From the NCBI RefSeq assembly GCF_000260985.4, contig NC_017857.3, positions 1,240,001 through 1,304,000 on the forward strand: a stretch of 64,000 bases of DNA. The letters are read 5' to 3'. Positions within the stretch are counted from its first letter, which is position 1. Each line of letters begins with the position of its first letter. The DNA comes from Methylophaga nitratireducenticrescens (GTDB lineage: Bacteria; Pseudomonadota; Gammaproteobacteria; Nitrosococcales; Methylophagaceae). The translations under genes were made by a program, and so were the position numbers. Below are positions 1 to 64,000 of this stretch, piece after piece. The notes beneath the pieces were generated by a model that was not told where the DNA came from, did no database searches, and saw only the letters and a program-made list of their open reading frames with translations.

Positions 1-657
1 CCATAGCGACTCTTGTTCGGGCACATCTTCCAAATATTTGAGAATGCCACCTTCCAGATGATAAACCTCCTCAAACCCCTGTTCCTTCAGATAAGCGGTG
101 GATTTTTCACAGCGAATTCCGCCAGTACAGTACATCGCAACTTTTTTATGTTTTTGTGGATCCAGATGCTGTTTAACATAGTCAGGAAATTCACGAAAAC
201 TCTCTGTGTGAGGGTTAACCGCGTTTTTGAAGGTGCCTACTTCAACCTCGTAATCATTTCGGGTATCGACCAGTAAGACTTCAGGATCACTTATCAATTT
301 GTTCCAGTCTTTGGGCTTGATATAGGTGCCGACTGACTGTTTCGGATCGATGCCTTCGACACCCATAGTGACGATTTCACGTTTTAATTTCACCCGGCTT
401 CGCAGAAAGGGCGGATTATCGGTATACGACTCTTTGAAACTTAAATCCTTTAATCTGGCATCGGCGCGTAAATAATCCAGCAATGCATCAATAGATTGTC
501 GCGAGCCGGCGACGGTACCATTTATCCCTTCCTGGGCCAGCAATAAGGTGCCACGCACTTCATGATCCAGCATGAATTTGAGTAGCGATGGTTTAATCGC
601 AGCATAATCATCTAAAGTGACAAATTCATATAATGCGCAGACCACAGTTTGAGCCAT
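1..657 (-). CDS. trhO: tRNA uridine(34) hydroxylase TrhO (rhodanese family), C-terminus cut by window edge
   Basis: The reading frame starts at an ATG (complement 655-657) and stays open to the first base of the window, so 219 codons are visible and the C-terminus is missing. TrhO (YceA) makes 5-hydroxyuridine at position 34 of tRNAs, in the cytoplasm. The N-terminal part ([13 protein letters not shown], then [14 protein letters not shown]) is the acylphosphatase-like domain typical of the family. The rhodanese domain follows, with [14 protein letters not shown] and the active-site loop [11 protein letters not shown] whose first Cys is the catalytic one. The gene appears to be monocistronic here. 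Family assignment is firm; only the missing tail is unknown. Confidence 0.93.
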
Positions 658-785
658 AGAAATATTCCGTAAAGATTTTAAAGCCCTATATTTTACAGGG
701 ATATTGTCAGGTCGTGTATGCTTACTTGATAGCAAGCCTTCACAAGCAATGACTGATTTTACCAATCAACACAGTGAGGTGTGAA

Positions 786-1199
786 ATGGATGAATTGCAA
801 CAACTCAAACAAGAAAGTGAACAGTGGCGGGCTGATCATCTTCGCTGGTTGGCCGATGCAGATTCCTGGACGCATCATACTCAGAGATTAATAGCCGTTC
901 TGCACAAACTGGAAAGAAGTTTACCCGAACACACTGCCAAGCTGGATCAACATGTTGAATTAATTATGCAGCATGAAGAAACCATTAACCGCTACGAATG
1001 CGGGCTTGACCCTAATTGTATGACCAGCTGTGACAGTTATATCAATCTTGAGAAGCAAAGGGCGTTTCATGATAGATTGCGAAAACTGCATCTTAAAATG
1101 CAACTGCATCATCAACAATTCAGTGAGCAATATAAAAATCAGATGACTATTTTTTATCAACAAGCGCAGCAGCTGATGCAGGAAATTACCGAGCTTTAA
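786..1199 (+). CDS. small hypothetical protein, predicted all-helical coiled coil
   Basis: This 137-residue protein is not one I recognise. The ATG at 786 is preferred over the in-frame GTG at 774 because GAGG (776-779) sits six bases before it. The sequence is rich in Gln, His, Leu and Glu with heptad-like spacing (DELQQLKQESEQWRADH at the start, LHLKMQLHHQQFSEQYKN near the end), so a helical, coiled-coil cytoplasmic protein is likely. Two cysteines lie close together in a short central stretch (CGLDPNCMTSC gives three). There is no signal peptide or membrane segment. It ends one base before the convergent YcbK-type gene. Its size and helical content recall PriC, but I see no specific match and give no function. 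Confidence 0.7.
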   Translation: MDELQQLKQESEQWRADHLRWLADADSWTHHTQRLIAVLHKLERSLPEHTAKLDQHVELIMQHEETINRYECGLDPNCMTSCDSYINLEKQRAFHDRLRKLHLKMQLHHQQFSEQYKNQMTIFYQQAQQLMQEITEL

Positions 1200-1200
1200 T

Positions 1201-1779
1201 TTACCACCGGCGGACTCGCCCGGTATCAATGTGAATAAAGTCAGATTTTGGATAAAAACCGACGCCACCACCTTGCAGATTTATCGCCATATCACGCAAT
1301 TCTTCGAGGTTGGTGCCTGGCAACCGTAAATCTACCGCCATGCCAAGTGTGTGGAGACTTTTCTGAGCGACGCCAGTGCTGCTCTTGCGTAGCATTTCAT
1401 TGCTGGCAGGGGAGCGATAACCGGAAATAATATGAAACGCTTGTTTACTTTGTGCTTTCTGCTGTAACAGAAACATTAAATTCAACAATTGCCGATCCAT
1501 ATCTGTGTGTTCACCGCTACGATGATCACGTAACAGGTAATCAATTTCTGCCAGTGCATTCGGCTGATATTCGCCTTGCGCCCAATAAGTCGCTTTGAGC
1601 TTTTCTTCAGTATGCAGGTTATACAGCGACAGCTGACGAGGTGCTTCTTTAGGCAAGTTCGCCAATGCTGCGGGCATCATTAACATGGCACCGCTGGCAG
1701 CCAGATAACGTAATATTTGGCGTCTGTTAAAGGTTTTTTGCATCACTGTGGCAGTTAAACGGTTATCAGAATCAGTCAT
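1201..1779 (-). CDS. YcbK/MepK-type DUF882 peptidase with Tat signal
   Basis: A 192-residue exported protein closely resembling E. coli YcbK (MepK), a murein endopeptidase of the Peptidase_M15-like DUF882 family that cleaves cross-links in the periplasm. A twin-arginine signal is visible near residues 19-41 (NRRQILRYLAASGAMLMMP followed by ALA). The mature part begins with LSLYNLHTEEKLKATYW, and the metal-binding/catalytic segments HIISGYRSPASN, SLHTLGMAVDLRLPG and FIHIDTGRVRRW carry the conserved His and Asp residues. A shorter start at the Met of residue 13 is possible and would suit a Tat signal better. Seventy bases separate it from the upstream ABC transporter, so it may be co-transcribed. 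Confidence 0.9.
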   Translation of the reverse strand: MTDSDNRLTATVMQKTFNRRQILRYLAASGAMLMMPAALANLPKEAPRQLSLYNLHTEEKLKATYWAQGEYQPNALAEIDYLLRDHRSGEHTDMDRQLLNLMFLLQQKAQSKQAFHIISGYRSPASNEMLRKSSTGVAQKSLHTLGMAVDLRLPGTNLEELRDMAINLQGGGVGFYPKSDFIHIDTGRVRRW

Positions 1780-1849
1780 ATAAATACCCGCCAGAGAAAT
1801 GTTGCAGCAAAAATCGCGAATGACAGCAGCAGTTAACGATTTCGCTATA

Positions 1850-2812
1850 TTAATGCTGCGATTTATATCGCATCAAAAGCCACAGGAAAAACGGTCCGCC
1901 CAATAACGTGGTAATAACACCCACAGGTAATTCTGCAGGGGCAATGACTAGTCTGGCAAGCGTATCGCAAATCACCAGAAAGCTACCTCCAAAAAGCAAT
2001 GTGGCCGGTATCAAATAACGATGATCTTCACCGATTATCAATCTACAGATATGTGGCACCATCATGCCGACAAAGCCAATTGGACCGCATAAAGCAACGA
2101 TAGCACCCACGCACAACGAAGTAACAAAAAATAATGCGTAGCGTACGTATTTCACCGAAACGCCTCGACTTGTGGCTATTTCATCACCGGCCATTAACAG
2201 GTTCAGTTCGCGGCTGAGATAAATAATCACTACTGCCGTCAGCATAACAAAAGGTAACAGTTGCTTTAATTCCTGGTAACCGACGACGGTTAAACTGCCC
2301 ATCAACCAGCGGATGATTTGAAATGAATCGGCAACATTACTGAGATACTGAATAAACAGAATCAGACTGGAAAAAAAGAAACTAATAGCCACACCGGTTA
2401 ACAATAAGGTTTCGCCGGAAAAGCCAAACCGAAATCGACTGATACTGTAAACAAAGCTGATGGCGATTAACGCACCGGCAAACGCGCTGAGGCTGGTGGC
2501 ACTTAACCCTAAAATCGTAAAACTAATACCCGTATAGACACTGATCGCTGCCCCTAGTGAGGCTCCGCTGGCGACGCCGAGGGTAAATGGTGTGGCCAGC
2601 GGATTGCGAAACATTGCCTGAAATACCATGCCGCACAATGCCAGACCACAGCCCGCAGTAAATGCAAATAACACTCTTGGGATCCGCAACTCATAGATAA
2701 TCATTTGCTGGATTTCTGCCGAACCAGCCGCTGAAAAATCCAGCCACGGACTGATAATGACCACCAGAATGGTAAACAGGCTTAATGCGATGAGTTTAAG
2801 TTTTATGCTCAT
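1850..2812 (-). CDS. FecCD/BtuC-type ABC transporter permease (probably cobalamin)
   Basis: A 320-residue inner-membrane protein of the FecCD family, which forms the dimeric channel for import of B12 or iron chelates. Many hydrophobic segments are visible, consistent with about ten helices. Typical family motifs are PRVLFAFTAGCGLALCGMVFQ, close to residues 45-65, FVGMMVPHICRLIIG near residue 245 and the C-terminal ELPVGVITTLLGGPFFLWLL. It overlaps the ATPase gene by four bases (ATGA), so the two are translationally coupled. The substrate is inferred from the BtuF-like binding protein two genes upstream; iron-siderophore or heme transport is the main alternative. Confidence 0.88.
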   Translation of the reverse strand: MSIKLKLIALSLFTILVVIISPWLDFSAAGSAEIQQMIIYELRIPRVLFAFTAGCGLALCGMVFQAMFRNPLATPFTLGVASGASLGAAISVYTGISFTILGLSATSLSAFAGALIAISFVYSISRFRFGFSGETLLLTGVAISFFFSSLILFIQYLSNVADSFQIIRWLMGSLTVVGYQELKQLLPFVMLTAVVIIYLSRELNLLMAGDEIATSRGVSVKYVRYALFFVTSLCVGAIVALCGPIGFVGMMVPHICRLIIGEDHRYLIPATLLFGGSFLVICDTLARLVIAPAELPVGVITTLLGGPFFLWLLMRYKSQH

Positions 2813-3582
2813 GATTCATCTGCCACAGCAATCAGCCGGTCATGATGTGGATGTTTGGCAAACACAAACGCTTGCTGATAAAGCTGCTGTAACCGTTCGG
2901 CATCTAAAAACTGTTCAGCAGGGCCATGCCACAGGCATTTACCATCCAGTAACGCCAATACATGTTTACTGTGCTGCGCAGCATGATTGATATCGTGGGT
3001 CACTTCGATAATGGTTTTGTGCAGTTGTTGATTCAGTTTGCGGATTAATTGATGTACGGCAACCTGGTGATGGGGATCCAGAAAGGCCGTGGGTTCATCC
3101 AACATTAAAACCGGCGTATCCTGCGCCAGAGCGGCGGCAATCATTACCCGTTGGCACTCTCCACCACTGAGAGTCGACATTTTACGAAAGCGAAAGGGTT
3201 GGCTGTCAGTAATCGTGAGCGCATTTTCTACTGCGTCCTGATCCTGCGATTGCCACTCAGAAAAGATATGGTGGTAACTGTATCTTGCCATCCGTACAAA
3301 TTCTTCAACATTGAAACTCAGGTGACTGCCTCCAGTCTGCGGCACATAACTGATGAGTTGGGCAAGTTTTTTCTGGCTGTAATGTGAGAGCATTTGTCCA
3401 TCAATAGATATTTTCCCCCCCGACACAGGCTGAAGCGCAAATAAGGTTTTTAAAAAAGTGCTTTTGCCAGAGCCGTTTGGTCCCACAATACACAGGTAAT
3501 CGCCACGGGCAATATCGCAATTGATGTCTTCAATCAGTGTTTTATCGCCGACCTTTACCAAAATATTGCTGCAGCTAATCAT
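2809..3582 (-). CDS. FepC/BtuD-type ABC transporter ATPase (probably cobalamin)
   Basis: A 257-residue cytoplasmic ATPase powering the adjacent FecCD permease. The Walker A motif GPNGSGKST lies near residue 34, the ABC signature LSGGECQRV near residue 139, and the Walker B VLMLDEPTAFLDP just after it, followed by the switch histidine in VTHDINHAAQ. Length fits the iron/B12-type subfamily. It overlaps the binding-protein gene by eight bases and the permease by four, so the three genes are one operon read leftwards. Nothing is missing from the catalytic set. Confidence 0.92.
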   Translation of the reverse strand: MISCSNILVKVGDKTLIEDINCDIARGDYLCIVGPNGSGKSTFLKTLFALQPVSGGKISIDGQMLSHYSQKKLAQLISYVPQTGGSHLSFNVEEFVRMARYSYHHIFSEWQSQDQDAVENALTITDSQPFRFRKMSTLSGGECQRVMIAAALAQDTPVLMLDEPTAFLDPHHQVAVHQLIRKLNQQLHKTIIEVTHDINHAAQHSKHVLALLDGKCLWHGPAEQFLDAERLQQLYQQAFVFAKHPHHDRLIAVADES

Positions 3583-4492
3583 CTAGAGATACATCCCAAT
3601 CCAGTTGTGGATGAAATATCCGCGCCAGATCCTCTGCCAGTTGAATGATTCGGGGGCCGGGGATCACTGCATAATCGGCTTGAATAATATATAACTGGTT
3701 ATTGCTGATGGCATCAATTTTATCCAGTCTCTGCCATTGCTGCCGTAGCTTGGTGAGGTCAGGTGAATACACTTCTTCGCTGGGAAAAATATCAACAATG
3801 ATTTGAGGGTTAAGCCGTAACAGGCCCTCTGTGGAAACTGCAGGCACTTTTATGTTTGGTCCCTGATAGACATTGGTCGCACCAACAAATGACAATAAAT
3901 CATTATAAAAATCCTGTTGTCCGGCGAGATATACCTTATCCAGAAAATGCGTATGTGAACTATGGGCTATCGCAATCAAAACAGTCGGTTCGGGCTGATT
4001 GTGGATTTTCTGTTGGATTGATTCAAGCTGATTATCAAACTCGCTGACCAGGTTTCTGGCCAATGACACATTATTAACTGCTACGCCTATATCAATGATG
4101 CTGTTTCGAATGCCGGCCAGACTGGAGTTATCAATACTTAGCGTTTTAATCCCCAATTGCTGCAGTTGCGTATTTAAGCTTTGTTGGCGTTCCAGCAGGA
4201 TAACCATATCGGCTTTCAAGCGAACAATCTGCTCCAGATTTGGATCCAGATAACCGCCAACTTTGGGAAGATTTTTCACTTGGTTGGGGTATCGACAATA
4301 GTCCGTTACCGCAACCACTTTATCACCCGCATCCAGTGCAAACAGTGTTTCGGTAATGCTAGGAGCCAGACTGATGACCCGCTGCGGAGAGGATATTTCC
4401 GACGCATTATTTTCGGATTGCAGTTTTTCAGGTTGCAGCCAGACGAAAATAAAAATGGCGATAAACAGCAGAATCGGCCAAAAACGCGCCAT
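3575..4492 (-). CDS. BtuF-like periplasmic substrate-binding protein (probably cobalamin)
   Basis: A 305-residue protein whose N-terminal hydrophobic segment (WPILLFIAIFIFVWL) acts as a signal peptide or anchor. The mature region has the helical-backbone binding-protein signature RVISLAPSITETLFALDAGD, followed by DYCRYPNQVKNLPKVGG, LEQIVRLKADMVILL and LLRLNPQIIVDIFPSEE. This pattern is close to BtuF, the vitamin B12 binding protein, though siderophore binders share the fold. It is the first gene of the operon. Only 66 bases separate it from the divergent HPRT gene, which leaves no room for a cobalamin riboswitch. B12 specificity is an inference from sequence flavour. Confidence 0.82.
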   Translation of the reverse strand: MARFWPILLFIAIFIFVWLQPEKLQSENNASEISSPQRVISLAPSITETLFALDAGDKVVAVTDYCRYPNQVKNLPKVGGYLDPNLEQIVRLKADMVILLERQQSLNTQLQQLGIKTLSIDNSSLAGIRNSIIDIGVAVNNVSLARNLVSEFDNQLESIQQKIHNQPEPTVLIAIAHSSHTHFLDKVYLAGQQDFYNDLLSFVGATNVYQGPNIKVPAVSTEGLLRLNPQIIVDIFPSEEVYSPDLTKLRQQWQRLDKIDAISNNQLYIIQADYAVIPGPRIIQLAEDLARIFHPQLDWDVSLDD

Positions 4493-4558
4493 TTTGGCTT
4501 TCCCGTAATCAAAGCAGCCTATTATACTGCCTGATATTGATACAGATAGGTGAAGTAG

Positions 4559-5095
4559 ATGAATCAGGTAATGCCCGAAGCAGAGTGTTTATTTAGTTTG
4601 CAGGCCATTGATAAAAGTCTCGATCGATTGGCTATGCAGCTGGACAGGGATTATCTCGACAAAAATCCTGTGCTGCTCTGCGTGATGAACGGTGCGGTGA
4701 TGACCATGGGCCATTTATTACCAAAACTGCAGTTTTCGCTGGAAACAGACTATATTCATGCGACACGTTATGGTGATAAAACAGTGGGCGGCGAACTGAA
4801 TTGGCTGGCCAAGCCGAATATTGATCTTAATGGCAGACATGTGCTGTTAGTGGATGATATATATGATGAAGGCATTACATTGGCAGCGTTGCGTAACTTT
4901 TGTCAGCAGGCTGGTGCGACTTCTGTAAAAGCAGTGGTATTGGCAGATAAACAGCACAGTAATAAATATGGCGTTCAACCGGAATATATTGGCTTACAAA
5001 TTCCGGATCGTTATGTTTTCGGTTTTGGTATGGATTACAAAGGCCATTTACGTAATGCGCCTGGCATCTTTGCCGTCAAGGAGAATGCATCATGA
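4559..5095 (+). CDS. hypoxanthine-guanine phosphoribosyltransferase
   Basis: A 178-residue type I phosphoribosyltransferase that converts hypoxanthine or guanine plus PRPP to IMP or GMP. The PRPP-binding motif HVLLVDDIYDEGITLAAL begins near residue 93, and the earlier CVMNGAVMTMGHLL and later VLADKQH and PDRYVFGFGMDY segments fit the HPRT family. An AGGTGAAGTAG sequence just before the ATG supplies a ribosome site. It overlaps the following thioinosine phosphorylase gene by four bases (ATGA). The pairing makes sense: the phosphorylase releases hypoxanthine and this enzyme salvages it. I leave the symbol blank because hpt and hprT names are used unevenly for this family. Confidence 0.92.
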   Translation: MNQVMPEAECLFSLQAIDKSLDRLAMQLDRDYLDKNPVLLCVMNGAVMTMGHLLPKLQFSLETDYIHATRYGDKTVGGELNWLAKPNIDLNGRHVLLVDDIYDEGITLAALRNFCQQAGATSVKAVVLADKQHSNKYGVQPEYIGLQIPDRYVFGFGMDYKGHLRNAPGIFAVKENAS

Positions 5096-5826
5096 TTGGA
5101 TTAATTGGAGGCAGTGGGTTAAGCCAGCTTGAGGGCTTGATTCTGGAACAGAAAATGCAGCGAGAAACGCCTTTTGGCGAGCCCTCTGCGCCATTAATGA
5201 TTGGTCGTTATGCCGATAAAACGGTGGCTTTTCTGCCTAGACATGGCGAACATCATACAATTCCGCCACATCTTATTAATTATCGGGCGAATATCTGGGC
5301 GTTTCACCAGTTAGGAGTAGAACAAATACTCGCTGTTGCTTCGGTGGGTGGTATTACGGAGCCCTATATGCCGGGAACAATTGCATTACCTGACCAGTTG
5401 ATTGATTACAGTTGGGGAAGGGAATCCAGTTTTGCCAGTGAGGATTTTTCAGCCGATAAGCATATTGATTTCACCTACCCATTTGATGAAACACTGCGTC
5501 AGCAAATACAGCTTGCTGCCAATAGTGAAGAAATGACAGTTATCGATGGCGGAACCTATGCGGTAACTCAGGGACCGAGACTGGAAACGGCTGCAGAGAT
5601 CCAGAAATTAAAAAATGATGGTGCTGACATGGTGGGCATGACGGCCATGCCTGAAGCGGCACTGGCACGGGAATTAAATATTGCCTACGCCAGTATTGCT
5701 GTCGTGGCTAATCAGGCGGCTGGTTTAAGTTCACACCCCCTGACTATAGAAGCCATATTGGACACCATGGATGACTCGATGGGGCAGGTAAGACGATTAT
5801 TGAAAGGGGTTATTCCGCTGTTGTAG
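5092..5826 (+). CDS. S-methyl-5'-thioinosine phosphorylase (MTIP)
   Basis: A 244-residue member of the PNP/MTAP phosphorylase family. The N-terminal phosphate loop GLIGGSGL, the PRHGEHHTIPPH loop near residue 49, and the GGTYAVTQGPRLETAAEI and DMVGMTAMPEAALARE segments are family hallmarks. Its residues and its pairing with HPRT match the Pseudomonas PA3004-type enzyme, which splits methylthioinosine (deaminated methylthioadenosine) into hypoxanthine and methylthioribose-1-phosphate. The function closes polyamine and SAM by-product recycling with the upstream HPRT. The 3' end overlaps the convergent csiV gene by 17 bases. A plain MTA phosphorylase is the alternative, less favoured by context. 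Confidence 0.85.
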   Translation: MIGLIGGSGLSQLEGLILEQKMQRETPFGEPSAPLMIGRYADKTVAFLPRHGEHHTIPPHLINYRANIWAFHQLGVEQILAVASVGGITEPYMPGTIALPDQLIDYSWGRESSFASEDFSADKHIDFTYPFDETLRQQIQLAANSEEMTVIDGGTYAVTQGPRLETAAEIQKLKNDGADMVGMTAMPEAALARELNIAYASIAVVANQAAGLSSHPLTIEAILDTMDDSMGQVRRLLKGVIPLL

Positions 5827-6445
5827 CTTCACCTTCAGATGGCAGTGAATAGGTTTCTGGTTCGGTCATATTACTCAGCACATGATCCGGTGTTGATACC
5901 GGTATCAGTTGCAGAATAGCGCCAAATCGAGGGTGATCGAAATAATGCACCTGCTTACTACGAATACGGCGCAATTCCACTAAACGTGGTTGATGCAAAG
6001 TATGATATGAATTGCTTTCCACTGAGCGCACACCATCCTGCAACCATAGATCCAGACTCGCGTGTAAATAGGTAGCAATATGAAAACGTACTTGTCCTTG
6101 AACCCTATCAGAGTCTATCGCCACCGCTTGTGCCCGACTGCGACTGCCAACGGCTTGTTGCCAGGTTTGATGGCTTATTACCCGATAACCTGCTGAATTA
6201 CGCAGCCGTTGTGAAATATCTGTCAGATTTTTGTTACCTGCTGGTTGAATAATTTTGTTGGCCATACCCACTTTCAAAGGAGCAGGATCCTGCAAGGTAA
6301 ATACCGGCGACTGTTCGTTATCAGATGGATTGAGTACTTCAAAAACGATCAGTTCAACGTGATACCACTGTTGAGCCTGTGCTGCGACCCCAAAACTCAT
6401 TAAAGCGACAAAAAACAGGCTACGAATTAGGCTCAAAGATTTCAT
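5810..6445 (-). CDS. csiV: CsiV-like peptidoglycan-binding periplasmic protein
   Basis: A 211-residue exported protein beginning at the internal ATG (complement 6443-6445), chosen because it opens directly into a clean signal peptide (MKSLSLIRSLFFVALMSFG, cleaved after AQA). The mature start QQWYHVELIVFEVL is the characteristic CsiV/DUF2803 opening. In Vibrio cholerae CsiV binds peptidoglycan and helps LpoA activate PBP1A; the same role is inferred here. The longer frame upstream (to 6505) has no signal-like sequence. The Shine-Dalgarno is weak. It converges on the MTIP gene with a short overlap. Confidence 0.82.
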   Translation of the reverse strand: MKSLSLIRSLFFVALMSFGVAAQAQQWYHVELIVFEVLNPSDNEQSPVFTLQDPAPLKVGMANKIIQPAGNKNLTDISQRLRNSAGYRVISHQTWQQAVGSRSRAQAVAIDSDRVQGQVRFHIATYLHASLDLWLQDGVRSVESNSYHTLHQPRLVELRRIRSKQVHYFDHPRFGAILQLIPVSTPDHVLSNMTEPETYSLPSEGEATTAE

Positions 6446-6574
6446 ATAAAACGGTTCCGAATGATCATGTTGTCTATTGTCTAACGCTGACCCCAAAATG
6501 TCCAAGATCCACCCGCTTAATATACTTTGCTGGTATCATCCAGTGAAGATTAAAAGTCGCAATGGAGCAGAGTA

Positions 6575-7498
6575 ATGGAAGGTTTTTCGCTATTTGTTAT
6601 CGTGGTGCTGGTACTGGCCATTGTCCTTGTTTTAATGGGCGTCAAGTCGGTAGACCAGGGCTGGGAATATACGGTTGAACGATTTGGCCGCTATACCAAA
6701 ACCTTGCGACCAGGTTTGAATATCATTGTGCCGGTGATTGATAAGGTTGGCGCACGCATCAACATGATGGAGCAGGTATTGGATGTGCCCTCTCAAGGTA
6801 TTATCACCAAGGATAATGCGATGGTACGAGTTGATGGTGTGGTGTTTTATCAGGTGATCCATGCCGCAAAAGCAGCTTATGAAGTCAGTGGTCTGGATAA
6901 TGCCATTCTGAATTTAACCATGACCAATGTGCGGACAGTAATGGGGTCAATGGATCTGGATGAATTGCTATCCAAACGTGATGAAATCAATACACGCCTC
7001 CTAACAGTGGTCGATGATGCAACAACACCATGGGGCATTAAAGTTACCCGGATTGAAATTAAGGATATTGAACCACCAGCCGATCTGATTGAGGCCATGG
7101 GCCGTCAGATGAAAGCAGAGCGGATTAAACGCGCAAATATCCTGGAAGCTGAAGGCCATCGTCAATCTGAAATTTTGCGTGCAGAGGGTGAGAAGCAGGC
7201 TGCAGTTCTGGATGCGGAAGGCCGTCGTGAAGCGGCATTTCGGGATGCGGAAGCACGTGAGCGTCTGGCAGAAGCGGAAGCCAAAGCCACCACCATGGTT
7301 TCTGAAGCGATTGCCCAGGGCGATGTGCAGGCAGTAAATTATTTTGTTGCCCAAAAATATATTGAGGCGCTCAAAGATATGGCCAGTGCCGATAATCACA
7401 AAATCATCATGATGCCGCTGGAAGCTGGAAGTGTTATCGGCTCACTGGCAGGCATAACCGAACTGGCTAAAGAAGCCTTCGTGCGTAAAGAGAACTGA
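6575..7498 (+). CDS. SPFH/Band-7 membrane protein (QmcA-like)
   Basis: A 307-residue protein with one N-terminal membrane helix (FSLFVIVVLVLAIVLVLMG) and an SPFH domain: VDQGWEYTVERFGRYTKTLRPGLN, shown as a slightly longer continuous block, then DVPSQGIITKDNAMVRVDGVV. A long Ala/Glu/Arg-rich coiled coil follows (about residues 180-250), and a short C-terminal tail. This order is that of stomatin-like QmcA/slipin proteins, which form cage-like assemblies on the inner membrane and stabilise membrane proteins or proteases. The NfeD gene starts two bases after its stop, the usual operon partner. GGAGCAGAGTA just before the ATG serves as ribosome site. Confidence 0.92.
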   Translation: MEGFSLFVIVVLVLAIVLVLMGVKSVDQGWEYTVERFGRYTKTLRPGLNIIVPVIDKVGARINMMEQVLDVPSQGIITKDNAMVRVDGVVFYQVIHAAKAAYEVSGLDNAILNLTMTNVRTVMGSMDLDELLSKRDEINTRLLTVVDDATTPWGIKVTRIEIKDIEPPADLIEAMGRQMKAERIKRANILEAEGHRQSEILRAEGEKQAAVLDAEGRREAAFRDAEARERLAEAEAKATTMVSEAIAQGDVQAVNYFVAQKYIEALKDMASADNHKIIMMPLEAGSVIGSLAGITELAKEAFVRKEN

Positions 7499-7499
7499 T

Positions 7500-7940
7500 A
7501 TGCCTTTCATTATCGACTTCTGGCACTGGTGGGTATTAGCTATAGTGCTGATTACTCTGGAAATTATCCTGCCCAGTTTTTTTGCTTTGTGGCTGGGAAT
7601 CGCGGCATTTCTCACCGGTCTGGTGTTGTTACTGTTTCCTGAGATTGCCTGGCAGTTCCAATGGTTGATGTTTGCAGTATTGTCGGTGCTCAGTATTGTG
7701 TTGTGGCGCCGCTATTACATTAAAAATCCCATTGCCACCGATGAACCCCTATTAAACCGGCGCGGCGAACAGCATGTTGGCCGCATTATCACATTGACCA
7801 ACCCTATTGTGAATGGACAGGGGAAAGTCATTCTCGACGATTCAACCTGGAAAGTGCATGGGCCCGATTGTCCTACAGGGACTCGGGTCCAGGTCACAGC
7901 GGTGGATAACGTCATTCTCAAAGTTGAAATTATTGGTTAA
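7500..7940 (+). CDS. NfeD-family membrane protein, partner of the SPFH protein
   Basis: A 146-residue short NfeD protein. Two to three membrane helices occupy residues 8-70, then a soluble OB-fold domain (RRGEQHVGRIITLTNPIVNG to the end) that binds or anchors the SPFH partner. Short NfeD proteins are almost always encoded with a stomatin-like gene, as here, with a one-base gap. E. coli YbbJ is the nearest named relative. The following phosphatase gene begins three bases after the stop, so all three may be one transcript. Confidence 0.9.
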   Translation: MPFIIDFWHWWVLAIVLITLEIILPSFFALWLGIAAFLTGLVLLLFPEIAWQFQWLMFAVLSVLSIVLWRRYYIKNPIATDEPLLNRRGEQHVGRIITLTNPIVNGQGKVILDDSTWKVHGPDCPTGTRVQVTAVDNVILKVEIIG

Positions 7941-7942
7941 CA

Positions 7943-8542
7943 ATGGCTTTAGTGATCGATTTGATGCGTCATGGAGAACCCCAGGGCGGAATGCGCTATC
8001 GTGGGCAACTGGATGATCCTTTAAGTGAGTTAGGTTGGCAGCAGATGCGCTGTGCAACTGAAAATAATCAGCCCTGGCAAAAAATAGTCAGTTCCACTTT
8101 AATTCGTTGCGCGGACTTTGCCAAAGAACTTGCAGATAAACATGGCATTTCATTGCAATGTGATTCTGCATTTATAGAGATCGGCTTTGGTGACTGGGAG
8201 GGTAAAACTGCCAGCGAATTGGAGCAACAGAACAAAAAAGCGTTTTATGCCTTCTATGATGACCCGATAAAAAATACGCCAGCCAATGCCGAATCATTAT
8301 TAGCGTTTCAACGGCGTATTCAAAAAGCCTGGCAAACCTTAGTGCAATCCCATACTGATAATCATATTTTACTTGTCGCTCATGCCGGGGTTATTCGCGT
8401 TATTCTCGCTGAGGTGTTAGCAATGCCGCTTGAGGCAATGTTTCGCATTCAAGTGCCTTACGCCGCAATTAGTCGTGTCGTTATTCATAATCAAGGCCCA
8501 AGGCTTTACCCCCAGTTACAGTTTCATGCAGCAAGCTTATGA
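7943..8542 (+). CDS. histidine phosphatase family protein (CobC-like)
   Basis: A 199-residue phosphoglycerate-mutase-like phosphatase. The catalytic motif LMRHGEP is at residues 7-13, the acid-base region EIGFGDWEGKTASELE in the middle, and the second catalytic histidine in LLVAHAGVIRVIL near residue 147. The EIGFGDWEG pattern resembles alpha-ribazole phosphatase CobC of the B12 lower-ligand pathway, and this organism also carries a B12-type importer nearby, but substrate cannot be fixed from sequence. It sits three bases behind the NfeD gene and overlaps roxA by four bases. Confidence 0.88.
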   Translation: MALVIDLMRHGEPQGGMRYRGQLDDPLSELGWQQMRCATENNQPWQKIVSSTLIRCADFAKELADKHGISLQCDSAFIEIGFGDWEGKTASELEQQNKKAFYAFYDDPIKNTPANAESLLAFQRRIQKAWQTLVQSHTDNHILLVAHAGVIRVILAEVLAMPLEAMFRIQVPYAAISRVVIHNQGPRLYPQLQFHAASL

Positions 8543-9717
8543 CAGCGTTTTTTAATACCGGTTTGACTCAGCAGCAGTTTCTAGATGAATACTGGCAAAA
8601 GAAACCGTTGGTGATTCGTCAGGCATTTCCGCTGCCCGTCAGTGATCTTACGCAAGAGGATTTAGCGGCGTTTGCAGCTGAAGCAGAAATCGAATCACGC
8701 TTGATTGAAGAGTTTGGTGATAGGCCCTGGCAACTGCAACACGGTCCTTTTGATGAAGATGATTTTGCTGCTTTACCGGAAACACACTGGACATTACTGG
8801 TGCAGGATATGGATAAGCATTATCCACCGTTACAGAAGCTGCTAACTGCATTTGATTTCATTGCCGACTGGCGTCGGGATGATGTAATGATTAGTTACGC
8901 ACCGGAGGGTGGTTCAGTTGGACCGCATACTGATAGCTATGATGTTTTTTTACTGCAGGCGCAGGGAGCCAGGCATTGGCAAATCAGTGATAAACCATTA
9001 GCCGATGCGGTTTTCAGGAGTGATACCGATTTACGTATATTGCAGCAGTTTTCAGCCGATCAGCAATGGGATTTGCATCCAGGTGATATGCTTTATTTGC
9101 CACCGCACTATGCTCATCATGGTGTGGCATTAAATCCGTGCCTGACGTTTTCAGTAGGTTTTAGGGCCCCATCACAGTTACAGTTGCTGGATGCTTTCAG
9201 TCATACACTGCAAGAGCAGGATATTGCAGAACAACTTTATGCTGATGCCGAAACAAACGCAGCGTCTTCAACAACGGAAATTGATGACAGTGCAATAAAG
9301 CGGTTTCAGAATTTATTGCTGAAAACCATCAATGAAAACGCTGACTTAATGATTTTAGCAGTAGGGAGGCTGGTCACAGAAACCAAATCAACTTTACAGG
9401 AGCTGGCCGACGAGTTTATCGCTGATAAACCCACGCTGGCCGAACTGGATAGACGCTTTAACAACGGCGAGTATTTACAACGCAATGGGTATTTACGCTT
9501 TGCCTGGCATAACGATACTGCTACGGCGTATTTATTTGTTGCTGGTGAAGCGTATTCTGTTGAGTTGGCCGCAGTGGAAACGCTTTCGTGGCTAACCACC
9601 CAATCTCAAATCGACCAAAAGGACTGGCAGCAATTACGCAAATACCCGGTATTAGCCGATGTCTGTTGCGAGTTGATTGCAGAGGGTGCTTTCTATTGGC
9701 CGGAAGATTTTATTTAA
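8539..9717 (+). CDS. roxA: ribosomal protein uL16 3-hydroxylase RoxA
   Basis: A 392-residue JmjC/cupin 2-oxoglutarate-Fe(II) oxygenase of the YcfD family, which hydroxylates an arginine of ribosomal protein uL16. The opening TGLTQQQFLDEYWQKKPLVI is diagnostic. The iron ligands are visible as GPHTDSYDVFLLQ (His 130, Asp 132) and the second histidine in LPPHYAHHG near residues 190-194. A C-terminal winged-helix-like dimerisation region follows. Length agrees with E. coli RoxA (373). The start overlaps the stop of the phosphatase gene. Confidence 0.93.
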   Translation: MTAFFNTGLTQQQFLDEYWQKKPLVIRQAFPLPVSDLTQEDLAAFAAEAEIESRLIEEFGDRPWQLQHGPFDEDDFAALPETHWTLLVQDMDKHYPPLQKLLTAFDFIADWRRDDVMISYAPEGGSVGPHTDSYDVFLLQAQGARHWQISDKPLADAVFRSDTDLRILQQFSADQQWDLHPGDMLYLPPHYAHHGVALNPCLTFSVGFRAPSQLQLLDAFSHTLQEQDIAEQLYADAETNAASSTTEIDDSAIKRFQNLLLKTINENADLMILAVGRLVTETKSTLQELADEFIADKPTLAELDRRFNNGEYLQRNGYLRFAWHNDTATAYLFVAGEAYSVELAAVETLSWLTTQSQIDQKDWQQLRKYPVLADVCCELIAEGAFYWPEDFI

Positions 9718-9720
9718 AGT

Positions 9721-10233
9721 TTATTTTGAATAGCGTCTGAATTCCGTGTGGTGACATTTCGGGCAAGGAGGGATGCGACCTGTTTTCTTGAAGTGCATTT
9801 CTGTACCGCATGAATCACAGAATAAAGTGCCTATACCGGTAATTTCTCCGGTGTGATATTGCTGAGCCATTTGTGCCTGACTGGCCAGCTGGCCGAGTTC
9901 AAGGCGGGTGCGGTCTGCGACAGAGGCAAATAATTCATATAGCCGCGCTTCAACGAGCTGCAAATCAAAATTAAACCAGGTGGAAAATTCCTTACCCGTT
10001 GTTTCCAGATATTCCGCGGCATCATGTAAATCGCGCTCAACATAATAGGCAATTTTGTCGGCTTCTTCTGCGGTGACTTCCCGTAATTCAATGGCGCGTA
10101 ATTTTGCCAGTTCAATGCGTTGTTTCAGGGTAGGAACAGCATTGCTTTCAGATTCTTCAAAAAAATGCTGAATACGTTCCATCATTTTGTCATAGGCTGC
10201 TGCGAACTTTTCTTCGAAGTTATTTTCTGACAT
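9721..10233 (-). CDS. zinc-ribbon protein, DUF1451 family
   Basis: A 170-residue cytoplasmic protein whose first 120 residues are helical and acidic (AAYDKMMERIQHFFEESE and ELREVTAEEADKIAYYVERD) and whose tail is a zinc ribbon with two CxxC knuckles, FCDSCGTEMHF and PPCPKCHHTEF. This is the DUF1451 (YgiA/zinc ribbon-containing) family, whose role is unknown. It converges on roxA with a three-base gap and diverges from dsbB. Confidence 0.88.
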   Translation of the reverse strand: MSENNFEEKFAAAYDKMMERIQHFFEESESNAVPTLKQRIELAKLRAIELREVTAEEADKIAYYVERDLHDAAEYLETTGKEFSTWFNFDLQLVEARLYELFASVADRTRLELGQLASQAQMAQQYHTGEITGIGTLFCDSCGTEMHFKKTGRIPPCPKCHHTEFRRYSK

Positions 10234-10303
10234 GACTTAACCCTTTATCTGATGCGGTTTTTAGGTTAACTTAGCACAAATTAATCCAACGGAGGAAACC
10301 GTT

Positions 10304-10789
10304 TTGATCACCACACGCAAGCTATTGTTTGGCGGATTTATATTTTGTTTCAGTTTATTTCTCGCTGCACTCTATATGCAGCATGTAATGGAATTGGAAC
10401 CCTGTCCGCTGTGTATTTTGCAACGTGTATTGGTGATGGTTACCGGAATATTTTTTCTGATAGCAGCGATACATAATCCTGCCAGAACAGGTACTAAAAT
10501 TTATGCTGCTTTGATTGGTTTAACGGCATTACTAGGCGCGGCCGTTTCAGCACGGCATGTCTGGTTGCAGAGTCTGCCTGCCGATCAGGTACCCAGTTGC
10601 GGCCCTGGAATGGGCTTTATTATGGAAAACTTTCCGTTGACCGATGCGCTTTCTATGGTGCTGAGCGGTTCAGGAGAATGTGCGGAAGTATCCTGGACAT
10701 TTCTGACCCTCAGTATACCTGCCTGGACGTTGCTGACCTTTGTGGGGATGTTAGGTTTGGCAATTGCAGCTGCCTGGCGACAGCATTAA
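10304..10789 (+). CDS. dsbB: disulfide bond formation protein DsbB
   Basis: A 161-residue inner-membrane quinone reductase that reoxidises DsbA. Four membrane helices are visible. The first redox pair is C34/C37 in EPCPLCILQRV and the second is C99 and C126 (VPSCGPG, GSGECAEVS) in the second periplasmic loop. The start is a TTG at 10304, chosen because GGAGG at 10291-10295 stands eight bases before it and no ATG is available before the first helix. It is monocistronic, divergent from the DUF1451 gene. Confidence 0.95.
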   Translation: MITTRKLLFGGFIFCFSLFLAALYMQHVMELEPCPLCILQRVLVMVTGIFFLIAAIHNPARTGTKIYAALIGLTALLGAAVSARHVWLQSLPADQVPSCGPGMGFIMENFPLTDALSMVLSGSGECAEVSWTFLTLSIPAWTLLTFVGMLGLAIAAAWRQH

Positions 10790-10837
10790 AAACGGAATTT
10801 AACAATAACTAGTGATAGCAGTTGTTACTTTGAGCGG

Positions 10838-11056
10838 TTAGCGGGCGCGATAAACGATGCGGCCTTTGCTTAAATCGTAAGGGGTCAGCTGCACAGTCAC
10901 TTTATCACCGGTCAGAATGCGGATGTAGTTTTTACGCATTTTTCCCGAAATATGTGCTGTTACAACATGACCATTTTCCAGTTCAACCCGGAAAGTGGTA
11001 TTGGGCATGGTGTCAATGACAGTGCCTTCGAATTCAATATGATCTTCTTTTGCCAT
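10838..11056 (-). CDS. infA: translation initiation factor IF-1
   Basis: A 72-residue S1/OB-fold protein starting at the ATG complement to 11054-11056 ([19 protein letters not shown]). IF-1 binds the ribosomal A site during initiation. The segments [20 protein letters not shown] and [20 protein letters not shown] are nearly invariant in the family. A longer upstream frame would add 12 unrelated residues and is rejected. It follows bpt in the same direction, a variant of the E. coli clpA-infA-aat neighbourhood. Confidence 0.97.
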
Positions 11057-11104
11057 ACAGGTCTGATTTTGCCTAACTATTAAAAGATCCATTTTGCCGT
11101 AATA

Positions 11105-11818
11105 TTACTGATTATTCAAAGCTTTTTTATCAAAGTCGCGCCATTGGCCATCAAATTGCTGTAATGCAGAGAAATGACTCTTGTATCGCATTTTAGGGCT
11201 ATCACCAATCCAGTAGCCTAAATACAACCAGGATAAATTCTGTTGTTGCGCTAATTCAATCTGTTTGAGAATAGCAAAGGTACCCAAACTTCTGTCCGAA
11301 TATTCCGGGTCAAAAAACGTGTAGAACGCTGAAGCAGCGTCGTTTACAAAATCGGTAATCGCAACAGCCAGCAGTTTATCCGGCGTTCTGAATTCTATAA
11401 ATGCCGTATCACTCCAACTGCTGGTGAGAAATTGCAGGTAGGTTTCTTTGCTTGGATTATCCATTCCTCCACCGGCATGGCGATGCGCCAGGTAGCGTTG
11501 ATAAAGATCATAGTGTTCATCATCAAAAACAGCTGGCCGGATGCTTAGAGTGACGTCATCATTTTTTTTCAGGCAGCGTCGTTGGCTGCGGTTAGGACGG
11601 AAATGGTTAACCGATATTCTTACCGGAACACAGGCATTGCATGCCTGACAAAATGGACGATAAACATGTTCTCCACTGCGGCGGAATCCATGCTGAATCA
11701 ATTGACCGTATAAGGCATTAGTCAGCGGCCGCATTGGATCGGGATAAATATTTCTCGCCTGTCTGTCTTCAAGATATGAGCAGGCATGCGGACGATCCTG
11801 ATAAAAATCAAGGCTCAT
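11105..11818 (-). CDS. bpt: aspartate/glutamate leucyltransferase (arginyltransferase family) Bpt
   Basis: A 237-residue protein that adds Leu to N-terminal Asp/Glu of proteins, creating an N-degron for ClpSAP. The start MSLDFYQDRPHACSYLEDRQ, with the ATG at complement 11816-11818, is the standard N-terminus; the longer open frame upstream lies inside aat. The Cys-containing motif FCQACNACVPVRI and the C-terminal GNAT-like segments AFYTFFDPEYSDRSLGTFA and YLGYWIGDSPKMRYK are clear. It overlaps the end of aat by 11 bases. Confidence 0.93.
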   Translation of the reverse strand: MSLDFYQDRPHACSYLEDRQARNIYPDPMRPLTNALYGQLIQHGFRRSGEHVYRPFCQACNACVPVRISVNHFRPNRSQRRCLKKNDDVTLSIRPAVFDDEHYDLYQRYLAHRHAGGGMDNPSKETYLQFLTSSWSDTAFIEFRTPDKLLAVAITDFVNDAASAFYTFFDPEYSDRSLGTFAILKQIELAQQQNLSWLYLGYWIGDSPKMRYKSHFSALQQFDGQWRDFDKKALNNQ

Positions 11819-12533
11819 AGGAAAAAGGAGGTGTCGTGGTTTGCCAACAGCCAGTCTGGCCGGGCAGTGCGCAAAGTTTTTGTACTTGTTGCAGAAAAAT
11901 TTCTCTTGGCAGGGTGACGGCGCCAAGACGCGATAGGTGTTCGGAATACACCTGGCAATCAATCAAAGGATAACCCCATTGTTTTAGCTGCTGAGACAAG
12001 GCTACTAAAGCAATTTTTGAGGCATTGGTTTTAAAGCTGAACATAGATTCACCAAAAAACATCTTACCAATCGCGACACCATAAACTCCCCCAACAAGCT
12101 GTCCCTGCTGCCAGCACTCCACACTGTGAGCATATCCTGCCTGGTGCAGTTCCATATAAGCTGAAATCATTTCATTATGGATCCAGGTTTCATGCTGCTC
12201 AACAGGCAGTTTTAATAATCTGGGTGCAGCACATGCCTGCATGACACCTTTAAAATCCTGATCAAATGTAATATTGAATGGTTTTTGCCGTAATGCTTTT
12301 TTTAAGCTTTTACTGATATGCATTTTATCGGTATGAAACACCATTCGAGGATCGGGACTCCACCATAAAATCGGATCGTATGCGTTAAACCAGGGGAAAA
12401 TGCCATGACGATAGGCATTGAGAAGACGGGTCATAGATAAATCACCACCAGCCGCTAGCAAACCATGGGACGTCGCTTGATCAACGGGGGGAAAAGGGCT
12501 GTCCTCAGGTGCTCCTAACCAGCTTATAGCCAT
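11808..12533 (-). CDS. aat: leucyl/phenylalanyl-tRNA-protein transferase Aat
   Basis: A 241-residue L/F-transferase that puts Leu or Phe onto proteins with N-terminal Lys or Arg. Motifs include FPPVDQATSHGLLAAGGDLS, the catalytic-core YRHGIFPWF, WWSPDPRMV and GGVYGVAIGKMFFGESMFS. It lies one base from the end of the EAL-HDOD gene (shared A) and overlaps bpt. Together the two genes supply both branches of the bacterial N-degron pathway. Confidence 0.95.
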   Translation of the reverse strand: MAISWLGAPEDSPFPPVDQATSHGLLAAGGDLSMTRLLNAYRHGIFPWFNAYDPILWWSPDPRMVFHTDKMHISKSLKKALRQKPFNITFDQDFKGVMQACAAPRLLKLPVEQHETWIHNEMISAYMELHQAGYAHSVECWQQGQLVGGVYGVAIGKMFFGESMFSFKTNASKIALVALSQQLKQWGYPLIDCQVYSEHLSRLGAVTLPREIFLQQVQKLCALPGQTGCWQTTTPPFSYEP

Positions 12534-13711
12534 TAATCGTTTAACTGGAGATTTAATTCTTTCGCCCAGTAAAGTGCATCCAGATACGCAGCTAATAATG
12601 TATCAGCACCTGCTACTGAATAGTCAATTGCAGACCAGTTACCGCGTTCATAATTGAGTACCTGATTCAAAGCATTACCTGTCACACCTTCTTTAAATAA
12701 AAGTGCCGAGTGTAACTCTTCGCTTAATGGCAGGTCCTGCAACAACACTTCGAGAGGTTTATCCATTAAGGCATCGAGAGTAGAAAATAAGCCTGCTGCG
12801 AAAAATACATCGGCATGGCCTTTGTAATGTTTCGCCAGTAATTCACACATCCGTCCACGAATCATCGCAGTGGTGCGAAGTTCATTGGGTTTATCATCAA
12901 GCCCGGAAAGGCATAACAGACTTGCCCAGGTTTTAATTTTGTTCTGCCCCAGCATCACGATAGCCTGGCGGGTACTGCCCACCTCCCGGGGAAGGCCGAA
13001 AAAGGCAGAGTTAATCAGACGCAGCAATTTATAACTTAATGCCACATCCTGATTAATAATTTCCGCCAGTTCATCAACCTCTACTTCAGGATCCTGCAAC
13101 TTGACCAGAAGTTCCATCAGCGTTTGAGTTGCAGGGGCAACTTTTTTATCTATGCTGGTATCCGGCAGGGTGTAGAAATACCCCTGAAGTAAATCAATAT
13201 CATGTAACTGGCAGAGACTGAACTGTGTGAAGGCATTAACATTTAAAGCACACAACACGGGATGCTGCTGGCGCCATTTGGGCAGATTTTCAGAGATTTC
13301 CATTTCAGAAAACTCGTCCAAATCAATTAGCAGCGTTCTACCATTACCGGCATTACTTTTGGCATTTTCCGCATAACTAAGATGCAAACTGACTGGTTTT
13401 GTTAACGAACGATCGTTGGCTTCAATAATCAGATCAATTCCAGGCATTTCATATTCAAAAAGAGCTTTTTGCCAAGACCCGGGAATCGTTAGTAAGGTTT
13501 TTTGATGGTGATTTATTGCCTGCAATATATCGGGAAGCTGTGGAAGAAAATCCGGTACCGGTGTGTTTTCATCCAGGGCATGTCCTTGAGCATCAAGAAA
13601 TGTCAGATGATAACTGTCGACATCGAGTTTTTTGGAAATAAACAACGGTTGACGGTGAATAAGACCGTTAAAGTTTTTTAGTGAGTCGTATGCCGTATAG
13701 GTTTCCGTCAT
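12533..13711 (-). CDS. EAL-like/HDOD domain protein with degenerate EAL region
   Basis: A 392-residue two-domain signalling protein. Residues 1-190 look like a degenerate EAL fold: it retains the opening LIHRQPLFI and the terminal DIDLLQGYFYTLP, but I see no E-x-L catalytic triplet nor the other metal ligands, so phosphodiesterase activity is unlikely. Residues about 200-390 are an HDOD domain (ELAEIINQDVALSYKLLRLI, NSAFFGLPREVGSTRQAIVML). The architecture matches the YuxH/CdgJ family, linked to motility and surface behaviour in other bacteria. It lies upstream of aat and downstream of recR. Confidence 0.87.
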   Translation of the reverse strand: MTETYTAYDSLKNFNGLIHRQPLFISKKLDVDSYHLTFLDAQGHALDENTPVPDFLPQLPDILQAINHHQKTLLTIPGSWQKALFEYEMPGIDLIIEANDRSLTKPVSLHLSYAENAKSNAGNGRTLLIDLDEFSEMEISENLPKWRQQHPVLCALNVNAFTQFSLCQLHDIDLLQGYFYTLPDTSIDKKVAPATQTLMELLVKLQDPEVEVDELAEIINQDVALSYKLLRLINSAFFGLPREVGSTRQAIVMLGQNKIKTWASLLCLSGLDDKPNELRTTAMIRGRMCELLAKHYKGHADVFFAAGLFSTLDALMDKPLEVLLQDLPLSEELHSALLFKEGVTGNALNQVLNYERGNWSAIDYSVAGADTLLAAYLDALYWAKELNLQLND

Positions 13712-13741
13712 GTAAATCCGCTCTAATATTGGTTCATTCGG

Positions 13742-14341
13742 TTAATATTTTTCTCGCCCAGCAAATGCATGAGACAGTGTACCACTGTCAACATACTCAA
13801 GTTCACCTCCCAATGGTATACCATGAGCTAACCGTGTTACATGAATGTCCCTTGAGCGCGCAATTTCACTAATATAGTGTGCTGTAGCCTGTCCTTCAAC
13901 CGTTGGATTGGTTGCCAGAATGACTTCAGTGACGATTTTCTGATCAAACCGCGCAATGAGATCGGGGATGCCTAATGCTTCAGGTCCGATACCATCCAAT
14001 GGAGATAAATGACCGGTCAGCACGAAATACTGTCCTTGATAATGCGTTGCCTGTTCAATAGCAATCACATCACTGGGCATCTCCACAATACACAGTTGAT
14101 CTTCACGGCGTGAACTGTCGTTACAGCGACTGCAAATATCTTCTTCACTTAAAATACGACAGCGCTGGCAATGTTTTACATTAGCCAGCGCTTTGCTCAG
14201 CATTTCAGCCAGATGTTCACCACCGCTACGATCCCGTTCCAGTAAATGAAACGTCATTCGCTGAGCTGATTTTGGCCCCACGCCGGGTAAACAGCGTAAA
14301 GCCTGGATCAGTTGATCAATACTGGGACCGAGAGTAGCCAT
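13742..14341 (-). CDS. recR: recombination protein RecR
   Basis: A 199-residue RecFOR-pathway protein that helps load RecA at gaps. The helix-hairpin-helix [19 protein letters not shown] is at the N-terminus, a C4 zinc finger ([17 protein letters not shown]) at about residues 56-72, and a TOPRIM domain follows ([26 protein letters not shown]). Length is standard. It is the last gene of the dnaX-ybaB-recR operon, seven bases after ybaB. Confidence 0.97.
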
Positions 14342-14348
14342 ATCTGAA

Positions 14349-14657
14349 TTAGAAAGGTAATTTCATGCCTGGAGGCATCATGCCAGCCATGCGTTCCTGG
14401 GTGGTTTTCTCGACTTGTTTTACTGCATCGTTAACAGCTGCTGCAATCAAATCTTCCAGCATCTCTTTATCATCCTGAAACAGGCTGTCTTCAATGCTCA
14501 CACGTTTAACATCGTGTTTGCCGGTCATGGTGATTTGCACCATGCCGCCACCAGCCTGGCCAGTGACTTCGACATTGGCCAGTTCTTCCTGAGCCTTTTG
14601 CATATTGGCCTGCATTTCCTGGGCCTGTTTCATCAGATTACCTAATCCACCTTTCAT
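14349..14657 (-). CDS. ybaB: YbaB/EbfC family nucleoid-associated protein
   Basis: A 102-residue DNA-binding protein with the typical [19 protein letters not shown] start and the conserved [20 protein letters not shown] core. Family members bind DNA as dimers and are encoded between dnaX and recR, as here. GAGGATC-type ribosome sequence lies just before the ATG. Confidence 0.95.
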
Positions 14658-14675
14658 AGGAGATCCTCTTTAAAG

Positions 14676-16466
14676 TTATAAGGGTTTAATTGTTGTATCG
14701 ATTATACGGGCATTAAATGCATTTTTGATCTGTTCAACCACAGGATCATTGTGAATGGCATCAACTGCGTTTTGTTGAAGTTCTGCGGCCTGTTGTGCAC
14801 GCTCAGCAGCTAATGTCGGGACATTTTCCGTGTCAGTTGTTTCAGTGAACACTAATGTGACTTCAAACTGTAGCTGTTTACTGACAGCGGCTTGCAGTTT
14901 TGCAACCGATTTATCATTTGCCAGATGTTGTAATTCAGATGCGACGGAAAGATAAATTTTGTTTTTATCCGAGCGGAGATAGGCGCAGTGATCTGCCAAT
15001 TGCCTGGCAAATGCGGACAGTTTTAATTGTGCAATCAACGCGGTCCAGTTTGCTGTGGTCAAGTTGAGCAGCTGAGATGCATCGTCAGAGTCAGAATGTA
15101 CAGTTTCTTTGGGCGGAACTTCGGTTGAAGTATTAGTGACCACTGTCGAATGCGTTTCAGGCTCGACCGGCGGTTCATTTATCTCAAGTTTTGCTGGTGC
15201 AGTATGCGGTGGTTCGGCGGAATCAGGCTCAGCTTTCGAAGAATGGATAACCGTTGAATCTGATGGGGGAAAATACATTGCAGCGGGTTCAACGGATGAA
15301 CTTACCGCTGACGAAACAGGCGCTGATTCACTATTGGCTTGCGACTTTTTTACGGGGGGATGCCCCGCGTTAACAGTTACCGCCTGGGGTTGAAAACTCA
15401 ACATCCGCAACAAGGTCATTTCAAAACCACTACGTGGGTCAGCAGCATAAGGCATATCGCGCTTGCCATGCAGGGCGATCTGATACAGCAGTTGCACCGT
15501 TTCAGCGGAGAAAATATTGGCAAAATTCTGTAACGCCGCATCATCCTGTTGATCAAGTGATTCTGTGTCAGAAATTAATTGAATTGTGGCAATACGTTGC
15601 AGACTGGTCATCAAACCATCCAGTACCACAACAAAGTCACGGCCTAAAGAAGCCAGTTCATCAATATGTATCAGTAGTGATTTGGCATCTTTAGCAGCTA
15701 ACGCGTCAAGCAATTGTATTAATTGCTGTTGGGAAACACTGCCCAGCATCTGGCTGACAATTTCCGTGGTCACTTTGCCACCGGAAAAGGCGATTGCCTG
15801 ATCCAGCAGGCTCAAGGCATCCCGCATACTGCCATCAGCAGCAAAGGCAATCTGATTTAAAGCCTCGGCTTCAAAATCTATATTTTCCTGCTGCAGAATA
15901 AACGCCAGATGATCGGAAATTTGTTTGATATCCAATCGACGCAGATTAAATTGCAGGCAGCGAGACAAAATCGTGACCGGTAACTTCTGCGGATCCGTTG
16001 TGGCAAACAGGAATTTGACGTGGGGAGGGGGTTCTTCCAATGTTTTCAGTAATGCATTAAAACTGCTGGTAGACAGCATATGGACTTCGTCGATCAAATA
16101 GACTTTGTAGCGTCCGCGACTGGGCGCATATTGAACATTATCCAGCAGCTCGCGGGTATCATCGACCTTGGTACGCGACGCCGCATCCACTTCAATCAAA
16201 TCAACAAAGCGACCGTTGTCGACTTCAACACAGCTATTACATTCGCCACAGGGAGTAGAGCTGATGCCTTGTTCACAATTGAGAGATTTGGCAAAGATTC
16301 TTGCCAAAGTGGTTTTACCCACCCCGCGGGTGCCGGCAAACAGAAAAGCATGATGCAGGCGATCTTGGTCTAGACCATTGATCAGCGCACGTAATACGTG
16401 CTGCTGGCCGACAACTTCGGCAAATTTTTTGGGGCGCCACTTGCGGGCCAGTACCAGATAACTCAT
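14676..16466 (-). CDS. dnaX: DNA polymerase III tau/gamma subunit DnaX
   Basis: The tau product is 596 residues, starting at the ATG complement to 16464-16466 (MSYLVLARKWRPKKFAEVVG); the longer frame would run into the SRP RNA. DnaX is the clamp-loader ATPase. Walker A GTRGVGKTT is at residues 45-53, the zinc cysteines at 64, 73, 76 and 79, the DEVH box at 126-129, and the sensor region VTILSRCLQFNLRR further on. A Pro/Ser/Glu-rich linker precedes the C-terminal domain that binds polymerase core. An in-frame slippery heptamer near residue 374 with a nearby -1 stop suggests a gamma product of about 378 residues (see separate entry). Confidence 0.96.
   Translation of the reverse strand: MSYLVLARKWRPKKFAEVVGQQHVLRALINGLDQDRLHHAFLFAGTRGVGKTTLARIFAKSLNCEQGISSTPCGECNSCVEVDNGRFVDLIEVDAASRTKVDDTRELLDNVQYAPSRGRYKVYLIDEVHMLSTSSFNALLKTLEEPPPHVKFLFATTDPQKLPVTILSRCLQFNLRRLDIKQISDHLAFILQQENIDFEAEALNQIAFAADGSMRDALSLLDQAIAFSGGKVTTEIVSQMLGSVSQQQLIQLLDALAAKDAKSLLIHIDELASLGRDFVVVLDGLMTSLQRIATIQLISDTESLDQQDDAALQNFANIFSAETVQLLYQIALHGKRDMPYAADPRSGFEMTLLRMLSFQPQAVTVNAGHPPVKKSQANSESAPVSSAVSSSVEPAAMYFPPSDSTVIHSSKAEPDSAEPPHTAPAKLEINEPPVEPETHSTVVTNTSTEVPPKETVHSDSDDASQLLNLTTANWTALIAQLKLSAFARQLADHCAYLRSDKNKIYLSVASELQHLANDKSVAKLQAAVSKQLQFEVTLVFTETTDTENVPTLAAERAQQAAELQQNAVDAIHNDPVVEQIKNAFNARIIDTTIKPL
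15281..15351 (-). promoter_or_regulatory. dnaX programmed -1 frameshift site with downstream stem-loop
   Basis: On the coding strand an A AAA AAG heptamer (complement of 15345-15351) lies exactly in the frame needed for tandem -1 slippage, the same heptamer used in E. coli dnaX. After a -1 shift the new frame reads four codons and stops at TAG (complement 15331-15333), giving a gamma-like protein that ends just after clamp-loader domain III. A stem-loop occurs at 15281-15310 (CAGCGG/CCGCTG and GTTCA/TGAAC arms with a three-base bulge). It starts about 34 bases after the heptamer, farther than in E. coli, so its stimulating role is uncertain. No good upstream Shine-Dalgarno-like stimulator is seen. 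Confidence 0.75.
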
Positions 16467-16500
16467 GCAGCTTGTCAGATACCCAATGTGGTATAAGGGT

Positions 16501-16611
16501 GGTGACCCAAACCAGCCCAATCTCGGCGCCCGAGTCCGATGGCTGCGCTGCTCCCTTCCGGGCCTGACGTGGTAACCAACATATCGTCGCGAGGAGACCG
16601 GCTGGGCCACC
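16501..16611 (-). ncRNA. ffs: signal recognition particle RNA (4.5S, small type)
   Basis: The minus-strand sequence folds into one long hairpin: GGTGGCCCAGCC at the 5' end pairs with the 3' GGCTGGTTTGGGTCACC, with wobble and small loops. The apical region carries the universal SRP signature GTCAGGCCCGGAAGGGAGC with its GGAA tetraloop, and the symmetric loop around GAGCAGC. This RNA binds Ffh to target membrane proteins to the FtsY receptor encoded 8 kb away. It lies directly upstream of dnaX, a placement seen in other gammaproteobacteria. Ends are estimated from the terminal pairing, give or take a few bases. Confidence 0.93.
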
Positions 16612-16623
16612 ATAGAGTTGGCT

Positions 16624-16652
16624 ATTCTATGCTTTTTTTGATTTCAGTGCCA
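16624..16652 (-). promoter_or_regulatory. possible promoter of the SRP RNA
   Basis: On the minus strand a TAGAAT -10 hexamer (complement 16624-16629) is preceded by a 17-base spacer and a weak -35 TGGCAC (complement 16647-16652). The -10 lies about 12 bases before the estimated 5' end of the SRP RNA, so a short 5' leader would be removed in processing. The weak -35 keeps confidence low. Confidence 0.4.
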
Positions 16653-16894
16653 TGCATAGCGGTAATAAAAATAAAGAAATTTATTATTGTCTGTTCATTC
16701 AAACAGTTCGGTTAAGGGGAAGCAAAAACTAGGTTCAATATGTTGAAGCTGATTTCTGGAATCTGAAAATGCTTAATATCCATGCGCAAGATTCACCATC
16801 ACTTTTGCAGCAGGAATGGCATCACATTTAAAAAATCAGATAAAGCAAGGGTTGGGAAATTACCAATTAAGATTAACAGGCTTTGAAATTAATT
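16653..16894. other. non-coding stretch between SRP RNA and tRNA-Ser
   Basis: No reading frame with a credible ribosome site, no repeat and no RNA signature is seen here. The sequence is AT-rich. It presumably holds the transcription end of tRNA-Ser, but no clear hairpin with a T-run is visible. Confidence 0.5.
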
Positions 16895-16985
16895 TGGCGG
16901 AGAACGAGGGATTCGAACCCTCGATAGGCTATTAACCTATACACACTTTCCAGGCGTGCGCCTTCAACCACTCGGCCAGTTCTCC
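16895..16985 (-). tRNA. tRNA-Ser (anticodon GGA)
   Basis: A 91-base class II tRNA with a long variable arm. The acceptor arms GGAGAAC and GTTCTCC pair perfectly, followed by discriminator G and an encoded CCA. The anticodon loop reads CTGGAAA, giving anticodon GGA for UCC/UCU codons. The variable arm stem (ATAGG/CCTAT) and the T-loop GGTTCGAATCC are intact. The gene lies 21 bases after the coaX stop on the same strand. Confidence 0.97.
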
Positions 16986-17006
16986 TTAAGGGTGCGAAAG
17001 CTTATC

Positions 17007-17846
17007 TCAGTTCGCGTTTTCTGGCAATGCTGTTGAGTCTTCTATCGGGGTTTCATCCGAGTTGGACTCAATCTGTTTCACCGGTTTATTTTTATTGCGT
17101 TGATTATTTTGTCTGGCGTATTGCGCTAAACCTTTCAATACTAAATCTGGTTCGTGGATTAATGGCTGGGGCATAAGTGGAATTAATTCCTCAGCATCCC
17201 CTCCGGTAATCAAAAATCGAACTTCATCTGTGAAATTCTGTTGCAGATCGTTGATGAGATTTTCCAGAGTAGCCGTAACCATATACAAGGTACCCGCCTG
17301 AATAGCGCTATGAGTATTGGTTGCCAATAAGTTAAATTCGCTTTCCTGCGTAACATTGCTGAGCGCATCGGTGTTATCGGTCAACATTTTTTTCATCAGC
17401 GACAATCCGGGAACAATCAAACCTCCCTGATGCTGCCCCTTTTCAGTCACGATATCCACGGTGATAGCTGTGCCACAATCAATAATGCAGGTAACCTGCC
17501 GTGCATGCTGGCGACCGGCGACAATGGCTAACCAGCGATCCACACCCAGTGTTTCAGGTTGTTCGTAGGCATTGGTCACACCAAACCTTCTTTTCTCACT
17601 TTGCACAAATACTGGTGTCAGTTTCCATTGTTTGTCGATCCATTCGGTCAGTTGTGCGGCAATCTTGTCGCCGGCAACGTTACTGACAAAAACAGCCTCG
17701 ATATCCTCAAGTGATTTCCACGCTTTATTCAAAGCTGCTTTGATGCCGGTCTTTGGTCTGCTGAAATGTTGCGAGTCAGCCAATACCTTGGACTGTATCG
17801 TGGTCCATTTAATCTGACTGTTTCCAATATCGACTAATAAGATCAT
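17007..17846 (-). CDS. coaX: type III pantothenate kinase CoaX
   Basis: A 279-residue ASKHA-fold kinase phosphorylating pantothenate, the first step of coenzyme A synthesis. Motifs are LLVDIGNSQIKWT at the start, ETLGVDRWLAIVAGR near residue 97, CIIDCGTAITVDIV, GGLIVPGLSLM and FLITGGDAEEL. The last 35 residues are polar and charged, a tail beyond the usual family end. The start overlaps the birA stop by four bases, so the two are coupled. CoaD, a later enzyme of the same pathway, is encoded at 29.2 kb. Confidence 0.95.
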   Translation of the reverse strand: MILLVDIGNSQIKWTTIQSKVLADSQHFSRPKTGIKAALNKAWKSLEDIEAVFVSNVAGDKIAAQLTEWIDKQWKLTPVFVQSEKRRFGVTNAYEQPETLGVDRWLAIVAGRQHARQVTCIIDCGTAITVDIVTEKGQHQGGLIVPGLSLMKKMLTDNTDALSNVTQESEFNLLATNTHSAIQAGTLYMVTATLENLINDLQQNFTDEVRFLITGGDAEELIPLMPQPLIHEPDLVLKGLAQYARQNNQRNKNKPVKQIESNSDETPIEDSTALPENAN

Positions 17847-18646
17847 GAGGCAAACCTGATACTGAGGTGGCTGTTGGATAAGTATGCTACTTGCTGGTCA
17901 CGCATGTACCGTAATTCACCTTGTTCGTTGATACCACAGGCGAGCGCGGTAAATTGTCCGTTTTCGCTGATGATATTGATAGCCTGATTATGCAGGGCAT
18001 CGTATTGTGGCCATAAAGGCAGAAAGTCACTAAGACCACGATGAGAAAAGAGTTCTAGGGTTTCAATCATATTTTGAATTATTTTGGCTGCCAGCCGATT
18101 GCGACAGGGGAGCGGATCACAAAGTTGCTCCAGGCTGATAACGGGCTGAGGGATGGCAGTATGTAAATTGTCCGGTAGTGAAAGGTTCAAGCCGATACCG
18201 ATGGTAACGTAGTTTTGGCTTCCGTAACGTGATTCTACAAGAATTCCTGCAAGTTTACGTCGCTTATATAAAACATCATTGGGCCATTTTAATTGCAAAC
18301 CTTCTACACCCTCTGCCCGAAGGGTATTAATCAAGGCGATGCCGATGGCAATGCTGAGACCATTGCGGACAGCTTCAATGTTTAATGACCGCATTAAAGA
18401 CAGATAAATATTGCCACTGGCGGGGGAAACCCACTGACCACCACGACGACCGCGGCCAGCGGTCTGCATTTCTGCAAGACACACTGCTGTGCCGGATATA
18501 TCCGTTTGGGCTTTTTGCCAGAGAATATCGTTGGTTGAAGTCACTTCAGAGAAAACCTGAAGGCTGTCAAGTTGAGAGATAATTTCGGGATTCAGCGCTG
18601 CACGGATAATCTTTTCGTCAAGCGCGACGTATGGGGATAAACTCAA
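17843..18646 (-). CDS. birA: biotin-[acetyl-CoA-carboxylase] ligase BirA lacking the HTH domain
   Basis: A 267-residue biotin protein ligase. Catalytic segments FSEVTSTNDILWQKA, MQTAGRGRRGGQWVSP (biotinyl-AMP loop), LQLKWPNDVLYKRRKLAGIL and the C-terminal SH3-like domain are present. The N-terminal winged helix of E. coli BirA (about 60 residues) is absent: an in-frame TGA stands a few codons before the TTG start at complement 18644-18646, so it cannot be restored by a different start. The enzyme is therefore predicted to be a ligase only and not the bio-operon repressor. The TTG start has no strong ribosome site; an upstream ATT is the only near alternative. Confidence 0.9.
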   Translation of the reverse strand: MSLSPYVALDEKIIRAALNPEIISQLDSLQVFSEVTSTNDILWQKAQTDISGTAVCLAEMQTAGRGRRGGQWVSPASGNIYLSLMRSLNIEAVRNGLSIAIGIALINTLRAEGVEGLQLKWPNDVLYKRRKLAGILVESRYGSQNYVTIGIGLNLSLPDNLHTAIPQPVISLEQLCDPLPCRNRLAAKIIQNMIETLELFSHRGLSDFLPLWPQYDALHNQAINIISENGQFTALACGINEQGELRYMRDQQVAYLSNSHLSIRFAS

Positions 18647-18738
18647 AATAGGGCTTCGTAGTCAGTAACGACTATAGTGTAGCGTCAAATGTCTTTTTGT
18701 TGCCAGTATTTAGGCGTTAAGCAGAATTAAAAGTTTTT

Positions 18739-18963
18739 TCAGACTTTGATATCAAGCAGGGAGCCAAGTGTATCAGAGCTGATTTGCAGAGCTTTTGCTG
18801 AAGCCTGTACCTGTAGCTTGTCGCTATTCATATCGACCATTGGTGTCACGAAATCGCCACCTTTGGTTGATTCACTCGCCACAGCGAAAGCGTTTTTGTT
18901 CAGGCTTTGCATGCCACTTTGAATGCCTTGATAAGCTGATTGAATGGCAGGAATCGTACTCAT
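18739..18963 (-). CDS. 74-residue protein with flagellar-rod-like C-terminus
   Basis: A small protein with no signal peptide. The N-terminus (STIPAIQSAYQGIQSGMQSL) looks like the amphipathic helix at the start of flagellar axial proteins, and the C-terminus (QVQASAKALQISSDTLGSLL, then DIKV) looks like the end of FlgC/FlgG-type rod proteins, with a short centre between. It may be a stand-alone motility-related mini-protein of the YjfB/DUF-type kind. An upstream GGAGTG on its strand suits the ATG. No flagellar genes are nearby. Function is not assigned. Confidence 0.72.
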   Translation of the reverse strand: MSTIPAIQSAYQGIQSGMQSLNKNAFAVASESTKGGDFVTPMVDMNSDKLQVQASAKALQISSDTLGSLLDIKV

Positions 18964-19010
18964 AGGTCACTCCAATAAATATTCAATGATATTGGAACAC
19001 TCTTTATAAA

Positions 19011-19975
<965 letters not shown>

Positions 19976-20326
19976 TCAGAGAATATTCAGCACCGCTTCA
20001 GGTGGTCTGCCAATAATGGCTTGATTGTTTTTAATGACGATTGGTCGTTCAATCAGTTTCGGGTTGTCACACATGGCTCTGATAAGTTCTTGATCAGATA
20101 AGTTGTCATTATCTAATTGCAATTCCTTATATAGCGTTTCTTTAGTTCGTAACAGCTGTCTGGGTTGCATATCAAGCTGCTGCAGGATATCGGATAATTC
20201 TTCCGCTGTTGGGGGAGTCTTAAGATACTCCACAATCTCAATATCCTGTTGTTGATTTTCCAGTAAAGCCAGGGTTTCGCGTGATTTACTACAGCGAGGG
20301 TTATGATAAATACGGGTTTTGTTCAT
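19976..20326 (-). CDS. arsC: arsenate reductase ArsC (glutaredoxin-dependent type)
   Basis: A 116-residue thioredoxin-fold protein. The active-site segment IYHNPRCSKSRETLALLE has the single catalytic Cys, and the arginines that bind arsenate are in LIERPIVIKNNQAIIGRPPE. It reduces arsenate with glutathione/glutaredoxin. There is no ars efflux gene nearby, so a housekeeping or oxidative-stress role is equally possible. The start overlaps lapB by four bases. Confidence 0.92.
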   Translation of the reverse strand: MNKTRIYHNPRCSKSRETLALLENQQQDIEIVEYLKTPPTAEELSDILQQLDMQPRQLLRTKETLYKELQLDNDNLSDQELIRAMCDNPKLIERPIVIKNNQAIIGRPPEAVLNIL

Positions 20327-21504
20327 GAAGGTGAATCCAGTAATTTTTCCAGAGCAGTAAGATGAATTTCAGTGGGGCGAACGGTTCCCCAGCTGGCACA
20401 ACCAGGACACAGCCAATGCATGGTCTTGCCTGAGAAACCACAGTTTTTGCAGGTGTAGCGATCACCTTTTTCTACCATGGTTCGGGTAATGCGCTCAATC
20501 AACGGGATAAGCGCAATTTGATTGTTTTCACCCAGTTTAATCAAGGTATGCAAACCTTCGACCGAAGGATGGTGATGTAATTGTTCGTAAAGCATTTGTT
20601 GGGCGGCTTTACTGTTTTCCAGTTCAGCCACGATATGGGTCAACATAATACGGGCAGAAGTCAGGTGTGGATGACGGTTAATCAGCTGGGTTAACTGGTT
20701 GCGTAATGCCGGTAAATCTCCTAACTGCTGATAGGCTTCATGCCAGAAAGGTAAAGCTTCTGACAAAAATTTAGGATTTTGCTTTTCGATATTCTGCAAC
20801 GCGCTAAGGGCTTTTCGGGGCTGCTTTATACTCAGAAACAGTCGGGCTTCCAGCAGACTGGCTCTCACGCAATTTTCATCATGAGACAAAGCCTGCTTGA
20901 GCATGTTGAATGCTTCGTGGCGATCGTGATCGGTATATTGTTCGGCAAGTTCACAATAAAACTGAGCAATTAAGGGTTTCACCTGTGCGGTTTTACTGGC
21001 ATCAATCTGTTTGCCCATTTCAATTGCCTGCGCCCATTTTTTTTCCTGTTGGTATATGCGCATTAATTGTTTCGCTGCTTCCGGGTGAGGCTGCGGCTGC
21101 TGGAGTAATTCAAGAAACAGATGCTCTGCACGATCCAATACACCGGCATGCATATAATCCAGGCCCAGTTCCACCATGGCTTGCAGGCGTTGTTCACCGT
21201 GCAGACTTGGCCGGGCAATTAAGTTCTGATGAATACGAATGGCGCGTTCTGTTTCGCCACGGCGACGGAAAAGGTTCGCCAGTGCCAAATGGGTTTCGAC
21301 CGTTTCACTATTCACTTCAAGCAGTCCGATAAATACATCAATTGCTTTGTCGGGCTGTTCATTGAGAAGATAATTCAAGCCTTTAAAATATTCTGGATTA
21401 AAGGCTTTAGCATGCCTTTGTGGCTGTTTTTTATAATGCCGCATGGCCAGCAACCAACCTGACAGCGCTGCGACGGGTAACAGGAAAAAAAGCCATTGCA
21501 TCAT
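20323..21504 (-). CDS. lapB: lipopolysaccharide assembly protein LapB
   Basis: A 393-residue protein that adapts LpxC for FtsH proteolysis and so tunes LPS synthesis. One N-terminal membrane helix (WLFFLLPVAALSGWLLAM), a long stretch of TPR repeats (about residues 35-350, for example LNYLLNEQPDKAIDVFIGLL and ALANLFRRRGETERAIRIHQ), and a C-terminal rubredoxin-like metal site YTCKNCGFSGKTMHWLCPGC. All features match E. coli LapB. It follows lapA by eight bases. Confidence 0.96.
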   Translation of the reverse strand: MMQWLFFLLPVAALSGWLLAMRHYKKQPQRHAKAFNPEYFKGLNYLLNEQPDKAIDVFIGLLEVNSETVETHLALANLFRRRGETERAIRIHQNLIARPSLHGEQRLQAMVELGLDYMHAGVLDRAEHLFLELLQQPQPHPEAAKQLMRIYQQEKKWAQAIEMGKQIDASKTAQVKPLIAQFYCELAEQYTDHDRHEAFNMLKQALSHDENCVRASLLEARLFLSIKQPRKALSALQNIEKQNPKFLSEALPFWHEAYQQLGDLPALRNQLTQLINRHPHLTSARIMLTHIVAELENSKAAQQMLYEQLHHHPSVEGLHTLIKLGENNQIALIPLIERITRTMVEKGDRYTCKNCGFSGKTMHWLCPGCASWGTVRPTEIHLTALEKLLDSPS

Positions 21505-21512
21505 TATTGGGC

Positions 21513-21809
21513 CTAGTGGCTATTTCGTACAGGTAAGATACGCAGGCTGTTTAGTTCTTGCTCGGCATTTTGTAATTTATTTTCCAAGCGATGATTGTCA
21601 TAGCGGATTCGAAGCGTGCTCAGAGCAATAATCGTGGCGCCGATTATCAATCCCAATAATAAAAAGGCGATTAATAGAACGGCCAATGGTAGCTGCCATT
21701 GTACAAAAAACAGATCAAGAGAAACGGTTTGCATATTGAATACAGCAAATGCAGTACTGATCAGAAAAAAACTGATAAATACGGCTAGGATTAGAATTTT
21801 TCTTATCAT
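21513..21809 (-). CDS. lapA: lipopolysaccharide assembly protein LapA (DUF1049)
   Basis: A 98-residue inner-membrane protein with two helices (residues 5-25 and 43-65) and a cytoplasmic C-terminal coiled coil (RYDNHRLENKLQNAEQELNS). It partners LapB. The motif LDLFFVQWQLPLAVLLIAFL is typical of the family. Confidence 0.93.
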   Translation of the reverse strand: MIRKILILAVFISFFLISTAFAVFNMQTVSLDLFFVQWQLPLAVLLIAFLLLGLIIGATIIALSTLRIRYDNHRLENKLQNAEQELNSLRILPVRNSH

Positions 21810-21961
21810 CGGGTCATCCTGTTTTCAGACGGGTAATCTTCAGAGCAAAGTTGATCATACCGTAATTATCATCATTGCCCAGAACGTTGGTAAATCATGT
21901 AGAATATCGAACATTCTGACAGGTCTGGCCTGTAAAAAATTGTATTTGTGGAGATTTCACC

Positions 21962-22285
21962 ATGACCTTTGTTGTCACTGAAAACTGTATTAAATGTAAA
22001 TATACTGATTGTGTTGATGTCTGCCCAGTAGACTGTTTTCACGAAGGTCCTAACTTTTTGGTTATTGATCCTGACGAATGTATAGATTGCACACTTTGCG
22101 AACCCGAATGTCCAGCAGAAGCCATTTTTTCTGAAGATGATTTACCGGATGAGCAAATGGAATTCCTGCAGATTAATGCGGAATTATCACAAGCCTGGCC
22201 CGTATTATCTGAGAAAAAAGATCCTTTGGAAGATGCAGAAGAGTGGGACGGTAAACCTAACAAAACACCTTTGCTTGAACGGTAA
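21962..22285 (+). CDS. fdxA: ferredoxin FdxA, 7Fe-8S type
   Basis: A 107-residue ferredoxin. The first cluster motif is [18 protein letters not shown] at residues 9-26, in which the insertion gives a 3Fe-4S centre; the second is [17 protein letters not shown] for a 4Fe-4S centre. A C-terminal helical tail follows as in Azotobacter-type FdI. It is transcribed alone and is followed by a strong terminator. GTGGAG lies just before the ATG. Confidence 0.95.
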
Positions 22286-22294
22286 AGCCTGGGT

Positions 22295-22336
22295 AAAAAA
22301 AAGCCCGCTTTCCGAAAGGTAAGCGGGCTTTTTTGT
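22295..22336. terminator. bidirectional terminator between fdxA and rpoH
   Basis: A ten-base perfect stem (AAGCCCGCTT and AAGCGGGCTT) encloses a ten-base loop, with an A-run before it and a T-run after it, so it can stop transcription from fdxA on the plus strand and from rpoH on the minus strand. Confidence 0.93.
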
Positions 22337-22344
22337 GGTTGTTA

Positions 22345-23205
22345 TTAATCCATTAAAAGACGAAGTTTTTTCATCGCATTATTTTCAATCTGCCGAATCC
22401 GTTCAGCGGAAACCTGATATTGATCGGCCAGTGTCTGCAAGGTGGCTTTATCGTCATCGTGCAACCAGCGTTTACTGATAATATCGCGACTACGTTCATC
22501 CAGCGTTGCTAATGCATTGACCAGCTTTTGCTGTTGAAAATCAGCATAATCCTCGTGTTCCAGTTGTTTGGATGGATCACTGTTATCAGGCGCTTTTAAA
22601 TAAGCGGCTGGTGAATAGCTGGATTCGTCATCGTCATTATCTACCGGCAAATCAAATGATGTATCCGGTTGAGCCAGACGGCGCTCCATATCGATGACAT
22701 TGGCGGCAGTGACACCAAGATCTTCAGCAACGGCTTCAATTTCATCCTGATTCAGCCAACCTAAACGCTGTTTGGCACTGCGCAGATTAAAAAATAATTT
22801 ACGCTGCGCTTTAGTGGTGGCGATTTTAACAATACGCCAGTTGCGAATCACATACTCATGGATCTCTGCGCGAATCCAATGCACGGCAAAAGAAACCAGT
22901 CGGACACCTTTTTCCGGGTCAAAGCGTTTGACCGCTTTCATCAGACCGATATTACCTTCCTGAATCAGGTCGGCAACCGGCAGACCGTAACCACTGTAGC
23001 CTTTGGCAATACGAACCACAAAACGCAAATGCGACAATACCAGTCGCTGTGCCGCTTCCAGATCGCCATTTTGTTGCAGGCGTGTCGCTAAGTCGTGCTC
23101 TTCTTCAGCCGTTAAAACGGGAATTTGATGCACGAGATTGGTGTATGCATCCAGATTGCCAATAGGTGCTGTGGCAAGTTGATATTGGGCTGCATGCGTT
23201 GTCAT
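22345..23205 (-). CDS. rpoH: heat-shock sigma factor RpoH (sigma-32)
   Basis: A 286-residue group 3 sigma factor. Region 2 has [20 protein letters not shown] and [18 protein letters not shown]; the RpoH box appears as [15 protein letters not shown]; region 4 ends in [20 protein letters not shown]. It directs RNA polymerase to heat-shock promoters. The gene follows ftsYEX on the same strand, the standard order. The 103-base leader may be structured for temperature control, but I did not identify a defined fold. Confidence 0.97.
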
Positions 23206-23308
23206 GTGTGCGTTCTCCCTATGAAAACCTATCGCTTTATTCTAGCAAAAAGCAATTTAAAATGTATCCATTAGAATGGTTATAACGTGAAAAGTTTCTT
23301 TAATACCA

Positions 23309-24235
23309 TTAGCTTGGCTCAATTGCATTCAAATGTCTACTCACGGCAAGCCATGCCCCCATGACGCCCAGTAACAGTCCACTGATGGGTAATGCAAATA
23401 ACATCTGACCGCCAAACCACTTTAAAGTGAACTGGCTGTCATACAAGGCCGCCAATTCATCAATCGGTCCACTGATAATGAGCAGACTAATCAGTAACGC
23501 AATCCAGGCCAAGACCCCACCCAGAAAGCCGTACCACATTCCGGTGTATAAAAAAGGTCTTCTGACAAAGGTATTGGTACCACCAACCAGTTTGATGACC
23601 CGTATTTCCGTCTGACGATTAAGAATAGCCAGGCGGATTGTATTACCAATAACCAGCAGTACACTCAGTGATAACAAAATAGCCAGAATGGTAATGCCGC
23701 GTTGGCCCGTTTCATTAATACTTCGCAATCGTTGTAGCCATTGCATATCGAGTTGTGCCAAATCGACTTCCGGTAAGGCATCAAGTCTTTCTAATAAAGC
23801 CTCTATTGCTTCCTGCTGTTGCGCTTCTTCGGGTTCGATGATGATCACTGCAGGCAGAGGATTTTCAGGTAATGTATCCAGCAGACTTTCCAGTCCCGAT
23901 ATTTCTCGAAATTCGTTTAACGACTGCTGGGCAGATTGAAATGAAACATCGACAATATCGGGCCATGTCTGGAGTTGCTCAGCCAATTGCTCGCCACGTT
24001 TGTCGCTTATTTCATCTTGCAGGAACAGGGAAATACGATTGGCATGTTGCCATTCTCCGCTGACCTGTTCGACATTTTTCAGGATGACAAACAAACCCGC
24101 AGGTAATAACAAGGCAATGCCAATCACCAGTAAAGTCATCGAAGTAGCGACAGGTTGACGCCATAACTCACCCAGACTGGAGAGCATGACCTGAACATGA
24201 CGCAGCAGGTAATTATGAATATTCAGTAGTTTCAT
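23309..24235 (-). CDS. ftsX: cell division protein FtsX
   Basis: A 308-residue inner-membrane protein of the FtsEX complex, which activates periplasmic amidases through EnvC. Four membrane helices are seen, one near residues 34-55 and three in the C-terminal third, with a large periplasmic loop of about 110 residues between the first two. Motifs ETEIRVIKLVGGTNTFVRRP and LNAIEPS at the C-terminus are typical. It overlaps ftsE by four bases. Confidence 0.95.
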   Translation of the reverse strand: MKLLNIHNYLLRHVQVMLSSLGELWRQPVATSMTLLVIGIALLLPAGLFVILKNVEQVSGEWQHANRISLFLQDEISDKRGEQLAEQLQTWPDIVDVSFQSAQQSLNEFREISGLESLLDTLPENPLPAVIIIEPEEAQQQEAIEALLERLDALPEVDLAQLDMQWLQRLRSINETGQRGITILAILLSLSVLLVIGNTIRLAILNRQTEIRVIKLVGGTNTFVRRPFLYTGMWYGFLGGVLAWIALLISLLIISGPIDELAALYDSQFTLKWFGGQMLFALPISGLLLGVMGAWLAVSRHLNAIEPS

Positions 24236-24894
24236 GAATGGTTTTCTGCAAGCCTTCCCTGTTGCAGGGTAATGTGGCGGTAAGGTAACTGGCTGATTAA
24301 ATCCTGGTCATGACTGGCAATAAATACCGTAACGCCAACCTGATTGAATTGTTCAAATAAATGCATGATTTCACGGGATAACTCCGGATCCAGGTTTCCT
24401 GTTGGTTCATCGGCCAACAGAACCGGCGGACGATTAACCACCGCGCGGGCAATACCTACCCGTTGTTGTTCACCACCTGACAAGGCAATCGGTAAGTTAC
24501 GTTCTTTGCCCAGCAAGCCGACTTTATCGAGAGCTGCTCGCACCCGACGACCAATCTCACGATGATTTTCACCTGCAATAATCAATGGCAGAGCGACATT
24601 ATCAAACACCGTGCGATCATGTAACAGATTGTGATCCTGAAATACCAGCCCAATTTTTCGGCGGTAATAAGGGATCTTCCACTTCGGTAATCGGCTCAGA
24701 TTTTGATTATTGACGATCACCTGACCATGTGAGCAACGTTCAATCAGCGCTATCAGCTTCAACAGGGTACTTTTTCCGGCACCCGAGTGGCCGGTTAAAA
24801 AAGCCATTTCTCCTGATATCAATTCAAAACTGAGACCTGACAGGGCTTCCTGCTGACCTTCGTAACGTTTATAGACCTGTTCAAAACGTATCAT
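24232..24894 (-). CDS. ftsE: cell division ATP-binding protein FtsE
   Basis: A 220-residue ABC ATPase. Walker A GHSGAGKST near residue 36, signature ALSGGEQQRVGIARA near residue 137, and Walker B VLLADEPTGNLD. It drives FtsX. It overlaps both ftsY and ftsX by four bases, showing a tightly coupled operon. Confidence 0.97.
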   Translation of the reverse strand: MIRFEQVYKRYEGQQEALSGLSFELISGEMAFLTGHSGAGKSTLLKLIALIERCSHGQVIVNNQNLSRLPKWKIPYYRRKIGLVFQDHNLLHDRTVFDNVALPLIIAGENHREIGRRVRAALDKVGLLGKERNLPIALSGGEQQRVGIARAVVNRPPVLLADEPTGNLDPELSREIMHLFEQFNQVGVTVFIASHDQDLISQLPYRHITLQQGRLAENHS

Positions 24895-25955
24895 TGTTGT
24901 GTTTCACGGCCCAGTAAAGCATCGACAAAATCTTCTGCTTCAAAGGTTCTTAAATCATCTATCTTTTCACCCACTCCGATGTAACGAATAGGTAACCCGA
25001 TTTTTTTCGCGATGGCAAAAATAATACCGCCTTTAGCCGTACCATCAAGTTTCGTCAGCGTAATACCGGTTAATCCTACCGCCTGATGAAATTGTTCAGC
25101 CTGAGACAAAGCATTCTGTCCAGTGCCGGCATCCAGCACCAGCATGACTTCATGCGGCGCATTGCCATCCAGTTTGGCCATAACGCGTTTTACTTTTTTC
25201 AGCTCTTCCATCAGATTGGATTGAGTATGTAGACGACCCGCCGTATCAGCAATCAGAATATCCATCTGTCGTGCTTTGGCCGCTTGCAGAGCATCAAAGA
25301 TAACCGAAGCAGAATCAGCACCATTTTGTTGAGCAATCACCGGGATCTGATTACGTTCGCCCCAGACCTGTAGTTGTTCAACTGCTGCAGCACGAAATGT
25401 ATCACCGGCCGCCAGCATCACTTTTTTGCCTTGCAGCTGAAACTGTTTGGCCAGTTTGCCAATGGTTGTCGTTTTTCCAACACCATTAATACCCACCATC
25501 AGGATCACAAAAGGACTGGCAGATGATGGAATCTGCAATGGTTGGGAAACTGGTTTGAGAATATCCACCATATCGGCATGCATTGCTGCAAACAGGGCTT
25601 CCGGGTCATTAAGCTGCTTGCGGGCCACACGTTGTGTTAAATCGTTAATAATGGTTTGGGTGGCTTCTATCCCTAAATCTGCACTGAGCAGTTGGGTTTC
25701 CAGTTCTTCAAGCAAATCATCATCAATGGTTTTTCGCCCCAAGACCAAATCGGCAAAGCCTTGCGTCAATTTGGTACTGCTGCGACTCAGTCCCTGTTTG
25801 AGGCGTCCAAAAAATCCTGGGGTCTCTGAAACGTCGCTGGCTTGAGTATCTGCAGTAATTTCCGCATCATGTGCGACTGACTGCTGTTCAGTGAGGAGTT
25901 GCTCCTCGCTGCTGTTTTCGCTGGGTTTGGCTTTTTTTCTGAGGAAACTAAACAT
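24891..25955 (-). CDS. ftsY: signal recognition particle receptor FtsY
   Basis: A 354-residue SRP GTPase. An acidic N-terminal A-domain (residues 1-45) is followed by the N domain (KTIDDDLLEELETQLLSADL) and the G domain with GINGVGKTTTIGKLA, the DTFRAAAVEQL and DTAGR motifs, and TKLDGTAKGG. It docks SRP, whose RNA is encoded at 16.5 kb, at the membrane. First gene of the ftsYEX operon; divergent from the M16 peptidase pair. Confidence 0.97.
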   Translation of the reverse strand: MFSFLRKKAKPSENSSEEQLLTEQQSVAHDAEITADTQASDVSETPGFFGRLKQGLSRSSTKLTQGFADLVLGRKTIDDDLLEELETQLLSADLGIEATQTIINDLTQRVARKQLNDPEALFAAMHADMVDILKPVSQPLQIPSSASPFVILMVGINGVGKTTTIGKLAKQFQLQGKKVMLAAGDTFRAAAVEQLQVWGERNQIPVIAQQNGADSASVIFDALQAAKARQMDILIADTAGRLHTQSNLMEELKKVKRVMAKLDGNAPHEVMLVLDAGTGQNALSQAEQFHQAVGLTGITLTKLDGTAKGGIIFAIAKKIGLPIRYIGVGEKIDDLRTFEAEDFVDALLGRETQQ

Positions 25956-26018
25956 ATTCTCGGTTTGTCGTTAGTGTTCGGTTATTAATCTTATCATGTG
26001 ATCAATTGTGAGATGCAG

Positions 26019-27380
26019 ATGCACACCTTAAAAAAACTTGTTTGGGCGCTGCTGATAGTGCCTGTTATTGGCTTTGCGCAAGTCAGTGAATATCAGCTGG
26101 ACAATGGTCTTAAATTACTGGTCAAACCGGATAACCGTGCACCGGTAGTGGTTTCCCAGGTCTGGTACAAAGTCGGTTCAAGCTACGAGCACAATGGCAT
26201 TACCGGTATATCACATATTCTTGAACATATGATGTTCAAGGGCACTGAAAACCTTGGACCAAATGAGTTTTCCCGCATTATTGCCGAAAATGGTGGTTCG
26301 CAAAACGCCTTTACTGGACGCGATTACACAGCCTATTTTCAGACCTTGGAAAAAGAGCGTTTGGAGATCAGTTTTCGCCTTGAAGCCGAACGAATGCGCA
26401 ATCTGATTATTGACGATGCGGAGTTGCTTAAAGAGCGTGAAGTGGTTGCTGAAGAGCGACGCATGCGTACCGATGATAATCCACGTTCGTTATTACGTGA
26501 ATCAATGAATGCCATGGCGTTTATGAACAGCCCTTATCATCACCCGGTTATTGGCTGGATGAATGATATTAATCATTATGATCCGGAAGATCTGCGTGAG
26601 TGGTACCAAATGTGGTATGCCCCCAATAACGCAACCGTTGTGGTGGTTGGCGATGTTAAACCCGACGAGGTTTACCAATTGGCACAGGAATATTTTGGCC
26701 CATTGAAACCAGAACAACTGGCAACGGTTAAACCCCAGATTGAAGTTGCACAGCGTGGCAAGCGTACTTTGGAACTAAAAGCGCCAGCGGAACTGCCTTA
26801 TTTGATGATGGGCTGGAAAGTGCCGGTCGTAAAAACCGCAGTTGAAGATTGGGAACCTTATGCATTGGATGTTCTGGCAGGTATTCTTGATGGCGGTTCA
26901 AGTAGCCGGTTCTCTCGTGAATTGATACGTGAACAACAGGTTGCTGCCGGAATAAGTGCATACAACAGTGCATTTTCCCGTTTGGATGATGTATTTACGA
27001 TTGCTGGCACACCCGCTCAAGGCAAATCCGTTGATGATGTAAAACAAGCGGTGTTGAATCAGCTTGATAAAGTCAAAACTGAACCCGTTACCGAGGCAGA
27101 ATTACAACGAGTCAAAACTCAGGTGATTGCCAGCTCTGTCTACCAGCTTGATAGTGTTTTTTACCAGGCCATGCAGCTAGGTATGCTGGAAACAGTTGGC
27201 CTCGACTGGCGTCTGGTTGACAGTTATCCCGATAAAATCAGTGCAATTACTGCTGAACAGGTTCAACAGGTCGCACAAAAATATTTTATTGATGATGGAC
27301 TTACCGTCGCAGAATTGATTCCAATGCCCACAGACAATACTACTCCACGTCCTACTTCGGGAGATCCACATGCTCGCTAA
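26019..27380 (+). CDS. M16 (pitrilysin) family metallopeptidase, catalytically competent, periplasmic
   Basis: About 453 residues with a signal peptide (MHTLKKLVWALLIVPVIGFA). The inverted zinc motif HILEH is near residues 66-70, and the third zinc ligand glutamate lies in the following EREVVAEERR segment. The peptidase domain plus the C-terminal M16 homology half gives the usual two-domain build. ATG 26019 is chosen because GAG lies six bases before it; ATG 26013 is nearly as good. It overlaps the following M16 gene by 11 bases, the standard active/inactive pair forming a heterodimer. Confidence 0.92.
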   Translation: MHTLKKLVWALLIVPVIGFAQVSEYQLDNGLKLLVKPDNRAPVVVSQVWYKVGSSYEHNGITGISHILEHMMFKGTENLGPNEFSRIIAENGGSQNAFTGRDYTAYFQTLEKERLEISFRLEAERMRNLIIDDAELLKEREVVAEERRMRTDDNPRSLLRESMNAMAFMNSPYHHPVIGWMNDINHYDPEDLREWYQMWYAPNNATVVVVGDVKPDEVYQLAQEYFGPLKPEQLATVKPQIEVAQRGKRTLELKAPAELPYLMMGWKVPVVKTAVEDWEPYALDVLAGILDGGSSSRFSRELIREQQVAAGISAYNSAFSRLDDVFTIAGTPAQGKSVDDVKQAVLNQLDKVKTEPVTEAELQRVKTQVIASSVYQLDSVFYQAMQLGMLETVGLDWRLVDSYPDKISAITAEQVQQVAQKYFIDDGLTVAELIPMPTDNTTPRPTSGDPHAR

Positions 27381-28671
27381 GTTCTCTTTTTTATTCACTG
27401 GACTATTACTGGCGTTTAGCGTTTCTGCCAGTCCGCAAATAGAAAATTGGCAAACTGCCAATGGCACTCAGGTATATTTTGTCAAAGCTCAGGAATTGCC
27501 GATGTTGGATATTCGCCTGGTATTTGATGCTGGCGCAGCGCGGGATCCGAAAGGCGGGGTGGCGTTACTGACGAGCTCAATGCTCAATCAAGGAACTAAA
27601 AACAAAGACACCGATGCGATTGCTACTGCATTTGATGATGTGGGTGCCGAATTTAGTTCTGAGTCTGAGCGGGATATGGCGGTATTGAGTCTGCGGACTT
27701 TATCCAAAGCAGATGCATTGCAACCTGCCATAGATACATTTGTAGATGTTATCAGTCAACCGTCCTTTCCGGAAAAGGCTTTTGATCGTCTTATTAATCA
27801 AGTGAAAACCAGTCTGCAAAGCGAAAAACAATCGCCTTCTGCCATAGCCGATCGGGCATTTTATCAGCAGCTGTACGGTGACCATCCATATTCAGCCATG
27901 CCAATAGGCACGGAAGCTTCAATAAATGAAATCAGCATTGCCGATTTGCAGCAGTTTTATAAGCAATTTTATGTGGCGAACAATGCGGTACTGGTCATTG
28001 TAGGTGATGCGGATATCAAGCAGGCAAAAGCCTTGTCAGAAAAAATTTCCGGCAGTCTTCCCGCAGGAAAAAAAGCGGCGGCATTACCTGAAGTTGAATC
28101 ACTTGAAACTGCCCAACAAAAGCATTTGCCTTATCCATCGAGTCAAACCACGATTTTGATGGGGCAACCTGGTTTAACCCGCGATGATCCAGACTTTTTC
28201 CCGCTGTATGTGGGTAATCATGTTTTAGGTGGCAGTGGACTGGTGTCCATTATCAGTGATGAAATTCGTGAAAAACGTGGTTTATCCTATAGTGCTTACA
28301 GTTATTTCAGACCGATGCGTGAGGCCGGGCCTTATCAATTTGGTCTGCAGACTCGTAATGATCAGGCAGAACTGGCATTGGAAGTACTGAATCAGACGCT
28401 GGTCGATTTTGTTGATCAGGGCCCCACTAAAGAGCAACTCACGGCCGCACAGAAAAATATTACCGGTGGATTTGCCTTGCGTCTGGACAGCAATAGTAAA
28501 ATTGCCGATTATCTGGCGATGATGGGCTTTTATCAGTTGCCGCTGGATCATCTGGAAACCTTTAATTCAAGAGTGAACGCCGTGACGGTTGATCAGATAA
28601 AAGCTGCTTATCAAAAACGTATTCATCCCCAAAAAATGGTCACAATACTGGTGGGTGGCGACGCTGAATAA
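27370..28671 (+). CDS. M16-family protein without zinc motif (regulatory partner)
   Basis: A 433-residue exported protein with signal peptide (MLAKFSFLFTGLLLAFSVSA). It has the M16 fold (FDAGAARDPKGGVALLTSSM where the active subunit has its HxxEH helix) but no zinc-binding histidines. The C-terminal GGSGLVSIISDEIREKRGLS with the conserved Arg-Tyr-like region is kept, as in the inactive subunits of such pairs. Co-translation with the active gene is implied by overlap. Substrate unknown. Confidence 0.9.
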   Translation: MLAKFSFLFTGLLLAFSVSASPQIENWQTANGTQVYFVKAQELPMLDIRLVFDAGAARDPKGGVALLTSSMLNQGTKNKDTDAIATAFDDVGAEFSSESERDMAVLSLRTLSKADALQPAIDTFVDVISQPSFPEKAFDRLINQVKTSLQSEKQSPSAIADRAFYQQLYGDHPYSAMPIGTEASINEISIADLQQFYKQFYVANNAVLVIVGDADIKQAKALSEKISGSLPAGKKAAALPEVESLETAQQKHLPYPSSQTTILMGQPGLTRDDPDFFPLYVGNHVLGGSGLVSIISDEIREKRGLSYSAYSYFRPMREAGPYQFGLQTRNDQAELALEVLNQTLVDFVDQGPTKEQLTAAQKNITGGFALRLDSNSKIADYLAMMGFYQLPLDHLETFNSRVNAVTVDQIKAAYQKRIHPQKMVTILVGGDAE

Positions 28672-29226
28672 AACATCACGTCAGTCTGTACGAATTATCG
28701 GCGGCCAATGGGGGGAAGACGGTTATCATTCCCTGCCGTGGAAGGATTGAGACCGACCTCTGATCGTATTCGCGAGACATTGTTTAACTGGTTACAACCG
28801 CATTTGCCGGAAGCCGTTTGTATTGATCTCTTCAGTGGTAGCGGTGCTTTGGGTTTTGAGGCAGCCTCAAGGGGCGCTGCCAAAGTTGATATGGTCGAAC
28901 TGGATCTGCAGGCTTATAAACAGTTGCAGGCCAATAAAACAATGCTATCTGCAGAGCAATGTGCTTTGTTCAGACAAACCGCACAGCAGTTTTTAAATCA
29001 ATCCAGTACCGCTTACGATATTATTTTTCTGGATCCGCCTTTTGGTGCGGATTTATGGTCTGAAATAGCCGGTTCATTAACACAGCGAAATCTATTGCAT
29101 AAAAATAGTCTGCTTTATCTGGAATGTAATAAACATCAAAATCTGACTGGGTTACCAGAAAACTGGCATTTATTTAAAGATAAACAGGCAGGTGATGTAA
29201 GATATTGTTTATTTAAAATGCAATAA
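28655..29226 (+). CDS. rsmD: 16S rRNA m2G966 methyltransferase RsmD, reading frame broken near the N-terminus
   Basis: The protein is encoded in two frames. A GTG at 28655, inside the end of the M16 gene, opens MATLNKTSRQSVRIIGGQW, the standard RsmD start. That frame stops at TGA 28748. The rest (GRRLSFPAVEGLRPTSDRIR onward) is in the -1 frame, entered at a run of six G (28710-28715). One extra G would join them to give the family motif GGQW-x-GR. The body has LFSGSGALGFEAASRG for SAM binding and the catalytic DPPF motif (FLDPPFGADLW). An ATG at 28708 could start a shortened protein but lacks a ribosome site. Either a sequence error in the G-run or a real lesion explains this. Confidence 0.85.
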
Positions 29227-29235
29227 GGTTTTGGC

Positions 29236-29733
29236 ATGTCAATCACCGCCATCTATCCAGGAACATTTGATCCGATTACCCACGGTCATACAGATTTGGT
29301 TCAGCGTGCCAGCCGTTTATTTGAAAAAGTGATTGTTGCTGTCGCTGCGGACACCGGGAAAAAACCGGTATTTTCAATTGAGCAACGTTTGGCATTAGCG
29401 AAACAAACCCTGGATGATTTACCCAATATCGAAATTACCTCCTTCGATGGTTTATTGGTGAATTATGCAATGCAGCGAAATGCCTCAGTAATTATTCGTG
29501 GACTTCGCGCTGTTTCAGATTTTGAATACGAAGTTCAACTTGCCGCAATGAATCGTCGTTTACAGTGGGAAGTGGAAACATTATTTCTGGCGCCGGCAGA
29601 ACAATTTACATTTATTTCATCAAGCCTGATAAGACAAATAGCGGCTTTGGGTGGAGATGTCTCCCAATTTGTTGCGCCCTGTGTACAACAGGCATTACAG
29701 CAGCAACTGGCAGACAAAAAACAGTCGAGTTAA
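29236..29733 (+). CDS. coaD: pantetheine-phosphate adenylyltransferase CoaD
   Basis: A 165-residue nucleotidyltransferase making dephospho-CoA. The phosphate-binding motif [15 protein letters not shown] with its T/HxGH signature is at residues 7-21, [14 protein letters not shown] in the middle, and [19 protein letters not shown] near the end. It follows rsmD by nine bases, a common pairing. Confidence 0.97.
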
Positions 29734-29778
29734 AATTTATCGGTTTAATTACCGTTTTATAAAGAGTTATCGGAGTAA

Positions 29779-30036
<258 letters not shown>

Positions 30037-30048
30037 AAAGTTTTCAAA

Positions 30049-30076
30049 TAGACAAAGTTAATAATACTGATATTAT
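30049..30076 (+). promoter_or_regulatory. possible sigma-70 promoter of the H-NS-like gene
   Basis: TAGACA (30049-30054) and TATTAT (30071-30076) are separated by 16 bases, in an AT-rich region just upstream of the H-NS-like gene. Confidence 0.5.
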
Positions 30077-30110
30077 TTGTTTTTATAAGTTTTAGATAAA
30101 AGGTAATGCG

Positions 30111-30497
30111 ATGAGTAATTTATCTGCTTTGCAACTGGAAAAACTCTCAGAACAAGAGCTGCAAAAATTGATTAGTCAGTCAAAAAAACAAATTAAAAAA
30201 TTGAAAACTAAAAAAGTCACAGAACTCAATAGTAAAGATAGCGATGTTGTTGCTGTGGCTGATGCGGTAAGAGCCCTGGCAAAAGAAAAAAAAGTTACGC
30301 CTGCAGAAGCCCTGACGGCTGTGGCTAAAAATATGCGAGTGGGTTTATCAGGGGCACGCAAACCTCGTGCTGAAAGTGCTGACAAATACCGTCATCCGCA
30401 AGATCCGCAAAAAACCTGGAAAGGGTTTGGTAAACGTCCTTTATGGTTGGTCGAAGAATTGAATCGTGGACGTAAATTAGAAGAGTTCAGAATCTAG
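30111..30497 (+). CDS. H-NS-like histone family protein
   Basis: A 128-residue nucleoid protein. The N-terminal half is a Lys/Gln-rich coiled coil for oligomerisation (LEKLSEQELQKLISQSKKQI). The C-terminal H-NS DNA-binding motif is clear: KYRHPQDPQKTWKGFGKRPL, then WLVEELNRGRKLEEF. It is closer to the H-NS/HvrA type than to MvaT. It would silence AT-rich DNA. The middle (VVAVADAVRALAKEKKVTPA) has no close match that I know. Single-gene unit with its own promoter and weak terminator. Confidence 0.87.
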   Translation: MSNLSALQLEKLSEQELQKLISQSKKQIKKLKTKKVTELNSKDSDVVAVADAVRALAKEKKVTPAEALTAVAKNMRVGLSGARKPRAESADKYRHPQDPQKTWKGFGKRPLWLVEELNRGRKLEEFRI

Positions 30498-30509
30498 ATA
30501 ACACTTCAT

Positions 30510-30537
30510 AGTGCAGTATCTTCTGCTGCACTGTTTC
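30510..30537 (+). terminator. weak terminator-like hairpin after the H-NS-like gene
   Basis: AGTGCAG and CTGCACT (seven bases each) enclose a nine-base loop, followed by a short T-containing stretch. The T-run is poor. Confidence 0.4.
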
Positions 30538-30549
30538 TGATTGCATTGA

Positions 30550-33111
<2,562 letters not shown>

Positions 33112-33129
33112 TAAACAAAGGAAACAGTA

Positions 33130-33615
33130 ATGTTGAAGAAACTGATTATTGCAGTTTTTTGTATGACGGTAGCGGCTTGCGGATTCCAGTTGCGTGGTGC
33201 CGCGGATTTACCTGAAAGCATACAGACGTTGCATATTCAGGGTATCAACATGCGTCAGGGACTAGGCTTGGAACTTAAACGCACCTTGAGACGTAACGGT
33301 ATCAATGTGATTGATGACTACATGGAGGGCGCTGCGGTATTAAGCTTCCTGGAAAACCGCTATGAACGCCATGTCTTGTCAGTAGGTGGCAATGCCAAAG
33401 TCAGTGAATATGAATTGATTTTAGAAGTGACCTTCCAGTTGACTGATAACCAGCAAAATAAATTAATTGAAAGTGAACGTTTTGAAGCCCAGCGTGATTA
33501 TCAGTTTGATCAGGAACAGGTATTAGGTCGTGATGCTGAAGAACATTTATTACGCGAAGAAATGGAAAAACAGATCAGTCAGGTAATCGTCCGCCGTTTG
33601 TCCGCTTTGGATTAG
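33130..33615 (+). CDS. lptE: LPS assembly outer-membrane lipoprotein LptE
   Basis: A 161-residue lipoprotein. The signal ends in the lipobox VAAC (Cys 17) in MLKKLIIAVFCMTVAACGFQ. The following LRGAADLPESIQTLHIQG is typical of LptE, which plugs the LptD barrel that inserts LPS. Position between leuS and holA is conserved. Confidence 0.93.
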   Translation: MLKKLIIAVFCMTVAACGFQLRGAADLPESIQTLHIQGINMRQGLGLELKRTLRRNGINVIDDYMEGAAVLSFLENRYERHVLSVGGNAKVSEYELILEVTFQLTDNQQNKLIESERFEAQRDYQFDQEQVLGRDAEEHLLREEMEKQISQVIVRRLSALD

Positions 33616-33620
33616 AATTG

Positions 33621-34652
33621 ATGCGAGTTAAAGCAGAACAGCTGAGCTCACAGATACAACATCGTTTTCCTGTCACCAGTGTGGTGTATGGTGATGAAGC
33701 CCTGCTGGTGGAAGAAGCCGCGGATACGATCCGTCAGCAGGCCAAAGTTCATGGTATTGCCGAACGACAGGTTTGGCATGCCGATGCCCGTTTTGACTGG
33801 TCCAAACTCAGATTTGCCGACGATAGTCTTTCCCTGTTTGCTTCGCAGAAACTGGTCGAAATCAGACTGCCTTCTGGGGCTCCCGGTAAAGAGGGTGGAG
33901 CGTTTCTCAGAGAATTTGCTGAGCAACCTGCACCCGATACGTTTTTATTACTGATCACTGGCAAACTAACGCCACAGCAACAAAAAGCAAAGTGGTTTAC
34001 CGCATTGGAAAGTGCAGGCATCAGTGTGCCGCTCTGGCCGGTCAGTATTGAAATGCTACCCCGCTGGATTCAGCAGCGCATGCAACAGAAAGGCTTGCAG
34101 GCAAACTTCTCGGTCGCCACCCTGCTGGCAGAAAGAACAGAAGGCAATTTATTCGCTGCCGCTCAGGAAATCGATAAACTGGTATTACTGAGCCCCGATG
34201 GGCAGGTGGATGAACCCTTATTAATGGAAAGCGTTGCTGACAGTGCCCGATTTGAAGCATTTTCGCTGATGGATGCAGTCTATGCTGGTCAGTCTGACAA
34301 GATTCCGCGTATGTTAAGAATGTTACAGGCGGAAGGTAATGATGTATTGGCCGTTTTTTCAGCCGTTTCCTGGTCTTTACATCGAATGATTGATATGGCC
34401 GATCAATTGGAAAAAGGTGCTGCTCCGGCCCAGGTTTTCAGCAGTCAGAAACCTCCTGTCTGGGATAAGGCAAGACCCTTGATTCAATCAGGATTACGTC
34501 GTCATTCTGCAGCGAAATGGCGAACATTTTTACCGCAAATGGCGGCAATTGATCGGGCCGCAAAAGGTGGTGGTAATGATAATGCATGGCGGATGCTGAC
34601 TACCCTGTGTTTACAGGCCGCCGGTGTGCCAATGCAATTACAGCAAACATGA
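33621..34652 (+). CDS. holA: DNA polymerase III delta subunit HolA
   Basis: A 343-residue clamp-loader wrench. It starts at ATG 33621 with a TTG just upstream also open. [20 protein letters not shown] is the typical N-terminal motif; the lid and collar domains follow ([20 protein letters not shown]). It works with DnaX, encoded at 14.7-16.5 kb, to open the beta clamp. Confidence 0.94.
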
Positions 34653-34681
34653 AAGCAGAGAAATTAAAAGAGGAGTGTGCT

Positions 34682-35938
34682 GTGGAAGTTGCAGCCTACA
34701 TGCAGAAACTGGGTCAACAAGCTCGTGAAGCCAGCCGGGTATTGGCCCGTGTAACGACCAATAATAAAAATACGGCGCTATTGGCGATTGCCACGGCGAT
34801 CCGCAGTCAGGCTGATGGGTTGAAAACTGCCAATCAACAGGATTTACAGGCAGGCAAAGCCAAAGGGCTGGATGCTGCGATGTTGGATCGTTTGACATTG
34901 ACCGATGGCCGAATTGAATCAATGGCGCAAGGTCTGGAACAAATTGCGGCCTTACCTGATCCTATCGGCGAAATCAGTGATATGCGGTATCGGCCTTCCG
35001 GCATTCAATTGGGACAGATGCGCGTACCGCTGGGCGTTATTGGTATTATTTATGAATCACGGCCAAATGTGACCGCTGATGCTGCTGGATTATGCCTGAA
35101 ATCCGGTAATGCCACTATTCTGCGTGGTGGCAGCGAAGCAATACATTCGAATCAGGCGATTGCAGACTGTATCCATCAGGGGTTACAGCAGGCCGGTTTA
35201 CCAATTACTGCGGTTCAGGTCGTCGAAATTACTGACCGCGAAGCGGTTGGTCAACTGATTACCATGCCTGAATATGTCGATGTCGTTGTGCCACGCGGTG
35301 GGAAGAGTCTGATCGAACGTATCAGTCATGACGCTCGAGTGCCTGTTATCAAACATCTTGATGGCATCTGTCATGTATATGTCGATGTGGAAGCTGATTT
35401 GACCATGGCGCAAGAGATTGCCTTTAATGCCAAATGTCACCGTTATGGTGTATGCAATGCAATGGAAACGCTGCTGGTACATGCTGATATTGCCAACGAG
35501 TTTTTGCCTGCTATGGCCAAGCGTTTTATTAGTGAAGGCGTTGAATTACGAGGCTGTAATAAAACTTTACATATTCTGCCGGATATCAATGTGGCAACGG
35601 ACGCCGATTGGGATACTGAATATCTTGCCCCGATTCTGTCGATAAAAATTGTCACGGATGTAGACGATGCGATGCTGCATATTTATCAGCATAGTTCTGC
35701 CCATACCGAAAGTATCGTGACGCAAAATTATGACACCGCCAGACGCTTTTTGCAGGAAGTGGACTCCAGTTCGGTGTTGGTAAACGCATCAACACGTTTT
35801 GCTGATGGGTTTGAATATGGTCTGGGTGCTGAAATCGGTATTTCTACCGATAAATTGCATGCTCGTGGTCCGGTGGGTTTAAATGGTTTGACCTCCCAAA
35901 AATGGATAGTGTTTGGTAGTGGTCAAATCAGAACATAA
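34682..35938 (+). CDS. proA: glutamate-5-semialdehyde dehydrogenase (gamma-glutamyl phosphate reductase) ProA
   Basis: A 418-residue enzyme of proline synthesis. The GTG at 34682 is chosen because GAGGAG (34670-34675) lies six bases before it and the resulting length equals E. coli ProA (417). An ATG at 34649, coupled to the holA stop, would add 11 residues and is the alternative. The catalytic Cys is in [33 protein letters not shown] and [14 protein letters not shown] mark the NADPH-binding region. Confidence 0.95.
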
Positions 35939-36578
35939 ACCCGAAGCGATCGGCATTCTTGGCGGTACCTTTGATCCGGTACATTTCGGCCATTTGCGCT
36001 CGGCGCTGGAAGTCTGCCAGCAGCTGGAGTTAAATCATGTGCGGCTCATTCCGTGCGCGATACCGCCGCATCGCCAGCCCACCATGGCCAGTGCTGATGC
36101 ACGGCGTTTGATGCTGGAAATCGCCGTAAAATATGTTCCCCAATTAACGGTTGATGATCGAGAACTGCATCGTGAAGGGCCCTCTTTTTCCGTGGACACC
36201 TTACTCAGTCTGCGCGAACAATATGTTGATAACCCATTATTTCTTATTTTGGGTACCGATGCTTTTCGTAGCATTAGCAGCTGGTCCCGCTGGCAACAGA
36301 TTCTGCCATTAGCGCATATCGTGGTGGTGCAAAGACCAGATGAAACACTGGATATGCATGAAGAACTAAAGGTCTGGTATCAACAGAATCTGGCTCAGGC
36401 AGAAGATCGACAATTCTCCTCAGGCAAAATATGGCCATTGAAAGTAACACCAATGGCGATTTCCGCGACGCAAATCCGTGATGAATTATCGGCGGGAAAC
36501 CCGGTCAACTTTTTGTTACCGGATTCGGTTATTGCTGTGATAGAGCAACTAGACCTCTACCAGCCGAAAAAAACGTAA
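35919..36578 (+). CDS. nadD: nicotinate-nucleotide adenylyltransferase NadD
   Basis: About 219 residues. The nucleotidyltransferase motif [15 protein letters not shown] opens the fold, and [20 protein letters not shown] closes it. It makes deamido-NAD. The start is uncertain: a GTG at 35919 (inside proA, 20 bases of overlap) is the best of several weak choices; a TTG lies two codons earlier. Confidence 0.94.
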
Positions 36579-36584
36579 CGTTTC

Positions 36585-37436
36585 ATGGAACAAGTATTTT
36601 TTGTAATATCAAAATTGGCCTGGGCGGTGCTCAGTCCGTTTATGATGCTTAATCTGTTACTGGTATTTGGCACGCTGTTTTTATTGTTCGGTTACCGAAC
36701 CATCGCGCTCAGATTTCTGTTGCCTGCGCTGGTATTCAGTTTGAGTCTGATGATATTTCCAATTGGCGATTGGTTAATTCATCCACTGGAAGCTCGTATC
36801 AGCCAACCCCAGCAGCTACCAGAAAATATTGATGGCATTATTGTTCTGGGTGGCGGAGAAGATATAAAAACCACCATCAGCTGGCAACAGCCTCAGGTCG
36901 GCCAGGCCAGTGACCGTTATTTTGGCGCTGCATTGTTAGCTAAACAATACCCTGACAGCCCAATCATTTTTACCGGTGGTAGCAATTTACTGCGCTTTGA
37001 TGCCGGGGCAACGCCTGCCGAGCTTAGCCATCAATTACTGACCATGGTGGGAATTGATGAAAAGCGGCTGATCATTGAATCTCAATCACGTAATACCTAT
37101 GAAAATTTCCAGCGGCTGAAAACGGTTATACCCAAAAGAAATGGTCAGTATCTTTTGGTGACCTCGGCTTATCATATGCCGCGCTCAGTAGGTATTGCTG
37201 AAAGACAGGGTATAAACGTGGTGCCTTACCCGGTGGATTATCGAAGTCAGACGGGAGAGTCTCGTCAGTTGGACTTTGCGGTGTTTGAACAACTGGAAAA
37301 ACTTGAGCCTGCCTGGCGCGAGTGGGTTGGACTGACCGCTTATTTTATTACCAGAAAAACCAGCCAGTGGTTTCCGGAGGGGCCGAGTGGCCGCTTCGTC
37401 GAAACCACCACAGACGCACAGGCTGACATACGTTAA
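36585..37436 (+). CDS. YdcF/ElyC-type DUF218 membrane protein
   Basis: A 283-residue protein. Two N-terminal membrane helices (residues 8-33 and 38-60) precede a DUF218 domain: IDGIIVLGGGEDIKTT, IIFTGGSNLLRFDA, ESQSRNTYENFQRLK and LLVTSAYHMPRSVGIAERQG. ElyC of E. coli in this family affects undecaprenyl-phosphate carrier recycling and envelope stability. A function in peptidoglycan precursor metabolism is inferred only. Confidence 0.87.
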   Translation: MEQVFFVISKLAWAVLSPFMMLNLLLVFGTLFLLFGYRTIALRFLLPALVFSLSLMIFPIGDWLIHPLEARISQPQQLPENIDGIIVLGGGEDIKTTISWQQPQVGQASDRYFGAALLAKQYPDSPIIFTGGSNLLRFDAGATPAELSHQLLTMVGIDEKRLIIESQSRNTYENFQRLKTVIPKRNGQYLLVTSAYHMPRSVGIAERQGINVVPYPVDYRSQTGESRQLDFAVFEQLEKLEPAWREWVGLTAYFITRKTSQWFPEGPSGRFVETTTDAQADIR

Positions 37437-37469
37437 ACTTAACAACGAAATTTATTATTTGGAGTGCCC

Positions 37470-37826
37470 ATGAAGGCAGAACAACTGAAATTATTAGTGA
37501 TAGACGCACTGGAAGACATCAAAGCAGAGGATATCACCGTGCTGGATGTGACCGGTATGACCGATGTTACCGATGTTATGATCATCGCTACTGGTAAATC
37601 TAACAGACAGGTTAAAGCACTGGCGAATGAAGTTTCTTCTCAGGCAAAAGCGGCTGGCGTCCAACCTCTCGGCATGGAAGGTGAAGATATTGGCGAATGG
37701 GCTTTGGTGGATTTAGGTGACGTGATTGCACATATTATGACACCGCAAACCAGAGCGACTTACAATCTGGAAAAATTATGGTCTGTCGCTGAAGTTACGC
37801 AAAGTGCTTCGGCAGATAGTGAATGA
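37470..37826 (+). CDS. rsfS: ribosome silencing factor RsfS
   Basis: A 118-residue protein that binds ribosomal protein uL14 and blocks subunit joining in starvation. Start ATG 37470 has GGAG at 37461-37464. Motifs MIIATGKSNRQVKALANEV and EGEDIGEWALVDLGDVIAHI are diagnostic. Overlaps rlmH by four bases, the usual pairing. Confidence 0.96.
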   Translation: MKAEQLKLLVIDALEDIKAEDITVLDVTGMTDVTDVMIIATGKSNRQVKALANEVSSQAKAAGVQPLGMEGEDIGEWALVDLGDVIAHIMTPQTRATYNLEKLWSVAEVTQSASADSE

Positions 37827-38293
37827 AACTGAATCTGCTTGCTGTCGGCCAGAAAATGCCGCAGTGGGTCATCGAAGGTTATAACGAATACGCACGGCGT
37901 ATGCCGCGGGAATGTCAGCTTAATCTGCAGGAAATTGCTCCATCAAAGCGTGGTAAATCAGGCAGTTCCGGACAATGGATGCAGGAAGAGGGCAAACGAA
38001 TCATGACCGCTTTACCGCAAAATGATTATGTGATCGCGCTGGAAGTCGGTGGTCGTAACTGGTCGACGGAACAGCTGGCGGAGCAATTAAAAAACTGGCA
38101 GGCATCCGGACGGGATGTCAGTCTGTTGATTGGCGGACCGGATGGCTTATCCGATGAGTGCCAGCAACGGGCCGATCAAAAATGGTCATTATCCAATCTG
38201 ACCTTGCCTCATCCGCTGGTTCGAATTGTGGTGGCCGAACAGTTATATCGTGCCTGGACAGTTCTGCAGAATCATCCCTATCATCGCGCATGA
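37823..38293 (+). CDS. rlmH: 23S rRNA pseudouridine(1915) N3-methyltransferase RlmH
   Basis: A 156-residue SPOUT-fold methyltransferase. VIALEVGGRNWSTEQLAEQL, LLIGGPDGLSDECQQRAD and the C-terminal LPHPLVRIVVAEQLYRAWTV, then HPYHRA, form the SAM-binding knot and are nearly invariant. Overlaps maf by four bases. Confidence 0.97.
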   Translation: MKLNLLAVGQKMPQWVIEGYNEYARRMPRECQLNLQEIAPSKRGKSGSSGQWMQEEGKRIMTALPQNDYVIALEVGGRNWSTEQLAEQLKNWQASGRDVSLLIGGPDGLSDECQQRADQKWSLSNLTLPHPLVRIVVAEQLYRAWTVLQNHPYHRA

Positions 38294-38877
38294 AGTTTCC
38301 CAAAGTTTATCTGGCCTCTGCTTCACCGCGACGGCGTGAACTCCTGACTCAAATCGGAGTCGATTTTTCGGTTTTAAATGTCTCCGTTGATGAATCTGTT
38401 TTAGCGGCTGAAACCCCATCCGATTATGCCAAGCGCATTGCATTAGCCAAAGCTCAGGCAGGCTGGAAATCCATAAAGACAGACTACCGCCCGGTTATTG
38501 GTGCCGATACTGCTGTGGTATTGCCTTCACAGCACATTCTCGGCAAGCCGGAAAACCAGCAGCAGGCAGAAGCGTTTTTGCGGCAATTATCTGCTAACAG
38601 CCATCAGGTGCTCAGTGCAGTGGCGATTGTCTGGCAACAGCAACATTGGCTAAGCTTACAAATCAGTGAGGTGCAATTCAAAAAGCTGAGTTCAGCCGAA
38701 ATTGATTGGTATCTTGCCACCGGAGAAGGAAAAGATAAGGCTGGAGGATATGCGGTACAGGGCTTAGCTGCTATGTTTATAGAAAATATCAAAGGTAGTT
38801 ACTCCGGCGTGATGGGCCTGCCATTATTTGAAACCAGTCAGCTTTTACAACAGGTAAACATCGTCAATGAGCAGTGA
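38290..38877 (+). CDS. Maf-type nucleoside triphosphate pyrophosphatase (YhdE group)
   Basis: A 195-residue protein starting at ATG 38290 (MKFPKVYLASASPRRRELLT). The longer open frame is inside rlmH. Maf proteins hydrolyse non-canonical or modified NTPs, the YhdE group dTTP/UTP. Motifs SASPRRRELL, GADTAVVLPS and KDKAGGYAVQGLA agree with that group. Overlaps the rng start by 11 bases. Confidence 0.93.
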   Translation: MKFPKVYLASASPRRRELLTQIGVDFSVLNVSVDESVLAAETPSDYAKRIALAKAQAGWKSIKTDYRPVIGADTAVVLPSQHILGKPENQQQAEAFLRQLSANSHQVLSAVAIVWQQQHWLSLQISEVQFKKLSSAEIDWYLATGEGKDKAGGYAVQGLAAMFIENIKGSYSGVMGLPLFETSQLLQQVNIVNEQ

Positions 38878-40339
38878 AATTCTGATTAATGTCACGCCCA
38901 GTGAAACCCGCGCAGCAGTGGTGGAAAACGGTGTATTGCAGGAGATTTTTATTGAGCGGAGTGAACATCGTGGATTAGTTGGCAACATTTACAAAGGAAA
39001 AGTCTGCCGGGTATTACCTGGAATGCAGGCAGCCTTTGTTGAGATCGGCTTATCCCGTGCGGCTTTTCTGCATGCTTCAGATATTTCGATTCCCAAAGGA
39101 CAGTCTGGTGATTTAAAAGAAGCCCCGCGAATTACACCGCCGATTACCAGCCTGCTACGCGAGGGAGATGAGCTGTTGGTACAAGTCATCAAGGATCCGA
39201 TGGGTAGTAAAGGCGCACGATTAACCACTCAATTATCAGCTTCTTCGCGATATCTGGTGTACATGCCTGAAGCTGAGGGAATTGGTATCTCCTTGAAAAT
39301 CGAGGATGAAAACGAGCGTGAACGTCTGAAAAACTGTTTATCAGAGTTGTTAGGCCTGCAACAGGGAGGCTATATTTTACGGACCTCAGCCGAAGGTATC
39401 AGTGATACAGAATTACGAGCTGATCTGGATTTTCTACACCGGTTGTGGGAAAAACTGCGTCAACGCGTCACTTCCACACGATGTGGTGAAGCGTTATATC
39501 AGGACTTGCCGTTAACGTTACGTGCCTTACGGGATCTGTTTAGACCTGATATTGATCGCATCCGCATTGATGCTGCAGAAACTTTTAAAGAGGCCCAGCA
39601 GTTTGCTGAAGGCTTTATGCCAGAATGTGCTGCGAGGTTGGAGCATTATCGGGGGGATCGTCCGTTATTTGATTTATTTGGTGTGGAAGATGAGATTCAA
39701 AAAGCATTGGATCGAAAGGTGCCACTGAAGTCGGGTGGTTACGTGATCTTTGATCAAACCGAAGCGATGACCACTGTTGATGTGAATACGGGTGGATTTG
39801 TCGGTCATAAAAATCTGGAAGAAACTATTTTCAAAACCAATCTTGAAGCCGCTCAAGCCATAGCACGCCAGTTACGCGTACGTAATCTTGGCGGCATTAT
39901 CATCATCGATTTTATCGATATGGAAGAAGCCCGTCATCGCGAGCAGGTTTTGCGTACACTGGAAAAAGCCATGTTGCTGGATAGAGCCAAACATAATATC
40001 TGTGCGGTTTCCGAACTGGGGTTGGTGGAAATGACCCGTAAACGCACGCGTGAAAGTCTGGGTCATATCCTGTGTGAGCCCTGTCCCTGCTGTGATGGTC
40101 GGGGCTATACCAAAAATGTAGAAACGGTCTGTTATGAGATTTTCCGTGAAATTCTGCGTGAATCGCGTCAATACGAATCGAAACAGTTTCTGGTGCTGGC
40201 CTCTCAAGACGTGATTGATCGTCTTAATGATGAAGATTCCACAAAAGTGGCTGAGTTAGAGCAATTTATTAGTAAACCGATTCTGTTTCAGTGTGAGCCT
40301 CAATATGGCCGTGAACAATTTAATGTGGTGCTGATGTAG
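38867..40339 (+). CDS. rng: ribonuclease G
   Basis: A 490-residue endoribonuclease of the RNase E/G family. The S1-containing N-terminus (GNIYKGKVCRVLPGMQAAFV), the DNase-I-like catalytic domain with TVDVNTGGFVG and IIIDFIDMEEARHR, and the zinc-link cysteines in CEPCPCCDGRG are all present. It has no long C-terminal scaffold, which separates it from RNase E. It matures 16S rRNA 5' ends. Confidence 0.96.
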   Translation: MSSEILINVTPSETRAAVVENGVLQEIFIERSEHRGLVGNIYKGKVCRVLPGMQAAFVEIGLSRAAFLHASDISIPKGQSGDLKEAPRITPPITSLLREGDELLVQVIKDPMGSKGARLTTQLSASSRYLVYMPEAEGIGISLKIEDENERERLKNCLSELLGLQQGGYILRTSAEGISDTELRADLDFLHRLWEKLRQRVTSTRCGEALYQDLPLTLRALRDLFRPDIDRIRIDAAETFKEAQQFAEGFMPECAARLEHYRGDRPLFDLFGVEDEIQKALDRKVPLKSGGYVIFDQTEAMTTVDVNTGGFVGHKNLEETIFKTNLEAAQAIARQLRVRNLGGIIIIDFIDMEEARHREQVLRTLEKAMLLDRAKHNICAVSELGLVEMTRKRTRESLGHILCEPCPCCDGRGYTKNVETVCYEIFREILRESRQYESKQFLVLASQDVIDRLNDEDSTKVAELEQFISKPILFQCEPQYGREQFNVVLM

Positions 40340-40341
40340 TT

Positions 40342-43300
40342 ATGTCGCTAATGCATCGCAGCCTGCATATTGCAGGCAGACAAGTTACCAATATTGTGGT
40401 TATGACTGCGGTGATCATGCTGGTCTGTGTTGGACTGGCGTACTGGTTTTCCAATGCCATTGCCGAACGAAAAGATGAAATTGCAGCATGGGCGACTGAA
40501 AAAACCGGTTATCCGATTCAGATTGGTGAAGCAGGTCTTTACTGGTTTGATCTGTTTCCAAAATTAATGGTGACCGATATTTCGGTGATGCAGGCAGAGC
40601 CGGATATTGGTGAACTGTTTACCGCAGAAGAGCTTTATATCGGTGTCGATCTGATTGCCAGTTTGCAGCAAAGAGAGTTGGTGGTTGATTCGGCACGTAT
40701 CTCTGGTTTGCAATTGGGTATTAAACGTTCTGTTGATGGTGATATCAGCCTTATCGGTCTGCAGGGAAAGTCTGCCGATCAGAAATTTGATGAAACACAG
40801 ATTGACTGGGTCGAGCAGCTCCGCTCATGGCGTGATATCGAACTATTGTCAGCTAAAATTCAATTCGAAGACCAGCTGCAACCACAATTCAGTGGTCTTT
40901 ATGAAGTAAATCAACTGGCATTAATGCAGGGCAAAAAATCCACATTGATAGGTGATATTCAGTTACCTAATCACCTGGGGCAACAACTTAGTTTTACCCT
41001 AGATGCCGTGTTAACGTCATCAGGCATTTCAAATTGGCAGATTAATCAGCTGGATGCCAGACAATTGCAACTGGCCACAATTTTTCAGAATCAGCGTATG
41101 AAGGATGTGTCTGTGACACGGGGCCGTGCTGATGTCAGTGTTGTTATTGGTTCAAACTTGAATAAACAATGGCAGGGGCAAATTCAGCTTACGGATGTTG
41201 GACTGGAAAACCTGAGTCATCCGGACCGTGGATCAGTCACTATAAATGCTTTGTCAGGGGAATTTAACTGGCAGGGAGATTGGATTGCGTGGCAATTAGC
41301 TGCCGAGCCGATTCAGCTAACTATTGATGATGACAGTTGGCCTCAGTCCACATTAAATCTGCAGTTTTCAGAAACTGATGGCTGGTTTGCAGAAACCAGT
41401 TTTGTTCGGCTCAGCGATCTGACAGCGTTAGCCTTATTGAGTGATAAATCGCCTGCGCTGCTAGCACAGTATCAGCCCGCTGGTGATATCCGTGAGTTAC
41501 AACTATCACTGAACAGTAATAATGAACTTCAGTCTGCAAAGATGATTGTGGATGAGTTTGCCAGTCAACCGGTGGATGAGGTACCAGGGGTGACCGGACT
41601 CAGTATGGAGGTAGAGTGGGAGCCAACTTCAGCGCGAGCATTGATTACCAGCCGTAACCTGACGTTATATGCACCTGCCTGGTTGCCGGAGGCGATTTAT
41701 TTTGATGTGGCCGATGCTAATCTGGACTGGAATACTGCTGAAACGAGCTGGCAGATGCAATTGACGGATCTGAATATCTGGAATAATGATCTGACAGTCC
41801 GTGGCAAAGTAGGGCTTGAACATCAGACTGAAACTACCTTTGCTGATATAGATATACAAATGCTGGATGTGGCCATAGCGAAATGGTTGAGTTATGTACC
41901 ACGTTCAATTCTGGATCCGGATTATCTCAAGTGGGCAGAAAATGCTTATACCAGCGGTCAGATTGAAACGGGAAGCCTCAAATTGAAAGGCAATTTGGCC
42001 GATTTTCCATTTACCGATAAGAATACTGCGAACGAATTTGAAGCGAGCCTTAATGTCATTGATGTCGGACTGGATTATGGTAAAGGATGGCCGGTATTGG
42101 AAAATATTAATGGCCAAGTGCTGAGCAGCGGCAACAAATTGGAGATATTGCCTGAAACCGGCAGAATTGCCGGGTTTGACTTTGTTGATGTCAGCGCAGT
42201 TATTGACAAAGTTTATGCTGGTAAACCGATGCTGGATTTGACGGGATTGTTATCGGGTAGCACACAGAACGCCCTAGATTTTTTACAGATGAGTCCGCTC
42301 AGTACCCGTTATGGTGAGATAACGAATTGGGTGAAAGCTCAAGGCAAAAGCACTATTGCTCTTAACTTGAAAATTCCATTGCTTGATCCGAATGCCACTG
42401 ATGCCGATGGTCATGTCAGTTTTGAAACCAGTCAGCTCACGGTTACCGCCATGCCGGATATGCCGATTCAAAATATCAACGGCCAGTTATTCTTCAGTAA
42501 TGATGGGGTAAACGCAGAGGCGATTACCGCCACTTTTTTAGACAGGCCTACCACGATTGATGTCATACCAGGAACCGAATCGACATTGGTGACCGCAAAA
42601 GGTGAGATATCCAGTCAGCAGCTGGCGCAGCTATGGCAGGGCAAAATGCCTGGCTTTGTAAAAGGCACGACGCAATATCAAGCCAATGTGGAGGTGAGTG
42701 AAAAGTCACTAGGCGAATTTGATACCGATATTCGGGTGACTTCTGAACTGGCGGGGCTGACAATTGAGGCTCCGGAACCGCTGGGGAAAACTGCCGCTGA
42801 TAAACGTTTATTAGATATTAAATTGATTAAAGATGACAAAGGGAACTCATTACTGCAATTAAATTATGCTGATATAGCAGGCGCTGTCTGGCTGCTTGAG
42901 GATTCTGCTCGCGGTGAAATTACTATTGGCATTCCAGAGCCTGAGCTACCGGCAAGCGGTATTCGATTAAGAGGGCGTCTGAACGAGTTGTCCATTTCGG
43001 AGTGGACGCAATGGCAACAAACCTGGTTGGCAGACAGCGTCACTGAACAAAACTTCGATAATTGGCCAGCAATTGATATTGATCTGGCGGTGGATAATCT
43101 GCGGTTTAACCAGTGGGTACTTAACGACGTTCAAACCAAAGCATCTCAACGTAACCAAATCTGGCAAATGGATATTCAATCTCGGCAGCTAAGAGGCGAT
43201 ATTCGTTGGCCCGTTGATTCTGATTTACTTCCCACGTTGCACTTTGATTTTGTTGATCTACAACTACCCGCAACCAACAATCAGTCAAACAGCCACAAAA

Positions 43301-44151
43301 AATTTAATTCCGAGTTATGGCCAAGCTTTCAGTTAAACATTGATAGTTTGACAGTTGATGGGATGCAACTGGGACGCGTACAGGCCCGGGCGCTTCAGCA
43401 AGGGAATAGCTGGTTGTTGCAAAGTGCCAGTATGCAATCGGCAGTGTTACAAGCGGAACTGGATGGAGTCTGGCAAAAAAACGACCTTGCGGATAGCAGT
43501 CAGTTAAATCTAAAACTCACCAGTAATGATCTTGCTGGCTTATTTGAGGATTTAGGTTATCAAGCAGCCATTCACTCCAACCAGGTTGAAGTTACCGGAC
43601 AGTTTAGCTGGCCAGACGAACCGTTAAATCTCTCAATGGCCAACCTGCAAGGCAATTTGAATCTGCAAATAGATGATGGTCAATTGGTGGATGTTGAGCC
43701 AGGTGCAGCAGGACGAATATTTGGCTTAATGAGTTTTGCCGCTATTCCACGCCGGCTGGCACTGGATTTCAGTGATTTTTTCGGTAAAGGTTTTTCGTTC
43801 AGAGAAATCAGTGGCGATTTTCAATTTGCCAATGGTCAGGCGGTTACTGATAACTTGAATATGCGTGGCGACAGCGCCAGTATTGATGTTACCGGACCGA
43901 TTAATATTGTTGATAGAACCTATCACCAAACAGTTGTTGTTACGCCAAATGTATCATCCACCCTGCCACTTGCCGGTGCTGTTGCTGGAGGACCGGTTGG
44001 TCTGGGAGTCGGAACAGCGATTTATCTGGTTGATCGAATTGCCGGTCGGTTATTTGATCGGGATCTGGTCGATATGATTAGCTATCGTTATCGACTCACC
44101 GGTTCCTGGGATGATCCTGATCTCTCGTTGAAAGCCCCAGAAAAGCCTTAG
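40342..44151 (+). CDS. yhdP: YhdP-family AsmA-like giant envelope protein
   Basis: A 1269-residue protein with one N-terminal membrane helix (VVMTAVIMLVCVGLAYWFSN) and a long repeated beta-rich periplasmic region of the DUF3971/AsmA_2 class. YhdP in E. coli bridges the inner and outer membrane and carries phospholipids outward. The conserved C-terminal block GFSFREISGDFQFANGQAVT and LAGAVAGGPVGLGVGTAIYL confirm the family. It starts two bases after the rng stop and precedes tldD, an order common in gammaproteobacteria. Confidence 0.93.
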   Translation: MSLMHRSLHIAGRQVTNIVVMTAVIMLVCVGLAYWFSNAIAERKDEIAAWATEKTGYPIQIGEAGLYWFDLFPKLMVTDISVMQAEPDIGELFTAEELYIGVDLIASLQQRELVVDSARISGLQLGIKRSVDGDISLIGLQGKSADQKFDETQIDWVEQLRSWRDIELLSAKIQFEDQLQPQFSGLYEVNQLALMQGKKSTLIGDIQLPNHLGQQLSFTLDAVLTSSGISNWQINQLDARQLQLATIFQNQRMKDVSVTRGRADVSVVIGSNLNKQWQGQIQLTDVGLENLSHPDRGSVTINALSGEFNWQGDWIAWQLAAEPIQLTIDDDSWPQSTLNLQFSETDGWFAETSFVRLSDLTALALLSDKSPALLAQYQPAGDIRELQLSLNSNNELQSAKMIVDEFASQPVDEVPGVTGLSMEVEWEPTSARALITSRNLTLYAPAWLPEAIYFDVADANLDWNTAETSWQMQLTDLNIWNNDLTVRGKVGLEHQTETTFADIDIQMLDVAIAKWLSYVPRSILDPDYLKWAENAYTSGQIETGSLKLKGNLADFPFTDKNTANEFEASLNVIDVGLDYGKGWPVLENINGQVLSSGNKLEILPETGRIAGFDFVDVSAVIDKVYAGKPMLDLTGLLSGSTQNALDFLQMSPLSTRYGEITNWVKAQGKSTIALNLKIPLLDPNATDADGHVSFETSQLTVTAMPDMPIQNINGQLFFSNDGVNAEAITATFLDRPTTIDVIPGTESTLVTAKGEISSQQLAQLWQGKMPGFVKGTTQYQANVEVSEKSLGEFDTDIRVTSELAGLTIEAPEPLGKTAADKRLLDIKLIKDDKGNSLLQLNYADIAGAVWLLEDSARGEITIGIPEPELPASGIRLRGRLNELSISEWTQWQQTWLADSVTEQNFDNWPAIDIDLAVDNLRFNQWVLNDVQTKASQRNQIWQMDIQSRQLRGDIRWPVDSDLLPTLHFDFVDLQLPATNNQSNSHKKFNSELWPSFQLNIDSLTVDGMQLGRVQARALQQGNSWLLQSASMQSAVLQAELDGVWQKNDLADSSQLNLKLTSNDLAGLFEDLGYQAAIHSNQVEVTGQFSWPDEPLNLSMANLQGNLNLQIDDGQLVDVEPGAAGRIFGLMSFAAIPRRLALDFSDFFGKGFSFREISGDFQFANGQAVTDNLNMRGDSASIDVTGPINIVDRTYHQTVVVTPNVSSTLPLAGAVAGGPVGLGVGTAIYLVDRIAGRLFDRDLVDMISYRYRLTGSWDDPDLSLKAPEKP

Positions 44152-44192
44152 TATCTGCTAAGATAATCAATTTATCACGTAGTCCATAAGCA

Positions 44193-45635
44193 ATGACAAA
44201 CCCTATATTTGACCAACTGGAACAACAGATCCTGGTGCCTGCTGAGTTGCAATCACAGGATATTGAGCGAGCTTTATCTAGCGCTATGCGGCCGGGTATT
44301 GATTTTGCTGATTTATATTTTCAGCGTTCGCGAGGCGAAAACTGGCTAATGGATGACGGCATCATAAAAGATGGGGGCTATCATCTTGAGCAAGGTGTTG
44401 GGGTCAGGGCCTGTAGCGGTGAAAAAACCGGCTTTGCCTATTCCGATGATCTAAATTTGAAATCATTACTGGAAGCGACGAATGCTGCCAGTGCCCTGGT
44501 AAAACATGGGCAACAGAATAAGGTTAATGCTCGTAAATATATGCATGCCGCACCACTGTATTCTGATCATGATCCCATATTAGGTATGGATACGCAGACA
44601 AAATTGAATTTGTTGCGTGAAGCAGATGCTTATGCTCGCGCTGCTGATCCCCGTGTAACACAGGTGACAGTTAGTTTGGCGGGCAGTCTGGAACATATTT
44701 TAATTGCAGCCAGTGATGGCACTTACGCAGCAGATATCCGTCCATTAATTCGTATGAACGTCAGCGTGATCGTTGAATCAAAAGGCCGGCGTGAACGCGG
44801 CAGCGCGGGTGGGGGCCGCCGTCTGGATTATCAGTATTTTATTGATAATGATTTAGCCGTAGGTTTTGCCAAAGAAGCCGTGCGGCAGGCCCTGGTGAAT
44901 CTGGATGCTGTTGATGCTCCAGCGGGTTCTATGCCAGTGGTATTGGCTTCGGGGTGGCCAGGCGTATTGCTGCATGAAGCGGTTGGCCATGGACTTGAAG
45001 GTGATTTCAACCGGCGCGATACTTCAGCCTTTTCTGGCAAAATGGGAGAACAGGTCGCTTCTCCATTATGTACGGTAGTGGATGATGGCACCTTAACAGA
45101 TCGACGTGGCTCGTTAACTATTGATGATGAAGGCACACCTACGGAATTCACTACCTTAATTGAAAACGGTCGACTGACGGGGTATATGCAGGATAAATTA
45201 AATGCTCGGTTAATGGGAACCCGCAGTACTGGCAATGGACGGCGAGAATCCTATGCACATTTGCCAATGCCACGCATGACCAACACCTATATGCTGGCCG
45301 GACAACACAAAGCAGAAGAAATTATCGCCAGTGTTGAAAAAGGTATTTATGCGGTTAATTTTGGTGGGGGGCAAGTCGATATTACTTCTGGCAAATTTGT
45401 ATTTTCCAGTAGTGAGGCTTATCTGATTGAAAATGGCAAAGTGACTCGTCCTGTCAAAGGTGCCACGCTGATCGGCAATGGTCCCGAAGTCATGAATCGC
45501 ATCAGCATGGTGGCTGATGATCTCGAGTTGGATTCGGGCATTGGTAATTGCGGTAAAGAAGGACAAAGTGTTCCGGTTGGTGTCGGTCAGCCTACATTGA
45601 AAATTGATGCTTTGACGGTCGGAGGCACGGCATAA
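44193..45635 (+). CDS. tldD: metalloprotease TldD
   Basis: A 480-residue zinc protease subunit that acts with PmbA (TldE), processing peptides such as microcins and CcdA. The zinc motif [12 protein letters not shown] is at His 261-His 266, and the C-terminal cysteine/glycine segment [20 protein letters not shown] is conserved. No pmbA gene is in this window. Its stop overlaps the start of the PP-loop gene (TAATG). Confidence 0.96.
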
Positions 45636-46687
45636 TGTGTTCAGCGCATAAAGCCGTTGCATTGATTTCAGGCGGTCTCGACTCCATGCTTGCGGTGCGT
45701 GTTCTGCAGGAACAGGGGATTGAAGTTGAAGGTATTAACTTTTTTACCGGTTTCTGCGTCGAAGGGCATACGCACGCGATTCGAAATCAGCATAAAGACA
45801 AGCAGAAACGTAATAATGCATTGTGGGTAGCCGAACAGCTCGGGATCAAACTACACATCATTGATGTGATCGAAGAATACAAAGAGGTATTGCTCAATCC
45901 AAAGCATGGTTACGGCGCGAATATGAATCCCTGCCTGGACTGTAAAATCTTTATGGTCAAAAAAGCGGTTGAATGGGTGAAAGAAAATCATATGCATGGT
46001 TTTGATTTCATTATCACCGGAGAAGTCATTGGTCAGCGTCCCAAATCACAATTAAAGCGCACTATGCCGATTGTAGCAGCGGAGTCTGGGGCTGATGATC
46101 TGTTATTACGTCCGTTATGCGCCAAAAATCTCCAGCCAACTAAACCTGAGCGTGAAGGGTGGGTGGACCGGAGTAAACTGTATGACTTTCATGGACGTAA
46201 TCGCAAGCCGCAAATTGCTTTGGCAAAACAGTTTGGCTTTGACGATTTTGCCACCCCTGCTGGAGGGTGTTGTTTTCTGACTGATGAGAGTTATTCGAGT
46301 AAGTTGGTTGATTTATGGACCGCCAGAAACAGTCGTGAATATGAACTCGATGATATTATGTTATTGAAAGTGGGTCGACATCTTCGGCCAAAAGCCGATT
46401 TTAAAATGATCATTGCCCGGGATGCTGGAGAGAGCAAGTTCCTCGAAGGGTATCGCAAACAATTTATCAGTCTGTACTCGATTAGCCATAATGGCCCCAT
46501 GGCAATAATAGATGGGGACATTGAACAGCAGGATTTTCCGCTGGTCGCATCGATTGTCGCGCGTTTTGGTCAAGGTCGTTATGCTGATGAGGTCGAAGTG
46601 GAGATTTCTTTACCCGACCAGTCTTCGCAACAAATTCAGGCAAGGCCAATCGCTGCAGAGCAGGTTCCACAGGAGTGGTACGTGTGA
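45635..46687 (+). CDS. PP-loop ATP pyrophosphatase, MnmA/ThiI-like, of unknown target
   Basis: A 350-residue protein. The N-terminal PP-loop SGGLDSML is at residues 12-19, followed by a Cys pair in MNPCLDCKIFMVKKA. In MnmA/ThiI-like enzymes such Cys residues carry persulfide for tRNA 2- or 4-thiolation. FIITGEVIGQRPKSQLKRTM and ATPAGGCCFLTDESYSSKLV are further conserved-looking blocks. The C-terminal third may be an NFACT-R-like RNA-binding domain, which I cannot confirm. The start has GGAGG nine bases upstream and overlaps the tldD stop. A TusA gene overlaps its stop, so the pair most likely acts together in sulfur transfer. Exact product is unknown. Confidence 0.8.
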   Translation: MCSAHKAVALISGGLDSMLAVRVLQEQGIEVEGINFFTGFCVEGHTHAIRNQHKDKQKRNNALWVAEQLGIKLHIIDVIEEYKEVLLNPKHGYGANMNPCLDCKIFMVKKAVEWVKENHMHGFDFIITGEVIGQRPKSQLKRTMPIVAAESGADDLLLRPLCAKNLQPTKPEREGWVDRSKLYDFHGRNRKPQIALAKQFGFDDFATPAGGCCFLTDESYSSKLVDLWTARNSREYELDDIMLLKVGRHLRPKADFKMIIARDAGESKFLEGYRKQFISLYSISHNGPMAIIDGDIEQQDFPLVASIVARFGQGRYADEVEVEISLPDQSSQQIQARPIAAEQVPQEWYV

Positions 46688-46911
46688 AACAAGTTGAATT
46701 GGATGCAAGGAGACTGTTGTGTCCCTTGCCAGTCATTAAAACCCAGAATAAAGTGGGCGAATTATCGCCTGGGGATATTCTCAAGGTGATATGTACAGAT
46801 CCTGGAGCATTAAGTGATATTCCGGCATGGGCCAGAATTCATGGGCATCAGATTGTCGGGACAGTGAAAGAAAGTGATGAAATAATGATTACGGTCCAAG
46901 TTGGTGCGTAG
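46684..46911 (+). CDS. TusA-family sulfur carrier protein
   Basis: A 75-residue protein starting at GTG 46684, preceded by AGGAG at 46671-46675. The catalytic Cys is in the signature LDARRLLCPLPVIKTQNKV. TusA-family proteins hand persulfide sulfur to acceptors such as MnmA through a relay. Its start overlaps the stop of the PP-loop gene (GTGTGA), a strong coupling sign. No TusBCD or TusE genes are in the window. Confidence 0.9.
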   Translation: MKQVELDARRLLCPLPVIKTQNKVGELSPGDILKVICTDPGALSDIPAWARIHGHQIVGTVKESDEIMITVQVGA

Positions 46912-46957
46912 CACTCAAATAGTGCGGTTGAGGCGTTCTTTGCACCATTACGGCGCA
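46911..46957 (+). promoter_or_regulatory. two NtrC-like enhancer sites upstream of glnA
   Basis: GCACTCAAATAGTGC (46911-46925) is a perfect inverted repeat with a five-base centre. TGCACCATTACGGCGCA (46941-46957) matches the NtrC consensus TGCACC-N5-GGTGCA with one mismatch. They lie about 80-125 bases before the predicted start of transcription, the distance used by glnA enhancers elsewhere. Confidence 0.78.
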
Positions 46958-47007
46958 AAAATGGCTGATGGCTGCACTCAAATGGTTGATTTTAGGTTGC
47001 CTACGAG

Positions 47008-47024
47008 TTGGCAAGGTTTGTGCT
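47008..47024 (+). promoter_or_regulatory. sigma-54 promoter of glnA
   Basis: TTGGCAAGGTTTGTGCT has the invariant GG (47010-47011) and GC (47022-47023) exactly ten bases apart, the -24/-12 spacing of sigma-54 promoters. Transcription would begin near 47035. NtrB and NtrC, which activate such promoters under nitrogen limitation, are encoded 2.4 kb downstream. Confidence 0.85.
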
Positions 47025-47045
47025 GTAAATGCGAGTAAGTTTTTT

Positions 47046-47061
47046 TGCACCAGGGTGTGCA
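47046..47061 (+). promoter_or_regulatory. inverted repeat in the glnA leader
   Basis: TGCACCAGGGTGTGCA has TGCAC/GTGCA arms and lies between the predicted start of transcription and the glnA ATG. It resembles an NtrC half-site pair with a six-base centre rather than seven, so its role is uncertain. Confidence 0.4.
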
Positions 47062-47084
47062 GTTTTTTAATTTGGAGATTATAA

Positions 47085-48494
47085 ATGTCAGCCGAAAATG
47101 TGCTTCAGATAATTAAGGACGAGGACGTTAAATTCCTTGATTTCCGTTTCACCGATACGCGTGGTAAAGAGCAGCACGTATCTTACCCTGCCCATTCAAT
47201 CGATGAAGATACTTTCTCAGAAGGTGTGATGTTTGATGGGTCATCGGTTGCAGGTTGGAAGGGTATTAATGAATCGGATATGATTCTTATGCCAGATGCT
47301 TCGACTGCTGTTTTGGATCCGTTCATGGACGACACAACACTAATCGTTCGTTGTGATATCGTTGAACCGGCAACTATGCAAGGATATGAGCGTGATCCAC
47401 GCAGTGTGGCCAAACGTGCAGAAGCCTACTTGGCGTCTACCGGTTTGGCAGACACTGCTTTCTTTGGGCCTGAACCAGAATTTTTCATTCTTGATGATGT
47501 TCGCTGGGGCAGTGATATTTCTGGCTCATTTTATAAAATCGACTCAGACGAATCCTCATGGAATACCGAAAAAGTATTTCCTGATGGTAACAAAGGCCAC
47601 CGTCCAAGTGTTAAAGGTGGTTATTTCCCAGTACCTCCGGTTGATTCACTTCAAGACATTCGTTCAGCCATGTGTTTAACCATGGAAGAAATGGGTCTGG
47701 TAACAGAAGTACATCACCATGAAGTAGCTACTGCTGGTCAGTGTGAAATTGGTACCAAGTTCAACACGTTGGTCAAAAAAGCCGACGAGGTTCAAACACT
47801 GAAATATGTCGTGCATAACGTTGCGCATGCCTACGGTAAAACGGCAACATTTATGCCAAAACCTTTGGTTGGTGATAATGGTAGTGGTATGCATGTTCAC
47901 CAATCTTTAGCGAAAGATGGTGAAAACCTGTTCTCTGGTAATAAATATGGTGGCTTGTCAGAAACGGCTTTGTTTTATATCGGCGGTATTATTAAACATG
48001 CTAAAGCTTTGAATGCGTTTACCAACCCTGGTACCAACAGTTACAAACGTCTGGTTCCCGGATTTGAAGCGCCTGTTATGCTGGCTTATTCAGCGCGTAA
48101 CCGTAGTGCCTCTATTCGTATTCCGTTTGTCAGCAATCCAAAAGGACGTCGTATTGAAGTACGTTTCCCTGACCCATCAGCCAACCCATACCTGGCATTC
48201 AGTGCAATGATGATGGCTGGTCTGGATGGCATCAAAAACAAGATCCACCCTGGCGATGCGATGGATAAGGATTTGTACGACTTGCCTCCAGAAGAGGATG
48301 CTGCGATTCCAAAAGTATGCCATGCCCTGGATCAGGCGTTGGCAGAGCTGGACAAAGATCGTGCTTTCTTAACTGAAGGTGGTGTATTTACTGATGACAT
48401 GATCGATGGATATATCCATTTGAAGATGGAAGAAGTCACTCGCCTGCGTATGGAAACACACCCTGCTGAGTTTGATCTGTACTACAGTCTGTAA
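47085..48494 (+). CDS. glnA: glutamine synthetase, type I
   Basis: A 469-residue enzyme making glutamine from glutamate and ammonia. The adenylylation tyrosine is Tyr 398 in [11 protein letters not shown], so activity should be controlled by GlnE. Active-site segments [25 protein letters not shown] and [20 protein letters not shown] match the dodecameric beta-type GSI. It has a sigma-54 promoter with NtrC sites upstream and a strong terminator downstream. Confidence 0.98.
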
Positions 48495-48514
48495 TTTTTT
48501 TGATTGCAGTCACA

Positions 48515-48543
48515 AAACGCCTCCCATGTGGAGGCGTTTTTTT
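48515..48543 (+). terminator. terminator of glnA
   Basis: AAACGCCTCC and GGAGGCGTTT pair over ten bases around a five-base loop, followed by seven T. Confidence 0.95.
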
Positions 48544-48590
48544 ATGTTTCGCAGTTGCACATTGGTCATGGCTGACCTATATTCATAAGC

Positions 48591-49226
48591 ATGAAATTGA
48601 TTCTTGTCATGTTGCTTGGTCTCGGCACAGCTGTTGCGGCTGAGGATATCTATCGCTGGGTCGATGACAATGGCAATCAGGTGTATTCAGATCAGCCTGG
48701 TGAAAACGGTGAAAATGCTGAAAAGATCGAACTACAGCAGCCCATGACTTATTCACCCGTACAAATCCCTGAAGTGACGGATGCCGCTAGCGATGAAGAG
48801 CAGGAAAAGTCTGATAATACAGATGCTGTCCCAAATTATAAGGTAGTTATTGTTGCGCCCGAAGATGATGTTGGTCTTCGTGTTAATAACGGCAATGTCA
48901 CTGTCAATTTACAAGTGTTTCCAGCATTAAATCCGGAACGCGGCGATTTGATTCAGTTATACCTCGACGGCTTACCGGCAGGCATGCCAATGGCTCAACT
49001 CAGTTTTATGCTGGAAAATCTGGATAGGGGAACGCATACCTTGTCAGCCAAAGTATTGAATGCTTCTGGAGAAGTTCTGGCTCAGAGCGAAACCATTACC
49101 TTTCATTTACAACGAACCAGTTTATTGAATCCAGGCCGTCAAAATAATCAGACGGGATCCGGTGCATCAAGCATTCCAGCCTTTCCAACCAACCCCGGTT
49201 TTCCAACCACGCCAAATACACCTTAA
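48591..49226 (+). CDS. exported DUF4124 domain protein
   Basis: A 211-residue protein with a short signal peptide (MKLILVMLLGLGTAVAA) and the DUF4124 motif EDIYRWVDDNGNQVYSDQPG right after it. Residues about 85-175 resemble an Ig-like beta sandwich (VTVNLQVFPALNPERGD). The tail is Pro/Thr-rich. Such proteins often lie between glnA and ntrB in gammaproteobacteria; their role is unknown. Confidence 0.87.
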   Translation: MKLILVMLLGLGTAVAAEDIYRWVDDNGNQVYSDQPGENGENAEKIELQQPMTYSPVQIPEVTDAASDEEQEKSDNTDAVPNYKVVIVAPEDDVGLRVNNGNVTVNLQVFPALNPERGDLIQLYLDGLPAGMPMAQLSFMLENLDRGTHTLSAKVLNASGEVLAQSETITFHLQRTSLLNPGRQNNQTGSGASSIPAFPTNPGFPTTPNTP

Positions 49227-49403
49227 CAGTTGCACCAAAAAGAGGCAGTCTTGAGTGAGGTAATGCTTTTCTCTCTGCTGAAACAGGTATATTTGGTTAA
49301 GCTCTTCCATGTAAAAAAATATTATTTCCAGTTAAATCATAATGTTAAATATGATGTGTGGTTTGATGCCTACAAATGGAGCGTTTTTTGCTAAAGGCAG
49401 CTC
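49227..49403. other. intergenic region before ntrB
   Basis: AT-rich, 177 bases. TGCACCAAAAAGAGGCA at 49231-49247 matches ten of the twelve specified positions of an NtrC site, but no sigma-54 -24/-12 pair is visible, so an operator role is only possible. No gene is seen. Confidence 0.4.
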
Positions 49404-50462
49404 ATGAACTTAAATAACAAATTGATTAATTTTGAGCAGTTTTCCAGTGATGACGTACTGGAAAGTTTATCAACCGCGATACTTGTGCTCGACACGAATT
49501 TACGGGTTTGTTATATCAATACCTCAACTGAAGTCATGTTTGAAATTAGCCAACGACAGGCTGAACATGTTCCCTTTCAGACTCTGTTACCAGGTGAAAC
49601 GCATCTATTGAATTCATTACGTCGGGTTTTCAGTAATGGACAGGCGTTAATAGAGCGTGAAGTTCAGCTGTTTATCCCTGCTGCCGGTGAAATAGTAGTG
49701 GATTGTTCAATTAAAGTGCTGGATGTGGCTGAGCCCCATCTCTTGGTGGAGTTAGCGCAACTGGATTATCAACAGCGTGTTAATCGTGATGAAAATCTTC
49801 ATACACAGCAACAGGTGGTACGTGGGCTGGCACATGAAATTAAAAATCCGTTGGGTGGCTTGAGAGGGGCTGCACAATTATTGGAACGTCAATTGGCTTC
49901 CGATGATTTGAAAGAATATACCCGAATTATTATTAATGAAGCTGACCGCTTGCAAAATCTGATGACTCGAATGCTGGGACCATATCAGCAATCTGAAAAA
50001 CAGTATCTGAATATTCATGAGGTTTTACAACGGGTGCGTCAACTGGTTGATATTGAAGTTGATGAGCGACTTCAATTTATTACTGACTATGATCCCAGTA
50101 TTCCCGCTTTACATGCTGACTTTGATCAGTTAATTCAGATTTTTTTAAATATAGTACGAAACGCAGTACAGGCAATGCATGGCATAGGTATTATTCGTCT
50201 GAAAACCCGTATTCAACGTAATCTGACCATTGAAAAACGGTTTTATAAGTTAGGCGTACTGGTTGAAATCGAAGATAACGGACCAGGTATTCCCAAACAA
50301 TTACAAGACAGCTTGTTCTATCCCTTGGTGACAGGGCGAGCGGATGGTACTGGACTGGGACTTTATCTGGTACAGAATCTTGTGCACCGAAATGCCGGAA
50401 CAGTCAGTTGTTCCAGCCATGCAGGTCAGACTATATTTGCAATTATTTTTCCTTTGGAGTGA
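49404..50462 (+). CDS. glnL: nitrogen regulation sensor kinase NtrB (GlnL)
   Basis: A 352-residue cytoplasmic histidine kinase. An N-terminal PAS domain (STAILVLDTNLRVCYINTST) leads to the phospho-accepting His 144 in GLAHEIKNPLGG. The ATPase domain has LNIVRNAVQAM, DNGPGIP and GTGLGLYLVQNLV. It phosphorylates or dephosphorylates NtrC under PII control. The ntrC gene starts four bases after its stop. Confidence 0.96.
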   Translation: MNLNNKLINFEQFSSDDVLESLSTAILVLDTNLRVCYINTSTEVMFEISQRQAEHVPFQTLLPGETHLLNSLRRVFSNGQALIEREVQLFIPAAGEIVVDCSIKVLDVAEPHLLVELAQLDYQQRVNRDENLHTQQQVVRGLAHEIKNPLGGLRGAAQLLERQLASDDLKEYTRIIINEADRLQNLMTRMLGPYQQSEKQYLNIHEVLQRVRQLVDIEVDERLQFITDYDPSIPALHADFDQLIQIFLNIVRNAVQAMHGIGIIRLKTRIQRNLTIEKRFYKLGVLVEIEDNGPGIPKQLQDSLFYPLVTGRADGTGLGLYLVQNLVHRNAGTVSCSSHAGQTIFAIIFPLE

Positions 50463-50466
50463 CACC

Positions 50467-51870
50467 GTGAGCGCTAAAGCAATAGCATGGATTGTTGATG
50501 ATGACCGATCGATTCGATGGGTATTACAAAAGGCACTGGAAGCTGTAGACATCACTGTCAAAGCCTTTGAGAGTGGAGATCTGGTTTTAGAGCAGTTAAA
50601 ACGTGGTACAAATACCCCGCCTGATGTGCTAGTGAGTGATATTCGCATGCCAGGACTTGATGGCCTGCAACTTTTAGCAGAAATTCAGCGAAAGCAGCCT
50701 GACTTGCCGGTCATTATTATGACCGCTTATTCGGATTTGGATAGTGCGGTATCCGTATATGAAGGGGGGGCTTTTGAGTACCTGCCAAAACCGTTTGATG
50801 TTGATGAAGCGGTTGATTTGGTACAGCGGGCAATCACCCACCATCAGCAACAACACAACAATCCTGCTGGCGAAATAAATATTGGCAGTGAAATTATTGG
50901 TGAAGCACCCGCCATGCAGGAAGTATTTCGTGCCATTGGACGGCTCGCACGTTCCAATATCACCGTGTTAATTAATGGTGAGTCGGGCACTGGTAAAGAA
51001 CTGGTCGCCCATGCTTTACACAAACATAGTCCGCGCAGGCAAAACCCGTTTATTGCTCTTAATATGGCGGCCATTCCAAGAGAATTGCTGGAGTCTGAAT
51101 TATTTGGTCACGAAAAGGGGGCTTTTACTGGAGCACATGTGCAGCGTAAGGGACGTTTTGAGCAGGCAGATGGTGGCACCTTATTTCTGGATGAAATCGG
51201 TGATATGCCGTTGGAACTGCAAACACGCCTTTTAAGAGTCTTATCAGACGGCGAGTTTTTCCGTGTTGGTGGGCATAGTGCTGTAAAAGCAGATGTGAGA
51301 ATTATCGCTGCAACGCATCAGAATCTGGAACAGCAGGTCGAGCGTGGTGATTTTCGCGAAGATTTGTTTCACCGTTTAAATGTTATTCGTATCCATATTC
51401 CTTCCTTACGCGAACGTCGAGAAGACATTCCGGCACTGGTCGCCTTCTTTCTCAATAAAGCAGCGCGGGAACTTAACATGGGCTTGAAAAGTGTCTCGCC
51501 CGAGGTTGAGCGTTATTTATCGCAGTTACCCTGGCCCGGCAACGTAAGACAATTAGAGAATACTTGTCGCTGGCTTACCGTCATGTCTCCTGGGCAGGTT
51601 GTACAAATGGAGGATTTACCGATGGAGCTGACAGCTGACGGTGGTATGGAATCAGTTCGTAGCGGTGGTGACTGGCAACAAATGTTTCGTCTCTGGGCTG
51701 CAAACAAGGCTCTGAGCGGTCAGGAAGGTGTGCTGGCTGATGTAGTACCGATGATAGAACACCTGCTAATGGAGGTTGCACTGGAGAAAACAGCAGGTAA
51801 ACGTCAAGAAGCCGCAAAGTTATTGGGCTGGGGCCGAAATACACTTACCCGTAAATTGAAAGAGAATTAA
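50467..51870 (+). CDS. glnG: nitrogen regulation response regulator NtrC (GlnG)
   Basis: A 467-residue sigma-54 activator. GTG 50467 is the start (GGAG at 50456-50459). The receiver has the phospho-Asp at about residue 58 (VLVSDIRMPG); the AAA+ domain has GESGTGKELVAHALH (Walker A) and the sigma-54 contact loop GAFTGA near residue 217; the C-terminal HTH is RQEAAKLLGWGRNTLTRKL. It is expected to act at the sites upstream of glnA. Confidence 0.97.
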   Translation: MSAKAIAWIVDDDRSIRWVLQKALEAVDITVKAFESGDLVLEQLKRGTNTPPDVLVSDIRMPGLDGLQLLAEIQRKQPDLPVIIMTAYSDLDSAVSVYEGGAFEYLPKPFDVDEAVDLVQRAITHHQQQHNNPAGEINIGSEIIGEAPAMQEVFRAIGRLARSNITVLINGESGTGKELVAHALHKHSPRRQNPFIALNMAAIPRELLESELFGHEKGAFTGAHVQRKGRFEQADGGTLFLDEIGDMPLELQTRLLRVLSDGEFFRVGGHSAVKADVRIIAATHQNLEQQVERGDFREDLFHRLNVIRIHIPSLRERREDIPALVAFFLNKAARELNMGLKSVSPEVERYLSQLPWPGNVRQLENTCRWLTVMSPGQVVQMEDLPMELTADGGMESVRSGGDWQQMFRLWAANKALSGQEGVLADVVPMIEHLLMEVALEKTAGKRQEAAKLLGWGRNTLTRKLKEN

Positions 51871-51879
51871 TAATCGGGC

Positions 51880-51908
51880 TTGCTAGCATGCAGTGGTTTG
51901 TGTATAGT
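51880..51908 (+). promoter_or_regulatory. promoter of the initiator tRNA
   Basis: TTGCTA (51880-51885) and TATAGT (51903-51908) with a 17-base spacer, ending 16 bases before the mature 5' end. Confidence 0.72.
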
Positions 51909-51924
51909 ATGCGACTTAGTCAGG

Positions 51925-52001
<77 letters not shown>

Positions 52002-52016
52002 ATAATAATGTTAAGA

Positions 52017-52044
52017 CAGGACCCCTAATTGGGGTTTTTGTTTT
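52017..52044 (+). terminator. terminator after the initiator tRNA
   Basis: ACCCC and GGGGT pair around TAATT, followed by a T-rich tract. The stem is short, so partial read-through into rimP-nusA is likely. Confidence 0.75.
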
Positions 52045-52059
52045 TGTGGAGTTAAAATT

Positions 52060-52081
52060 GGGCCAATGGCCCTTTTTTTTT
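52060..52081 (+). terminator. second terminator-like hairpin before rimP
   Basis: GGGCC and GGCCC pair around AAT, followed by eight T. It ends 13 bases before the rimP ATG, in a position suited to attenuation of the nusA operon. Confidence 0.7.
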
Positions 52082-52093
52082 ATTTGCTAGCCT

Positions 52094-52540
52094 ATGGCCG
52101 TATCTGATCAAATTGAAAAACTAATTGAAGCACCGATTGAGTCGCTGGGATACCAGCTGGTCGGTGTGGAATACCTTCAGGGGGGACAAAATCCACTCCT
52201 CAGAATCTATATTGATGCAGATCAAGGCATTGGCATAGAAGACTGTGAACGTGTCAGTCACCAGGTCAGCGGCATTCTCGATGTTGAAGACCCCATCAAA
52301 AAAGCCTATTCACTGGAAATTTCCTCACCAGGATTTGATCGTCCGTTATTTAAAGAACGTGATTTTATCCGTTTTACTGGCTCCCCAGCAAAAATTACCA
52401 CTAAATTACCAGTGGAAGGCAGACGGAATTTTACCGGTGTGTTGCAGGGCTTTGAGAATGGTGAAGTATTAATTGAAGTAGATGGTGAGGTGTACGCCTT
52501 ACCATTGGCAAAGTTGGCTAAAGCGCGACTGGTTGCCTGA
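52094..52540 (+). CDS. rimP: ribosome maturation factor RimP
   Basis: A 148-residue protein for 30S assembly. IEAPIESLGYQLVGVEYLQG and LLRIYIDADQGIGIEDCERV, then SLEISSPGFDRPL, are typical. First gene of the nusA operon. There is no strong Shine-Dalgarno before the ATG. Confidence 0.95.
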   Translation: MAVSDQIEKLIEAPIESLGYQLVGVEYLQGGQNPLLRIYIDADQGIGIEDCERVSHQVSGILDVEDPIKKAYSLEISSPGFDRPLFKERDFIRFTGSPAKITTKLPVEGRRNFTGVLQGFENGEVLIEVDGEVYALPLAKLAKARLVA

Positions 52541-52615
52541 AAAAGCGTACTATTTGCTGTTAATGAAAAAACTTAGTTTTGGATCAATCGCTTGCATCGA
52601 TCCACTGGGGGCGTG

Positions 52616-54130
52616 ATGAATAATAAAGAAATTTTGCTGGTTGTTGATGCCATGTCTAATGAAAAAGGCGTGGGGAAAGAAGTTATATTTCAGGCGATCG
52701 AAGCGGCGTTGGCCATGGCCACCCGTAAACGTTATGAAATGGAAATAGATGCCCATGTTGCGATTGATCGCCAGACTGGCAACTATGAAACTTTCCGTCA
52801 GTGGTTAATTGTCGATGATAATGACGAAAACTTCGAATCTTCAGAGTTGCAAATCAAATTGTCTGATGCGCTGGCCAAACAGTCAGATGCCAAAGTAGGT
52901 GATTACATTCGTGAGCCAATGGATTCGGTTGAATTTGGTCGAATTGCTGCTCAAACAGCCAAACAGGTTATCGTTCAAAAAGTACGCGAAGCAGAACGTG
53001 CTCAAGTAGTTGATATGTATCGCGAAAAAGTGGGGCAAATGATTCATGGCACAGTAAAACGTGTTGAACGTGGCAATGTAACCCTGGATCTGGGCGGGAA
53101 TGCTGAAGCTCTTTTGCCTCGTGAAGAAATGATTCCTCGTGAAAATTTCCGTAGCGGCGATCGAATCCGTGGTTATTTAAAAGAAATTCGTACAGAAGCG
53201 CGCGGGCCACAATTGGTTGTCAGTCGTGTAGCACCAGAATTATTGATTGAATTGTTCAGCCTTGAAGTTCCAGAGATTGGTGACGGTATGATAGAAATCA
53301 AAGGTGCGGCCCGTGATCCTGGTTTACGCGCCAAAATCGCCGTTTTAGCGCATGAACCACGAATTGATCCGGTGGGTGCCTGTGTCGGGATGCGTGGTTC
53401 GCGTGTTCAGGCGGTCACCAATGAATTAGCTGGCGAGCGTGTCGACATTATTCTGTGGGATGAAGAACCGGCACGTTTTGCCATTAACGCCATGGCACCT
53501 GCGGAAGTATTATCTATCGTGGTTGATGAAGACGCCCACAGTATGGATATTGCAGTGGAAGATGGCCAGCTGTCACAGGCAATAGGCCGTGGTGGTCAGA
53601 ATGTACGCTTGGCCAGCCAGTTAACTGGTTGGGAGTTGAACGTCATGTCAGCTTCAGATGCCGACCAAAAGGCGGAAACCGAAATCAGTTCGTTGATTCA
53701 GACTTTTATGGCTGATTTGGACGTAGATGAAGATGTTGCTTTGATCCTGGCTCAGGAAGGCTTTTCTTCACTTGAAGAAGTTGCCTATGTGCCGGAACAG
53801 GAAATGCTTGATATCGAAGAGTTCGACACTGACATTGTGAACGAATTACGTTCACGAGCTAGGGATGTGTTACTGACACGAGCCATTGCCAGTGAAGAGC
53901 AAATAGAAAATGCATCTCCAGCAGAAACAATAAAAGATTTACCCGGTATGACCGCTGAATTAGCTGCTAAGTTAACCAGTCAGGGTGTTATCACTATTGA
54001 TGATCTTGCAGATCAGTCCGTGGATGAATTAGTTGAAGCGGGTGGCATTGATGAGAAACAAGCCGCCGCATTTATCATGAAAGCACGTGAGTCATGGTTT
54101 GCAGACGAACAAACAGAAACAGGGGAGTAA
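52616..54130 (+). CDS. nusA: transcription elongation/termination factor NusA
   Basis: A 504-residue protein starting at ATG 52616 ([20 protein letters not shown]). The N-terminal RNA polymerase-binding domain is followed by S1 ([20 protein letters not shown]), two KH domains ([20 protein letters not shown] and [15 protein letters not shown]) and two C-terminal acidic HhH repeats (AR1/AR2). All match E. coli NusA. Confidence 0.97.
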
Positions 54131-54133
54131 CCA

Positions 54134-56929
54134 ATGAGTGACATGAAGGTTAAGGACCTGGCCGATACTGTCGGTATCACACCTGAGCGTTTAGTAGAAC
54201 AGCTTAACGAGGCCGGAATTAAAGTCTCAAAAACGGATGATTTGATTACGGAAGATCAAAAGCAAAGCCTTTTGCAATTTTTACAGCAAAGACATGGCAA
54301 ATCAGCCAGTAAAAACGAAGCCTCACTAAAGAAAATCACACTGAAACGCAAATCGGTCAGTGAGATTAAATTAGGCGGAGGAACATCTCGTCAAGCTGGA
54401 AAAAGTGTCAGTGTTGAAGTTCGAAAAAAACGCACGTTTGTTAAACGTGCTGAAGTTGAAACAAATAGTGCACAATCCGAAAAACCTGTAGTTGTATCTC
54501 AAGCACAGGCAAATGCAGAGGAAGTCGCGCGTCAGGAACAGCTTCGACAGCAGGAAATAGCGCGTAAGCAGCAAGAGCAAACTAGCCTGCAGAAAGCAGA
54601 ATCTGAACGTGAAGCTGCAGCAGTTGCCGCAGCAATCGAAGCTGAAAGGCTGGCAGATGAAGAGGCACGTTTAGCTGCAGAAGAGGAGCAAAAAGCTCTT
54701 GCCGAAGAAGCGAAACTCAAAGAAGAAAAACAATCTGTCGCTGTAAAAAAACAACCGGCAAAACCGGAATTGACGGCATCTCAATTAGCTCATATAAAGC
54801 TTGAAGAAGCTGATGCCAAGCGTCGTGCTGCCAACCTTGCCCGTATCGAAGCTGAAAAAGCGCTTGAAGCGCGGAAAAAAGCTCGTGAAGAAGAGGAAGC
54901 TTTAGAAAAAGCGAAAGAAGAAGCCCGCCTTGCAGCTGCGGAAGCACAAGCCAAAGAACAAAAACCAGATCGTAAAGAAGCCGACGCAAAACACGTTGCA
55001 AGTAAAGATAAACCCGCACGTCGTGGTCGTTTCCAACGTGATGATGAATTTGAACGTAAAGAACTTCATGTTAGCGAAGGCAAAGGTCGTCGCAAGAAGA
55101 AGAAAGGTGTCTCACAAAAAACTGCGACGGTTGAAACCACAACAGAACATGGTTTTTCCCGTCCAACTGCGCCGGTTATCCGCGAAGTCAGTGTACCAGA
55201 TACCATTTCAGTCTCTGATTTAGCGCAGCGTATGTCCGTTAAAGCGGCCGAAGTGATCAAAGCGTTGATGGGTATGGGCACAATGGCCACTATCAATCAG
55301 GTCCTGGATCAGGATACTGCCGTTATTCTGGTGGAAGAAATGGGCCATGTTGCCAAGCCGGTTCAGGAAAATGAAGTTGAACAAGCCCTGGAAGCCTCTA
55401 TTGAAGTGACGGGCGAAGCGGTTCCAAGAGCACCTGTTGTTACTGTAATGGGCCATGTTGATCATGGTAAAACCTCTTTGCTGGATTACATCCGACGCAC
55501 CAAGGTGACATCTGGCGAAGCCGGTGGTATCACTCAGCATATCGGTGCTTATAAAGTAGAAACCAGTCGTGGTGAAGTGACCTTTTTGGATACACCAGGC
55601 CATGCTGCTTTTACTGAAATGCGTTCACGCGGAGCCAAGGTCACGGATATCGTAGTATTAGTGGTAGCAGCAGATGATGGTGTTATGCCGCAAACAATTG
55701 AGGCTGTTCAGCACGCTAAAGCTGCCGGTTCAACGCTGATTGTTGCCGTAAACAAAATGGATAAGCCAGATGCCACCCCGGATCGGGTTAAACAGGAATT
55801 AACAAATCATGAAGTCGTCCCTGAAGATTGGGGCGGTGATGTTCAGTTTGTGCCGGTTTCAGCTTTAACTGGTCAGGGCATTGATGACTTACTGGATGCG
55901 ATTTCATTGCAGGCTGAAGTCATGGAATTAACCGCACCAGTTAAAGGACCTGCCCATGGGACGGTGGTTGAGTCGCGTTTGGATAAAGGTCGTGGTACGG
56001 TTGTTACTGTACTGGTACAGCGTGGCACGTTGAGAAAAGGTGATATTGTTGTGGCCGGTCAGGAGTTTGGTCGAGTCCGTGCCTTGTTCAATGAAAATGG
56101 ACAACAAATGGATGAAGCTGGCCCGTCTACCCCGGTTGAATTACTGGGTCTTTCCGGCACGCCTGCTTCAGGTGATGAATTACAGGTGGCTCCGGACGAT
56201 CGCACGGCAAGAGAGATTGCCAGCTTCCGTCAGACCAAGGCGCGTGAGCTGAAAATGGCCCAACAACAAGCGGCCAAATTGGACGATATGTTCAACAAAA
56301 TGGAAGCTGGTGATCTGAAAACCCTGAATGTGGTCATCAAAGGTGACGTTCATGGTTCAGTTGAAGCGGTTAGCCAGGGTCTGCAGAAGTTATCGACCGA
56401 TATGGTTCAGGTCCGGGTTGTTGGTTCTGGTGTTGGTGGTATTAATGAAACCGACGCACAACTTGCTGCTGCGTCTGATGCGATTTTGATTGGCTTTAAT
56501 GTTCGTGCTGATAATGCAGCTCGAAAAGTCATTGCGGAAAAAGGTCTGGATGTTCAGTATTTCAGCATTATTTATGATTTGCTGGACGTGGTCACCAAGG
56601 CGATGACCGGTATGCTTGAGCCCGTCTACAAAGATGAAATCATTGGTCTGGCACGTGTTGATGATGTGTTCAGCTCACCGAAATTCGGCGATATTGCCGG
56701 TTGTCTGGTGCTTGAAGGCAGTGTTAAACGTAACAATCCAATTCGTGTTTTACGTGATAACGTTGTTATCTATGAAGGTGAACTGGAATCGTTACGTCGT
56801 TTCAAAGATGATGTCAACGAAGTAAATGCCGGTACCGAATGTGGTATTGGTGTGAAAAACTACAAAGACGTTAAACCGGGCGATCAAATTGAAGTATTTG
56901 AACGTGTATTAATGAAACCGAGTCTTTAA
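54134..56929 (+). CDS. infB: translation initiation factor IF-2
   Basis: A 931-residue GTPase. The first 55 residues form the IF2_N domain ([20 protein letters not shown]). A long charged Ala/Glu/Lys coiled stretch occupies about residues 130-310. A second IF2_N unit follows ([20 protein letters not shown]), then the G domain with GHVDHGKTS near residue 437, DTPGHAAF and NKMD. The C-terminal domains bind fMet-tRNA. It follows nusA by three bases. Confidence 0.97.
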
Positions 56930-57330
56930 TGGCAAGAGAATTTAGTCGCACAAACCGAATCAGCGAGGTCATGATGCGTGAATTGGCTTTGCTGATTCAG
57001 CATGATCTGGCTGATCCGCGTGTCAGTATGGTCACGGTGTCGCATGTTGATGTGACATCCGATCTGAAATATGCACGTATTTATGTCACTCGGCTGAGTG
57101 GATTTGATTCTGAAGAAGCAGCCAAAGAATGTCTGGCAGGATTGAATAATGCTGCTGGATTTTTACGCCGGGCGCTGGCTAAACGCGTGAAATTACGCAT
57201 CATGCCTGAACTGCAGTTTCGTTATGACACGACTTTGGAGCATGGCTTTTATATGGATGAGTTGATCTCCAAAGCCAACGCCGATATCAAAGACGAACAG
57301 GATCCTGATCCAGAAACTGATAAAGATTGA
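56929..57330 (+). CDS. rbfA: ribosome-binding factor RbfA
   Basis: A 133-residue KH-fold 30S maturation factor. The opening FSRTNRISEVMMRELALLIQ and the core YARIYVTRLSG and LRIMPELQFRYDTTLE are diagnostic. The start shares one base with the infB stop. Confidence 0.96.
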   Translation: MAREFSRTNRISEVMMRELALLIQHDLADPRVSMVTVSHVDVTSDLKYARIYVTRLSGFDSEEAAKECLAGLNNAAGFLRRALAKRVKLRIMPELQFRYDTTLEHGFYMDELISKANADIKDEQDPDPETDKD

Positions 57331-57339
57331 GTTTCACCA

Positions 57340-58269
57340 ATGGTAAAACGCAGTAAAAAAGGTCGCGACATAACCGGTATCGTCATTATCGACAAGCCAA
57401 CCGGACTGAGCTCAAATCATGTTCTGCAACGCGTTAAACGATTATTTAATGCAAATAAGGCCGGGCATACTGGGAGCCTCGACCCCTTAGCAACCGGGGT
57501 CTTACCTGTCTGCCTTGGCGAAGCGACCAAGCTTTCCACCTATTTACTGGATGCTGACAAACAGTACCAGGTGCGTTGCCAGTTGGGCATTCTTACCGAT
57601 AGCGGTGATAGCGATGGTAAGATGATAGCACAACAAGCAATTCCCCAATATTCGCCTGAACAGCTGCAACAGGTTTTGCTGGATTTTGTCGGAGAGCAAC
57701 AGCAGATCCCGCCAATGTTTTCTGCATTAAAGCATCAGGGCCAGCCATTATATAAGCTGGCACGTCAGGGCATTGAAATTGAACGTAAATCACGTCTTAT
57801 TACCATCTACAGTATTGAATTACTTGCGTGCGATGCTGAGAGTTTTACCTTGCAGGTTGCCTGTAGCAAGGGAACCTATATTCGTACGCTGGTGCAGGAT
57901 ATCGCTGCCGCTTTAGGCAGTTGTGGACATGTCACAATGCTGAGGCGTACTGATGCCGCAGGCTATGATTTAACCCAGACATTAAGTCTGGAGACATTGG
58001 GTGAGCTGGCCGAGCAGCAGGGATTGGCAGGACTGGATAATCAGTTACTACCCGCCCATGAAGCTTTGCCGGACTGGCCTCATATCAAACTGGATTTGGC
58101 AATGTCTGATGATATGCGATACGGTCGGGCAGTCAAAACTGATGTACAGGGACAAAGCGCAAAAGTCCGTTTATTTGATTATCAGGATCACTTTATCGGT
58201 CTGGGGGAATTGGCCCTGGATGGCACGGTTTCAGCAAAACGTTTGTTTGTTACCGGTGAAACGGTTTAA
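57340..58269 (+). CDS. truB: tRNA pseudouridine(55) synthase TruB
   Basis: A 309-residue enzyme making pseudouridine in the T-loop. The catalytic Asp is residue 48 in GHTGSLDPLATGVLPVCLG. IVIIDKPTGLSSNHVLQRVK and CSKGTYIRTLVQDI support it, and a PUA-like domain ends the protein. Confidence 0.96.
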   Translation: MVKRSKKGRDITGIVIIDKPTGLSSNHVLQRVKRLFNANKAGHTGSLDPLATGVLPVCLGEATKLSTYLLDADKQYQVRCQLGILTDSGDSDGKMIAQQAIPQYSPEQLQQVLLDFVGEQQQIPPMFSALKHQGQPLYKLARQGIEIERKSRLITIYSIELLACDAESFTLQVACSKGTYIRTLVQDIAAALGSCGHVTMLRRTDAAGYDLTQTLSLETLGELAEQQGLAGLDNQLLPAHEALPDWPHIKLDLAMSDDMRYGRAVKTDVQGQSAKVRLFDYQDHFIGLGELALDGTVSAKRLFVTGETV

Positions 58270-58398
58270 CTCGCTTGTGAAGAGCGGATAAAACCGGTAA
58301 AATTCGCCACTCTTAAAAGGTTGGGTAATTCGGTTTAACTGGCTGGATTATTTCAGAATTTAACTCATAGCCAAAGGCTATAAAAAGTTGGAGTTTTT

Positions 58399-58668
58399 AT
58401 GTCAATTACTGCAGAACAAAAGCAAGAAATCATTAAAAAATACGGTCGTGGCGAAGGCGATACCGGCTCAGCTGAAGTGCAGGTAGCGCTGCTGACAGCA
58501 CGTATTACCAATCTTTCAGACCATTTTAAAACTAACATCCATGATCATCACTCACGTCAAGGTCTGTTAAAAATGGTTAGTGGTCGTCGTAAAATGCTCG
58601 ACTACCTGAAAAAAACGGATATTAACCGTTACCGTGATTTAATTGCTGACTTAGGTCTGCGTCGCTAA
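58399..58668 (+). CDS. rpsO: ribosomal protein uS15
   Basis: An 89-residue protein. The sequence [20 protein letters not shown], the [16 protein letters not shown] motif and the C-terminal [10 protein letters not shown] are almost invariant. Upstream, TAGCCAAAGGCTA (a short hairpin) precedes the Shine-Dalgarno GGAG, in the region where S15 represses its own translation in E. coli. Confidence 0.98.
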
Positions 58669-58743
58669 TTACCCGACGTGGTCTGTAAAACATCTCATCG
58701 AGCCACCGCCAATATGATTGGCATTAGGCTGGTGCGTTGACTG

Positions 58744-58781
58744 ATATGCCCCTGAAATCCCCCGCGGTTTCAGGGGCATAT
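58744..58781 (+). promoter_or_regulatory. long perfect hairpin between rpsO and pnp
   Basis: A 14-base perfect stem (ATATGCCCCTGAAA and its complement TTTCAGGGGCATAT) around a ten-base loop. There is no T-run after it, so it is more like the RNase III target in the pnp leader of E. coli than a terminator. It would allow pnp autoregulation through its own leader. Confidence 0.72.
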
Positions 58782-58858
58782 TCATTTATGCGTTTATCGT
58801 TTTTTAAATCAGTTATGAAAAGGTTCATGGCTGATGTAGTCAAGAGAAGGAAATACTA

Positions 58859-60952
58859 GTGAATTCAGTAAAAAAGACAGTTCAGTTCGGTGAGCACATT
58901 CTCAGCCTGGAAACCGGAAAAATTGCCCGTCAGGCCGGTGGTTCGATTATTGCCAGTCTGGGCGAGACATCAGTGCTGGTAACTGTAGTCGGAAAGAAAA
59001 ATGTTAACCCTGGTCAGGATTTCTTTCCGTTAACCGTAAATTATCAAGAACGTACCTATGCTGCAGGTAAAATCCCTGGTGGTTTTTTCAAACGTGAAGG
59101 TCGTCCTTCTGAGAAAGAAACACTGACCTCCCGTCTGATCGATCGTCCACTGCGTCCATTGTTTCCTAAAGGTTTCATCAACGAAGTACAGGTTATCGCC
59201 ACCGTAATGGCTTTGGATCCTGAAATCGATCCGGATATCCCGGCAATGATTGGTGCTTCTGCTGCTTTGGCGATTTCCGGTATTCCGTTTAACGGCCCAT
59301 TAGGTGCTGCCCGAGTGGGCTATGTTGATGGTAACTACATCCTCAATCCATCCAAAAAACAATTGGCGGCCAGTTCGCTGGACTTGGTCGTTGCCGGTAC
59401 TGAAAGTGCTGTATTGATGGTGGAGTCCGAAGCATCTGAATTGCCTGAAGAGGTTATGTTGGGTTCTGTCATGTATGGACATCAGCAAATTCAGACAGCG
59501 ATCAAACTGATCGATGAATTGAAAGCAGAAACGGCTAAAACAGCCTGGGAATGGACTGCTCCGGAAAAAGATGATCGTTTGTATAACGCTGTTAAAGATC
59601 AAGCGTTTGAAGGTATTAAAAATGCCTATGCCATCAGTGACAAAATGCAGCGTCAGGATCAACTGGCTGAAATTCGCCAGGCAGCTATTGCCGCATTGGT
59701 CAGTGAAGATGGTGAATGGTCTGAAGATGACGTAAAAGGCGTGTTTGGAAAACTGGAAAAAGAACTGGTTCGTGGCCGTATTATTGCTGGTGAACCACGT
59801 ATCGATGGTCGTGATACCAAAACGGTACGTCCAGTTTTTGTTGAAACTACTGTACTGCCCCGTGTTCATGGTTCTGCCTTGTTTACCCGTGGTGAGACTC
59901 AAGCAATCGTGGTGGCCACTTTAGGTGCTGAACGTGATGCACAGATGATCGATGCCGTCGAAGGTGAATACCGTGATCGTTTCATGCTGCATTATAATTT
60001 TCCTCCGTTCTGTGTTGGTGAAACCGGTTTTGTGGGTACACCAAAACGCCGTGAAATTGGTCATGGTAAATTGGCCAAACGTGGTATTCAGGCCGTTATG
60101 CCATCAGCTGAAGAATTCCCGTATGTGGTTCGTGTAGTATCTGAAATCACCGAATCCAATGGTTCGAGTTCAATGGCTTCTGTGTGTGGTACATCCTTGG
60201 CGTTAATGGATGCCGGTGTACCAATTAAAGCACCTGTTGCCGGTATTGCTATGGGTCTGATTAAAGAACCGGATGCTTATGCTGTGTTGACTGATATTCT
60301 GGGTGATGAAGATCACCTGGGCGATATGGATTTTAAAGTCGCGGGGACCGAAAAAGGTGTGACCGCACTGCAAATGGATATCAAGATCGAAGGTATCAAC
60401 GAAGAAATCATGCGTACCGCACTGGCGCAAGCCCGTGATGGTCGTCTGCATATTCTGGAAAAAATGAATGCAGTGATTTCAACGCACCGTCAGGAAATGT
60501 CTGAATTTGCACCACGTATTATCACTGTGAAAATTCATGCTGATAAAATTCGTGATGTAATCGGAAAAGGTGGTGCGACCATTCGTGCTATCACCGAAGA
60601 AACCGGTGCGACCATTGATATCCAGGATGATGGCACCGTGATGATTTTCTCTTCCGATTTCAATGCCGGTCAGGATGCTCTGCACCGTATTGAGCAAATC
60701 ACTGCAGAAGTTGAAGTCGGCAAGATCTATCAGGGCCGTGTTGCCAAGCTGATGGACTTCGGTGCGTTTGTTACCATTCTGCCGGGTAAAGATGGTCTGG
60801 TACATATTTCACAAATCTCGGATGAGCGTGTGGAAAATGTCAGTGATAAACTGTCTGAAGGTGACATGATTGATGTTAAGGTTTTGGAAGTTGATCGCCA
60901 GGGCCGTATTCGTCTGAGCATGAAAGCTGTTAACGAAGTTACTGCAGACTAG
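58859..60952 (+). CDS. pnp: polynucleotide phosphorylase
   Basis: A 697-residue 3'-5' exoribonuclease. GTG 58859 is the start, with AAGG in GAGAAGGAAA about eight bases before. Two RNase PH domains ([33 protein letters not shown]), a KH domain ([15 protein letters not shown]) and an S1 domain ([18 protein letters not shown]) are in the usual order. Together with RNase G it turns over mRNA. Confidence 0.97.
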
Positions 60953-60973
60953 CGCGGTTCGTTACGTTAGACT

Positions 60974-61002
60974 AAAAAGCCCCGCACTGCGGGGCTTTTT
61001 TG
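60974..61002 (+). terminator. terminator of the pnp operon
   Basis: AAAAAGCCCCGC and GCGGGGCTTTTTT pair around ACT, with a T-run. It ends only about six bases before the modA start codon. Confidence 0.95.
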
Positions 61003-61008
61003 GAATGA

Positions 61009-61779
61009 ATGATGATAAAAAGAGTCATTAAAATCCTGGTTTGTATATTGCCGCTGCTCTCCATGGGGGTTAGCGCTGATATACTCAGAGTGGCGGCAGC
61101 CGCCAATTTGCGATTTGTTATGCCTGAATTGATAAAGGCGTATGAACTATCGTCTGAGGATAAGATTAACGTCACGTATGGTGCGTCAGGTAATTTAGCG
61201 ACACAAATCATTCATGGTGCGCCTTATGATGTGTTTTTTTCCGCAGATCCGTTTTATATACAAATATTAATCAAACAACAAAAACATCGTGGTCAGCGTA
61301 TTGACTACGCACATAGTGAAATAATGTTATTTGCTAATCAGCATTCCTCATTAACCCTGGATATTGAGCTTCAAGGATTGAAACAGGCTATTGAGCAAAA
61401 TCGGCTGGGAAAATTTGCTATTGCCAACCCAAAGCATGCTCCATATGGCAAGCTCGCACAAAAGCTGCTAACGGAAGCAAATCTTTGGGAAGTGATTCAA
61501 CCAGAGTTATTATTAGCAGAAAGTGCCTCTCAGACGTTACAGTTTGCTTTGGCCAGCAATGTGGATGGTGCAATATTGCCATACCCTTATATGACTCAGG
61601 AAAAAATCAAACAACAGGGGCGGTATATCAAATTGGCTGGAGAATTATCTCAGCAACTCATTATCCTCAAAGATGCTTCAACTTCTGTTGAACCATTTAT
61701 TAACTTTATCACCAGCGAATCGGCCGGCAAGATTTTAATCAAACATGGCTATATCCCCGTAACAATAAGTAATCCCTGA
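61009..61779 (+). CDS. modA: molybdate ABC transporter, periplasmic binding protein ModA
   Basis: A 256-residue exported protein with signal peptide (MMIKRVIKILVCILPLLSMG, cleaved near SADI). RVAAAANLRFVMPELIKAYE and NVTYGASGNLATQI and GAPYDVFFSADPFY are the molybdate-binding motifs, and ANPKHAPYGKLAQKLL follows. Two adjacent ATGs (61009, 61012) are both possible. There is almost no leader between the terminator and this gene. Confidence 0.95.
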   Translation: MMIKRVIKILVCILPLLSMGVSADILRVAAAANLRFVMPELIKAYELSSEDKINVTYGASGNLATQIIHGAPYDVFFSADPFYIQILIKQQKHRGQRIDYAHSEIMLFANQHSSLTLDIELQGLKQAIEQNRLGKFAIANPKHAPYGKLAQKLLTEANLWEVIQPELLLAESASQTLQFALASNVDGAILPYPYMTQEKIKQQGRYIKLAGELSQQLIILKDASTSVEPFINFITSESAGKILIKHGYIPVTISNP

Positions 61780-61782
61780 ATA

Positions 61783-62445
61783 ATGGATTGGCAGGCCCTG
61801 GAAGTATCGATGAAGCTTGCGCTAGTTACTAGCCTGAGCCTATTACCAATCGGATTATTATTGGCTTACAGTCTGGTCAGAGGCAAATTTCGTGGAAAAT
61901 ATCTGGCCGAGTCATTGATAACCTTACCCTTAGTTTTACCTCCAACGGTATTAGGTTATTTTCTATTGGTTGGTATGGACAGTAATAGTGTGGCCGGCAA
62001 ACTTTTTTATACCATTACCGGCGATAATCTGGCTTTTTCATTTAGCGGGTTATGGTTTGCTTCGATAATTTACAGTTTACCGTTTGCAGTGCAACCGATG
62101 CTTAGGGCATTGGAGAATATCTCCCCCGAGCTGCGAGAAGCGGCATGGTGCAGTGGTTTGTCCCGTTGGAAAACCTTTATCAAAATTGAATTGCCGTTGG
62201 CTTGGCCCGGCATTTTAACAGGTTTGATCTTGAGCTTTTGTCATACGCTGGGCGAATTTGGCGTAGTACTGATGATAGGAGGCAATATAGCTGGTGAGAC
62301 CAGAACATTGTCGATTGCTATTTATGACAGTGTGTTGGCATTTGATCAACAGCAGGCCATGCAAATGTCGCTTATCTTATTGGCAATTGCTGTCATAACG
62401 GTCACAGCAATTTACCGGTTTAACCACCGATTGATGCGGGTGTAG
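61783..62445 (+). CDS. modB: molybdate ABC transporter permease ModB
   Basis: A 220-residue permease with five to six helices. The permease loop EAAWCSGLSRWKTFIKIELP contacts the ATPase; LPLVLPPTVLGYFLLVGM and SFCHTLGEFGVVLMIGGNIA are typical of ModB. It follows modA by three bases. Confidence 0.95.
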   Translation: MDWQALEVSMKLALVTSLSLLPIGLLLAYSLVRGKFRGKYLAESLITLPLVLPPTVLGYFLLVGMDSNSVAGKLFYTITGDNLAFSFSGLWFASIIYSLPFAVQPMLRALENISPELREAAWCSGLSRWKTFIKIELPLAWPGILTGLILSFCHTLGEFGVVLMIGGNIAGETRTLSIAIYDSVLAFDQQQAMQMSLILLAIAVITVTAIYRFNHRLMRV

Positions 62446-62446
62446 G

Positions 62447-63514
62447 ATGCTTGACGTTATTATTAAGCAGCTACTGCCTATCCCACTTGAAGTGCATCTA
62501 CAATGTCATCCTGGGGAAATGTTGGCGTTGGTCGGTCCTTCCGGGTCAGGAAAAACCACGGTTTTGCGTTGTATCGCAGGATTACATCATCCTGAACAAG
62601 GACTTATCCGCTCTCATAAAACAACATGGTTTGATACCAACCATATGATTAATTACTCGCCACAGCAGCGGCGAGTCGGCATGGTGTTTCAAAATTATGC
62701 TCTGTTTCCACATTTGAACGTTATGCAGAATATTCTGCTGGCAATGCCAACCCCGCGGAAAAATATCGCCAGAACATTGCTGAATCAGGTGCATTTAAAT
62801 GGTTTGGAAACTCGTTATCCTTCACAGCTATCTGGTGGGCAGCAACAACGTGTGGCACTGGCCAGGGCGTTGGCGCGTGAGCCTGAGGTGTTATTATTGG
62901 ATGAGCCGTTTTCGGCAGTAGATAAAGTCACGCGCCGCAAACTCTATTTAGAGTTACATGCACTTCGCAGGCAATTATCCATGCCCATTATTCTGGTGAC
63001 ACACGATCTGGATGAAGCAGCGATGCTGGCTGATCAAATGTGTGTGATTCATCAGGGCAATACCTTACAACAGGGGCCTGTTGAAGAGGTATTTAATCGG
63101 CCACACAGTCTAAATGTTGCCAGGTTGACCGATGCCCGTAATGTGTTAGAAGGGCAAATTGTGATGGTAGATGGCCAAAAAAAACTGCAATGGTTTGAGC
63201 AACAGCTGGATATTGCTGATACAGACTTCGCCGTGGGCAGCCATGTTTATTGGATTATTTCACCGAGTAAAATTCTGTTACATCAACGTCGGCGTCCTTC
63301 CCGTGGTGAACATGAGAATCCGGTGCAGGCGATAATTATCGATATGATTACCTTACGTGGGATCACTACGGTGCTGATGAAAGTAACGGGAAATAATGAT
63401 CTGTTGCTACAAATGGATATTCCAGAACATGTGGTGCAGCGTAATCAACTTCAACGTGGTGAGCATATTGGTTTGTCCTTGCTGCAGAATGCTATCCATT
63501 TAATTGAACAGTAA
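62447..63514 (+). CDS. modC: molybdate ABC transporter ATPase ModC
   Basis: A 355-residue ATPase. Walker A GPSGSGKTTVL near residue 29, signature QLSGGQQQRVALARALAREP, Walker B VLLLDEPFSAVD. The C-terminal part (about residues 285-350) is a TOBE/MOP domain that binds molybdate for regulation. It begins one base after the modB stop. Confidence 0.95.
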   Translation: MLDVIIKQLLPIPLEVHLQCHPGEMLALVGPSGSGKTTVLRCIAGLHHPEQGLIRSHKTTWFDTNHMINYSPQQRRVGMVFQNYALFPHLNVMQNILLAMPTPRKNIARTLLNQVHLNGLETRYPSQLSGGQQQRVALARALAREPEVLLLDEPFSAVDKVTRRKLYLELHALRRQLSMPIILVTHDLDEAAMLADQMCVIHQGNTLQQGPVEEVFNRPHSLNVARLTDARNVLEGQIVMVDGQKKLQWFEQQLDIADTDFAVGSHVYWIISPSKILLHQRRRPSRGEHENPVQAIIIDMITLRGITTVLMKVTGNNDLLLQMDIPEHVVQRNQLQRGEHIGLSLLQNAIHLIEQ

Positions 63515-63544
63515 ACAATACAGATTTGAAGATTCTTTGCAAAG

Positions 63545-63563
63545 CTTAATGATAACCATTACC
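63545..63563. promoter_or_regulatory. Fur-box-like operator before exbB
   Basis: CTTAATGATAACCATTACC matches 15 of 19 positions of the Fur consensus GATAATGATAATCATTATC. It lies 74 bases before the exbB start and after modC, in the right place to repress the ExbB-type operon by iron. Confidence 0.72.
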
Positions 63564-63636
63564 ATTAATGCTGTTTAATCAAGGGACTCTTTTTTCATGC
63601 AATTAACTGTCATCGTTTTTGACTGGGATCGCTTTC

Positions 63637-64000
63637 GTGATAAATGACGTTGAAATAACCTCTCTTTTAACACTCTTACAGGAACTACTACACATTGGTG
63701 GTCCGGTCGTTTGGATTTTGCTGGGATTTTCGGTCATTGCCGTTAGTATTGTATTAATTAAATGCTGGCAATTACTGTTGTTATCACCGGAATCTACGAC
63801 CACAGCACAAAAAGCCATTGCCCTATGGAAACAAAATGAGCCTGATCAAGCACTTTCGCAACTTAAAAAAACTAAGCCGCTGGATGAGCTACTGGCAATG
63901 GCCATGGAAGGACTAAGACGTGCCGAGATCACCGAGCAATTGTTAAAGGAAGAGTTGCAAAGAGTTGCCAATTTGCGACTAAATCAGCTGCGCAGTTATT
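63637..64000 (+). CDS. exbB: MotA/TolQ/ExbB proton-channel protein, C-terminus beyond window
   Basis: The frame from GTG 63637 stays open to the end and codes for 121 residues. It begins INDVEITSLLTLLQELLHIG, has a first membrane helix (VVWILLGFSVIAVSIVLIKC) and a polar cytoplasmic segment ending KEELQRVANLRLNQLRSY, as in ExbB/TolQ. ExbB powers TonB-dependent iron or B12 uptake. The Fur-type site upstream favours ExbB over TolQ. GGGA at 63626-63629 is the ribosome site. Confidence 0.87.
   Translation, partial: MINDVEITSLLTLLQELLHIGGPVVWILLGFSVIAVSIVLIKCWQLLLLSPESTTTAQKAIALWKQNEPDQALSQLKKTKPLDELLAMAMEGLRRAEITEQLLKEELQRVANLRLNQLRSY

Follow-up and report, generated by a model that had tools for sequence, protein, structure and literature searches.

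A PP-loop ATPase and a TusA-family sulfur carrier, encoded by overlapping genes in Methylophaga nitratireducenticrescens (Table 1), are probably a writer of 4-thiouridine (s4U) in tRNA, most likely at position 8, acting in place of ThiI. This reading draws on the domains of the proteins, the coupling of TusA to the PP-loop gene, the mutual exclusion with ThiI, a link to the desulfidase domain of TudS and RudS, and the fact that the same genome already encodes MnmA and TtcA. An earlier note on this DNA had proposed that the pair may make a sulfur-modified tRNA base; that interpretation is supported, and the ThiI exclusion and the desulfidase link sharpen it to s4U. The idea of a TusA-fed s4U pathway is not new, having been predicted before.

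Table 1. Features of the PP-loop/tusA locus. Coordinates are positions in the window, the whole 64,000-nucleotide stretch that was analysed.
Feature	Coordinates	Strand	Basis
350-aa PP-loop ATPase with NFACT-R_2 domain; candidate tRNA s4U synthase	45635..46687	+	ORF, domain matches, structure model
SGGLDS PP-loop motif (residues 12-17), ATP binding/adenylation by homology	45668..45685	+	invariant in 53/53 rows, alignment A2
Cys41 (TGFCVEGHT); present in five-Cys type, absent from three-Cys type	45755..45757	+	homologue comparison
NPCLDC (residues 98-103), supplying the CXXC part of CXXC-C	45926..45943	+	homologue comparison
GGCCFLT (residues 210-216), Cys212-Cys213; three-Cys type keeps one Cys only	46262..46282	+	homologue comparison
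NFACT-R_2 predicted RNA-binding domain (residues 247-349)	46373..46681	+	PF18297 E 3.6e-33; fold match to 8s1u_H
AGGAG, likely tusA ribosome-binding site, within PP-loop gene	46671..46675	+	sequence; role inferred
Sulfur carrier of the TusA family (75 aa, GTG start at 46684); 4-nt overlap with PP-loop stop	46684..46911	+	PF01206 E 1e-20
TusA CPLP motif; its Cys carries sulfur, judging by homology	46720..46731	+	sequence

Gene layout and domains of the PP-loop protein

The three motifs that the earlier note had read in the PP-loop protein (SGGLDS, NPCLDC and GGCCFLT) all lie within the 350-residue reading frame, and the overlap it described between the PP-loop stop and the TusA start is confirmed as GTGA, with the stop TGA at 46685-46687, the tusA GTG at 46684 and AGGAG 8 nt ahead of it. 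The ORF list holds a second candidate tusA start, an upstream in-frame GTG at 46675, but the spacing of AGGAG and the presence of an ATGA or GTGA overlap in several relatives favour 46684. On the other side, the stop codon of tldD, the upstream gene, shares one base with the PP-loop start codon (TAATG). A promoter scan of the operon gave six sites against a mean of 6.0 in shuffled sequence, and hence no excess; there were six terminator-like sites, where shuffles averaged 3.1 (sd 2.1).

A Pfam search divides the protein into a ThiI/MnmA-like PP-loop domain (PF02568, PF03054) and a C-terminal NFACT-R_2 domain (PF18297), which answers the mapping of the C-terminal part that the earlier note had proposed as a check; the combination of NFACT-R_2 with a ThiI/MnmA-type PP-loop is found in 53/53 members of alignment A2. 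The Pfam matches include no THUMP domain, the PP-loop motif beginning already at residue 12, and no rhodanese domain was found in the same search. The view that this is not MnmA, ThiI or TtcA stands: two MnmA models score 48.1 and 44.7 bits (cut-offs 284 and 236.95), the ThiI model TIGR00342 scores 35.9 bits (cut-off 264.5), and the listed matches, 11 families, include no TtcA model. Separate MnmA (447.9 bits) and TtcA (492.3 bits) proteins are encoded in the genome, where a search for full ThiI found none and the ThiI model matches only the PP-loop protein (35.7 bits) and MnmA (21.8 bits). We therefore reject orthology to any of the three; a clear orthologue, the outcome that the earlier note had named as refuting, did not appear in the HMM search.

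The AlphaFold model of the protein (pLDDT 87.3) has low confidence near the cysteines, with means of 52 for residues 41-50, 65 for 91-100 and 64 for 211-220. Fold matches of its PP-loop part include 4kr6, a ThiI-RNA complex (Z 15.4, rmsd 2.8, 170 aligned, 24% identity), as well as YcfA, LarE (Z about 14) and MnmA, and residues 248-350 match residues 451-569 of 8s1u_H, from a complex of RqcH (Z 13.7, rmsd 2.2, 101 aligned). Searching solved structures by sequence returned weak MnmA matches only (best E 2.7e-05).

Exclusion with ThiI across genomes

It is very rare for PF18297 and full ThiI to occur in one genome. In a sample of the class (n=274), PF18297 is present in 138 genomes and full ThiI in 21, with both in one (expected 10.6; Fisher 4.8e-6), where G296 and G188, just below the cut-off at 253.8 and 246.5 bits, were counted as ThiI; restricted to complete genomes (n=236) the counts are 123, 18 and 0 (Fisher 8e-7). 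At the family level 84 families have PF18297, 18 have ThiI and one is shared (Fisher 7e-5), taking a total of about 171 families that is an assumption from genome labels. A phylum sample (n=299), for which only rows over the cut-off were counted, has PF18297 in 46 genomes, full ThiI in 108 and both in none (expected 16.6; Fisher 1.4e-10). These tests treat genomes or families as independent, so that shared ancestry weakens the Fisher values, and the class and phylum samples have some genomes in common. The counts are of the PF18297 domain and not of the full protein, G058 being positive though its gene is a broken remnant. TtcA lacks such exclusion, scoring above cut-off in 29/31 relatives with PF18297. 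G008, a relative whose genome is 94% complete, lacks both PF18297 and ThiI, and PF04463 as well.

A link to the TudS/RudS desulfidase domain

The s4U of tRNA is the target of RudS, which removes it (PMC11417400). Its domain PF04463, which takes in short TudS as well, tracks both PF18297 and ThiI: in the class sample it is found in 93/137 genomes with PF18297 only, 12/20 with ThiI only and 7/116 with neither, and in the phylum sample in 42/46, 95/108 and 17/145, respectively. Limiting the class sample to PF04463 ORFs of at least 290 aa leaves 60/137, 10/20 and 2/116. The domain is missing from 44/137 of the PF18297-only genomes in the class sample, a rate like that in the ThiI-only genomes (8/20). 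Among the seven class-sample exceptions that have PF04463 and neither writer (G093, G116, G118, G127, G143, G213 and G238), three belong to the same family as a PF18297 genome, and 12 of the 17 phylum-sample exceptions fall in families with PF18297 or full ThiI in another of the genomes sampled. M. nitratireducenticrescens itself encodes a full RudS elsewhere (L177:3842-4786; PF04463, E 2.8e-34, then PF08349 or DUF1722, E 1.1e-43); a tblastn search with this protein over 174 PP-loop loci (E 1e-5) gave no match beside the PP-loop gene. The RudS paper gives ThiI in 94% of DUF1722-encoding species and 637/884 RudS genomes (PMC11417400), a closer tie than the 11/73 class-sample genomes with RudS-length ORFs that have ThiI here, though samples and criteria differ.

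The same observations bear on the possibility that the PP-loop protein thiolates RNA elsewhere, at another tRNA uridine or in rRNA given the tie of NFACT-R to ribosome rescue. Its C-terminal domain does resemble that of RqcH, which recruits tRNA-Ala to 50S complexes (PMC8373112), and it has a PP-loop without THUMP; but PF18297 occurs where ThiI does not and tracks the desulfidase domain, while s2U34 and s2C32 are already served by enzymes of their own, MnmA and TtcA. We regard such a site as unlikely.

Coupling to TusA and the two cysteine types

The linked TusA carries CPLP, an instance of the CPxP motif whose cysteine presumably bears the sulfur, and scores 45.1 bits against the E. coli-type equivalog model PRK00299, under its cut-off of 78. 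It is 37% identical to a second TusA of the genome, which adjoins a DsrE2-like gene. TusA is able to feed several pathways.

Homologous loci were gathered as the best-scoring matches per genome search plus eight places added by choice; the 174 loci, less L064 with its truncated gene, leave 173, with 163 distinct proteins among them, five of these cut at a contig end. TusA lies next to the PP-loop gene in 138/153 distinct five-Cys homologues with sequence left downstream. In the remaining 15/153 there is no TusA directly downstream, though L164 and L167 have one farther off in the retrieved stretch. For the 80 named loci, a neighbour survey covering homologues of the window's own neighbour genes placed TusA next in 70/77 (the other three having <330 nt downstream) and TldD upstream in 12/76, so that the TusA link is more than chance. 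A motif search, with ORFs selected by SGGxDS and a later GG-C, found TusA in 53/58 loci. Among the five others, L043 is without TusA, L017 has one by BLAST, and the sequence of three runs out within 341 nt. The co-occurrence check that the earlier note had called for thus finds the linkage in most of the related loci examined; the result named there as refuting, absence of the linkage in related genomes, did not appear.

Cys100, Cys103 and Cys212-213 are invariant in 53/53 rows of alignment A2, whose loci were found by a pattern containing GGCCFLTD, and a CXXC-bearing ORF is present in 173/174 loci when ORFs are selected by NPCxxC. Five proteins form a three-Cys type in which Cys41 and one of Cys212/213 are missing, and TusA is adjacent in 0/5 of them. 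All five come from the eight places chosen for low score or for comparison (G082 was also retrieved separately); the 80 named loci cannot show this type, having been found with the GGCCFLTD pattern.

It might be supposed that the PP-loop protein makes s4U with TusA merely co-transcribed and sulfur coming directly from IscS or sulfide. An enzyme of this type can evidently exist without TusA, as the 15/153 five-Cys and 5/5 three-Cys proteins with no adjacent TusA indicate, and T. maritima LarE gets its sulfur from IscS (PMC9283937). Yet the adjacent TusA is kept far more widely than the upstream TldD, both extra cysteines are absent from the five TusA-less three-Cys proteins, and the linked TusA shares only 37% identity with the genome's second TusA; a bystander TusA thus seems quite improbable. 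We give still less credence to a LarE-like role, in which a small molecule is thiolated or a sulfur cofactor made. LarE is among the best fold matches of the PP-loop domain and TusA is versatile, but the predicted RNA-binding domain is kept in 53/53 members and the exclusion with ThiI speaks against it. A redundant or diverged MnmA/TtcA paralogue can be practically dismissed: PF03054 and the MnmA models do match the N-terminal part, but the scores against the MnmA models lie far below the cut-offs, the C-terminal domain is different, and full MnmA and TtcA are also present.

Proposed mechanism and implications

As an s4U writer, the pair might work as follows. A cysteine desulfurase would load persulfide onto TusA, co-translated with the PP-loop protein, at its CPxP cysteine; TusA would then dock on the PP-loop protein and pass its sulfur over, the hand-over perhaps using Cys41 and one of Cys212/213, the two that are missing from the TusA-less three-Cys proteins. 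Cys100, Cys103 and Cys212 or 213, which make up the CXXC-C set, may bind a [4Fe-4S] cluster or form an active-site persulfide. The PP-loop would adenylate the uridine, sulfur would displace AMP, and NFACT-R_2 would hold the tRNA, replacing the NFLD/THUMP of ThiI.

More broadly, we lean towards the view that, in about half of the Gammaproteobacteria genomes sampled and in further members of the phylum, s4U is chiefly written by this predicted ThiI-independent, TusA-fed synthase, that NFACT-R replaces THUMP as the tRNA reader, that a five-Cys form taking persulfide from a dedicated TusA exists beside a three-Cys TusA-less form, and that the enzyme fills the gap in RudS organisms without a known ThiI. 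If true, about half of the sampled class genomes (138/274 with PF18297 versus 21 with full ThiI) use a different s4U enzyme, and TusA acquires a direct part in making s4U. A possible answer would also be at hand for two groups of RudS carriers that lack a ThiI of the E. coli type, for which the RudS authors guessed at ThiI homologues of other architecture (PMC11417400).

Comparison with known systems

A functional prediction for such proteins is older than this analysis. Burroughs and Aravind reportedly described, in 2014, the NFACT RNA-binding domain in other architectures and predicted that, together with TusA-like proteins, it acts in tRNA 4-thiouridylation. The window pair agrees with that prediction in having a ThiI-like PP-loop with NFACT-R and a gene link to TusA; added here are the ThiI exclusion, the desulfidase link and the three-cysteine TusA-less type. 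The combination PF02568-PF18297 was also used as a 4-thiouridylation marker in a 2022 paper (PMC9239080). Our literature search, which left subscription papers and preprints mostly outside, found no published test of a PP-loop/NFACT-R_2 protein. The earlier note's term "uncharacterised" thus holds as regards tests, and fails if it is taken to mean unpredicted.

s4U8 contributes to the stability of tRNA and to protection against near-UV, and its synthesis is usually ascribed to ThiI (PMC4041423), which in E. coli takes sulfur from IscS onto its rhodanese module (PMC10067955). The window protein shares with ThiI the PP-loop adenylating domain and, as proposed, the product; it differs in having no detected THUMP or rhodanese domain, in its low score against the ThiI model and in its linked TusA. 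The [4Fe-4S] PP-loop sulfur transferases (TtuA, NcsA, T. maritima LarE and the archaeal U8-tRNA sulfurases) use three cysteines, in a CXXC-C arrangement for LarE (PMC9283937 and PMC10067955). A CXXC and a distant cysteine are likewise found in the window protein, together with the PP-loop, whereas the five-Cys type adds Cys41 and one of Cys212/213, the linked TusA and NFACT-R_2.

MnmA, the tRNA s2U34 thiolase, is fed in E. coli by TusA via TusBCD and TusE. The window protein resembles it in its PP-loop domain, in the second cysteine of NPCLDC, which aligns with the cysteine of MnmA's NPDILC in the HMMER alignment, and in the proposed use of TusA as sulfur source, but it bears a different C-terminal domain, and the true MnmA is encoded elsewhere in the genome.

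Gene layout and domain architecture

The earlier note had described a PP-loop gene whose stop overlaps the start of tusA, and the reading of the window agrees: the TGA stop shares bases with a GTG start that has AGGAG 8 nt ahead of it, and in several relatives the junction reads ATGA instead of GTGA. This layout predicts translational coupling of the two genes. On the other side, the end of tldD and the start of the PP-loop gene share one base (TAATG). The closest named homologues of the window protein are from Methylophaga sp. UBA2689 (94% identity) and M. muralis (92%), on which ground the genome is assigned to Methylophaga and the class sampled below is taken as Gammaproteobacteria.

Coordinates of the genes and signals discussed (window positions unless a contig or locus is named; G000 is the own genome, L177 and L178 stretches from it, L185 a stretch of genome G058)
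Feature	Position	Strand	Evidence or remark
RNase G/E-family, YhdP and TldD genes	38867-45635		upstream row
tldD	44193-45635		upstream of PP-loop gene; PmbA/TldD domains (Pfam)
PP-loop + NFACT-R_2 ORF, 350 aa	45635-46687	+	ORF reading
PP-loop stop, TGA	46685-46687
tusA start, GTG	46684
ORF that looks like glutamine synthetase	47085		judged by eye from sequence
MnmA, own genome	G000:C1:2124259-2125317		447.9 bits
TtcA, own genome	1180755-1181588		492.3 bits
Complete RudS, own genome	about L177:3842-4789		PF04463 + PF08349
Second TusA with DsrE2-like gene, own genome	L178:2417-3116 (G000:C1, about 868916-869615)	minus	directly adjoins DsrE2-like gene
PP-loop gene fragments	L185 (G058:C1, about 280281-280901)	minus	neighbouring TusA match shortened

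The C-terminal domain, whose mapping the earlier note had proposed, is NFACT-R_2 (PF18297; residues 247-349, E 3.6e-33, Pfam), and it accompanies an MnmA/ThiI-type PP-loop domain (PF03054, E 2.9e-12; PF02568, E 1.4e-08); all three are matched in each of 53 aligned homologues. An AlphaFold model (mean pLDDT 87.3, pTM 0.83) is consistent with these domains. Its residues 3-219 resemble the ThiI PP-loop domain in the RNA complex 4kr6 (Z 15.4, rmsd 2.8, 170 aligned), as well as YcfA (the best, Z 15.8), LarE (14.7) and, lower, MnmA (2hma, Z 13.5); residues 248-350 resemble chain H of the RqcH complex 8s1u, taken to be RqcH itself (Z 13.7, rmsd 2.2, 101 aligned). These are likenesses of fold, and a common fold is by itself no proof of function.

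A candidate 4-thiouridine synthase

As the earlier note held, the protein is neither MnmA nor ThiI, its NCBIfam scores falling far under both curated cut-offs, nor TtcA, of which no model is among the family matches listed for it; the own genome has separate genes for MnmA and TtcA. A full ThiI was not found in this genome, the ThiI model giving two matches there: the window protein at 35.7 bits, the sole ThiI-like match still without an assigned role, and MnmA at 21.8 bits. The genome also encodes a complete RudS, described as a desulfidase specific to tRNA 4-thiouridine, s4U (PMC11417400). An s4U eraser together with writers of s2U34 and s2C32, and no ThiI, calls for another s4U writer, if RudS keeps its known substrate. 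We consider it probable that the window pair is a TusA-fed s4U synthase replacing ThiI, which supports the sulfur-modified tRNA base thought possible in the earlier note and narrows it to s4U; modification at U8, the sulfur route and a cluster are features that we infer for this synthase.

In their abstract, Burroughs and Aravind (RNA Biol 2014) reportedly predict a new tRNA 4-thiouridylation pathway, with TusA-like proteins, for other domain architectures that contain the NFACT RNA-binding domain. A 2022 paper uses 'PF02568-PF18297' as one of its signs of 4-thiouridylation (PMC9239080). The s4U function is thus apparently a published prediction already; we add evidence for it, from the scarcity of genomes with both ThiI and PF18297, the tie to the desulfidase domain and the two cysteine types with their differing TusA linkage, some of which the 2014 paper may already contain.

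Exclusion of ThiI and link to the desulfidase domain

Among 38 relatives, 31 carry PF18297 and two a full ThiI, both without PF18297; TtcA is over its cut-off in 32, including 29 of the 31, and so does not avoid PF18297, and MnmA is over its cut-off in 36. In the class sample of 274 genomes, PF18297 occurs in 138 and full ThiI in 21, with both in one (G248, of the three-Cys type described below) against 10.6 expected (Fisher 4.8e-6). Keeping genomes with completeness of 90% or more and contamination of 5% or less leaves 236, of which 123 have PF18297 and 18 full ThiI, with both in none against 9.4 expected; of about 171 families, 84 have PF18297 and 18 full ThiI, one of them having both. The phylum sample (299 genomes, some shared with the class sample) has 46 with PF18297, 108 with ThiI and none with both against 16.6 expected (1.4e-10), the P values of both samples being too small owing to genome kinship.

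PF04463, the domain of TudS and RudS, is found in the class sample in 93/137 genomes with PF18297 only, 12/20 with ThiI only, 1/1 with both and 7/116 with neither, and in the phylum sample in 42/46, 95/108 and 17/145 (PF18297 only, ThiI only, neither); PF18297 and ThiI therefore predict it about equally. With PF04463 ORFs of at least 290 aa as a stand-in for RudS, the class counts are 60/137, 10/20 and 2/116 in the same order. The 116 class genomes with neither PF18297 nor full ThiI may lack s4U, as only 7 of them have PF04463. One of our comparison genomes, G008 (same genus as the own genome, 94% complete), has no match to PF18297, full ThiI or PF04463, possibly a joint loss within the genus.

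The RudS paper gives ThiI in 94% of DUF1722-encoding species and 637/884 RudS genomes, a closer tie than in our class sample, with different genomes and criteria (PMC11417400). Its authors note two RudS genome groups without E. coli-type ThiI, for which they suggest ThiI homologues of different architecture or loss of s4U (PMC11417400); the window protein fits the former.

TusA linkage

TusA stands at 53/58 loci from genome searches and within 210 nt at 20/28 phylum-sample loci, L148-L175 (both by motif search), and at 70/77 named loci (tblastn), 30 of these 70 in the overlapping register of the window. Collapsing all fetched loci, which are the top-scoring per search plus eight hand-picked and fewer than all matching genomes, to 163 distinct proteins leaves 158 five-Cys and 5 three-Cys proteins; TusA adjoins 138 of the former (absent from 15, cut by a contig end in 5) and none of the latter. 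The linkage noticed in the window thus extends to most of the related loci examined. This link exceeds those to tldD upstream (12/76 loci, an arrangement that is therefore local) and glnA downstream (32/64).

The linked TusA scores under the cut-offs for E. coli TusA (45.1 vs 78) and YedF (37.4 vs 79). It shares 37% identity with the genome's second TusA, whose DsrE2-like neighbour suggests distinct carriers for distinct sulfur routes. In G058 the PP-loop gene and TusA seem to have decayed together; the pair is intact in G202 (L184), a sister genome of the same genus, and neither genome has a PF04463 match.

Cysteines and comparison with known enzymes

Cysteines 41, 100, 103, 212 and 213 occur together in 167/173 rows, or 158/163 distinct proteins, in ORFs chosen by NPCxxC, a motif present there by selection. 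The rarer three-Cys type (G082, G123, G132, G243 and G248; loci L179-L182 and L186) retains the CXXC and the single Cys of GGCLLT, and lacks Cys41, the second Cys and an adjoining TusA. As the 80 named loci were found by patterns including GGCCFLTD, this contrast is based on the genome-search and hand-picked loci. The extra pair of the five-Cys type may serve TusA, with the caution that an additional Cys beside the motif is reported dispensable in T. maritima LarE (PMC9283937). The CXXC-C set would form a catalytic or cluster site. Three cysteines bind a [4Fe-4S] cluster in TtuA and NcsA, as do those of CXXC-C in T. maritima LarE (PMC9283937, PMC10067955); the window protein likewise has a CXXC and a distant Cys (Cys100, Cys103 and Cys212-213).
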